Source of the DNA: Acidobacteriota bacterium
GTDB taxonomy: Bacteria > Acidobacteriota > Blastocatellia > Chloracidobacteriales > JADJPF01
Length of the DNA stretch: 41,791 bases
Reading direction: 5' to 3'
NCBI GenBank assembly: GCA_016213785.1
Contig: JACQZQ010000011.1
Location: forward strand, 64,518 to 106,308
Shown: in pieces, positions 1-41,791 of the stretch
How positions within the stretch are numbered: the stretch's first letter is position 1
Layout of the letters: every line of letters starts with the position of its first letter
The notes under the pieces: generated by a model
Database searches by the model: none
The model's input: the letters and a program-made list of their open reading frames with translations, nothing else
What the model was told of the DNA's origin: nothing
Made by a program: the position numbers and the translations under genes

Positions 1-1306
1 TTTTTTTCTTTATAAAATCATATAACACATAATGTCCTAAGTTTACTACACTAGTAAAATAAGCTTTACCTCTAGCAATTTCTGTAACCTTTTTTACAAA
101 ATCTACTAGGTAATAATCATCAGTTAACATAAAAGTATTAATTAAAATGCCTGATTTGCGGCAAATTGCCACTTCCTTTAGAGTTTCCTGGATAATTAAT
201 GGGTCTAGTCCCATAGGATTTTTATAGAGGTAGCGTCCGCTATTTGTTTGTTCAGCATAATAAAAAGCTTCTTTAGAACGATTTCCACTTACACCTTCCA
301 TAAACATTGCTGAAGGCTTACCATCCGTAATCATTATAATTTGCTTCATTTCCTTTTGCTGAGCCGCAAGTAAGCGTCTAGAAAGCCTTAGACCTTCTAG
401 AGTATTTGTATGATAAGGCCCAACCTGAACTTGAGCTAATTTAGAAAAAGCAACTTCTTCCGCTGCGTCATGAAAGAGTACAAATTTTATGCTATCACCT
501 GGATATTGAGTGCGAATTAAATGAGCTAGAGCTATGGCTACTCGTTTTGCAGGTGTAAAGCGGTCTTCTCCATATAAAATCATTGAATGGCTACAATCTA
601 ACATTACAACCGTAGCACAAGAACTATAGTATTCTGATTGATGTACCATTAAATCTCTATATTCTAAATTAAGAGGTGTTCCTAGACCTTCACGTTTAAT
701 TGCTGAAAGTAGCGTGGCATTAACATCTAGATTTAATGTATCTCCAAATTCATAAGCTTTTGAGGCTTGATTAGCTTCTACGCTAGTTGATAGATGTATA
801 GTGTCATGACGGCCAATGCTACTACGTCCTAGGCTTCCCATTAAATCTCTTAGTGCCTTAAACCCAAGAAAATCAAGCCCTTTATCAGTTAGTTTAAACT
901 TTACCCCTTTAGCCCATTCAGGGTCTAGCTTACCTTGTTTTGCCATTTGTTGACGTATAGCTTGAGCCGTTTCTTCGTCTTCAACCGTGATATAGCCCTC
1001 TTTCATTAAGCGCTCAATTAGACGATCTAGAAGTTCTGCTAGAATTTCCTCACGAATATTTCCATTTTCATCTTGGAGTTGTTTTAGTTCTAGGTCTGAA
1101 AGTAGCCCTTGGAGTAGGGCTTGACTAATAGCTTGTTGAAGGTCGTTTAGAGTTTGATCTTGAGATGGATTAGGGTTTCTACGGCGGCGAGGAGAGTTTT
1201 GAAAACCACTTTGAAGAAAAAACTCTGTTAATTTATCCAAAAGCTCATCTAAGCTTAGATCTGACCAATCAATTCCTGACCATTTAGCATATTTAGTAAA
1301 TTTCAT
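1..1306 (-). CDS. VWA-domain protein, C-terminus cut by window edge
   Basis: An open frame runs from the ATG at 1304-1306 leftward off the window with no stop, giving about 435 residues; the last visible residues are a lysine run. The N-terminal ~200 residues are mostly helical and polar, with an Arg-rich patch ([12 protein letters not shown]). The C-terminal half is a von Willebrand factor A domain: the metal-site (MIDAS) motif DCSHS lies near residue 234 after a hydrophobic strand (ATVVML), and a later strand reads [11 protein letters not shown]. Proteins of this layout are often encoded beside a MoxR or Mg-chelatase-type AAA ATPase and act with it in metal insertion or complex remodelling; any such partner would lie left of the window. 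No signal peptide or membrane segment is visible, so it is probably cytoplasmic. The VWA fold is clear; the specific role is unknown. Confidence 0.85.
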
Positions 1307-1320
1307 AAGTTTTAATTTTC

Positions 1321-2778
1321 TTAAGCCATTTTGGAAATAAAATCTTTAGCAACATTAATAGCTTCTGCTAAATTTGTTACCTTGCCATCTAGTTGTAATT
1401 CATAAACAGCACGAGTAATTTCTCCTATTTGCCGTCCAGGTTTTAGCCCTAGTTCTAAAAGGTGTCTTCCAAGTAAAAGTGCTTCAGGTGCAGATTTTTC
1501 AACTCCTAAACTTAATACACGCTCTCTAAACCATTCTTGTGCTTCTGCATTTGGTTCAGGGGCATCTATGGCATGACGGCCTAAAGAATCGGCTTTTGCT
1601 ACTAAGTAAAGTAAATCCATTTCGCACTTACGTGCTAAACGTCTAAATGCTCCATCTGTAATCGTATCACGTTGTTTGTAAAATTGGCCTGGTTTAAGGT
1701 GATTTGCTACTAGTGCAATTACTTGCTCACGGACATGATAACTATCTATTGTATGAATATTAAGCCGATCAAGCATTTTTTCTGTAGGCTTAACTCCAGC
1801 TTCTTCATGTGCTAGAGAACGTATTCTTCCATCTATCTCTTTTGTAGTAGAAGGTTTGCCAAGATCATGAAAAAGTACTGCAAGCATTACCGTTATTTTT
1901 TGTGCTTTAGGCAGGTCATTAATTAACAAAGTCGCTTCATCAATTGCTTGAAGTGTATGTACCCAAACATCCCCTTCAGGATGCCAGTCTTTTTCTTGTG
2001 GACAACCAACAAGTGCTTTTAGCTCTGGAAAAAGCTGATCAATAACTCCCATTTCTAAGCCTACTTGCCAGCCAATAGAGGGCTTTTTAGCTCTAAGGAG
2101 TAATTTTTCTATTTCTGCTAAAATTCTTTCACAAGGAAGGTCTTTAAGATCAATTGTTTGACATAAAGCTTTAGTATCTTCTGTCACTGTAAACTCAAAA
2201 CGGGCAGCAAATTGCATTGCTCTAAGTACCCTTAAAGAGTCTTCAATAAAGGTCTTAGGATCAACTACTCTTAAAGACCGTGTTTTAAGATCTTCAATAC
2301 CTTGATAGGGGTCTAGAATTTCACCTGTAAGTGGATTACACATTATTGCATTAATTGTAAAATCTCGTCGTCTAGCGGCTTCTTCAATTGTCATAGAAGG
2401 ATCGCCAGTTACAGTAAAACCACGATGACCTTTACCTGTTTTAGATTCACGACGAGGTAGACTAACATCTAATTCTATACGGTCTTTTCCTCGTCCAAAG
2501 CCTAGTTTATAGACAGTAAAAGCCTCTCCTACTGTATCAACACGTCCAAAACTAGAGAGTAGGGTGTGAAGTTTTTCTGCTGTTATTTGATAGGCTTCTA
2601 TATCAAAATCTCTTGCTGGAGCTAGATCTGCTTTAGAAATTAAATTTAGCTCTACCATAGCTTGATCACGAACAAGACCACCAACTAAAAATGCGCGACC
2701 ATTTTCTTTTTCAATAGCCGCGCAAATTCTTTGAATTAATCCCATTGCTTTTTCTGAATGGTTAAAAGCTAACTTCAT
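1321..2778 (-). CDS. cca: CCA tRNA nucleotidyltransferase / poly(A) polymerase family with HD domain
   Basis: Adds or repairs the 3' CCA end of tRNAs from CTP and ATP. The N-terminal class II nucleotidyltransferase head shows FLVGGLVRD, the acidic pair in DFDIEAY, the RRRDFTINAI motif and DPYQGIEDL. The tRNA-binding neck has SLRVLRAMQFAARF. A C-terminal HD domain (VWVHTLQAIDEA, LAVLFHDLGKP, LAHEEAG) is like the one in E. coli-type Cca, which carries phosphohydrolase activity. Length is 485 residues from the ATG at 2776-2778. A longer frame starts at a TTG at 2811 but has no Shine-Dalgarno sequence and adds 11 residues outside the fold, so I prefer the ATG. The gene ends 15 bp before the VWA gene and follows the cytochrome gene in the same direction. 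A poly(A) polymerase specificity cannot be excluded from sequence alone. Confidence 0.93.
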   Translation of the reverse strand: MKLAFNHSEKAMGLIQRICAAIEKENGRAFLVGGLVRDQAMVELNLISKADLAPARDFDIEAYQITAEKLHTLLSSFGRVDTVGEAFTVYKLGFGRGKDRIELDVSLPRRESKTGKGHRGFTVTGDPSMTIEEAARRRDFTINAIMCNPLTGEILDPYQGIEDLKTRSLRVVDPKTFIEDSLRVLRAMQFAARFEFTVTEDTKALCQTIDLKDLPCERILAEIEKLLLRAKKPSIGWQVGLEMGVIDQLFPELKALVGCPQEKDWHPEGDVWVHTLQAIDEATLLINDLPKAQKITVMLAVLFHDLGKPSTTKEIDGRIRSLAHEEAGVKPTEKMLDRLNIHTIDSYHVREQVIALVANHLKPGQFYKQRDTITDGAFRRLARKCEMDLLYLVAKADSLGRHAIDAPEPNAEAQEWFRERVLSLGVEKSAPEALLLGRHLLELGLKPGRQIGEITRAVYELQLDGKVTNLAEAINVAKDFISKMA

Positions 2779-2831
2779 ATAAAACCTATGTTGACCTAAG
2801 TTGTTAAGCAAAGGGTTGATTTAGTCTTTAA

Positions 2832-3314
2832 TTATTTCTTAAGGCTTCTTACATATCCTACTAAGCCTTGTATTTCCTCAGGCTTAAGTAGACTGCTCCA
2901 TTTAGGCATTGCACCTTTACCTGTGCCTTTGCCATTAGCAATAGCATCATATAATTCTTTATCTTCTTCTTTAGCATGCCATGCCGCATCAGTAAAGTCT
3001 GGTACTTCAGGGGCTACAGCCTTAATCCCTTTTCCATCTTCGCCATGACAGGCTTTACAACGGCCTAAATAAAGTTTTTGAGCGTCTTCTATAGAAACAC
3101 CTTTAGCTGCTGCGCTTGTATCACTACCACCTTCAGCAGACGTGGTAGCAGTGTTAGCTGCTGGAGTTGCTGCTGGAGTTGTTTCTGGATTAGCTGCTGG
3201 ACTAGCTGCTGGAGATGCTCCACCTCCGGCATTTTCACCACCACCACAAGCCCAAGTAAAAACTAACATCATAATTGAAAGTACTAAAAATGCTGTATAT
3301 CTACGTCGTTTCAT
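2832..3314 (-). CDS. Monohaem cytochrome c lipoprotein
   Basis: A 160-residue exported electron carrier. The N-terminus is MKRRRYTAFLVLSIMMLVF followed by TWACGGG, a plausible though non-canonical lipobox, so the protein is probably lipid-anchored. Residues ~25-70 form a low-complexity Ala/Pro/Thr/Ser linker (repeats such as SPAASPAANPE). The C-terminal ~85 residues are a class I cytochrome c: haem motif CKACH in LGRCKACHGEDGKG, a likely axial Met in GAMPKWSSLL, and a terminal helix IQGLVGYVRSL. A GTG four codons upstream (3326) lies inside the Shine-Dalgarno sequence GGTGGAGG, so the ATG at 3312-3314, 5 bp after GGAGG, is the better start. The redox partner is not encoded nearby. Type of cytochrome is confident; pathway is unknown. 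Confidence 0.9.
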   Translation of the reverse strand: MKRRRYTAFLVLSIMMLVFTWACGGGENAGGGASPAASPAANPETTPAATPAANTATTSAEGGSDTSAAAKGVSIEDAQKLYLGRCKACHGEDGKGIKAVAPEVPDFTDAAWHAKEEDKELYDAIANGKGTGKGAMPKWSSLLKPEEIQGLVGYVRSLKK

Positions 3315-3363
3315 TTTTTCCTCCACCTAGTTTTTAGAACATATTTCTTACTTAAAATTAATA

Positions 3364-5067
3364 CTAAAAGATACTTAAACCTATTTTTTTACACAAATGA
3401 GTCGCTAGCTCAGCAATAGCCACTCGTTCTTGTTGCATTGTGTCACGGTCACGCACTGTTACAGTACTATCATCTAAAGACTGAAAATCAACAGTAAGAC
3501 AAAAAGGTGTACCAATTTCATCTTGTCTTCGGTAAAGTTTTCCTATGCCTGCTGTATCATCATAAACTACTCTTAAAAATGGTTGTAAGTCTTGTCTGAT
3601 TTTTTTAGCAACTTCAACTATCCTAGGCTCATTTTTCTTTAACGGGAAAACCGCTACTTTAATTGGTGCAAGCTGTGGATGTAGCTTTAATACTACTCTA
3701 GTAAATTCATCACATAGTTTAGCTGCTATCGGACGAACTTTCTTAAGTACATCTAAGCGCTCTGCCCCTTGCATATTACAAACATCTTCAAAGGCAAGTA
3801 GAGTTTGGGGTAATCCTGCTACAGCATTAGCTAAAGCGTCGCTTATAGATTTTAATTGTTCTAGTGATGGCCCTTCAGCTTTTAGATCTGCTCCTTTAGC
3901 TCTTTGTTTTTCTGCCTCAGCAACTTTCTTTTCTAAATTCTTTGCTGCTGCTGCACAAGTTTCTCTAAGCTGAGTCAAGTCAGATTCCTTAGGCTCGCTT
4001 ACTAGCTCTTCATTATAAGCTTCACATAAAAAAGCTAGCGTTGCACGGTCTGCGCCTGCTGAAGGCTCAATTACATAAGGAACATATCTAACACCTTTTT
4101 TATTGGTTTCTGGGTCAGTATATTGTTCATCAAAATAATCTAGTTTTTGTACACTATCAGTATTTTTTGATAGTTTAAGTCTTTCTAAATCTGCTTCAGC
4201 AATATCTTTACTATGAGCGGATAAATCATAATCCTGACGATTAGCTATACCTTCTAGCTCACTCCAGCCTAAAGAGCCTGGAAAAAGATACTCTATATCC
4301 GTAGTAGCTTTTGCATAATGGGCTAGCTCTGCTGTTTCTTGTTGGCGTTTTTGTAGACGACTTGGGTCTATTCCTAAACGAACATACCAGCTAAAACGCT
4401 GATCTATCCATTCTTGATGGAGTTGAACATCATCTTTTTCACCTGATTGAAGATACTTAGGCGGTTTACAGTAATATTCTATTTCCATTTGCTCAAATTC
4501 ACGAGTACGGAAAGTAAAATTTCCTGGGGTAATTTCATTACGAAAAGACTTACCAATTTGAGCAACACCAAAAGGTAATTTACGACGCATAGTTTGTTGA
4601 ACATTCATAAAGTTAACAAAAATACCTTGAGCCGTTTCTGGTCTTAAATAAGCAAGTCCTGAATCATCTTGTACTGGCCCTACATAAGTTTGAAACATTA
4701 AGTTAAAACTTCTAGGTTCGGTTAATTCTCCTGTACATTCTGGACAAGTTTTGCCCTGTATATGGTCAGAACGAAACCGCTTTTTACATTGTTTACAATC
4801 AACAAGTGGATCAGAAAATGTTGCTTCATGTCCTGAATAACGCCAAACTAGTCTATTCATCAGTATTGCAGCATCAAGCCCTTCCATATCTTCACGATCA
4901 TAGACTACACTGCGCCACCAAGCACGCTTAACATTATTTTTTAATTCAACTCCAAGTGGCCCATAATCCCAAGTTGAACCTATTCCACCATAAACTTCAC
5001 TGCTTTGAAAGATAAAGCCTCGTCGTTTAGATAACGAGACAATTTTTTCCATATCAGGGGCTACCAT
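3364..5067 (-). CDS. glyS: Glycine--tRNA ligase, dimeric class II type, with an extra coiled segment
   Basis: Charges tRNA-Gly. It is the alpha-2 type (eukaryote/Thermus-like), not the alpha2-beta2 GlyQS type: the N-terminus has KRRGFIFQSSEVYGGIGSTW and DYGPLGVELK. A Cys4 site (CKQCKKRF and CPEC, residues 91-111) is followed by LRPETAQGIFVNF and motif 2 around GKSFRNEITPGNFTFRTREF. Motif 3 is YVIEPSAGADRATLAFL near residue 340. The anticodon-binding domain begins at VVLKLHPQLAPIKVAVFPL (~458). Between them, residues ~355-457 are a Lys/Glu/Ala-rich helical insertion, absent or very short in typical bacterial members, which explains the 567-residue length. Start ATG at 5065-5067 has AAAGGA 8 bp upstream. 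It is divergent from the 5136 gene. Confidence 0.96.
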   Translation of the reverse strand: MVAPDMEKIVSLSKRRGFIFQSSEVYGGIGSTWDYGPLGVELKNNVKRAWWRSVVYDREDMEGLDAAILMNRLVWRYSGHEATFSDPLVDCKQCKKRFRSDHIQGKTCPECTGELTEPRSFNLMFQTYVGPVQDDSGLAYLRPETAQGIFVNFMNVQQTMRRKLPFGVAQIGKSFRNEITPGNFTFRTREFEQMEIEYYCKPPKYLQSGEKDDVQLHQEWIDQRFSWYVRLGIDPSRLQKRQQETAELAHYAKATTDIEYLFPGSLGWSELEGIANRQDYDLSAHSKDIAEADLERLKLSKNTDSVQKLDYFDEQYTDPETNKKGVRYVPYVIEPSAGADRATLAFLCEAYNEELVSEPKESDLTQLRETCAAAAKNLEKKVAEAEKQRAKGADLKAEGPSLEQLKSISDALANAVAGLPQTLLAFEDVCNMQGAERLDVLKKVRPIAAKLCDEFTRVVLKLHPQLAPIKVAVFPLKKNEPRIVEVAKKIRQDLQPFLRVVYDDTAGIGKLYRRQDEIGTPFCLTVDFQSLDDSTVTVRDRDTMQQERVAIAELATHLCKKIGLSIF

Positions 5068-5135
5068 TTAATTGTCCTTTTGGTTATTTTAAGTAAGTTA
5101 ATAAGACATCAAAGTGAGGGATTATAATATAAATT

Positions 5136-5723
5136 ATGATTTCTGCGATACTACTTGCAGCAGGCTTATCACGCCGAATGGGGAAGTTTAAGCAGTTATT
5201 GCCTTTTAGAGATAAGACTTTTATCACTAGTGCTATTACTAGCTTACTTGCTTCTAATATTAATAATTTGGCTGTAGTTTTAGGCCATCGTTCTATTGAA
5301 GTAATAGAACATTTAAGCAAAGAACCTTATTTTAATAATATAAAAATTGCTATTAATGAAAACTATTTACAAGGAATGACTAGCTCTATTCAAACAGGAA
5401 TAAGGCTAGCACCTGATAATACAAAAGCTTTTTTAATTGCTTTAGTTGACCAACCTCATATTCCTAAAGAAGTTATTAATGAGTTAATAGAAAATTATTA
5501 TAGAACTCAAACTTTAATAGTAAAGCCAAGCTATAAAGGCAAATCAGGCCACCCAATTATTATAGACTCTCTTCTTAAAAAGGAAATTTTAGATCTAAGG
5601 CTAGATTTAGGATTAAATCAAATAACTAGAAAATATTTATCAGAAACTCTCTTAGTCCCAACAGAGAGCAAAGCTATTCTAGAGGATTTTGATACTCTAG
5701 AAGACTACTTAAGGTTTCAGTAA
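5136..5723 (+). CDS. MocA-like NTP transferase (molybdopterin cytidylyltransferase family)
   Basis: A 195-residue GT-A fold nucleotidyltransferase. The N-terminal nucleotide-binding signature is ILLAAGLSRRMGKFKQLLPF, with the Gly-rich loop and basic residues for NTP. It continues with QGMTSSIQTGI, the metal-binding Asp region LIALVDQPHIP, and GKSGHPIIID, which is typical of MocA/CoxI-associated cytidylyltransferases rather than MobA. The family transfers CMP (sometimes GMP) to molybdopterin in maturation of xanthine-dehydrogenase-type enzymes. No molybdoenzyme gene is adjacent, so the client is unknown. The 68-bp gap to glyS must hold both divergent promoters. The Shine-Dalgarno sequence is weak (GAGG about 16 bp upstream). 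A second, distinct family member lies at 16849. Confidence 0.85.
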   Translation: MISAILLAAGLSRRMGKFKQLLPFRDKTFITSAITSLLASNINNLAVVLGHRSIEVIEHLSKEPYFNNIKIAINENYLQGMTSSIQTGIRLAPDNTKAFLIALVDQPHIPKEVINELIENYYRTQTLIVKPSYKGKSGHPIIIDSLLKKEILDLRLDLGLNQITRKYLSETLLVPTESKAILEDFDTLEDYLRFQ

Positions 5724-5870
5724 TGCCAGAATTTCAAAACAAACTTTATAAAGAATCAGGGGCTAGACCAAACTCCCAAACAAAATAAGAACAATGCTCT
5801 TTTTCTCAGAACCTAGAACGCCCTTCTACATTTATACTCAAGAACACATCTGGAACAATTAGGTGTAAGT

Positions 5871-6308
5871 CTATAGTGGTACACAAACAACAGGAATACG
5901 AGTAGCACGCAAAACTCTATCTACAGTGCTACCAAAGAAAATCTCCTTTAATGGATTGGGTTTACCACGAATACCCATAACAATTAAGGAAAAATCTAGA
6001 TCATTTGCAATACGTAGTATTTCAACAAAAGGAATGCCAATTACTACCATTTTATTAAGCTTTTTGTCTGAGTCACTATGCTCAGAAATTATTTTATCTA
6101 AAGCATCTTCAGCACGTTGGCGTAGTTTTTCTATAACTACTTCTTTAGTGCTAAGCTCGTTTTGCTCAATTTTTTCTAGAAAATCACTATCAATTACATG
6201 TAAAAGATAAATTTCACCTTCGGATGAAACCATTGAAAGAGCATATTCTAAAGGTTTTAATGAAGGAGCAGATGCATCAATTGGAACAAGTATATCGCTA
6301 ATTTCCAT
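5871..6308 (-). CDS. Universal stress protein, UspA family
   Basis: A single 145-residue Usp domain. It begins ISDILVPIDASAPS, the conserved first strand with the nucleotide-contacting Asp, continues with IYLLHVID, and has LIVMGIRGKPNPLKEIFFGS near the C-terminus. That last stretch resembles the ATP-binding G-x2-G-x9-G-S/T signature, with one extra residue in the spacer. It ends VLRATRIPVVCVP as is usual. No membrane segments are present, so it is cytoplasmic. The family binds ATP or related ligands and is induced in stress and stationary phase. It lies 21 bp downstream of the outer-membrane protein gene at 6330 on the same strand and is probably co-transcribed with it. Confidence 0.93.
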   Translation of the reverse strand: MEISDILVPIDASAPSLKPLEYALSMVSSEGEIYLLHVIDSDFLEKIEQNELSTKEVVIEKLRQRAEDALDKIISEHSDSDKKLNKMVVIGIPFVEILRIANDLDFSLIVMGIRGKPNPLKEIFFGSTVDRVLRATRIPVVCVPL

Positions 6309-6329
6309 AACCTTATACCTTAGTTAGAT

Positions 6330-7232
6330 TTACTGTGCAGGAGTAAAAGATTTAATATCTTTAGTAAGACCAAAGATTATACCACTACGGGGGCTAAATT
6401 TAGTTAAACCTTTTGTCCCAGCTAAATCAAAGCGCAAACCTGCCGCCATTAGTTGTACACCAAAGCGGGCTTCACTTATATCTTCGGTTCCTAGCTGAGC
6501 TTTACGACTGCTAAAGCGCCCAGAAACCTCTCCAACTAAATTTAATCTTGGGTTGACTTTATAAATACCAGCAACACCATAAGTTGTTACATCATTTTGT
6601 GAAAAAATTTCTAACGGCGCTGGTAAAATTGCTAAACCTAGATTTCCAAATACATTAAGGCGTTTATCAAAAAATTTCTTTCCTACTAAAACACTTGCAA
6701 AAAAGTTAGTAGTATTTAATCCTAGCCCTTTTGCTTGATTAGTGTTTGGCAATTGAACTCCAAAACGAAAACCTATTGCAGGAAGACGTTCGGTTTCATT
6801 TCTTATTTTAATTTTAGTTGCTAGAGTAAAATCACCAACATCATTGGTAGAAAGTGCTCCAGGAGCTAATTGTAGGGGAATTTTACTTGGCCCCATTCTA
6901 TCAATACTTAAATAATTTTGTAGCGTTCCTTCTACTTCAAACTGAACATTAGGAGATAAACCAAAAGTAAAACCAATAACCCCTATTCTACTTAGATCAC
7001 CTTCTAAACCAGAAACACTAAATTTTTGTTTTTGCAGTAACTCTACACCAATTTGAGTACGAATACTTCCAGGCTCGATTATATCAACATCTTCTGTTAA
7101 TAAAGGCCGCTGTTGTCCATAAGTTAAAGAACTACTATAAATAAGAAAAGCTAATACTAAAGAAAATTTTAATAGTAATTTAGTATTTAGCCTTAAGAAA
7201 GCGCTAGGGTTTTCAAGTAAATTTTGTTGCAT
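6330..7232 (-). CDS. Predicted outer-membrane beta-barrel protein
   Basis: A 300-residue exported protein. A longish N-terminus precedes the hydrophobic signal core LLLKFSLVLAFLIYSSSLTYG, with likely cleavage before QQRP. The mature part begins with LLTEDVDIIEPGSIRTQIGVE, like proteins annotated as meta-pathway phenol degradation or putative transporter outer-membrane proteins. Alternating hydrophobic and polar strands follow throughout (FTFGLSPNVQFEVEGTL, FGVQLPNT, NLVGEVSGRF), consistent with a barrel of about 10-12 strands. No enzymatic motif is visible. It sits upstream of the UspA gene and divergent from the 7667 barrel gene across a 434-bp AT-rich gap. The barrel prediction is reasonably firm; the transported substrate is unknown. 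Confidence 0.75.
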   Translation of the reverse strand: MQQNLLENPSAFLRLNTKLLLKFSLVLAFLIYSSSLTYGQQRPLLTEDVDIIEPGSIRTQIGVELLQKQKFSVSGLEGDLSRIGVIGFTFGLSPNVQFEVEGTLQNYLSIDRMGPSKIPLQLAPGALSTNDVGDFTLATKIKIRNETERLPAIGFRFGVQLPNTNQAKGLGLNTTNFFASVLVGKKFFDKRLNVFGNLGLAILPAPLEIFSQNDVTTYGVAGIYKVNPRLNLVGEVSGRFSSRKAQLGTEDISEARFGVQLMAAGLRFDLAGTKGLTKFSPRSGIIFGLTKDIKSFTPAQ

Positions 7233-7666
7233 ATTTGGCCTTTTACAAAAGAGTAATAAATTTTTTGGAAAGTAAAAATGATTTTATGATTCTTAATCAA
7301 AGACTGTCAATCATTTTGCTGCAATAAAGACGGGAAGGTTTATAGGGTTTTAACAGCTATGAAAAACAGAGTTATAGGCTATTGCCAAAGCTTTTATTAA
7401 AATCTTGTAATTTATATTTTAGCTTTGTTTATGGCCTAAAAATTTCCACATCTAAGCGGGAAATAATCCTCAAAAATTTCTTTATTAAAATTTCTTCATT
7501 TTATTTTTTAACAAAATCAAAAATCTTTTTACGCTAAAGTCATTTTGTTCAGCTATTTATCTAGTCTGATCAATTTTTAGTTTTTTACTTGGTACATATT
7601 TTGCCAATAAAGATTTGTTAGGCATATCTGTGTAAATATCCCCAAATTCGATAAGGAGAATGGATT
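7233..7666. other. AT-rich divergent intergenic region
   Basis: 434 bp between two divergent envelope-protein genes. It is strongly AT-rich with poly-A/T runs and no ORF above about 15 codons. It must carry both promoters, but I could not pick a convincing -35/-10 pair. The only clear signal is the ribosome binding site AAGGAG at about 7652-7657, which decides the ATG at 7667 over the ATG eight bases upstream that lies too close to it. Confidence 0.5.
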
Positions 7667-8872
7667 ATGATAAAACCTACTGTTTTATTTATAACAGTAC
7701 TTTTTGCTATTTTAAGCCCAAGCTTTGTTTATAGTCAGTCAACCTCACAAATGCTAGCTAATGATAGTAGTATCGCTAAAAACATTACTACTAATTCAAC
7801 TAATTCAACTAATTCAACTAATTCAACTAACTCAACTAATCTAACTAACTCAATTAATCCAGTTAATCCAACTAACTCAACAGATAGTACTAAAGAAGCT
7901 TCTAACAATTCCTCACTAGAAGCAATGAGCCTTCAACTTAGAACACAACAACTGGAAATAGATGCTCTAAAGGAACAAGTTCAAAAGCTAGAAGCCTTGC
8001 TTGTAAGTGTAAGTAAAAAAGAGTCTGTTTATAATAACTATCCTAATAATGCTTCTGTAGCTAATAACACTAGTCCTAATGCTACACCAATCAATATTCC
8101 TGCACCTAGAATTAGACCTGCACCAGCAGAAGCTCGTGCAGCTAATGAACTATTACCTGGGCTTGGTCATATTGGTGCTGAGGTTGGGCTTTTAATAGGC
8201 GGAAGTCAAAATCCATTTAAGACAAACGAAGGATTTTTTGCTGGTGGGTTTATTGATCTCCCATTAAAAAGAATGTTTGGAGGAAAGATTTCTTATGAAA
8301 TTATGATTGGAGCACAAAGAACAGTTTCTACACAACAAAGTACCTCAGGAGTTATTGCTTTAGTCAATAGCGCTATAAATACTGCATTAGGAAACCCTCC
8401 AGGAGTTAATAATTTGCTCTCTCCTTTACCTGTAACTAACAAAGTTCGGGAACGGTTAACTATATTAACTGTTGTACCAGCAAGCTTTAAATATACTTCA
8501 TTATCTTTAGATAAACATAATATTCGTCCTTATGTAATAGTTGGCTTAGGTACATATGTGGGGCTAAGTAGCCAAAAGCTAGTAGATTTTGATGCTAATA
8601 AGTTTGTTAATAACCCTGCTTTAGGTAGCCTATTAAATGCTTTACTTAATGGAGCACAAGTAGGTGGGCTTGCACCTATTGCTCCTGAACTTCGTTCAAG
8701 GGGGCTTTCTGCTGGGCAAGGCGATTTTAGGTTTGGGTTAAATGCTGGAGGAGGTTTAGAGTTTCGTATTAGTCCTAAGTTTTCTTTAGGCATTGACTAT
8801 AGAATTAATAAGATCGAAGGCAAAAACGGAACATTTTCAACCTTTGCAGCAAAACCTACAGTGCATTTTTAA
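7667..8872 (+). CDS. Exported protein: Asn-Ser-Thr repeat, short coiled coil, beta-barrel
   Basis: A 401-residue envelope protein. The signal peptide is MIKPTVLFITVLFAILSPSF, with cleavage probably after VYS. Residues ~40-75 are a low-complexity Asn/Ser/Thr tract with five consecutive NST triplets, and residues ~85-120 form a heptad-like coiled coil (LRTQQLEIDALKEQVQKLEA). After a Pro/Ala linker the C-terminal ~250 residues look like an outer-membrane barrel: GHIGAEVGLLIGG, FGGKISYEIMIGAQ, IRPYVIVGLGTYVG, GGGLEFRISPKFSLGIDYRI and a terminal aromatic residue (PTVHF). The layout of coiled coil before a barrel resembles OmpA-like or trimeric porin proteins. Function is unknown. A long hairpin follows the stop codon. 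Confidence 0.75.
   Translation: MIKPTVLFITVLFAILSPSFVYSQSTSQMLANDSSIAKNITTNSTNSTNSTNSTNSTNLTNSINPVNPTNSTDSTKEASNNSSLEAMSLQLRTQQLEIDALKEQVQKLEALLVSVSKKESVYNNYPNNASVANNTSPNATPINIPAPRIRPAPAEARAANELLPGLGHIGAEVGLLIGGSQNPFKTNEGFFAGGFIDLPLKRMFGGKISYEIMIGAQRTVSTQQSTSGVIALVNSAINTALGNPPGVNNLLSPLPVTNKVRERLTILTVVPASFKYTSLSLDKHNIRPYVIVGLGTYVGLSSQKLVDFDANKFVNNPALGSLLNALLNGAQVGGLAPIAPELRSRGLSAGQGDFRFGLNAGGGLEFRISPKFSLGIDYRINKIEGKNGTFSTFAAKPTVHF
7786..7880 (+). repeat. 9-bp tandem repeat coding Asn-Ser-Thr
   Basis: A 9-bp unit (aattcaact and single-base variants) is repeated in phase about ten times, exact near 7797-7830 and decaying downstream (aactcaact, aatctaact, aatccagtt). It encodes NST triplets and then degenerate N-x-T/N. 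Because the unit is a multiple of three, slippage would change linker length without a frameshift. Confidence 0.85.
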
Positions 8873-8887
8873 GAAGTATGTATAAAA

Positions 8888-8933
8888 TTGATAAATATAG
8901 ATTTAGGCTCAAACCCAAATTTATATTTATCAA
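8888..8933 (+). terminator. Long AT-rich hairpin after the 7667 gene
   Basis: Two 20-base arms (8888-8907 and 8914-8933) pair with one G-U and one A-C mismatch around the 6-base loop CTCAAA. It starts 15 bp after the stop codon and ends 21 bp before the RluA-like gene. No clean T-tract follows, so it may be a terminator or an RNA-stabilising hairpin. Confidence 0.6.
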
Positions 8934-8954
8934 ACCTAAAACCTTAAATTTGCT

Positions 8955-9911
8955 ATGGGACTACGTAAATTATCTTTCATTGTTGCTAAAGATATGGCTA
9001 ATAGCCGTTTAGACCAATTTTTAGCAACTTTAATTCCGTCTGCTTTAGGAGAAACGCTTTCAAAAGCTAAAATACGTAAGCTGATTGTTGCAGGAGCAGT
9101 TTACTTAAATAGAAACCGAGTTCGTATTGCTTCAAAAACTTTGATTGCTAATGCTCAGGTTGAGGTTTATATTGACCTTGCTAAGCTAAAAGAAGCGGAT
9201 TCTTCAACAAAGGATAAGAGTTTTACTATGTCAGCAGAACGGATTCTTTTTGAAGATGAGTTTTTAATAGCTGTTAATAAACCTTCAGGCTTGCCTACTC
9301 AAGCTACTATAGATGAAGCAAGAAATAACCTATATGAATCTCTTAAACAGTTTCTTGCTAAACGAGATAAGATTAATGAACCTTACCTAGGCATTCATCA
9401 ACGGCTAGATCGCGATACTTCAGGCGTAATTCTCTTTACTAAAGATCCTTTGGCGAATAAAGGGCTAGCTCAAGCCTTTACTGAGCATCAGATCTATAAA
9501 ACTTACCAAGCCATTGTTAGCCGTCCAAAAGAAAACTTACCTTTAAATAATTGGATAGTAAAAAATCATTTAGGGCGCATTAGAGCAAATAAAGGTAAAC
9601 AAGCAAAATACACTTCAGTAAATCAGGGAGGCGATTTTGCTCATACAGAGTTTTCTCTCTTAGAAACACATAAAAATGTTCTTTTAATAGAAGCTAGGCC
9701 AAAAACTGGTAGGACTCATCAAATTCGAGTACATTTATCTGAAGAAGCAATGCCAATAATTGGAGACTCGCTTTATGGGGGAAAAACGGCTAACCATATA
9801 CCTAGAATGATGTTACATGCTTACAAACTAGTTTTTTTTCACCCAATAACTAAAAAGGAGATTACTCTTATTAGCAATCTCCCTGAAGATTTTAAAAAGT
9901 GCTTAACTTAA
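8955..9911 (+). CDS. RluA-family RNA pseudouridine synthase
   Basis: Isomerises uridine to pseudouridine in rRNA or tRNA. The 318-residue protein has an N-terminal S4 RNA-binding domain (SRLDQFLATLIP, SKAKIRKLIVAGAVYLN) and the pseudouridine synthase domain. Key motifs are VNKPSGLPTQ, the catalytic motif HQRLDRDTSGVILF with Asp152 as the predicted nucleophile, YKTYQAIV, and the conserved RPKTGRTHQIRVHL. RluA, RluC and RluD subfamilies cannot be separated here, so the target uridine is not assigned. The ATG at 8955 lacks a clear Shine-Dalgarno sequence. It converges on the protease gene at 9960. Confidence 0.93.
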   Translation: MGLRKLSFIVAKDMANSRLDQFLATLIPSALGETLSKAKIRKLIVAGAVYLNRNRVRIASKTLIANAQVEVYIDLAKLKEADSSTKDKSFTMSAERILFEDEFLIAVNKPSGLPTQATIDEARNNLYESLKQFLAKRDKINEPYLGIHQRLDRDTSGVILFTKDPLANKGLAQAFTEHQIYKTYQAIVSRPKENLPLNNWIVKNHLGRIRANKGKQAKYTSVNQGGDFAHTEFSLLETHKNVLLIEARPKTGRTHQIRVHLSEEAMPIIGDSLYGGKTANHIPRMMLHAYKLVFFHPITKKEITLISNLPEDFKKCLT

Positions 9912-9959
9912 AAAAAGCCTTATTTGATCGACCAATAAAAACTTGAAAATATAAGAGAT

Positions 9960-11864
9960 TTATCGTTTTTTCTTCTTTTTGCTAGTATCTTCTTCCTCGT
10001 CTTGTTCTTCATCACCATCGTCGTCATCATCATCGCCGTCATCGTCGTCCTCGTCATCACCATCATCATCGTCATCATCCTCGCCATCGTCATCATCGCC
10101 GTCATCGTCCTCGTCGTCATCCTCATCCTCGTCGCCGTCATCGTCGTCCTCATCGCCGTCGTCCTCGTCGTCGTCGTCATAATCCTCGTCCTCGTCATCC
10201 TCATCCTCGTCGTCATCCTCATCCTCGTCGTCATCCTCATAATCCTCGTCCTCGTCATCCTCATCCTCGTCATAATCCTCGTCCTCGTCATCCTCATCCT
10301 CGTCGTCATCACCATAATCCTCATCCTCGTCGTCATCACCATCGTCATCATCACCATCATCCTCATCCTCGTCATAATCCTCGCCATCGTCGTCGCCATC
10401 GTCGTCATCCTCGTCCTCGTCGTCCTCATCATAATTTTCATTTTCATCAGAACTTGCTGAAGAACTACTAATACTGTTTTCATCGCTTGATTCATTTTCA
10501 TCAGAGCTTGAGTCTGAGTCTGGAGTTTGGCTAGATGTTTGAGAAGCTTTATTTATGACAGAATCAGAAAACATAGATCCTAACCAGTCTACAGCTTGTG
10601 AAATTAAAGTATTTCCACCTAATTCATTTAAGCCATATTTAATCATATCTTGAGTAGACTCACTTAGTCCTAGTTGAGAGATTAAAGTGCCTGCGCTAAG
10701 TTGACTTAAAATAGTTTGTGAAAGATATTTGGCGAGTAGACCGATAGACTCACGAATTAATTCGTCATTTTCAACATTATTTAAACAATTCATTACTAGT
10801 TTTTCAGCATTTACAGCAATATTAAGCTGTGTAAGTAATTTATCTAGTGAAGTAGTAAGTTCTTGTAATTTTTCTTGGCTAACAGATTTGTTAATTCCAA
10901 AAGCTCGCATTAATACTAGTGCTATACGGTACTCTACAGCGTATTTTCCCATAGCATCTAACATATCTGTATATTCTTCATCTGTCATTTTGGCGAAATC
11001 AGAATCAGATTCTTCTATAACGCTTTCTTCTTCCCCCCAATTTTCAGAACCATCTCCATCAGGAAAATTATCTAACTGTTTGATAATCCAGCTATCTGCA
11101 TCATTAAATTTTTCATTAATTAGGTAATCATAAGGAATATAGCAGTAGCCTTTATCTCCCCACTCATCACCCCAAGAGTTACGGACAATAAAAGTTCTAT
11201 CAGCCTCAGAATAGCCTACGCAAAGCATTGCATGTCCGCCGTGTTCTTTACGTGTAACTTCTTTTTTAGAAGGCATTGGAACTAAACCTTTTCTACGGTG
11301 TGAGTCAAATGATTCATAAAGCCAAATTCCAAAAATAATAGGATAGCCTTCTGCTAAGGCATGTTTCCAATCATGAAGAGTTAAAGGAATTAGTTTTACA
11401 TCTTCTACTAAAAAACCGCTGGCTTCTTCATAAGCTGATTTTTTAGGTTTTTCTAATACAATATCTTCATCAAAAGGCCAGGTTTCTTCTGAACATGCCC
11501 CCCATTTTTTTAAACCTTCGATTGCATCAGCAATAATTGACCCTCCATCTTCATCTTCCCATCCTTGTAGCTTACGAGCGTTATAATATATAAATAAACG
11601 ACTTACATCATAAGCCTTATTTCCCCTATAGCGTTTGACTAAGTATTCATATGCACCTGCTACAGCATTAGCAACACAACTACTAGTTTCACCTTGGTTT
11701 TCTATTGTGGTCATATATGGCCGTAAATCGACTTTTGCAGGTAATTCTGAATCTCCATATTTTCTAGCCGCATATTTAGCCGTTCCTGGTTTTGGGGCTG
11801 CAAACCTATAACCAGCAGCCTTTAACTCAGTGCCATCTGAACGAGTAATAGTAAGGTCTGACAT
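9960..11864 (-). CDS. Papain-like (C1 family) cysteine protease with long acidic repetitive tail
   Basis: A 634-residue three-part protein. Residues ~40-260 are a papain-like domain: ENQGETSSCVANAVAGA carries Gln57 and the nucleophile Cys63, GGHAMLCVGYSE carries His211, and FIVRNSWGDEWGDKGYCYIP carries Asn229, so the catalytic set is intact. Residues ~290-440 are a helical segment of unknown type. From ~450 the chain turns into Ser/Asp/Glu, and ~478-624 is almost only Asp, Glu, Gly and Tyr; the protein ends in a short Lys/Arg cluster (KKKKKR). No signal peptide is visible, so export would need another route. The ATG has AAGGA 7 bp upstream. The tail could bind divalent cations, act as an inhibitory or solubilising segment, or mediate electrostatic contacts; that is inference. 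Confidence 0.88.
   Translation of the reverse strand: MSDLTITRSDGTELKAAGYRFAAPKPGTAKYAARKYGDSELPAKVDLRPYMTTIENQGETSSCVANAVAGAYEYLVKRYRGNKAYDVSRLFIYYNARKLQGWEDEDGGSIIADAIEGLKKWGACSEETWPFDEDIVLEKPKKSAYEEASGFLVEDVKLIPLTLHDWKHALAEGYPIIFGIWLYESFDSHRRKGLVPMPSKKEVTRKEHGGHAMLCVGYSEADRTFIVRNSWGDEWGDKGYCYIPYDYLINEKFNDADSWIIKQLDNFPDGDGSENWGEEESVIEESDSDFAKMTDEEYTDMLDAMGKYAVEYRIALVLMRAFGINKSVSQEKLQELTTSLDKLLTQLNIAVNAEKLVMNCLNNVENDELIRESIGLLAKYLSQTILSQLSAGTLISQLGLSESTQDMIKYGLNELGGNTLISQAVDWLGSMFSDSVINKASQTSSQTPDSDSSSDENESSDENSISSSSASSDENENYDEDDEDEDDDDGDDDGEDYDEDEDDGDDDDGDDDEDEDYGDDDEDEDDEDEDYDEDEDDEDEDYEDDDEDEDDDEDEDDEDEDYDDDDEDDGDEDDDDGDEDEDDDEDDDGDDDDGEDDDDDDGDDEDDDDGDDDDDDGDEEQDEEEDTSKKKKKR
9990..10433 (-). 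repeat. Imperfect tandem repeat coding the Asp/Glu/Gly/Tyr tail
   Basis: About 440 bp built from GAT/GAC/GAG/GGC/TAT codons (read on the minus strand). Longer units recur: a ~34-base segment starting at 10178 (plus-strand coordinates) reappears at 10238, exactly 60 bp away, and again near 10271. All units are multiples of three in effect, since the frame stays open. Overlapping ORFs in this stretch on either strand are by-products of the repeat. Confidence 0.85.
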
Positions 11865-11915
11865 ATAGCTTCCTTTCTAGCTTAAGTTAAAGTGTTGATG
11901 TTTAATAATGGAAGG

Positions 11916-12734
11916 TTAAGAAAAATAGATAAAATAATAATAAAGTAGAGGAGCATTAAATAATATGCTATCAAGTCTATCAAGTAAGCCTCCATGCCCT
12001 GGAATTATTGATGCTGCATCTTTAGCACCAGCACCTCGCTTAAGTAATGACTCGAATAAATCTCCCATTTGTCCAATGATATTCATCACTAAAGCTAAAA
12101 CCAAGGCATGAGAAAGTAATAATTCAGGAAAAAATGTAAACTTGCTAACTAAAGCCGCAATAATTGAACCTAGTATTCCGCCTACAGAACCTTCAATTGT
12201 TTTTCCTGGAGAAATTAAAGGAACAAGTTTATGTTTTCCAAAGTTTTTTCCTACGTAATAAGCTCCTGTATCACTGGCTACAATAATTAGAAAAAATAAG
12301 GAAAGTAACTGGCTTGCTTTAGGATAAGGGTTAGCATTAAATCTTACTCCAAGAAGAAAACTAGCTAGTAACACTACATAGCAGACTCCTAAAAGTGTAG
12401 CAGCAACAGAGCCAAGGACTTTAGAAAAATCCTCTGCTTTTTTGCTTTCAAGAAGCGAGGTTATCATCATTGTAATAAGAAGGCAGGCTAGGGTAGGGAG
12501 GAGAAATTTTTCAGGCTGAGTGCTTTGGGAAAATCCATAAACAATTACAGCCGAAGCTAAATAGCCCTGGATTTTATGGCAATTACAGCCAACTTTTTCC
12601 GCTAAACTAAAAAATTCCCAAAGAGCTAAAGCTAAGACTAAAGAAGCTAGAATAAGGAAAAAATAAGGGGTTTGACTCCAAACAGCAAAACCAAGTAGCG
12701 AGATTAAAACAAGTCCAGAAACCACACGTTTCAT
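11916..12734 (-). CDS. cdsA: Phosphatidate cytidylyltransferase
   Basis: Makes CDP-diacylglycerol from phosphatidic acid and CTP, the branch point for bacterial phospholipids. The 272-residue integral membrane protein has about eight hydrophobic segments, for example LVLISLLGFAVW, FFLILASLVLALALW and LATLLGVCYVVLLASFLLG-like stretches. The family C-terminal signature is present: IVASDTGAYYVGKNFGKHK, SPGKTIEGSVGG, MGDLFESLLKR and IPGHGGLLDRLDSILFNAP, including the essential Asp residues. Its start overlaps the stop of uppS by 4 bp (ATGA), so the two are translationally coupled, a common lipid-synthesis pair. Confidence 0.96.
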   Translation of the reverse strand: MKRVVSGLVLISLLGFAVWSQTPYFFLILASLVLALALWEFFSLAEKVGCNCHKIQGYLASAVIVYGFSQSTQPEKFLLPTLACLLITMMITSLLESKKAEDFSKVLGSVAATLLGVCYVVLLASFLLGVRFNANPYPKASQLLSLFFLIIVASDTGAYYVGKNFGKHKLVPLISPGKTIEGSVGGILGSIIAALVSKFTFFPELLLSHALVLALVMNIIGQMGDLFESLLKRGAGAKDAASIIPGHGGLLDRLDSILFNAPLLYYYFIYFS

Positions 12735-13534
12735 TTAGCCATCCTTGCGGCAGACTGTTCTACAGGTGCCAGTCCTCCATAACGGCGCTCACGTTTCTGA
12801 AATTCAATAATGGCCTCAAAAAGACTAATACGGTTAAAATCAGGCCAAAGTGTATCAACCACATAGATTTCTGAGTAAGCAATTTGCCAAAGTAAAAAAT
12901 TAGAAATTCGCATTTCTCCGCTAGTACGAATTAACAGATCTGGGTCTGGTAATTCAGCAGTATAAAGATAGCGGGAGATTTCATTTTCTGAGATTTCTGC
13001 GGGGTTTCGTCCTGTACGTTGATAATCACTGCAAAGCTGGCGAAATGCGTCTACGATTTCATTTCGCCCACCATAGTTTAAGGCGATATTTAGAACCATT
13101 CCTGTGTTTGATTCTGTTTGTTGTTTAGCAAAAGCTATTTCTTTCTGAATTGAGCGGTCTAGCTCTTCAATTCGGCCAGAAGTAGTAAAACGGATATTAT
13201 TACGTTTAATTTCTGCTAATTCTGAGCGTAAAAACTCCTTAAGCAAACTCATTAGAGTTACAACTTCTAAATGGGGACGTTTCCAGTTTTCTACAGAAAA
13301 AGCATAAAGAGTAAGCGCTTTAAGTTTTAGGCGAGCAGCAGTTTCTACACTTTGGCGCACAGCTTGAACACCAGCGCGATGACCTACTACGCGAGGACGA
13401 CCACGACGAGCAGCCCAACGGCCATTACCATCCATAATAATGGCAATATGTTGAGGCATTTTTTCTGGGTTTATTTGATGTAGCAGGAATTCATCCCGTG
13501 AACCGCGTTCAAGAACGCCTTCAAAATCGAACAT
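12731..13534 (-). CDS. uppS: Isoprenyl transferase (undecaprenyl diphosphate synthase)
   Basis: A cis-prenyltransferase that extends farnesyl diphosphate to the C55 carrier lipid used for peptidoglycan and other wall polymers. Visible motifs are IAIIMDGNGRWAARRGRPR with catalytic Asp35, GHRAGVQAVRQ, LTLYAFSVENWKRP, LNIALNYGGRNEIVDA, and the C-terminal DLLIRTSGEMRISNFLLWQI with FWP-like WPDF. Length is 267 residues, with a ~25-residue N-terminal extension before MPQHIAIIMDG; that internal ATG is a possible alternative start. AGGGA about 12 bp upstream of the first ATG supports the longer form weakly. First gene of the uppS-cdsA pair. Confidence 0.96.
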   Translation of the reverse strand: MFDFEGVLERGSRDEFLLHQINPEKMPQHIAIIMDGNGRWAARRGRPRVVGHRAGVQAVRQSVETAARLKLKALTLYAFSVENWKRPHLEVVTLMSLLKEFLRSELAEIKRNNIRFTTSGRIEELDRSIQKEIAFAKQQTESNTGMVLNIALNYGGRNEIVDAFRQLCSDYQRTGRNPAEISENEISRYLYTAELPDPDLLIRTSGEMRISNFLLWQIAYSEIYVVDTLWPDFNRISLFEAIIEFQKRERRYGGLAPVEQSAARMAK

Positions 13535-13702
13535 TTAACTATTGTCCCTGTTAAAATTGGCCGGTAGATTATAGCAAAGCCTAAAGCAAAAGCGCGATGT
13601 CAAGTTACTGAAAAATCACTTATCCAACTGGGTATTCTTAAATTTAACTAGAAATATAGCTAGAAAAAACTTTTGCAAAATAAGTTTAATAGTTGCTTAA
13701 TT

Positions 13703-14338
13703 TTATTTCCACCCACGCACGTCACGAGCAAATGAACCAAAACCATCTGGAAATAATGTTTCTATTTCTGATAAATCACTTGCTAATCGGTTTGCTGCTT
13801 CAATAGCACACTTAGTCATTAAAGCAATACCTGCCCGATCAGAACCATAAGCATCTTTTTTTAATTTTGCTTTGGTATAAGGAAGTTTTTTTTCGTTTAA
13901 TGCTCTAATCCACGATGCTTCATTAACCTGCCCATCTAATCCACATCTATACCATGCTTCAATAGCTGGTACAGCTAGCCCAACAGCCATTTTTATCATT
14001 TGTCTATTTGTAGTAAGGCTAATTTTTTCTTGAGTATCTTTAATTATTTTTTAAAGCTCACATAAACGACAACCTATACTAGATTTTTGGTCTTCCTCAT
14101 GGGATTTGTTATGTATAGGTGTTTCATCAGAGTCAATTAAGATTGCAAGTGCTTCGGCTTCTGTTTTGTAATACAAATTTCTTATTATAGAAGGAGTTAC
14201 TTGTAAAACGGCTGACCAGCCACGGCTTCGTAAGCTATGAGTAGCTATATTTTCTGTTTGTTGTTCCAAAAGTTTACTAACAATTATTCTTATAAAAGCC
14301 TCATCTACAGGTGATTCACTTAGTACAGCTAATTTCAT
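13703..14338 (-). pseudogene. Toprim-like protein interrupted by an in-frame TAA
   Basis: Two open stretches, 14338-14051 (95 residues) and 13999-13703 (98 residues), are in the same frame. A single TAA (14053-14051) and 17 further sense codons without a start separate them. Read through the stop, the product is one protein of about 210 residues. The first half looks Toprim-like: a strand with AVLSESPVDEAF (Glu8, Asp12, Glu13) and, at the expected distance, AILIDSDETP with a DxD pair (Asp69, Asp71). The second half begins with a conserved-looking hydrophobic stretch MAVGLAVPAIEAWYRCG, and no ribosome binding site precedes its internal ATGs. The start overlaps the ATPase stop by one base (TAATG), so the genes were built to be coupled. 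The truncated 95-residue product would keep the acidic motifs but lose the rest. A sequencing error is possible. Confidence 0.75.
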
Positions 14339-15357
14339 TATCTTATAGGAACTCCACCTAGAACTCCACTATACCAAACTTCACTTAAGCTAGATTCTTG
14401 CAAAATATCATCAATGTCAAAACGTTCTGATAATCTTTCAAATGTAACATTTTGGTCAATTTTACTAGCAATAACTACTTCTTTAGTATGATCTCTAAAG
14501 AGATCTAAAAAATATGGTGAGTGTGTTGTACAAATAATTTGTATTGGTTCTCGTGTTTCTCCAACGCTTTCTGGGTAAGCTAAGCGGTATAAAGCATCTT
14601 GTAAATCTCTTAGCAATCTAGGATGAATACCATGATCAGGCTCTTCAATATATATTAAAGGAGGGTGATTAGGCATATAGACTAAAGTTAGTATTGCTAA
14701 GGCAAATAAAGTCCCCGTTGATAGTTCATAGGCTTGGATTTTGTATTTTCCTTTAGTTGTTCGCAAAAGGAAGGATCTCATTCCTGATCCGGGAGTATCA
14801 AATAGTATACGGTCGTATTCAGGTAGTAGTCTATTTACTTCTTCATTGAGCAGTTCAAATTTATCAGGGTCTTCATCTCGTAGCTGGTCAAGTACTACAG
14901 CAAGATTGCTAGCATTTTCTAAAAGTTCAATATTACGGTTTAATTGTACTGCACCAGCAATAACATTGGCATCAAATGAGTAGATTTTTGCTCTAGCTAT
15001 TCTAGAAAAAAACTCAAAGCGAAGAAGTTTTAATACTTCATCTTTTTTAACTTGAGAAAGACTTTCCTGCTTACCTAAATTAAACTCTTGGTTTGGAACT
15101 CCTTCGTTTTTCCAAGTAGTTATTAGACCACATTTGTTGAACAAATTTATTTTTACTTTTATTTCATTATCTTTTTCATGTCCAAAACTACAAGTTGTTG
15201 AATAGTTTATTTTTTGTTGGTTAGTGGCACTACTAATTGCTTTAAGTGCAGTGGTTTTACCACTACCGTTTGCACCAACGATTAAAGTAAATGGGCTAAG
15301 AGGTAATGTTGTATTTTGTAATGCTTTGTAGTTTTTAAATTCTATGGACTCAATCAT
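14338..15357 (-). CDS. AAA/ABC-type ATPase, OLD-like, partner of the Toprim gene
   Basis: A 339-residue SMC/ABC-like ATPase of the AAA_15/AAA_21 kind. It opens IESIEFKNYKALQNTTLPLS and has Walker A GANGSGKTT near residue 30. The ABC signature region is ELSTGTLFALAILTLVYMP, Walker B is PLIYIEEPDHGIHPRLL, and the switch His is in ICTTHSPYFLDLF. These are the features of OLD-family and related ATPases. The Toprim nuclease domain that OLD proteins carry at the C-terminus is absent here and is instead encoded by the next gene. In known defence systems of this layout (PARIS: ATPase AriA with Toprim effector AriB) the ATPase senses phage products and licenses the effector; extending that role to this pair is inference. 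No mobile element is evident around it. Confidence 0.85.
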   Translation of the reverse strand: MIESIEFKNYKALQNTTLPLSPFTLIVGANGSGKTTALKAISSATNQQKINYSTTCSFGHEKDNEIKVKINLFNKCGLITTWKNEGVPNQEFNLGKQESLSQVKKDEVLKLLRFEFFSRIARAKIYSFDANVIAGAVQLNRNIELLENASNLAVVLDQLRDEDPDKFELLNEEVNRLLPEYDRILFDTPGSGMRSFLLRTTKGKYKIQAYELSTGTLFALAILTLVYMPNHPPLIYIEEPDHGIHPRLLRDLQDALYRLAYPESVGETREPIQIICTTHSPYFLDLFRDHTKEVVIASKIDQNVTFERLSERFDIDDILQESSLSEVWYSGVLGGVPIR

Positions 15358-15422
15358 AATACTAACTTATTCTAAATGCATTGGTTAATGAGTTAATATG
15401 CAGTCAGTTTATAAATATATTT

Positions 15423-16154
15423 TTAGTAGTGTACCTTCAAAAGTGTTAGCCCACAAGCAGGAGCCGTTGCACCTGCTCTAGACCTATTTTTGCTCTCTAG
15501 AATTTCTAATATCTCATCTGAGGAGATTTTACCTCGGCCTACTTCTAGTAATGTTCCTACAATTGTTCTTACCATATAACGTAGAAATCCATTGCCTTCA
15601 ACTTGAAAATTTAACTGGTCGTGTTCTTGAATAATATTAAGTCTAGTAATTGTACGAACACAAGAATGTGTTTCAGGTGCAGTAGCAAAAGCAGAAAAAT
15701 CATGCTCGCCTACTAAGAAACTAGCTCCTATTTGAATTTTTGCTATATCAAGTTTATAAGGATAATGGTAAAAATAACGGTATTCAAAGGGGCTAACTAT
15801 TTCACCTAGTGCTAGTTTATAGAGATAGCTTTTTCCTTTAGCAGAAAATCTAGCGTGGAAATCTAGTGGCATTTCTTGAACTTCTCTAACTCTAATATCT
15901 AGAGGAATACTGCCATTTATTGCACGTTTGATTTTATCGCAGGGGATAGTTTTTTTAGTAAAAAAGCTAGCAACCTGATTTAAGGCATGTACTCCTGCAT
16001 CGGTTCTTCCTGCGCCATATAAGGTTACAGGTTCACCCTCTAAACGATTAAGAAACTCTGTAACTACTCCTTGAATAGTTATTCCATTGGGTTGAATTTG
16101 CCAACCACAATAATTTGTTCCATCATATTCAAGAGAGAGCTTAATATTACGCAC
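15423..16154 (-). CDS. truA: tRNA pseudouridine(38-40) synthase
   Basis: Modifies U38-U40 in the anticodon arm of many tRNAs. The 243-residue protein has the family hallmarks: IKLSLEYDGTNYCGWQIQPN, IQGVVTEFLNRL, the catalytic motif YGAGRTDAGVHALNQVASF with Asp52, DFHARFSAKGKSYLY, and FLRYMVRTIVGTLLEVGRGK. The start is a GTG at 16152-16154, supported by the position of the conserved N-terminus and the 13-bp gap from pyrE, with which it is probably co-transcribed. Confidence 0.96.
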   Translation of the reverse strand: MRNIKLSLEYDGTNYCGWQIQPNGITIQGVVTEFLNRLEGEPVTLYGAGRTDAGVHALNQVASFFTKKTIPCDKIKRAINGSIPLDIRVREVQEMPLDFHARFSAKGKSYLYKLALGEIVSPFEYRYFYHYPYKLDIAKIQIGASFLVGEHDFSAFATAPETHSCVRTITRLNIIQEHDQLNFQVEGNGFLRYMVRTIVGTLLEVGRGKISSDEILEILESKNRSRAGATAPACGLTLLKVHY

Positions 16155-16167
16155 TTAAGGTAGACCT

Positions 16168-16758
16168 TTATTTTACAATATTTGACTGAGGTTGGCGGCT
16201 TCCTGGTTTAACAAGCGGTAAAGCTTGCTCACAAAGTGGGCAACTGTCGGCGCTATAGGTTGGCACAGATAATTTTGCTAGTGAAATGGGTGGAAAGGGT
16301 AAATCCGCGCTACCATTAGAACGGTCAATAATTGAAGCATTACCAACAACTTGCCCACCAAGGTTTTCTACTACCTGAATAACTTCCCTAGTAGATTTCC
16401 CAGTAGTAATAACATCTTCTACGACTAAAACTCTTTCACCTGTTTTAATTTCAAATCCACGTCTAAGTTGCATTTGGCCGTGTTCGCGTTCGGTAAATAA
16501 AGCTCTTACAGATAGAGCACGAGCAACAACATGGCCTACAATTACACCTCCAAGAGCAGGTGAAACAACTAGATCAATTTTTTGGTTTTGGAAATGTTTT
16601 GCTAAAGCTTCTCCTAAAGCTTCGGCTATATCAGGAAATTGCAAAACTAAAGCACACTGTAAATACTTACTACTATGTAGCCCAGAGCTAAGTAAAAAAT
16701 GTCCTGTTAATAGGGCTTCTCGTTTAGTAAATATATCTAAAACAGTTTCTTCATTCAT
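16168..16758 (-). CDS. pyrE: Orotate phosphoribosyltransferase
   Basis: Joins orotate and PRPP to make OMP in pyrimidine synthesis. Visible motifs are SSGLHSSKYLQCALVLQ, SPALGGVIVGHVVARAL, ALFTEREHGQMQLRRGFEI with the catalytic Lys position occupied by this basic loop, and the PRPP-binding loop VLVVEDVITTGKST. Two ATGs are possible: 16768-16770 and 16756-16758. GAGG lies 6 bp before the second and contains the first ATG in its own flank, so I take the second start (196 residues). The C-terminus has CPLCEQALPLV, a Cys pair seen in a subset of PyrE proteins. First gene of a likely pyrE-truA unit. Confidence 0.95.
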   Translation of the reverse strand: MNEETVLDIFTKREALLTGHFLLSSGLHSSKYLQCALVLQFPDIAEALGEALAKHFQNQKIDLVVSPALGGVIVGHVVARALSVRALFTEREHGQMQLRRGFEIKTGERVLVVEDVITTGKSTREVIQVVENLGGQVVGNASIIDRSNGSADLPFPPISLAKLSVPTYSADSCPLCEQALPLVKPGSRQPQSNIVK

Positions 16759-16848
16759 TAAAAACCTCATCCTCTTACAAAATATTAAAAATATAGTGAT
16801 AGAATTTAGCTAAAATTATTAACTACAAAATCAATAACGGTTTTTTTT

Positions 16849-17469
16849 ATGACAGTCAAGCAATCTATTTCTGGGTTTATACAAGCAGGTGGTAAGAGTC
16901 GGCGTATGGGGCAAAATAAAGCATTGCTTAAATTAGCAGGGCTTAAATTAATTGAGTACCCTATAAAAGAACTCTCTAATATAGTCTCTGAGCTAGGGAT
17001 TATTACAAATACACCTGAGGTTTATTTAGACTTAAATGTGACGTGTTATGCTGATATTTGGCCGGGTTTAGGCCCGTTAGCTGGAATTTATTCAGCGCTT
17101 GAATACTCGTCTAATGATTATGTATTAAGCTTAGCTTGTGATATGCCTTTTATATCTAGAGAATTACTAGAATTCTTAATTAAGTCTATTAAGTCTAAGC
17201 AAGACTATCAAATATGTGTACCATTAGATTTTAATGGAGAGGTTCAACCGCTTTGCGCAATTTATGATAAGTCTTGTAAAAAGCATATTTTAGAGTTGAT
17301 TAATCAATCTAAATATGCTCCAAGAGAGTTATTTTCTTTAGTAAATACAAAAATAGTTTTATTTAAGGAGTTTTCTTACTTAGCTGGTGCAGAAAACTTT
17401 TTTAAGAATATTAATTCACCAGAAGATTTTGACCTAGCAAATAAAATTCTAGAAAGTAACAGTAAGTAA
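16849..17469 (+). CDS. mobA: Molybdenum cofactor guanylyltransferase
   Basis: Attaches GMP to Mo-molybdopterin to make the bis-MGD type cofactor of DMSO-reductase-family enzymes. The 206-residue GT-A fold protein has the GTP loop SGFIQAGGKSRRMGQNKALL, the signature WPGLGPLAGIYSALE, and the metal-binding region VLSLACDMPFIS. Length and motifs match MobA better than the MocA-like protein at 5136. It is divergent from pyrE across 90 bp. No molybdoenzyme or other moa/moe gene lies in the window. Confidence 0.92.
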   Translation: MTVKQSISGFIQAGGKSRRMGQNKALLKLAGLKLIEYPIKELSNIVSELGIITNTPEVYLDLNVTCYADIWPGLGPLAGIYSALEYSSNDYVLSLACDMPFISRELLEFLIKSIKSKQDYQICVPLDFNGEVQPLCAIYDKSCKKHILELINQSKYAPRELFSLVNTKIVLFKEFSYLAGAENFFKNINSPEDFDLANKILESNSK

Positions 17470-17525
17470 ATAGTCGCAAGCTATGATTAGTTAGAGAATA
17501 AAAGTGTTAGGATGCAATTGAAGTT

Positions 17526-17554
17526 TTGTTTGTTCAAAGAAAAGTTGATATAAT
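17526..17554 (+). promoter_or_regulatory. Predicted sigma-70-like promoter
   Basis: TTGTTT (17526-17531), a 17-bp spacer and TATAAT (17549-17554), 70 bp upstream of the alpha/beta hydrolase start. Confidence 0.55.
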
Positions 17555-17624
17555 GGCAAGCAAAATAAATCTGTCAAAAGTTATCTAAACTTAAATATTT
17601 TCCCCACAAAAATTGGAGATCTAA

Positions 17625-18644
17625 ATGCTGAGCAGACAACAAAAAAAAGTTCTTGTAACTATTGGAAAATTTGTCTTGCCTGTAGTTGCTGCTTTTATTG
17701 TACTTATGGTATCCCTAGCAGTAAAAACCATCCAAGATTTAACTCATCCTCCTCGCACCAAATATGCTGTATCTTTAGCAGATTATGAGTTAATAGGAAA
17801 AACTATTACTAAACAAGACGTAAGTTGGTCTTTAAAGGGTGGAGGCGAAGCTAATGGTTGGCTTTTTCAAGGGCCAAAAGGTGCTCCATTAATTGTTCTT
17901 AGTCATAGTTATGGTCAAAATATGGTTGACCAAATTAGTTTAGCTGTACTGCTTTATGATTCTGGCTACCATGTTTTGCTTTATGATTTAAGAGGGCATG
18001 GAGAAAGCAAAGTAGAAAAAACTTCTCTTGGTGATGATGAAGTAGATGATTTAAGTGCAGCTATAGAGCATATAAAAACCTTAAAAGATGCTACAGGAGA
18101 ACCTTTAATAAATAAAGACCAAATAGGTTTATTTGGTGTTTCCATAGGAGGCTATGCTTCTTTAGTTGCTGCTAGTAAAGACCCTTCAATTAAAGCTGTT
18201 GCTGTGGATGCTGTTTATCCTAATGTTAAGCGTTATTTAGAGATAAAAGTTAAAAACTTCTCTAGTTTTAGCAATCCATTACTTCTTTATTTTATAGATT
18301 TAGGTATGAAATTTAACTTTAGTAAATATAGTAATACTTCAGCAGAAAGTAGTTTAGGAAATTTAACAGAAACAAAACAGCTTTATATTATTGGTAAGGA
18401 CACAAGAGAGCTACAAATAACTACTAGCGATATTTTTAGTAAAGCTATAGGACAAAAACAAAATGTAGAAGTGCCTAAATCAAGAATAAGTATACTCTAT
18501 AAAGCTGATCAGGATGTTTATGACCCAGTTGTACAAACTTTTTTTCTTGATGCATTACCACCAAAAGTAGACCTTCCTGTTCCTGATGCATCAGCTAGTA
18601 CTGCTAACCCAACTACTCAACCACCTACAGAAGAGAAAAAATAA
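17625..18644 (+). CDS. Membrane-anchored alpha/beta hydrolase-like protein, catalytic His not found
   Basis: 339 residues. An N-terminal membrane segment (LVTIGKFVLPVVAAFIVLMV, about 9-33) is followed by an alpha/beta hydrolase fold: oxyanion-region strand APLIVLSHSYGQN, VLLYDLRGHGES, and the nucleophile elbow GLFGVSIGGYASL with Ser173. A candidate catalytic Asp is in SILYKADQDVYDP. I find no His after residue 149, so the usual Ser-Asp-His triad seems incomplete. The C-terminus is a Pro/Thr/Ala-rich tail. The fold resembles bacterial serine aminopeptidase or BEM46-like hydrolases; with the missing His, it may be inactive or use another arrangement. Start ATG follows TTGGAGAT, a good Shine-Dalgarno sequence. 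Confidence 0.82.
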   Translation: MLSRQQKKVLVTIGKFVLPVVAAFIVLMVSLAVKTIQDLTHPPRTKYAVSLADYELIGKTITKQDVSWSLKGGGEANGWLFQGPKGAPLIVLSHSYGQNMVDQISLAVLLYDSGYHVLLYDLRGHGESKVEKTSLGDDEVDDLSAAIEHIKTLKDATGEPLINKDQIGLFGVSIGGYASLVAASKDPSIKAVAVDAVYPNVKRYLEIKVKNFSSFSNPLLLYFIDLGMKFNFSKYSNTSAESSLGNLTETKQLYIIGKDTRELQITTSDIFSKAIGQKQNVEVPKSRISILYKADQDVYDPVVQTFFLDALPPKVDLPVPDASASTANPTTQPPTEEKK

Positions 18645-18700
18645 CAGGTAGGCAACACTTTATTGTTAACTAACTGTTATAGTAAACTCGATAGGTAAAG

Positions 18701-18724
18701 CTAAGAAGCCTTAAGGCTTCTTAG
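18701..18724 (+). terminator. 24-bp perfect palindrome
   Basis: CTAAGAAGCCTT followed directly by its exact reverse complement, between the hydrolase stop (18644) and the lipoprotein start (18756). No T-tract follows. It could form a terminator-like hairpin or be a dimer-binding operator for the downstream gene. Confidence 0.55.
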
Positions 18725-18755
18725 GCAAATAGCTAAGGAAATAAACCATATAAGT

Positions 18756-19415
18756 ATGTTATTAAAAAAATTTCTTTATATTTCTTTATTCTTTGTTTTA
18801 TTAATTACTGCTTGTCAAGATAGCTCTCAAAATAATAGCTTACCAGATAATAATTCTAGTAAAACTACGTCCACTTCGCCAAATCCAAACCCTTCACCCC
18901 AAAATACTTTATCACAAACAAATACACCTGTAACAAACTCACAAACTATTCTTAAACAAGAAGAAATAAAGATTGGGGCAACTCTTCCAGAAATTACTAC
19001 TAAAGATGTGACAGCTAAAACCACCGTTATAGCTTCAAGGACAGATAAAACAGGGCAATTAATAATGGTTTATGCTCCAACTTGTCCCATTTGTCATGAG
19101 ACTATGCCAAATGTAGTTAATTTATATAAAAGCTTTTTCCAGCGTAATAATATACCTATAATAGCTTTATCTGTTCAGCCTCAGGCGGTTACAGAACTTA
19201 GTGTTAAAGAGTTAAGTATTCCTTTTAGCGTTGTAGTTATGCCTGAGGTGGATCAAAAATTTGGCTATAAAGTCCCAAGTATTCCTACACTTATAGCTAT
19301 AGGGCCTGATGGTATTATTAGAGGTATTTGGGTAGGGCAAATAGGGGCTGATCAAATGACACAAATAATAAAAATATTTTGCCCAACTTGTGATATTGAA
19401 ATTAGTCGCTCATAA
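18756..19415 (+). CDS. Thioredoxin-fold lipoprotein (TlpA/ResA-like)
   Basis: 219 residues. The lipoprotein signal is FLYISLFFVLLITACQDSSQ with lipobox ITAC, followed by a Ser/Asn/Pro/Thr linker to ~65. The thioredoxin-like domain starts at IKIGATLPEITTKDV; the active site is VYAPTCPICHETMPNVVNLY with redox pair CPIC, then PIIALSVQPQA, the cis-Pro region KVPSIPTLIAIGPDG, and a terminal helix. A second Cys pair, CPTC, lies near the C-terminus (KIFCPTCDIEISRS), which is unusual for this family. Predicted role is envelope disulfide exchange, for example haem-protein maturation; the partner is unknown. The gene is 112 bp from the hydrolase and has a palindrome upstream. Confidence 0.87.
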   Translation: MLLKKFLYISLFFVLLITACQDSSQNNSLPDNNSSKTTSTSPNPNPSPQNTLSQTNTPVTNSQTILKQEEIKIGATLPEITTKDVTAKTTVIASRTDKTGQLIMVYAPTCPICHETMPNVVNLYKSFFQRNNIPIIALSVQPQAVTELSVKELSIPFSVVVMPEVDQKFGYKVPSIPTLIAIGPDGIIRGIWVGQIGADQMTQIIKIFCPTCDIEISRS

Positions 19416-19512
19416 CTTACAAGTTTTAAGGCTTTGTAGAAAATAGAAAAATCTTAGCTAAATAAATTCTAAATTTATATTTTAAGTAGTTAAAATAGAT
19501 AAAACTTACTTT

Positions 19513-20028
19513 ATGGGTAATTCATCATCTAGTTCTGATAATCAACGAAGCCGTTTAATAACTTGGGAAGATCCTGCTGAAATAGCTAAAATAGCTGATG
19601 ATTTACCAGGTATGAAATACCTAGAGTTAATGATGGAGAATAGGTATAGCCCTCCAATAAGTAAACTCCTAAATTTTCAGTTGATTAGCGTAGAAAAAGG
19701 TAAGGCTACTTTTAAGATAGAGCCTGCTGAATATCATTATAATCCAGGAAATGTAGTTCATGGTGGTGTTGCAGCAACAATACTAGATGCTGCTATGGCC
19801 TGTGCTATACATTCTCTCCTACCTCCAAAACATTTTTGCACTACCATAGAACTTAAAATAAACTACCTAAGACCTATCATTATTCAAACCGGATCACTTC
19901 GTGCTGAGAGTGAGATTATACATTTTGGTGGTCGTACTGCGGTAGCGCAAGGAAAATTACTAGATAAAGACAGTAAGCTTTATGCTTATAGCTCCGCCAC
20001 ATTTATGATTTTGCAGACAACAACATAA
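19513..20028 (+). CDS. PaaI-type hotdog-fold thioesterase
   Basis: 171 residues with a single hotdog domain from about residue 50. The signature NPGNVVHGGVAATILDAAMACAIHSLLP holds the conserved His-Gly-Gly and the active-site Asp of the PaaI/YbgC-like 4HBT superfamily; the strand TIELKINYLRPI follows, then GRTAVAQGKLLDKDSKLYAYSSATFMI. It probably hydrolyses an acyl- or aryl-CoA. The ~45-residue N-terminal extension (WEDPAEIAKIADDLPGMKYL) is seen in related 4HBT proteins. No Shine-Dalgarno sequence is obvious at the ATG. Substrate not predictable. Confidence 0.88.
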   Translation: MGNSSSSSDNQRSRLITWEDPAEIAKIADDLPGMKYLELMMENRYSPPISKLLNFQLISVEKGKATFKIEPAEYHYNPGNVVHGGVAATILDAAMACAIHSLLPPKHFCTTIELKINYLRPIIIQTGSLRAESEIIHFGGRTAVAQGKLLDKDSKLYAYSSATFMILQTTT

Positions 20029-20065
20029 ACTTAAATTTAATCGTTTTTTTTAAGAGGGCATTTTT

Positions 20066-22168
20066 ATGAAAAACTTTCTTTTAGTAATCTTTTTAATAAT
20101 TTCAGGGAGTGTTCAATTAACTATGGCACAGAATAAACCTCCAATAGCAGCAAAAAAACCTAAAATAGATAAACTTCATGGAGAAACAAGAGTTGATAAT
20201 TATTATTGGTTAAGAGAAAAAACTGATCCTGAGGTTATTTCTTATTTAGAAGCAGAAAATGCTTATACAGATTCAATAATGAAACCTTATGAAGCATTCC
20301 AAGAAAATATTTATAAGGAAATTGTTGGAAAAATTAAGGAAACAGACCTTTCTGTTCCATATCGTAGAGGTAATTATTTTTACTATAATCGCACAGAACA
20401 AGGAAAGCAGTATGGGATTTTTTGTCGTAAAGAGGCAAGCCCTAATGCTCAGGAAGAAATTCTTCTAGACTTAAATGAAATGGGTAAAGGGCTAAAGTTT
20501 ATTTCTTTAGGTGATATTGATATTAGCCCTGATGGAAAAAAATTAGCTTATTCTACTGATACTAATGGTTTTAGACAGTATAAGATGTTTATTAAAGACC
20601 TAGAAACAGGTAAAACCTTTCCTGAGACTAGAGAGCGTATTACTTCAATTCAATGGGCAAATGATAATAAAACCGTTTTTTATGTTACTGAAGATGCACA
20701 GACAAAACGCGCTAACCAACTCTATAGACATATTTTAGGGCAAGAAAAAGATGACCTAGTTTATGAAGAAAAAGACGAACTCTATGGTCTAGGAGTTTAT
20801 CAATCAAGTAGTAAAGCTTATATTTTTGCAACCTCTTCTAGTTCTACAACTTCTGAATCTCGTTACCTACGTAGTGATGACCCAAATGGTAGCTTTAAGC
20901 TATTAATGGCTCGCCAAGATGGTCATGAATATTATCCTGATCATCATAGTGGAGATAGTTTTTATATTAGAACAAATCTAGAAGCTAAGAATTTTAGACT
21001 AGTTAATGTAGCTATAAATGATTTAGATGTAAAGAATTGGCGTGAAATTATTCCTCATAGAGAACCTGTTACTTTAGAAGGTGTACAGTTTTTTGTTAAT
21101 CATTATGTAGTTTATGAGCGTGAAGATGGTTTACAAAAAATGCGTGTAACAGATTTACGCTCAGGTAGCGTTCATCAAATACAGTTTCCTGACCCAATTT
21201 ATGCTGCTTTTCCAAATGCAAATGCCGAGTTTAATACTAGTGTTTTTAGATTTTCCTATCAGTCTTTTGTAACCCCTAACTCTGTGTTTGACTATAATTT
21301 AGACTCTCGTGAGCGCCAACTCTTAAAACAAGACGAAGTTGTTGGTGGATATGATAGCTCTCAGTATAATTCCGAAAGAATTTACGCTACTGCAACGGAT
21401 GGAACCCGGATTCCTATTTCAGTAGTTTATAAAAAAGACTTAGTAAAAGATGGTTCTAGACCTCTTTATTTAACTGGATATGGAGCTTATGGAGCATCTA
21501 ATCCTGCTACTTTTTCAGTTTCACTTTTAAGTTTACTTAATCGAGGTGTAATTTTTGCTCGTGCTCATATTCGTGGAGGTGGTGATTTGGGCCAAACTTG
21601 GCATGATCAAGGCAAAATGATGCTTAAGCGCAATACTTTTACAGATTTTATTAATTGTGCAGAGCATCTAATTAACGAAAAATACACAGGTAAAGACCGA
21701 TTAGTGATTCAAGGTGGTAGTGCAGGAGGTTTACTTATAGGTGCTGTAATTAATATGCGTCCAGAACTTTTTAAGGCTGCAATAGCTGAAGTCCCATTTG
21801 TAGACGTAATTAACACTATGTTAGATGAAACCTTACCTTTAACTGTAGGTGAGTTTTTAGAATGGGGAAATCCAAAAGTAAAAAACGAATATGATTATCT
21901 AAAATCATATTGTCCTTACACAAATATTGCTGCAAAAGCTTATCCAAATATTTTGGTAAAAACTTCACTAAATGATAGTCAAGTAATGTATTGGGAACCT
22001 GCTAAATATGTTGCTAAACTTAGGGCAACAAAAATAGATAATAATTTATTAATGCTTAAAACCAATTTAGCAGGCGGACATGGTGGTTCGTCAGGTCGTT
22101 ATGATCGCTTTCGAGAAGTTGCCTTTAACTATGCCTTTATACTAACTCAAGTTGGTATTACCCAATAA
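20066..22168 (+). CDS. Prolyl oligopeptidase family serine protease (S9A), exported
   Basis: Cleaves peptides after proline. The 700-residue protein has a signal peptide (NFLLVIFLIISGSVQLTMAQ) and an N-terminal cap starting DKLHGETRVDNYYWLREKTD. A seven-bladed propeller covers ~80-410. The catalytic domain shows YGAYGASNPATFS, RGVIFARAHIRGGGDLGQTW, the nucleophile GGSAGGLLIGAVINMRP, the acid region VKTSLNDSQVMYWEPAKYVA and the His loop GGHGGSSGRYDRF. The triad is complete. AGAGGG 7 bp upstream of the ATG is a good Shine-Dalgarno sequence. The signal peptide suggests a periplasmic role in peptide scavenging. A strong hairpin follows the stop. Confidence 0.95.
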   Translation: MKNFLLVIFLIISGSVQLTMAQNKPPIAAKKPKIDKLHGETRVDNYYWLREKTDPEVISYLEAENAYTDSIMKPYEAFQENIYKEIVGKIKETDLSVPYRRGNYFYYNRTEQGKQYGIFCRKEASPNAQEEILLDLNEMGKGLKFISLGDIDISPDGKKLAYSTDTNGFRQYKMFIKDLETGKTFPETRERITSIQWANDNKTVFYVTEDAQTKRANQLYRHILGQEKDDLVYEEKDELYGLGVYQSSSKAYIFATSSSSTTSESRYLRSDDPNGSFKLLMARQDGHEYYPDHHSGDSFYIRTNLEAKNFRLVNVAINDLDVKNWREIIPHREPVTLEGVQFFVNHYVVYEREDGLQKMRVTDLRSGSVHQIQFPDPIYAAFPNANAEFNTSVFRFSYQSFVTPNSVFDYNLDSRERQLLKQDEVVGGYDSSQYNSERIYATATDGTRIPISVVYKKDLVKDGSRPLYLTGYGAYGASNPATFSVSLLSLLNRGVIFARAHIRGGGDLGQTWHDQGKMMLKRNTFTDFINCAEHLINEKYTGKDRLVIQGGSAGGLLIGAVINMRPELFKAAIAEVPFVDVINTMLDETLPLTVGEFLEWGNPKVKNEYDYLKSYCPYTNIAAKAYPNILVKTSLNDSQVMYWEPAKYVAKLRATKIDNNLLMLKTNLAGGHGGSSGRYDRFREVAFNYAFILTQVGITQ

Positions 22169-22189
22169 GCCGCTATTTTCTAACCATAA

Positions 22190-22218
22190 TTAATCCCAGG
22201 AAATTCTCCTGGGATTAA
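22190..22218 (+). terminator. Hairpin terminator after the prolyl oligopeptidase gene
   Basis: Perfect 12-bp stem TTAATCCCAGGA / TCCTGGGATTAA with a 5-base loop, 21 bp after the stop codon. It is followed by an A-rich rather than T-rich stretch, so termination could be less efficient in this direction. Confidence 0.75.
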
Positions 22219-22322
22219 AAATCCTTAAAATCCATTCTTGTTATAAATAACTTGCTGCCAGCTTAAACGGTTTGTACAATTATGCCTCTCCCTAAAATAC
22301 TTTAACTTTAAGGAATCTAGCC

Positions 22323-23060
22323 ATGCCATTTTGTCCAAAATGTCTTTCTGAATATAAAACTACTATTACTTACTGTAAGGATTGCGATCTGGATTTAGTC
22401 GAAGAATTAACTGATGAGAATAGAATTCATGATATTAGCCAAGCTGAAATGGTTGAACTACGTACGTTTCCTAATGCAGCAGAAGCAGAAATGATTCGAG
22501 GCGTTTTAGAACAAAATGATATTCGCTCACTGCTTCAAGGTGAAACTAGTAGCGCAGGGCTATTTCCTGCTGCAACATCAGTTAGCCTACTTGTTGATGA
22601 ACGGGATTTAGAACCTGCTAGAGAACTAGTCCAAGCTTATTTAGAAGCTGAGGTAGTTGTAGAGGACTCAGAAATTGGACAACCAGAAGAAAAAGAAAAA
22701 TATGAAATAGAACGATTAGAGCTAGCAGAAAGACCTAAGCAAACTACAGCAATGGTGGTTTTAATTACTGTAGATAAAAAAGAACTAGCTGATAAATTGG
22801 CAGAAACCCTAGTAACCGAAAACCTAGCAGCTTGTGTTAATATCCTTCCTCAAATAGAGTCTATATACCGCTGGGAGGGCAAAGTTTGTCGTGAAAGTGA
22901 GTTACTTTTAATTGCTAAAACAGATATGGCTTGTTATTTACGTTTAGAGGCAAGGGTAAAAGAATTACATACTTATACTACTCCAGAAGTTATAGCTCTT
23001 CCTATAACACAGGGTTCTGTAAGTTATTTAAGTTGGCTTAGAAATTCTTTAAATTTATAA
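22323..23060 (+). CDS. Zinc ribbon + DUF2007 + CutA1 fusion protein
   Basis: A three-domain protein of 245 residues. Residues 1-25 are a zinc ribbon (FCPKC and YCKDC). Residues ~42-110 match the DUF2007 putative signal-transducing fold: LRTFPNAAEAEMIRGVLEQN, the central SLLQGE and the end SLLVDERDLEPARELVQAYL. After a charged linker, residues 141-245 are a full CutA1 domain: MVVLITVDKKELADKLAETL, ENLAACVNILPQIESIYRW, ESELLLIAKT and TTPEVIALPI. CutA1 forms very stable trimers and was linked to divalent-cation tolerance; its molecular role remains unclear. The fusion suggests the sensing part and CutA work together. AAGGA lies upstream of the ATG. Cytoplasmic. Confidence 0.9.
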   Translation: MPFCPKCLSEYKTTITYCKDCDLDLVEELTDENRIHDISQAEMVELRTFPNAAEAEMIRGVLEQNDIRSLLQGETSSAGLFPAATSVSLLVDERDLEPARELVQAYLEAEVVVEDSEIGQPEEKEKYEIERLELAERPKQTTAMVVLITVDKKELADKLAETLVTENLAACVNILPQIESIYRWEGKVCRESELLLIAKTDMACYLRLEARVKELHTYTTPEVIALPITQGSVSYLSWLRNSLNL

Positions 23061-23093
23061 AACCCATTTTTAATTTTAACCTTAAGTTAACAA

Positions 23094-23915
23094 ATGTTTA
23101 GTGATAGAAATAATCCTTTTGAAAACAATAAATCCTCTTCAATAGATATTGAAGGAGTAATTCTAGATGCTGAATTACTCTTAAAATATCGTTTTGTTGA
23201 AAGGGCTATTGCTACACTAGAAAAAGCTATCACAGCTTATCCTAAGAACCTTGAGTTAAGAGATAAACTACTAGAAATTTTTGCTGATTATAATATGCCT
23301 GAAAAAGCGGCTGAACAAGCAGTTGCTCTATCACAACTTTATGTAGAATCAGGTGATATAGAAAAAGCAAATGAAAATTTAAGTAAAGCAAAAGGTTTTA
23401 ACCCTAATTTGACTCTAAGTTTATTTCCTAGTCAAGCAGATGCCCTTAGAATGCAAATGCAGGTGCCTATTGTGCAAATGCCTAGCCCACAGATTTTTAG
23501 GCCAATTATACGCCCAATTCCACGCCCAATTCCACGTCCTAAAACAGCTGGCTATCCTTCAGTTCAAAAAGAAAAAGCAGTTAAAGTCCTAACAGGGGAT
23601 TTATCAACTATTAGTATCTTTGATGTTATTCAGATGGTTGAAAATAGCCGTATTACAGGGATCTTACAGATTACTTCTACTAATACTGAAGGAAGAATTT
23701 ATTTTAACTATGGACAAATTGCAGATGCTCAAGTTGGTGAATTACGTAGTAATGCGGCCTTCCGCCATTTTGTAGAGCTAGAAGAAGGTAGATTTGAACT
23801 TGAAAAATCTCCTGTGGAATTCAAACAAAATATTGATGCTCCTAATAACACTAACTTAATCTTAGATGTACTACGTGAAGTTGATGAAGCAAAACGTGAT
23901 CAAATGATGGGATAG
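23094..23915 (+). CDS. TPR-like + DUF4388 (PATAN) regulatory protein
   Basis: 273 residues. The N-terminal ~110 residues are helical and TPR-like (AIATLEKAITAYPKNLELRD, AAEQAVALSQLYVESGDIEK, ANENLSKAKGFNPN). A Pro/Arg linker with a repeated IPRP unit (~143-150) follows. The C-terminal domain from ~165 is DUF4388/PATAN: LTGDLSTISIFDVIQMVENS, RITGILQITS, GRIYFNYGQIADAQVGEL, AAFRHFVELEEGRFELE. PATAN domains occur in response regulators and in proteins controlling motility, pili or polysaccharide; no specific role can be read here. It lies 33 bp after the CutA fusion gene and is likely co-transcribed. The start has no evident Shine-Dalgarno sequence. Confidence 0.85.
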   Translation: MFSDRNNPFENNKSSSIDIEGVILDAELLLKYRFVERAIATLEKAITAYPKNLELRDKLLEIFADYNMPEKAAEQAVALSQLYVESGDIEKANENLSKAKGFNPNLTLSLFPSQADALRMQMQVPIVQMPSPQIFRPIIRPIPRPIPRPKTAGYPSVQKEKAVKVLTGDLSTISIFDVIQMVENSRITGILQITSTNTEGRIYFNYGQIADAQVGELRSNAAFRHFVELEEGRFELEKSPVEFKQNIDAPNNTNLILDVLREVDEAKRDQMMG

Positions 23916-23987
23916 AGCATCAAAAAATATTTTTAGCTCTTATAACTTTTAATAAATAATGATTTTAGTAATAAGTTCTACAATTTC

Positions 23988-24018
23988 TTGACAATAAGAC
24001 ACGCAGATATTATTCTGC
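23988..24018 (+). promoter_or_regulatory. Predicted clpB promoter with a small inverted repeat
   Basis: TTGACA (23988-23993), exact 17-bp spacer, TATTCT (24011-24016), 44 bp before the clpB ATG. GCAGA-N6-TCTGC (24003-24018) overlaps the -10 box and could bind a repressor. No CIRCE element is seen. Confidence 0.6.
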
Positions 24019-24059
24019 AAATACACTCAGAAGTTTAATAAATTAATTTGGATCGCCAT

Positions 24060-26651
24060 ATGAATCGAGATAGGTTTACCATAAGAGCACAAGAGGCTAT
24101 AGATAGTGCTTCAAAACTAGCAGAACGACACCAAAATCAACAAATTGAACCAGAACATGTTTTAGTTTGTATGCTTGAATCAAATGAAGGGGTAATAAAG
24201 CCCATTCTAGAAAAAATAGGTCTTCGCCCTCAAATGATTTTAAGTGACTTAAATGAAGCAATAAAAAAATTCCCTAAAGTTACTAGCACCACTCAAGAAA
24301 GATTTTTTTCATCACGACTTTACAGCATTTTTACTAGTGCTCAAAAAGAAGCTGACAAACTTCAAGATGCTTATATCAGCACTGAACACTTGCTTTTAGC
24401 TATGGCAGATGAAAAAGATGGGGTAGCGGGTCGAATACTTCGCCAACAAGGAGTTTCAAGTAAGGAATTACTAAAGGTATTAGAACAATTTCGCGGTGGA
24501 GAAAAAATTGTTGACCAAGATCCAGAATCTCGCTATCAATCTTTAAGTCGGTATGGTCGTGATTTAACCGAACTTGCTAGATTAGGTAAATTAGATCCTG
24601 TAATTGGTAGAGATGATGAGATTAGGCGTGTTGTTCAAGTTTTGTCACGACGTACAAAAAATAACCCTGTGTTAATTGGTGAGCCTGGCGTAGGTAAAAC
24701 TGCTATTGTTGAAGGTTTAGCTCAAAGAATTATTTCAGGCGATGTTGCAGAGTCACTTAGAAATAAACGCTTAGTAGTCTTAGATTTAGGAGCAATGCTT
24801 GCAGGTGCGAAATATCGAGGTGAGTTTGAGGATAGATTAAAAGCCATTCTTAAAGAAGTAACACGACCTGATAGTAATGTTGTTATGTTTATTGATGAAC
24901 TTCATACTTTAGTTGGTGCTGGTGCAGCAGAAGGAGCAATTGATGCCTCAAATATGCTAAAACCTGCGCTAGCTCGTGGTGAACTTCGTTGTATTGGTGC
25001 AACTACCTTAAATGAGTATAAAAAATATATTGAAAAAGATGCAGCACTTGAGCGCCGTTTCCAACAAGTCTATATTTCTGAACCAAATATGGAAGATACT
25101 ATTGCCATATTACGAGGCTTAAAAGAACGCTATGAAGTCCATCATGGTGTAAGAATTAAAGATACAGCAATTGTTGCTGCAACAATGTTATCTCAACGCT
25201 ATATTGCAGATAGATTTTTACCTGATAAAGCCATTGACCTTATTGATGAGGCTGCTTCGCGCCTAAGAATAGAAATTGATAGCCTTCCAACTGAAATAGA
25301 TGAAGTAGAGCGTGAAAGAATTCAACGTGAAATAGAGCGTCAAGCTCTTCAAAGAGAAGACGATCCTGTTTCTCGTGAAAGACTTGCAAAGATTATCCAA
25401 GAAATTTCTGAGCTAAAAGAAAAAAGCGCAGGTATGAAAGCTCGTTGGAAATCTGAAAAAGAAATTATTGAGCGAATGCGTGGAAAAAATGAAGAACTTG
25501 AAGCTTTACGTATTCAAGCAGAGCAGTTTGAAAGAGTTGGTGATTATGGTCGTGTAGCAGAAATTCGTTATGGTCGAATGGTTGAATTACAAAAAATTAT
25601 TGATCAAGACCGTGCAAGGCTAGCAGAAATACAAGAGCAAGGCAGGATGCTAAAAGAAGAAGTTGACGAAGAAGATATAGCCTTAGTTGTAGCAAAATGG
25701 ACGGGTATTCCTGTTGCAAAAATGCTAGAGAGCGAAATCCAAAAGCTAATTACTATGGAAAATCGCCTAGAAGGACGTGTAGTTGGGCAATCTGAAGCCC
25801 TTGCTGCTGTGGCAAATGCAGTTAGACGCTCAAGATCTGGCCTTCAAGATCAAGAACGTCCTATAGGATCATTTATTTTCCTAGGCCCAACAGGTGTAGG
25901 AAAAACCGAAACAGCCCGCGCTTTAGCAGAGTTTCTTTTTGATGATGAAAAAGCTATGGTTCGTATTGATATGAGTGAATATATGGAAAAACACTCTGTT
26001 GCAAGGCTTATTGGTGCTCCTCCAGGTTATGTTGGTTATGATGAGGGAGGGATTTTAACTGAGTCTGTAAGGCGTAGACCCTATGCAGTACTCCTTTTTG
26101 ATGAAGTTGAGAAAGCCCATCCAGATGTTTTTAATATTCTACTCCAAATCTTAGATGATGGCCGTCTTACTGATGGTAAAGGGAGGACAGTTAACTTTAA
26201 GAATACTGTGGTGGTTATGACATCAAATATTGGCAGCCATAGAATTATGGAATGGGCTGAACATTCAGAACACCGTATGCGCGAAGAGGTAATGGAAGAA
26301 GTAAGAGGAGTCTTTAAGCCAGAGTTTCTTAACCGTATTGATGAAATAGTTATTTATCATAGCTTAGGGCGAGAACATATTAAGAAAATTGTTGATATTC
26401 AAATTGAACGCTTACGTAATTCTTTGAAAGAAAAACAAATTAGTATTGAATTAACTGATGAAGCAAGAGAATTAATTGTACAAGAGGGCTTTAACCCTGC
26501 TTATGGAGCACGCCCTCTTAAACGAGCAGTACAGTCTTTAGTAAAAGATCCTTTAGCTATAAAGCTACTTAAAACAGAAATTTTACCTGGTCAAAAAGTT
26601 CGTCTAGAGGCCAGTCAGGAGCTAGGCCAAATTCGCTTTGTAATTAATTAA
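24060..26651 (+). CDS. clpB: ATP-dependent disaggregase ClpB
   Basis: The hexameric Hsp100 that rescues aggregated proteins together with DnaK. 863 residues from the ATG at 24060; a TTG 12 bases upstream is in frame but less likely. Domains in order: Clp N repeats (~5-145); NBD1 with Walker A GEPGVGKT (~207), Walker [14 protein letters not shown] and ALERRFQ; the long coiled-coil middle domain (~400-525, [14 protein letters not shown] onward) that marks ClpB; NBD2 with [36 protein letters not shown] and MTSNIGS; and a C-terminal domain with [16 protein letters not shown]. No ClpP-binding IGF-like loop is apparent, as expected for ClpB. First gene of clpB-hsp20-grpE (14-bp gap to hsp20). Confidence 0.98.
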
Positions 26652-26665
26652 CTAGGGGTCAAATT

Positions 26666-27103
26666 ATGCCACAATCAGATAAATTAGAGCATATTAAAGA
26701 TTTACTTAGTTTACAGGAAAAAATGAATCAGATTTTTAAAGAGGTTATGGAACCTCCAACCATAAGTACTAATATTTGGTCGCCACTAGTTGATATTTAT
26801 GAACTAGAAAAAGAAATAGTTGTCAAAATAGATTTACCTGAAGTAGACCAAAAAAATATCCAAGTTAATATTGAAGGCGAATTACTTAGTATTGAAGGTG
26901 AGCGTACTTTACCAGAGGAAGTAGACCAGGAAAAATTTTATCGAATAGAAAGATTTCATGGCAAATTCTTAAGGCAGATTACCTTGCCTTTTAATATTGA
27001 CCAAGAAAAAGTTAGTGCTGATTATAAAAATGGAGTTTTAACTATTACTCTCTCTAAACTAGCCCCAAAGCTAACAAAGCAAATCACAGTAAAAATTAAC
27101 TAA
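26666..27103 (+). CDS. Small heat-shock protein, Hsp20/alpha-crystallin family
   Basis: 145 residues that hold unfolding proteins in a refoldable state. The alpha-crystallin domain spans ~38-140: SPLVDIYELEKEIVVKIDLP, NIQVNIEGELLSIEGER, FYRIERFHGKFLRQITLPF and the hallmark YKNGVLTITLSK. A short N-terminal arm (LLSLQEKMNQIFKEV) is typical, and the end has ITV, a possible I-x-V anchor. AGGGG precedes the ATG by 7 bp. Position between clpB and grpE means sHsp capture and disaggregation are made together. Confidence 0.95.
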   Translation: MPQSDKLEHIKDLLSLQEKMNQIFKEVMEPPTISTNIWSPLVDIYELEKEIVVKIDLPEVDQKNIQVNIEGELLSIEGERTLPEEVDQEKFYRIERFHGKFLRQITLPFNIDQEKVSADYKNGVLTITLSKLAPKLTKQITVKIN

Positions 27104-27136
27104 TGACTTATGAAAAATATTTTAAGGAGTATTTTT

Positions 27137-27763
27137 ATGAAACAAAAGGAACAAGGAACATCAGAACCCAATCAATCAACTACTAATATTTCTACAAGTA
27201 CAGATGATTCCCTTCCTAATGATGAACAAGTGGTTGAAGTAGAAGTTTTAGAAAATGAACCAAAAACCTATTCAGAAGAATATGTAGCAGACCTACAATT
27301 AAGATTAAAGCAAGCTGAAGATAAAGCCGAAATGCTACAAAATCGCTTTAAGCAAGCTCAAGTAGAGATAAATAAAGAGGCAGATGAATTGCGTAGTAGA
27401 CTGCGGCGCAATGCTGAGGAAAGATTAGAGGCTGCTAAAGGTGATATTTACAAACGTATGTTAGAACTAGCCGATAACTTAGAAAGAGCCGTTAAATCAG
27501 CCGAAGCAAATGCAGACTTAAATGCTTTACTTGAAGGTGTAAAAGCAACTTACCAGCTTTTATTAAAAGATTTAGAAAACAGCGGTGTAAACCCAATAAC
27601 GGCTGTAGGAGAGGCTTTTGACCCACAAATACACGAGGCTGTTGATATTTTAATTGTTGAAGAAGAAAAAGATGGTCAAGTAACAGCAGTTTATAAGGCA
27701 GGCTATAAGTTTGGTGGTAAGCTACTGCGACCTGCTATGGTACAGGTTGGTCGTAGTAATTAA
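27137..27763 (+). CDS. grpE: Nucleotide exchange factor GrpE
   Basis: Releases ADP from DnaK. 208 residues from the ATG at 27137, which has AAGGAG 7 bp upstream; the upstream ATG at 27110 has no Shine-Dalgarno sequence and would add nine residues. The N-terminal ~45 residues are Ser/Thr/Glu-rich and probably disordered. The long dimerising helix runs from ~50 (YVADLQLRLKQAEDKAEMLQ). The head shows IYKRMLELADNLERAVKSAE, LLEGVKATYQLLLKDLENSG, VGEAFDPQIHEAV and the end VYKAGYKFGGKLLRPAMVQV. No dnaK or dnaJ lies in the window, so GrpE is here paired with clpB-hsp20. Confidence 0.97.
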   Translation: MKQKEQGTSEPNQSTTNISTSTDDSLPNDEQVVEVEVLENEPKTYSEEYVADLQLRLKQAEDKAEMLQNRFKQAQVEINKEADELRSRLRRNAEERLEAAKGDIYKRMLELADNLERAVKSAEANADLNALLEGVKATYQLLLKDLENSGVNPITAVGEAFDPQIHEAVDILIVEEEKDGQVTAVYKAGYKFGGKLLRPAMVQVGRSN

Positions 27764-28082
27764 ATAGAGTGTAAAAAGACTAATAGATTCTTATAAGTAC
27801 TTGGCTAAAGAGTAATTTAATTAATCTAGAGTTTTCAAAAGTTTTCAAAAGTTTAACTTTTATTAAAAGATATTAAAAATACTCTAGAATAAAATTTTGA
27901 GAACAATTAAATTACTCAAGCAACTTAAATAAAATTAGATTAGCTCTTAATTTTGTTCTAAGTCATGTTGTACAATTACGTAACTTAAGAATTAAATCTC
28001 ATAGTGTCAAAATAATTGTTTTGATAAAAGCAAAATAACTTCTTAACTAGCTTTGAAAACTAGCTTAGCGCGGGTGGGGACA
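27764..28082. other. AT-rich gap between grpE and the second Clp gene
   Basis: 319 bp without a gene. It contains an exact 10-bp direct repeat (gttttcaaaa at 27831 and 27841, with a third partial copy). That repeat lies inside an inverted repeat with 8-bp arms TCTAGAGT (27825-27832) and ACTCTAGA (27881-27888). It could end the clpB operon or hold an operator for the next gene; I could not fix a promoter. Confidence 0.5.
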
Positions 28083-30374
28083 ATGTACGACTTTGGAGAC
28101 TTCTCTGATAGGTTTAGCGAAAGTGGTCAAAAGGTGATGAAACGTGCTATTGAAGAATCACGCCGACGTGACCACAATTTTATTGCTCCAGAACATATTT
28201 TTGCTTCCATTTTAGATCTTGAACGAAATTTTTTTAATGAAGTAATGCAAAGCCTTAATGTAGATCCTCAGGCTGTAATTAATGAGCTTGATACAAGGCT
28301 GGCTGTTCCTAAACAATATGCTGGTAAAAGAGTTAAACTAGCCGATTCTACAAGAGATTTGCTTACAGCAGGACTAAGACGCGCTCGCCAATCTGGCCGT
28401 CATACCATTGATGCCACTGACCTTTTTCAAGCTCTTTTTGAAGATCGTAGTAGCACACCTGTAACTATCTTACGTAAGTTTGGAGCAGAGCCAGAACTGG
28501 TTGTAGAAAAAATAGCAACTCGTGTTCGTAGTCGTGAAGAAAAAGAAGATAGAATACGCCGTAAATATGAGCTTCCTCCCTACTTAAAGCATTTTGGTGT
28601 TAGTCTAAATAAGCTAGCTAGAACTGATAAACTTCCTCCTGTAATTGGTCGTGAACGTGAAATTAGGCAAATGATTGAAGTCCTTTGTCATAAAGATAGA
28701 GCTAATTCTCCAATGCTTATTGGAGAAGCTGGTGTAGGCAAAACTGCTGTAGTAGAAGGTCTTGCTAGACTAATTGAACTAGAGCCAGAAAAAGTTCCTC
28801 CTCGCCTTCGTAATGCTCATGTTGTAAATCTGCAAATGTCAGGTATTGTTGCTGGTACAATGCTTAGGGGAATGTTTGAAGAAAGAATCCAAGGTATTAT
28901 TAATGAAGTAAAAGAGCGTGAAAATTTAGTACTTTTTATTGATGAAGCTCATACAATTATTGGTGCTGGTTCTGCTCTTGGTGCTAGTTCTGATGCAGCT
29001 AATATGTTTAAGTCTGCACTAGCTAGAGGAGAAATTAGAATAATTGGTGCTACTACTTTAACAGAATACAAAGAATATATTGCTGAAGACGAAGCTCTAG
29101 CAAGGCGCTTTCGTTGTATTAAAATAGAAGAACCATCTCTAGAAGATACTAGAAAAATCCTTGTAGGTATTCGTCGTCGCTTAGAGAATAATTACTCTGT
29201 TTCTATTACTGATGAAGCTATTGAAACAGCTTTAGAAATGTCACCTCGCTATATTCGTAATCTCCATCAACCAGATAAAGTTATAGGCTGGTTAGATACA
29301 GCTTCAGTAAAAGTGGAGATAGATAGTCCAGATGTCCCAATAGTTACAGCTTCACATGTGATAGATGTTATTTCTCAAGAAGCTACTATACCCCGTGATA
29401 TGATTTTTCGTGATACTTGTGAGCGTTTTAAGGAAATGGAAATAATTCTATCTAAACGGGTTGTAGGTCAACAAGAGGCTATTAAAGCCATAGCCCAACG
29501 CCTGCGTTTAAATAAAGGCCCATTAAAGGAAAATTTCTATAAGCCTGATGGTGTGCTGCTTTTCTTAGGCCCAACCGGTGTAGGAAAAACTGAACTTGCT
29601 AAAGCTGTAGCAGAATTTATGTTTGGTGATGAAAATAAAATGGTGCGTATTGATATGAGCGAATATCAAGATGGCACAATTGCAATAGAAAAACTTATCG
29701 GTATGCCTAGAGGAATCGTTGGATCTGAACGAGGCGGAATCTTAACCGAAAAATTACGTGATAATCCTTATACTGTTTTACTTTTAGATGAGATAGAAAA
29801 GGCTTCTCCTTATTTATTAAACTTATTTTTACAAGCTTATGACGAAGGATGGTTAACAGATGGAAGGGGTAAAAAAGTCTATCTCTCTGATGCTATTGTA
29901 ATTATGACTTCTAATTTAGGAAGTGATAATTTTAAGAAATTTAGTAAACCTCTAGGTTTTAGCAATAAAAATACAGCAGAACTACAACAGGTTAAACGGG
30001 AAGTCATTAAAGCTGCTGAGGATAGATTTTCACCTGAATTTCGCAACCGTATTGATGAAATTATAGTATTTTCCCCATTAGTTAAAGAAGAAGTTAAACT
30101 AATAGCAAAACTTTATATAGAGAAAATTACCAGACAAATGGAAAAACAAGGAAAATATTTAACTGTTTTAGAGCAAGCTTTAGATGTTTTAGTAGAAAAA
30201 GGTTTTAGCCAGGCTTATGGCGCTCGTTTTCTTAAACGAACCATTGATGAAAAAGTAAAATTACCTATTACTAATTTATGGAAATTGTCAGACCGCTTTC
30301 AAGTAGAAGCATTTAATAATGATGTGCGTGTGGTGGGCTGGAATCCAAATGGTACTAGAATAGAAGAAATTTAA
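28083..30374 (+). CDS. Clp ATPase of the ClpA/ClpC type, lacking a middle domain
   Basis: A two-AAA-domain unfoldase of 763 residues. The Clp N domain (SESGQKVMKRAIEESRRRDH, ATDLFQALFED) is followed by NBD1 with GEAGVGKTAVVEGLARL, LVLFIDEAHTIIGAG and ALARRFR. After it, the chain passes through VISQEATIPRDMIFRDTCER almost directly into NBD2 ([54 protein letters not shown]). The ClpB/ClpC coiled-coil middle domain is therefore missing, as in ClpA. After MTSNLGSDNF there is KPLGFSNKN; LGF at this position matches the ClpP-docking loop of ClpC/ClpA, so it probably feeds a ClpP protease. An in-frame TTG at 28053 is possible, but GGTGGGG just before the ATG supports 28083. Confidence 0.93.
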   Translation: MYDFGDFSDRFSESGQKVMKRAIEESRRRDHNFIAPEHIFASILDLERNFFNEVMQSLNVDPQAVINELDTRLAVPKQYAGKRVKLADSTRDLLTAGLRRARQSGRHTIDATDLFQALFEDRSSTPVTILRKFGAEPELVVEKIATRVRSREEKEDRIRRKYELPPYLKHFGVSLNKLARTDKLPPVIGREREIRQMIEVLCHKDRANSPMLIGEAGVGKTAVVEGLARLIELEPEKVPPRLRNAHVVNLQMSGIVAGTMLRGMFEERIQGIINEVKERENLVLFIDEAHTIIGAGSALGASSDAANMFKSALARGEIRIIGATTLTEYKEYIAEDEALARRFRCIKIEEPSLEDTRKILVGIRRRLENNYSVSITDEAIETALEMSPRYIRNLHQPDKVIGWLDTASVKVEIDSPDVPIVTASHVIDVISQEATIPRDMIFRDTCERFKEMEIILSKRVVGQQEAIKAIAQRLRLNKGPLKENFYKPDGVLLFLGPTGVGKTELAKAVAEFMFGDENKMVRIDMSEYQDGTIAIEKLIGMPRGIVGSERGGILTEKLRDNPYTVLLLDEIEKASPYLLNLFLQAYDEGWLTDGRGKKVYLSDAIVIMTSNLGSDNFKKFSKPLGFSNKNTAELQQVKREVIKAAEDRFSPEFRNRIDEIIVFSPLVKEEVKLIAKLYIEKITRQMEKQGKYLTVLEQALDVLVEKGFSQAYGARFLKRTIDEKVKLPITNLWKLSDRFQVEAFNNDVRVVGWNPNGTRIEEI

Positions 30375-30407
30375 TTAAATATTACATAAGATTAATTGTT
30401 TTTAATG

Positions 30408-30435
30408 GGTAGCTAAAGGCTACCTGTTATTTTTT
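30408..30435 (+). terminator. Rho-independent terminator
   Basis: Stem GGTAGC / GCTACC with loop TAAAG, followed by TGTTATTTTTT, 34 bp after the stop of the Clp ATPase gene. Confidence 0.85.
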
Positions 30436-30459
30436 AGCGAAAAATAAGGGAAAATCCAA

Positions 30460-30487
30460 TTGTGTTTCGCTAATATTTTGCTAAAAT
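30460..30487 (+). promoter_or_regulatory. Possible promoter for the coiled-coil gene pair
   Basis: TTGTGT (30460-30465), 16-bp spacer, TAAAAT (30482-30487), located just after the terminator and 163 bp before the first coiled-coil gene. A weak match. Confidence 0.35.
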
Positions 30488-30649
30488 AATAGGAATTCAA
30501 AGAAGTAAAGTATTAAAATTTTTCTTTTTGAGGACAAATTTTGAAACACTTGCACACAACCTCTTCCAGAATTTTTACCGATCAACTAAACTCAATATAT
30601 TTTCCAAATTCTAAAACTTACCTAATATCTTTCCTAAAAAGGAGCTAAA

Positions 30650-31660
30650 ATGGCACAAAAAAATACTCTAGATAATAAAAACCAAATCCTTAAAGCTTTT
30701 CAACAGTTAGTAGAAGCAAAAAAGGCTGCAAGTCAACTAGTTGCTACAAAAGAAGAAACAGCAGAAAAACAAAAAGATAGAGAAGTTAGTGAAAAAGCAT
30801 CAACTTACACTGTAAGTAGCATAGTAAAAGGTTTAGCAGATTTACAATTAGATTTTGGTAATACTCTTGATACAGTAACAGAGAAATTAACTAAAGAATT
30901 AACTAAACTAGATGAGCTACAGCGTGCTATTGAAGTAGAAACAAAACAAATTGCCGAACTACAAAATGTTCGTGTTGCTGCTGATGCTTTAGATATTCTT
31001 GAACAGGAAAATAAAGAAAAATTAAAAGAGTTTGAAACAGAGTCAGAAAAAAGTTCTAAAACTTTAGAAACAGACATTAATGAAAAACGTGCTGCTTGGC
31101 AAAAAGAGCAAAAAGAATATGAGAACTCATTAGAAGAAAAGCAACAAACGATTACAAAAGATCGCAATCGTGAAGAAGAAGACTATAAATATGAAGTAGA
31201 ACGTCAACGAAACATGGAAGCTAATATCTATCAAGAACGTAGACGTAAACTAGAACGAGATTTAACAGAGAAAAGTCAAGAAAAAGAAAAAAATTGGCAA
31301 GAACGTGAAAAAATATTGGCAGAAAATCAACCTAAATTTGAAGAATACAAAGTTAAACTCACAACTATGCCTGAAGAGCTAGAAAAAGCTATTAAGAAAG
31401 CTAGAGAGGAAGCTATTAAAGAGACATATGAAGCTGAGCAAGTTAAAGCAAGTTTACTAGAAAAAGAAACTACTACTAATAATGAAGTCTATGAATTAAA
31501 GATTAAGTCTTTAGAAAATACCATTGAGCAACAAGTAGCCCAAATAACTCAATTAACCGAACAACTCCAAGTTGCTATCTCTCAATCACAAGACCTAACT
31601 ATGAAGGCTGTTCAACAAACAAATAAATCCTCTAATAATATTCAATCAAATATTGAATAA
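30650..31660 (+). CDS. Coiled-coil protein of unknown function, copy 1
   Basis: 336 residues, almost entirely charged heptad-like helix from ~105 on (many Glu, Lys, Gln; a single Pro-bearing break near LTTMPEELEKAIKKAREEAI). A short non-coil motif near residue 50 reads YTVSSIVKGLADLQLDFGNT. Shared landmarks with the next gene are the central EKRAAWQKEQKEYE and RNMEANIYQERRRKLE, the break just mentioned, and the end VYELKIKSLENTIEQQVAQI. It ends in a Ser/Asn tail. No signal peptide, membrane segment, ATP site or catalytic motif is visible, so a filament, scaffold or adaptor role is plausible but not shown. AAAGGAG 7 bp before the ATG suggests strong translation. I do not recognise the family. 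Confidence 0.8.
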   Translation: MAQKNTLDNKNQILKAFQQLVEAKKAASQLVATKEETAEKQKDREVSEKASTYTVSSIVKGLADLQLDFGNTLDTVTEKLTKELTKLDELQRAIEVETKQIAELQNVRVAADALDILEQENKEKLKEFETESEKSSKTLETDINEKRAAWQKEQKEYENSLEEKQQTITKDRNREEEDYKYEVERQRNMEANIYQERRRKLERDLTEKSQEKEKNWQEREKILAENQPKFEEYKVKLTTMPEELEKAIKKAREEAIKETYEAEQVKASLLEKETTTNNEVYELKIKSLENTIEQQVAQITQLTEQLQVAISQSQDLTMKAVQQTNKSSNNIQSNIE

Positions 31661-31706
31661 AGAGGCTATTAATTAATCAACAAAATATACTTGGAGGATC
31701 AAAATA

Positions 31707-32840
31707 ATGGTTAAACAATTTAATGCTAAAAGTACAAAAAATGAGATCTTAGATGCTTACAATGATTTAGCTAGTGAAAATAGCGATCTAACGAAAGAAA
31801 TTAATAAACTAAAAAAAGAAGCAGATGCTTTACGTAAAGAAAATAAAGCCTTAGAATCTGAAACTAGCTCAAGGTCTGATAAAGTAGAGATAAAACAAGT
31901 TGTAAAAGTTGAAAAAACGGAGGAAAAAATGTCAACAAATGGTCTTAATTACACTGTTGCTAGTATTATCAATGAGTTAAAGCGGCTTAGACCTGGTTTT
32001 GGTAAAGCAGTTAGCGAGCTTTCAGATAAATTAACCTCAGAAGCTGCGATTTTAGAACAGCTGCATAAGACCTCAAATACAGAGAGTGAAAGACTAAAAA
32101 CACTTTATCAAATAGAAATTTCTGGAGAAACCTTAGAACAATTAATAAAAAACTACCAAGAAAAGTCACAAACTTTTGATGAAGAGCTTAAAACTAAACA
32201 AACTAATTTTGAAACAGAAATACGTGAAAAACGCATATCTTGGCAAAAAGAACAAGATGAACATAATCAATCAGTAAAGGAAAGAGATTCAAGTAATAAG
32301 AAAGCTCAAGATCGTGAACAACAAGAATATGTTTATAAACTAACTCAAGCAAGAAATTTAGATAAAGATGCCTATGAACAACAGAAAAAACAACTAGAAA
32401 AAGAACTTACTGAATTAAAAGATACTAGAGAAAAAGAATGGTTAAAACGAGAAGAAGCACTTGCCCAACAAGAAAAACAATATGATGAAACCAAAACTAA
32501 AGTAGAGGAATTTCCTAGAGAACTTGAAGCAGCCATAAAGAAAGCTAAACAAGAAGGTAATGGAATTGCATATCATCAAGCTAAAGTTAAAGCAGATTTG
32601 ACTGCTAAAGAAGCTGAGGGTAAGAAACGAGTTTATGAACTTAGGATACAATCTTTGGAAGATACTATAAATAAACAAGTTAAGCAAATTACAGAACTTT
32701 CTAGCCAATTAACAACAGTCCTTAAACAAGGCCAAGAGCTTGCTGTTAAAGCCATTGAAGGTGCATCTAGTAAGACCTCATTCCAAGCTGTACGTGAAAT
32801 TGCTATAGAACAAGCCAAAAACCAACAAAAGAACAAGTAA
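31707..32840 (+). CDS. Coiled-coil protein of unknown function, copy 2
   Basis: 377 residues, a diverged paralogue of the preceding gene. It differs by a longer N-terminal coiled coil (ENSDLTKEINKLKKEADALR) before the shared motif YTVASIINELKRLRPGFGKA. Then come EKRISWQKEQDEHNQS, ARNLDKDAYEQQKKQLEKEL, the break EFPRELEAAIKKAKQEGNG and VYELRIQSLEDTINKQVKQI, all in the same order and spacing as copy 1. The end is Gln/Lys-rich. The GGAGG Shine-Dalgarno sequence stands 10 bp before the ATG, and the gap between the two genes is 46 bp, so they are one transcript that ends at the hairpin at 32863. Cytoplasmic, no catalytic motif. The pair may form a hetero-oligomer. Confidence 0.8.
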   Translation: MVKQFNAKSTKNEILDAYNDLASENSDLTKEINKLKKEADALRKENKALESETSSRSDKVEIKQVVKVEKTEEKMSTNGLNYTVASIINELKRLRPGFGKAVSELSDKLTSEAAILEQLHKTSNTESERLKTLYQIEISGETLEQLIKNYQEKSQTFDEELKTKQTNFETEIREKRISWQKEQDEHNQSVKERDSSNKKAQDREQQEYVYKLTQARNLDKDAYEQQKKQLEKELTELKDTREKEWLKREEALAQQEKQYDETKTKVEEFPRELEAAIKKAKQEGNGIAYHQAKVKADLTAKEAEGKKRVYELRIQSLEDTINKQVKQITELSSQLTTVLKQGQELAVKAIEGASSKTSFQAVREIAIEQAKNQQKNK

Positions 32841-32862
32841 TTTTTCTATAAATAGCTTATCT

Positions 32863-32897
32863 CCATTTCAAAGAAGCTTAAAGTTTCTTTGAAATGG
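32863..32897. terminator. Bidirectional hairpin terminator
   Basis: A perfect 13-bp stem CCATTTCAAAGAA / TTCTTTGAAATGG with a 9-base loop, in the 106-bp gap between two convergent genes. A T-run (around 32910) follows on the plus strand and an A-run preceding it on the plus strand serves the minus strand only weakly. Confidence 0.8.
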
Positions 32898-32946
32898 AAT
32901 ATTGCTTTAGCTTTTTTCTAGATAGCTTAAGGATTAAATTAAAACC

Positions 32947-35900
32947 CTAGAGTATTTTAGAGCTTTTTTCATGCTCTAATAAATCTTCAATTACTTTACT
33001 TACAATTAAAAACTCATTTCTAATTTCTGAAAATAAATCATTAATTTCTATAAAAGATTTACTCTCTTCTAAATCAAAAAATAGTCTTTGCAAACTAATC
33101 AAACCAAGATTTCCACAAGAACCTTTTAATTTATGGGCTAAAAATATAGTATCGTCAAGGTTATGTTTGCTAATAGCTTTTGATAGTAAATCTAGTTGAT
33201 TTGGCATGTCTTTTAAAAAACTGTTAAATAGATCTTCAAAAAAACCTTCATCTTCATCGCTACTTAAAAATTTTAATTTTTCAATCAATGAATAATCTAA
33301 TCTATTACTATTATTAAGATCTTTAGGAATAGTTTCTTCTAAAATTATAGAAGTATTATTTTGAGCATTATTTTCAATCTTATCTGTTTGTTTTTTCAAG
33401 CGATTTAATGAATCAATAAGTTGGTTAATTTCAATAGGTTTACTAATATAATCATCCATCCCAACAGCTAAACATTCTGCTTTATTGCCCTGCATTGCTC
33501 CTGCGGTCATTGCAATAATTTTAGGGCGCTCTAATGATGAGTAAGTTTTAAGGATCTCGCGAGTAGCAGTTAACCCATCCATTTCAGGCATTTGTACATC
33601 CATCAAAATTACATCATATTTTTTTTGCTTTAACATTTCTAATACTTGCAACCCATTAAATACTACATCTGCTTTATAGCCTAGAACTTTTAGCAGGTTT
33701 ATTACTACTTTTTGATTTATAAAATTATCATCAGCTAATAGAATTTTTAAGGGTAAATCTTGAGCAAGTTTTGGTATCTGACTAAGCTTAGAAGTAGGCT
33801 TTTCATTAATATTATTTGAAGCTTTTTTAACTAAAATAGTAAAATTAAACTCAGACCCTTTGTTAGGCTCACTATTTAGCCAAATTTGCCCTTCCATTAA
33901 TTCACAAAGGCGTTTACTAATAGTTAAACCTAAACCTGTTCCTCCATATTTTCTTGTAATTGAGCTATCAACTTGTGTAAATGGTTGGAATAATTTAGCT
34001 TGCTGTTCAGGTGTAATCCCTATACCAGTATCTTTAACTTGAAAGAGTATTTCATAAGTAGTCTCATCAATTGCTTTACTACTTACTAGTAAACTTACTT
34101 GGCCTTCTTTAGTAAATTTTATAGAGTTATTTAATAAATTAACTAAGATTTGTTTTAATCTAGTTGCATCACCTAGTACATTATTAATAGTATTTTCACT
34201 TATATGATAAGTTAAGGTTAATCCTTTTTCTACTACTTGTACTTTAAGTAAAGATATTACCTGTTCAATGGTTTCTAAAAGATTAAAAGCCGTTTTTTCT
34301 AGCTCTAATTTTCCAGACTCTATTTTAGAAAAGTCTAGAATATCGTTAATAATTGTAAGTAAAGATTCTCCGCTGATGCGGATAGTTTCAATAAAATCTT
34401 TTTGTTTAGGCGTAATTTTGGTATTAGCAAGTAAGGTAGTCATACCAATAATGCCATTCATTGGGGTACGAATTTCATGGCTCATCATAGCTAAAAAAGC
34501 GCTTTTGGCATAACTAGCTTCAATGGCTTGGTTTTTAGCTATAATTGCTGATTTTTCAGAGACTCTTAATTGCTCAACAGTTTGTGCTAATTCATTAGTC
34601 CGTTTTTGAACTTTTTCCTCTAAGCCTAAATTTAGCTTTTTAAGGCTGTAAAATCTATATTGGACTAAGACTATTGCTAAGAGTATATAAATTAAGTAAG
34701 CCCACCAGCGTTTCCATAATGGAGGGTAAATAATTATCTTAATTGATGCTCCTATTTCATTCCATATTCCATCATTATTAGCGGCTTTTACTCTAAAAGT
34801 ATATTCTCCGGGAGGTAAACTACTGTAAATAACTTCTCTTTTTGTTTTTGCATCAATCCAATTATTATCTAAACCCTCTAGTTTATAAGCATACTGGTTA
34901 TTTTCTGGGGAGTTAAAATCTAGTGCTACATATTGAAAAAGCAAGTAGTTTTGATCATAGTTAAGATTAATAATAGTTTTTCTTAAGTCATTATTTCTTA
35001 AATCTTTAGCCCCAGAATTAGAACTAAATAAGCCTACGTTGGTTATACAAATTAAAGGAGGAGTTAAATTAATTTTAATATTATCTGGATGAAAAATATT
35101 TAACCCATTTATACCCCCAAAAAATATTTCACCTTTTTTGTTTTGATGAAAAGCATAACGATTAAACTCTTTATCCTGTAAATCATCGCTAAGATCAAAA
35201 GAAGTAAAACTATTATTACCTATATCATATTTAACTATTCCATTATCTGTGCTTAACCAGAAACTCCCTTTGCTATCTTCAAATATTCCATAAACATTTG
35301 GGTGTAGGTCTTCTTCATTTTTTACAGCAAGCCTAGTAAAATTATTTTCCTCTCTATTAAATTTACAGATTCTTCCACCTTTTGTAGCTATCCAAAAATT
35401 GCCTTTGCTATCGTTAAGAAAACAAGATGGTTCATTATCGGGTAGCGAATATTGGTCTTGAGGGTTATTTATATAAAGCTTATGTGTTTTATCTTTAAGA
35501 TTATAAACAACTAATCCATCACTTGTTCCAATCCAAAGATTTCCATAAGTATCTTCTTTTATAGCTTGAATTTCAGCAAACTCTCTAGCTTCAAATATAT
35601 GTCTTATAGGGATAATTTGTTTTCTATCAGCAGATATATTGTATAAAGTAGGTCGTTCTTTTGAAGCACCTACCCAAAGACTACCATCTTGGCTCTCATA
35701 AAAGGCGGTTACTGAGTGTATTTCTTTATTAAAAGTTGTAAATTTACCTGTTTTAGGGTCTAAAATTTGCAGATATGCAGAGCTTCCAGTTTCAATTTTT
35801 TGATTTTCTACTGTCCCATAAAACCCAATCCACAACTTTTTATTATTATCTTCATAAATTGAACGAACATTATTTGTAGCAGCAGAAAAAGGATCTTTAG

Positions 35901-37116
35901 GATCATAGTGATAAACCTTAAATAAACCTGTTTTACGGTCTAAAGAGTTTAAGCCTCCAAATTGTGTGCCTATCCAAACTATTTCTTCTGAGTCTTGCCA
36001 AATTCCACGAATATAGTTATTACTTAATGTATTTTCTAGATAAGGATTATGTTGATATAGCTCAAACTTCTTTTTATAAGGAGCATATTTACTTATGCCA
36101 TATACATTAGTCCCTACCCAAATAACATTAGACCTGTCTTTATAAAAAGTGTTTATATCGTTAGCTATTAGGCTTTTAGGGTTTTTAGGGTTATTACTGT
36201 AGTGAGTAAATTCTTTTGTTTCTAGGTTTAAGACTTCTATTCCAAATAACCTTGTCCCAATCCATAAAGTTTTTTCATCATAAAGCAGTAGACCTGTTAA
36301 TAAATTAGTCGTTAATCTTTTAGGATCTTCTGGTGCTCTTTCATAATAAAAAACTAGTTGTCCTGTTTTTGTATCTACTTCATATAAACCTTCTGTGGAT
36401 GTAGATATAAAAAGATGTCCATTAGGGTGAAGTAGCAATTTGCAGGCAAAATGGCCTGAGGATACTTTATTTGTCGGGTTTTTAAAATTTAAATACTTAG
36501 TAAAAACCTCTGTTAAAGGGTCAAATTTATATAATCCATAAGCACCATTAACCCATATTTTACCCTGAGCATCAAAAACTAAAGAAATTGCAGCCGTATC
36601 TTGAAGATTTCCAAGGTTTTTATCTACAGGTATATATTTAGAAATTTTCTTTGTACTAATGCTTAATTTTATTAGCCCTGATGATGAAGTAGCTATCCAA
36701 AGAGAGTTATTAGGCGCATTAAGAAACCCTAGTATTGTTCCTAGTTCTAGGTTCCCAAAATGAATGAATGAATTAGTTTTAGAATCAAATAAATCTATAC
36801 CTCCTAGATAAGTTCCTACCCAAAGCCTATTTTCTAGGTCTATATGTAGGCTAGAAATACGGGAATTAAATAGGCTTGAAGGATTATTAGGACTATTTAA
36901 GTATGTAGTAAAATTAAACCCGTCATATTTATTAAGCCCTCCATCAGTTCCTACCCAAAGAAACCCATCTTTATCTTGTAAAAAAACATTTACACTATTA
37001 TCTGATAGACCAGAATTTTTACTAATATTTTCAAAAGAAATATTAGTTTGTGCTATGGCTATATTAAAAATAGCCATAAAAAAAATTCCAATAGTGGCAA
37101 AAAAAATCTTTTTCAT
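32947..37116 (-). CDS. Hybrid sensor histidine kinase with Reg_prop sensor, receiver and HPt domains
   Basis: 1389 residues, a one-protein phosphorelay. A signal-type N-terminus ([20 protein letters not shown]) leads into about fourteen two-component-regulator propeller repeats (pattern D-x-x-G-x-LWVGT-x-x-GL, residues ~40-700), then a Y_Y_Y domain ([32 protein letters not shown]). A membrane helix follows near 805 ([20 protein letters not shown]). The kinase has [16 protein letters not shown] with the phospho-His near 878, [20 protein letters not shown] and [12 protein letters not shown]. The receiver has [12 protein letters not shown] and [12 protein letters not shown] with phospho-Asp near 1170. 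The C-terminal HPt domain has [14 protein letters not shown]. There is no DNA-binding output, so a separate regulator must receive the phosphate. A TTG at 37131 is the only longer start. Confidence 0.95.
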
Positions 37117-37549
37117 ATAAAGATAAATCAACTATCTAAAGATTTTAGAGCACTTCATTAATTAATCAGCTAAATAAAAGCTTGATACTCTTTAGTCTTA
37201 GCCATAAACATTTTAGCTTACAAATTAAGATTTTTTACAGAATACCAGTTTTAATATTTTTATTATATGAAAAGTCTTAGACAAAGACCAATTTTAACCT
37301 CAACTAATTTTTAACTAAATCTTAATGAATTTTTAACTAAATCTTAATAAATTTTTAATTAATTCTTAACTAATGAAGAATACTAAAGATAGTATTTTCT
37401 ATAATATCTAATGAAAGCTGACCTACGCTTGACTATGTTACTAAGTAATTTTATAGTGATTGGGTTTATTCACTAATACCTCTCGATTTTCTAACGACAT
37501 TTTTAGTTATTTAATCATTTTAAGAATATAGGGGCAAAAATAAAGGCGT
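37117..37549. other. Divergent intergenic region of hybrid kinase and FG-GAP genes
   Basis: About 430 bp, very AT-rich, no ORF of note. It contains the hexamer array at 37311-37371 and a candidate -10 box TATAAT (37400-37405) without a recognisable -35, as expected for an activator-dependent promoter reading toward the FG-GAP gene. Confidence 0.6.
37306..37371 (+). promoter_or_regulatory. Six-copy, 11-bp-period TTAAYN array (OmpR/PhoB-type box)
   Basis: TTAACT, TTAATG, TTAACT, TTAATA, TTAATT, TTAACT begin at 37311, 37322, 37333, 37344, 37355 and 37366, exactly 11 bp apart. A weaker TCAACT at 37300 continues the phase. Seen another way, it is a 22-bp unit repeated three times. Spacing and core resemble PHO boxes bound head-to-tail by PhoB/PhoP-family response regulators (Bacillus PhoP core TTAACA). 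It lies midway between the divergent genes. Confidence 0.65.
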
Positions 37550-40500
37550 ATGGCAAGACATTTTTTTAAACTGCTGATAGCTATTATATTAGCTATTTCA
37601 TTAGCAACTTTTACTTTAGCACAAGATTTTGCTTTTGGCGGAAGAGGGAATACAAATAATGGTTTTAATAGTTCAGTCCCTTTACCTGCTCAACCAATTA
37701 CTAGCTTTGGGGTTACAGGCTCACAGTTAATTAATTTTGGAGCATTTAGAATTCCTGCATATCTTAACACCACTCTTAACCAAGGTCGGGGAGTTCAAGC
37801 TACTGTTAATGCTACAGACCCAGGACAAAGATTTAATGCTTTAGATATTGGAGTAGGCGATTTTGATGCTGATGGGCTTAATGACATAGTTTCTGTTGCT
37901 GATGATACAGGTAATTTTACTGGCGGCACAGCATCAACTGGCACAATAGTGCTTTTTAAGGGGATTGGAGATGGTACTTTTGGTTTGCCTCTATCTCTTT
38001 CAACTACATCACCTCCTACTTCTTTAGCTGTTGGAGATATCAACCTAGATGGTTTAACAGATTTTGTTGTTGGTGAAAGAACAGGTGTAGAAGTCTTTCG
38101 CGGAAGTGCTTTTAGCTTATCTCCTAATAGAGTATTTTTACCATCAGCTAGTGCTAATCCAGTCATATCTGTATCTTTTGGTAGGCTAAATGGGGATTCT
38201 TTTACAGATATTGTGGCAGCGCATAGATCGCTTAACCCAACTACCCCAGCAGAGGTAGAAATTTTTATAACTAACCCTGCCACTAGCCAATATTTACCAG
38301 GTAGCACAATTATAAATACTACAGGCTCTATTGGTTTTGATTTTGCTGGTCTACCCATTCCATCGCCTCGTGCAGTTTCTACATTTGTTTTTGCAGGCTC
38401 AGATGCTGATATTGATATAGGTATAGCTACTAGTATGGGTGCGGAAATATTTGAGAATATGACTACTAACCCAAATACACCTATGTTTATGGCTCAAATG
38501 ACAAGAGTTGCTGGACAAGTCCCAGTTGCTTTTCTTCCAGGCGACCTTAACAATGATAAACGTCAAGATTTTGTTGTTCTAAACTATGGTTCTGGGACTA
38601 TTACTAGTTATATAGGAAGTGATTTTGGCTATTTTGGCCCAATAACTTCACAAACAAACCAAAATCCAATTAGCGGGACTTTTCTTAATTTTGATGGCAA
38701 TGCTTTACCAGATCTTTTAGTTGCAAATTTTTCTACTCTTAATGTAGGGGTTCCAAGCCCAGGTTTAGTTAGTGTGCTTGTTGGAACTGGGACAGGTGCT
38801 TTTAATCCTTCAACTGTATTTGGTCGTTTTAGTAATAACCCTATGGGAAGCGGAATTGATGCTGCTTTTAACCCTCAATCGGTTGCTGTAGGCGTTTTTG
38901 ACCCAATGAATGCTACATCTACTAACCAAAGAGATGATCTTTTAGTTGCAGATGGTTTTATTGCTACAGGTGCTCTTGCAGGTATTGCTAGTCCTGGTGG
39001 TGTACTTTATTTAGATAGTAATCGTGGCTATAACCCTTATTTAATAAAGGTTTTAACCGCAGTGTCATTATCTGCTGATTTTGATGGTGCTGGTGGTCGT
39101 AATGATTTAGCTGTAATTGATCAATATACTGGGACGCTTTTTGTATTAATGAATATTTCTACTACTACTGCTCCTACAGTAAGTACCATAATGCTAAGAG
39201 ATATTTTTACTAATAGAAATATTCTTCCTACCTCTGCAACAGCCTTTACTGACCCGCAGACATCTTTAAGCAATATTGCTATTACTGATGTAGGTACTCC
39301 ACAAAATACCAATGGTATAGGCCAAATTATTGTTGGAATAAATAATGGTAGAGGATTTTCTAATAATAACCGTCAATTTCGTCAATTTGTTGCTAGTGCT
39401 GGGGCTACTAATATTATTAACGCTGATTTTAGAGGTACTGGTGTTGCGTCAGATTTAGTTTATGTTGACTATCAAAATAACTTAGTAGGTGTTGCTCTTA
39501 ATAATGGAGGTAATGCTTTTCTTTCTCCAAGGCTTAGAGAAACAGGTGGTTTTGTCCCAGTATCTGCGGCAGTTGGTGATGTTAATGATGATGATAATAT
39601 GGATGTAATGGTACTTAATAGCGGCATTGCGCCAAACCAAACTTTAGGAAATCAATCAATTGTTTCTGTGCTTTTAGGTCAAGGTAATGGTCAACTTGTT
39701 GCTACAGGTTCACTCTTAAATGTTCCTAACTTTGGGCTTTCAATAGTTGGAGGCTTAGCAATACAAGACTCTACAAATGTTCCAAGAGTAGTAGACTTTA
39801 ATAATGATGGCTTTCCTGATTTTGCTGTAAACTCAACTCGTGGTGGTGCAGGTATTTTAGGAACTATTAATGTTCCTACAGTATCTTTAATATTAAATCG
39901 CCCAGATACACCTGGACAATTTATTGTTAGACCTCCAGTTGCTTTATTTGATGATACTGTGACAACAGGGCTTGGTAATGTTGGAAATGGGGCTGTTATG
40001 GCGCTAGATGATGCAGTAGGCGGGCCTCAGTTTGTCTCTGGTCGTGGTGCTACTACTAATATTTTAAGCGGAATCCAACCAGGTATTGGTGTAGGTGGTG
40101 CTAATTACACTTTAGCCGTTTCTGACTTTAATGCCGATGGCGCAACAGATTTAGTTGTAACTGGTTCTGTTAGAATCCCAACTGCATTTGGTGGAAATAT
40201 CCTTACTACAAACTATCGCTCATCAATCTTTCTAGTAGGTAATACAACTAATGGATCTATTAGAGTGTCAAGACCTTTAAGAGTAAGAGAATACACACTT
40301 AACACCCTTGGCACAGCAGATCCTTTTGCTAATGGTGGAGATACTTTTGTTGCTTGTGCTGTAGGGAATTTTGATTTAGCAAATAATAATGTCCCAGATG
40401 TAGTACATATTTCTGCTAGTGGTAGTATTTATATAGATGCTAATATTACTTCTGTTCTAAACCATGCTCCAATAGTTCGTATTAATCGTAATGACTTAAA

Positions 40501-41713
40501 CGCTCCTAGAGGAATGGGAAGAAAAGTAATTATTACATCTGGTCAGTCTGCTACAATTCCAGTAAGTGCTTCAGATGTTGATATACCTGCTGATAAATTA
40601 ACCTTTAGTTTATCTCCCCCTCCAACAAATGAACAAATCCCATCTTTTATAAGCTTAAGAGATAATGGGGATAATACAGCAGCAGTACTTATTAGTAGTG
40701 CAGATATAAATAGAGGGCCAGGTGATTTAGTTGTAAGGGTTGGAGTACAAGCTAGTGATAGTACTAGCATTGGTACACCAGGAGAAAGATTATCTTTAAT
40801 TGGTAAAGATTTCTTTACTTTAATAGTAAGACCTAAATCACCTCCTACAATTGCACCTATTGCAAATGTATCTATTGAATCAGGAAAAAGCCAAAATATT
40901 AATTTAACTGTTAATGAGCCTGATGGAGGGCAAGTTGCTATATCTAGAAAATGTGATAAAGATAGTTATGTGTCAATAACAGGGACTACTTTAACTATTT
41001 CTCCTAGTGACGCTGACATAGGAACTAATATCTGTACACTAACTGCAAGTGGCCCAACAGGCTTAAGGGCTACTACATCTTTTGTTATTACTGTAAGAGG
41101 GCGAAATATTGCTCCTATTATTCGTGAAATAACAGATCAAAATGTTAGAGCCGGTGGAGCACCTATAAATATTGATATTCTAGCCGAAGGCTCTCCAGGA
41201 GATAGTTTAAGGCTTACTCTAACTACAGTACTAGGCTTTGTTACACTTTCAGATAATGGAAATGGAAGAGGTCTTTTACGTATTTCACCTAGTTTAACTG
41301 ATTCACAGGGTGGTAGGGTAACTGTAACTGCAACTAATAGTGGTGGATTAAGTGCTTCTACTTCATTTAATGTTAGTGTTCAGAGATCTGTAACTATAGG
41401 CAATGCAATATTTGATACTAAAGGTAAACAACTTTTTATTAGTGGCAGTGGTTTTGGTACAAGCGGAGCTAAAGTTACTGTAAATGGTCAAGACGTTTCA
41501 TCACGTATTAGCGGTCAGTCTGATAATTCTATTACTGTAAAAGGTGGTAAAAAGAAATTAAATCTCAAGACTGGGCCAAATAATGTTGTTGTAACTGCTG
41601 GAGGTGTTACTTCTAATACTTTTGTTGTAAACCTACTACAGACAAGAGATGGTCAACTACCTGCCCCTAAAGGGGACAGGCTTGAAGGAATAAAAGCCAA
41701 CAAGCCCAGTTGA
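37550..41713 (+). CDS. Large secreted FG-GAP/VCBS repeat protein with Ig-like and IPT/TIG-like C-terminus
   Basis: 1387 residues. The signal peptide is FKLLIAIILAISLATFTLAQ. From ~100 to ~970 there are about eleven FG-GAP-type blades with Asp-rich calcium loops (DFDADGLNDIVS, DINLDGLTDFVV, DLNNDKRQDFVV, DVNDDDNMDVMV, DFNNDGFPDFAV, DFNADGATDLVV). This predicts one or two beta-propellers like those of integrin-alpha. A short linker leads to Ig/cadherin-like modules (~980-1280; APIANVSIESGKSQNINLTV, APIIREITDQNVRAGGAP) and a final IPT/TIG-like domain (LFISGSGFGTSGAKVTVNGQ). No LPXTG or obvious type IX sorting domain is seen, so it is probably surface-exposed or released. Function may be adhesion or polymer binding. 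It may be controlled by the array upstream, shared with the hybrid kinase. Confidence 0.88.
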   Translation: MARHFFKLLIAIILAISLATFTLAQDFAFGGRGNTNNGFNSSVPLPAQPITSFGVTGSQLINFGAFRIPAYLNTTLNQGRGVQATVNATDPGQRFNALDIGVGDFDADGLNDIVSVADDTGNFTGGTASTGTIVLFKGIGDGTFGLPLSLSTTSPPTSLAVGDINLDGLTDFVVGERTGVEVFRGSAFSLSPNRVFLPSASANPVISVSFGRLNGDSFTDIVAAHRSLNPTTPAEVEIFITNPATSQYLPGSTIINTTGSIGFDFAGLPIPSPRAVSTFVFAGSDADIDIGIATSMGAEIFENMTTNPNTPMFMAQMTRVAGQVPVAFLPGDLNNDKRQDFVVLNYGSGTITSYIGSDFGYFGPITSQTNQNPISGTFLNFDGNALPDLLVANFSTLNVGVPSPGLVSVLVGTGTGAFNPSTVFGRFSNNPMGSGIDAAFNPQSVAVGVFDPMNATSTNQRDDLLVADGFIATGALAGIASPGGVLYLDSNRGYNPYLIKVLTAVSLSADFDGAGGRNDLAVIDQYTGTLFVLMNISTTTAPTVSTIMLRDIFTNRNILPTSATAFTDPQTSLSNIAITDVGTPQNTNGIGQIIVGINNGRGFSNNNRQFRQFVASAGATNIINADFRGTGVASDLVYVDYQNNLVGVALNNGGNAFLSPRLRETGGFVPVSAAVGDVNDDDNMDVMVLNSGIAPNQTLGNQSIVSVLLGQGNGQLVATGSLLNVPNFGLSIVGGLAIQDSTNVPRVVDFNNDGFPDFAVNSTRGGAGILGTINVPTVSLILNRPDTPGQFIVRPPVALFDDTVTTGLGNVGNGAVMALDDAVGGPQFVSGRGATTNILSGIQPGIGVGGANYTLAVSDFNADGATDLVVTGSVRIPTAFGGNILTTNYRSSIFLVGNTTNGSIRVSRPLRVREYTLNTLGTADPFANGGDTFVACAVGNFDLANNNVPDVVHISASGSIYIDANITSVLNHAPIVRINRNDLNAPRGMGRKVIITSGQSATIPVSASDVDIPADKLTFSLSPPPTNEQIPSFISLRDNGDNTAAVLISSADINRGPGDLVVRVGVQASDSTSIGTPGERLSLIGKDFFTLIVRPKSPPTIAPIANVSIESGKSQNINLTVNEPDGGQVAISRKCDKDSYVSITGTTLTISPSDADIGTNICTLTASGPTGLRATTSFVITVRGRNIAPIIREITDQNVRAGGAPINIDILAEGSPGDSLRLTLTTVLGFVTLSDNGNGRGLLRISPSLTDSQGGRVTVTATNSGGLSASTSFNVSVQRSVTIGNAIFDTKGKQLFISGSGFGTSGAKVTVNGQDVSSRISGQSDNSITVKGGKKKLNLKTGPNNVVVTAGGVTSNTFVVNLLQTRDGQLPAPKGDRLEGIKANKPS

Positions 41714-41765
41714 GCAGAGTAAGCTTAGAAATAGGCTACGTTATTTGTAAAGCTAAAAGACCTAC

Positions 41766-41789
41766 CTTGGGATGCAAGCCAGTCCCAAG
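41766..41789 (+). terminator. Possible terminator stem at the right edge
   Basis: CTTGGGA and TCCCAAG pair around a 10-base loop 52 bp after the FG-GAP stop codon. The window ends before any T-tract can be seen. Confidence 0.4.
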
Positions 41790-41791
41790 CA

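Follow-up and report, generated by a model that had tools for sequence, protein, structure and literature searches.

The window, the whole stretch of 41,791 nucleotides analysed here, includes an intergenic region of 418 bp and 24% GC from which two long genes diverge, and within this region lies a tandem array of short, evenly phased repeats. The features of the locus are as follows.

32947-37131, minus strand: hybrid histidine kinase of 1394 aa, the divergent neighbour, with Reg_prop propeller, Y_Y_Y, HisKA, HATPase, receiver and Hpt domains
37300-37310, plus strand: degenerate seventh unit, TCAACTAATTT, with one mismatch (TCAAC), in register with the array
37311-37376, plus strand: six-unit TTAAY-N6 array, TTAACTAAATC TTAATGAATTT TTAACTAAATC TTAATAAATTT TTAATTAATTC TTAACTAATGA, its half-sites covering 37311-37370
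37400-37405, plus strand: TATAAT, a possible -10 element 30 bp after the last half-site, placing the array just upstream of its -35 position
37429-37457, plus strand: TTGACT-N17-TATAGT, a sigma-70-like pair (consensus match only) 58 bp downstream of the last half-site, an alternative FG-GAP promoter
37550-41713, plus strand: FG-GAP-repeat secreted protein of 1387 aa, the probable target, to which the array points

A phased array between divergent genes

Six perfect TTAAY half-sites begin on the plus strand at 37311, 37322, 37333, 37344, 37355 and 37366, a period of exactly 11 bp, and together with the degenerate unit ahead of them the strand reads, from 37300 onward, TCAACTAATTT TTAACTAAATC TTAATGAATTT TTAACTAAATC TTAATAAATTT TTAATTAATTC TTAACTAATGA. 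A sequence-only reading of this DNA had reported six hexamers at exact 11-bp spacing at 37306-37371. Number and spacing are confirmed and the array does lie there, with its left end about 5 bp off; the imperfect seventh unit comes in addition. The array exceeds what shuffled and simulated sequence yields: dinucleotide shuffles of the whole window gave no array matches even with 3 mismatches tolerated, and when the intergenic region was simulated 20,000 times with a first-order Markov model, no period between 6 and 22 gave a chance run longer than 4 units, against the 6 observed. An operator of the OmpR/PhoB family is expected to repeat a short core directly, with a period of about 10-11 bp, and the array has this form.

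The ATG of the FG-GAP gene lies about 180 bp beyond the array end, and the first codon of the kinase is equally distant (180 bp), so that a response-regulator operator at this position could serve the divergent kinase rather than the FG-GAP gene. We consider this unlikely, given that the array is directed at the FG-GAP gene, and reversed relative to the kinase gene, and that most other arrays in the genome point to the gene they precede. The kinase itself belongs to a large paralogous set of hybrid propeller kinases, with 201 matches in its own genome. No OmpR-type DNA-binding domain was found in its sequence, and a search for its orthologue in the sister genome described below found none.

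Recurrence in the genome and in a close relative

Across the 132 contigs of the genome (6.4 Mb in all), TTAAY-N6-TTAAY-N6-TTAAY matched 27 times, compared with 4 times for the same pattern written backward. Overlapping matches within one array are counted several times, so these 27 represent about 15 distinct places, and some of the three-unit matches are palindromes or simple repeats. None of the roughly 15 places lies wholly inside a called open reading frame, and two touch the end of one. With both gaps free to vary from 3 to 9, matches totalled 312 versus 244 for the control, and the 6,6 gap pair, with 27 matches where the other gap pairs average about 6, was about 4.6-fold over-represented. 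The longest arrays are that of the window and one on contig C42, with six units each, followed by four-unit arrays on C52, C97 and C31. In the other arrays the spacers differ but the half-site and the period are the same, and the base preceding TTAA is mostly C or T.

Many arrays face a gene start about 60-180 bp downstream. Orientation is not uniform, as the array on C97 points away from the gene start closest to it, and array-to-promoter spacing differs among loci; a constant distance from array to -10 element, looked for across loci, was not found. The array-flanking genes that we examined encode envelope or general functions, namely a pilin, an S49 peptidase, an outer-membrane barrel, a metallopeptidase and ExbB. 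Inspection of the regions upstream of kdpFABC and of an FG-GAP paralogue on contig C96 found no array in either.

Among 39 genomes searched, the same excess appears only in the same-genus genome G001 (Blastocatellia MAG nzgw73, 87% complete), where three TTAAY-N6 units occur 22 times versus 3 for the reversed pattern; most other relatives have none. A scan of genome contigs gave only this sister MAG and one distant match. With E<=1 as the threshold, a profile search matched the two congeners 26 and 25 times, genome G002 6 times and others 0-3 times; the counts for the congeners are partly circular, as the profile was built from ten arrays picked for TTAAY in those two genomes. The reversed-pattern control and the comparison of orthologues are free of this circularity, and while low G+C lifts the background in this genus, the reversed control has equal composition.

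Two orthologous promoters carry arrays in both genomes. One is the intergenic region shared by a pilin gene and a divergent gene for a beta-propeller protein of 662-671 aa (C52, and C836 in G001), with four units in each genome; here the half-sites are identical at 18/20 letters and the spacers at 14/24 (one-sided Fisher p=0.02). The other (C115, and C308 in G001) has a four-unit TTWAY array ahead of an orthologous LuxR-type HTH gene of 82-83 aa. Arrays in G001 also precede a pilin pair (C277 of that genome) and a CheY-like gene (its C58).

These results bear on two explanations that invoke no dedicated regulator. The array might be an AT-rich tandem duplication or slippage product with no regulatory role, as its internal 22-bp repeat (92% match), the 24% GC of the surrounding DNA and its absence at the FG-GAP orthologue of G001 would suggest. 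The sequence-only reading had named a lack of recurrence and of conservation in relatives as the sign of such an origin, and we find neither: both genomes show the excess, and two orthologous promoters share arrays. Because different spacers accompany the same half-site and period elsewhere, because the pattern is enriched over its reverse and over other spacings, and because orthologous promoters keep half-sites better than spacers, we judge a simple duplication quite unlikely. Alternatively, phased A/T tracts might curve the DNA intrinsically or act as an extended UP element, and so raise promoter activity without a specific regulator. The 11-bp period is close to the helical repeat and AT-rich DNA does lie upstream of genes, but the core of each unit is TTAA, and a TpA step interrupts A-tracts; the reversed pattern, moreover, is equally AT-rich and is not enriched. 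This second explanation is accordingly highly improbable.

Recurrence outside coding sequence is thus accompanied by conservation at orthologous promoters that is only partial. The G001 counterparts of the C108 (class-V aminotransferase/TPR) and C34 (exbB/recN) intergenic regions have no array, and the FG-GAP orthologue, 84% identical and set in a different upstream neighbourhood, lacks one too. These absences indicate that regulon turnover seems to be rapid, and the target in the window is not a conserved one. With its sister orthologue lacking the array, the FG-GAP gene may be a recent target, one lost in G001, or one not selected at all, and the idea that it is under strong selection as a target finds no support. 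At two G001 loci (L154 and L023) we also observed a repeat like GGGCGAACCTATGTGTTCGCCC, which precedes exbB, and a related repeat that precedes the FG-GAP orthologue; this may be a mobile miniature element.

Phosphate control and candidate regulators

The genome encodes PhoB next to phoU and pstS on contig C58. The promoter of pstS carries a five-unit array of its own, TTTACACACCT GTTACAGACTT TTTACAGGCGA TTAACAGGCTT GTTACAGCCC, probably the genuine Pho box of this genome:

L042 (contig C58), about 1980-2080, upstream of pstS: KTWACA x5 box (TTTACA/GTTACA/TTTACA/TTAACA/GTTACA), 11-bp period

On a position weight matrix made from 35 array units, the best three-unit score was -10.5 bits in the pstS region versus +33.5 bits for the window array, and the array does not share the pstS motif, as a Pho box would. 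A genome search for three TTNACA units at 11 bp gave 0 matches, although this pattern excludes the GTTACA of the pst box and hence carries no evidence about PhoB.

Could PhoB nevertheless bind the array and place the FG-GAP gene under phosphate-starvation control? TTAAC resembles the Bacillus PhoP box, a likeness that counts for this possibility. So do the shared 11-bp head-to-tail geometry, the similarity of TTAAC to cyanobacterial SphR boxes (PMC1906773), and the presence of phoB beside phoU and pstS. Against it, the pstS promoter has a different five-unit box that scores poorly on the array matrix, the invariant ACA of the pst boxes is missing from the arrays, and no phosphate gene is among the array-flanking genes examined. 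We regard binding by PhoB as very unlikely, and rejected membership of the Pho regulon on the ground of the different box at pstS. The sequence-only reading had suggested phosphate control of the surface protein and proposed checking whether the repeats recur and are shared by pst genes: TTAAY-N6 arrays do recur, but phosphate control is not supported, since the pstS box differs and misses the array profile. The resemblance to a Bacillus PhoP box, which it also drew, is one of several TTAA-core look-alikes with an 11-bp period, CtrA, SaeR and SphR sites being the others.

We next consider which regulators might bind. Eleven OmpR-type (Trans_reg_C) DNA-binding domains exceed the cut-off in the genome and four are detectable in G001, two of these being incomplete where a contig ends. 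The regulators common to both are PhoB, C87/C730 (89%), C100/C276 (83%) and C122/C133 (partial). The divergent promoter of C87/C730 itself has kept three units of 11 bp, TTAAC/TTAGC/TTAAC, in both genomes:

L128, 5884-6049, and L087, 4827-4990: C87/C730 boxes, promoter of a kinase/response-regulator operon

The C87 promoter matches the array profile at p=0.005, the floor of a 200-shuffle test, and by eye the recognition helix of the regulator resembles that of PhoB. The KdpE-like paralogues C52, C113 and C50 also have TTAAY boxes at their own promoters. That of C113 (L077, C113:8000-16000; 4518 to 4913, minus strand) bears several phased TTRAY repeat blocks, which suggests that this regulator is autoregulated. 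Only a partial, C122-type KdpE-like member (C133) was found in the 87% complete G001; with no C113 orthologue found there, C113 alone cannot explain the G001 arrays and was set aside as the common factor. Both are candidates only, and we place the C87 regulator slightly ahead of a KdpE-like regulator. C100/C276, nearest to CpxR, is unlikely to bind 11-bp arrays, as its own conserved TTAAC repeats (L129 4373-4573; L134 2727-2932) appear to be roughly 10 bp apart. The CpxR-like gene (L129/L134) is divergent from one whose small secreted product looks like CpxP by eye.

Likeness to known operators and a proposed mechanism

Several described operators share elements with the array. CtrA recognizes TTAA-N7-TTAA, an 11-bp TTAA spacing, and has in common with the array the TTAA core, the period, an OmpR-family regulator and a pilin promoter with several sites (PMC11264516); it differs in that CtrA sites come as one or few pairs rather than six consecutive units, and in a different phylum. 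Ten of the 11 OmpR-type regulators were scored against the CtrA model NF045991 and reached about 115-177 bits, PhoB highest, compared with a cut-off of 350, and we therefore rejected membership of a CtrA regulon. The SaeR site of Staphylococcus, GTTAA-N6-GTTAA, which controls surface and secreted proteins (PMC5083920), agrees with the array in its TTAA core, N6 gap and 11-bp period, but usually has only two half-sites, carries G before TTAA where the array has mostly C or T, and belongs to another lineage. The cyanobacterial SphR box, CTTAACCT repeated with a 3-bp linker, shares the CTTAAC core, the period and three or more tandem units (PMC1906773), whereas SphR targets are phosphate genes and here pstS has another box. 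The PHO box bound by E. coli PhoB is likewise built from direct repeats of 11 nt arranged head to tail (PMC4415409), with a different core, CTGTCAT, at phosphate genes. By analogy the array would work like the CtrA, SaeR and SphR operators, and we do not assign it to any one of them.

Its period, its recurrence and its conservation at orthologous promoters support reading the array as the predicted operator of an OmpR/PhoB-family winged-helix response regulator, which we think is probably correct; they likewise bear out the head-to-tail geometry of this family proposed from the sequence. We infer both the binder, from the OmpR family, and any direction of regulation. The predicted operator is a new, genus-restricted case of a known type. 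Each TTAAYNA half-site would take one effector domain, and the 11-bp period would line up six or seven protomers in head-to-tail order. Loading along this strip is expected to be cooperative, since effector domains of the family bind 11-nt direct repeats head to tail (PMC4415409), and would adjust transcription of the downstream FG-GAP gene and possibly of the divergent kinase. The array may belong to a small regulon that this Blastocatellia genome and its congener have in common, and whose conserved members would include the pilin/beta-propeller divergent promoter and the small LuxR-type regulator gene.

More tentatively, a genus-restricted Blastocatellia regulator may use unusually long TTAAYNA arrays (four to seven units) as a graded cooperative switch for surface structures (the pilin neighbourhood, the giant FG-GAP protein, an outer-membrane protein) and, downstream, for a small regulator of the LuxR type. 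That would make it a surface regulon like those of CtrA or SaeR, of independent origin in Acidobacteriota. If so, a genus represented here by draft genomes alone would gain a first cis-regulatory word, one candidate regulon would link genes associated with pilins to a giant FG-GAP surface protein, and 11-bp repeats with a TTAA core would have arisen, apparently independently, at surface genes beside those of CtrA and SaeR. Otherwise, this is ordinary two-component regulation.

Repression is a live option at the FG-GAP promoter, because extra upstream CtrA sites repress pilA in Caulobacter (PMC11264516). The sequence-only reading favoured activation from a TATAAT 28 bp downstream with no -35 element. 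The TATAAT at 37400 indeed has no TTGACA-like hexamer at its -35 position, but its distance is 30 bp, an alternative pair lies at 37429-37457, and the specific promoter model is unsupported. Neither promoter call is strong, as chance alone should produce more than one sigma-70-like pair in the intergenic region (mean 3.6), and a scan at chance level does not separate activation from repression.

Elsewhere in the window, a 9-bp repeat, ACTAATTCA, occurs ten times at 7790-7881 within the open reading frame 7667-8872, and a long imperfect array of TCATCG-type repeats at 9994-10432, in the minus-strand open reading frame 9960-11864, probably encodes an acidic low-complexity stretch.
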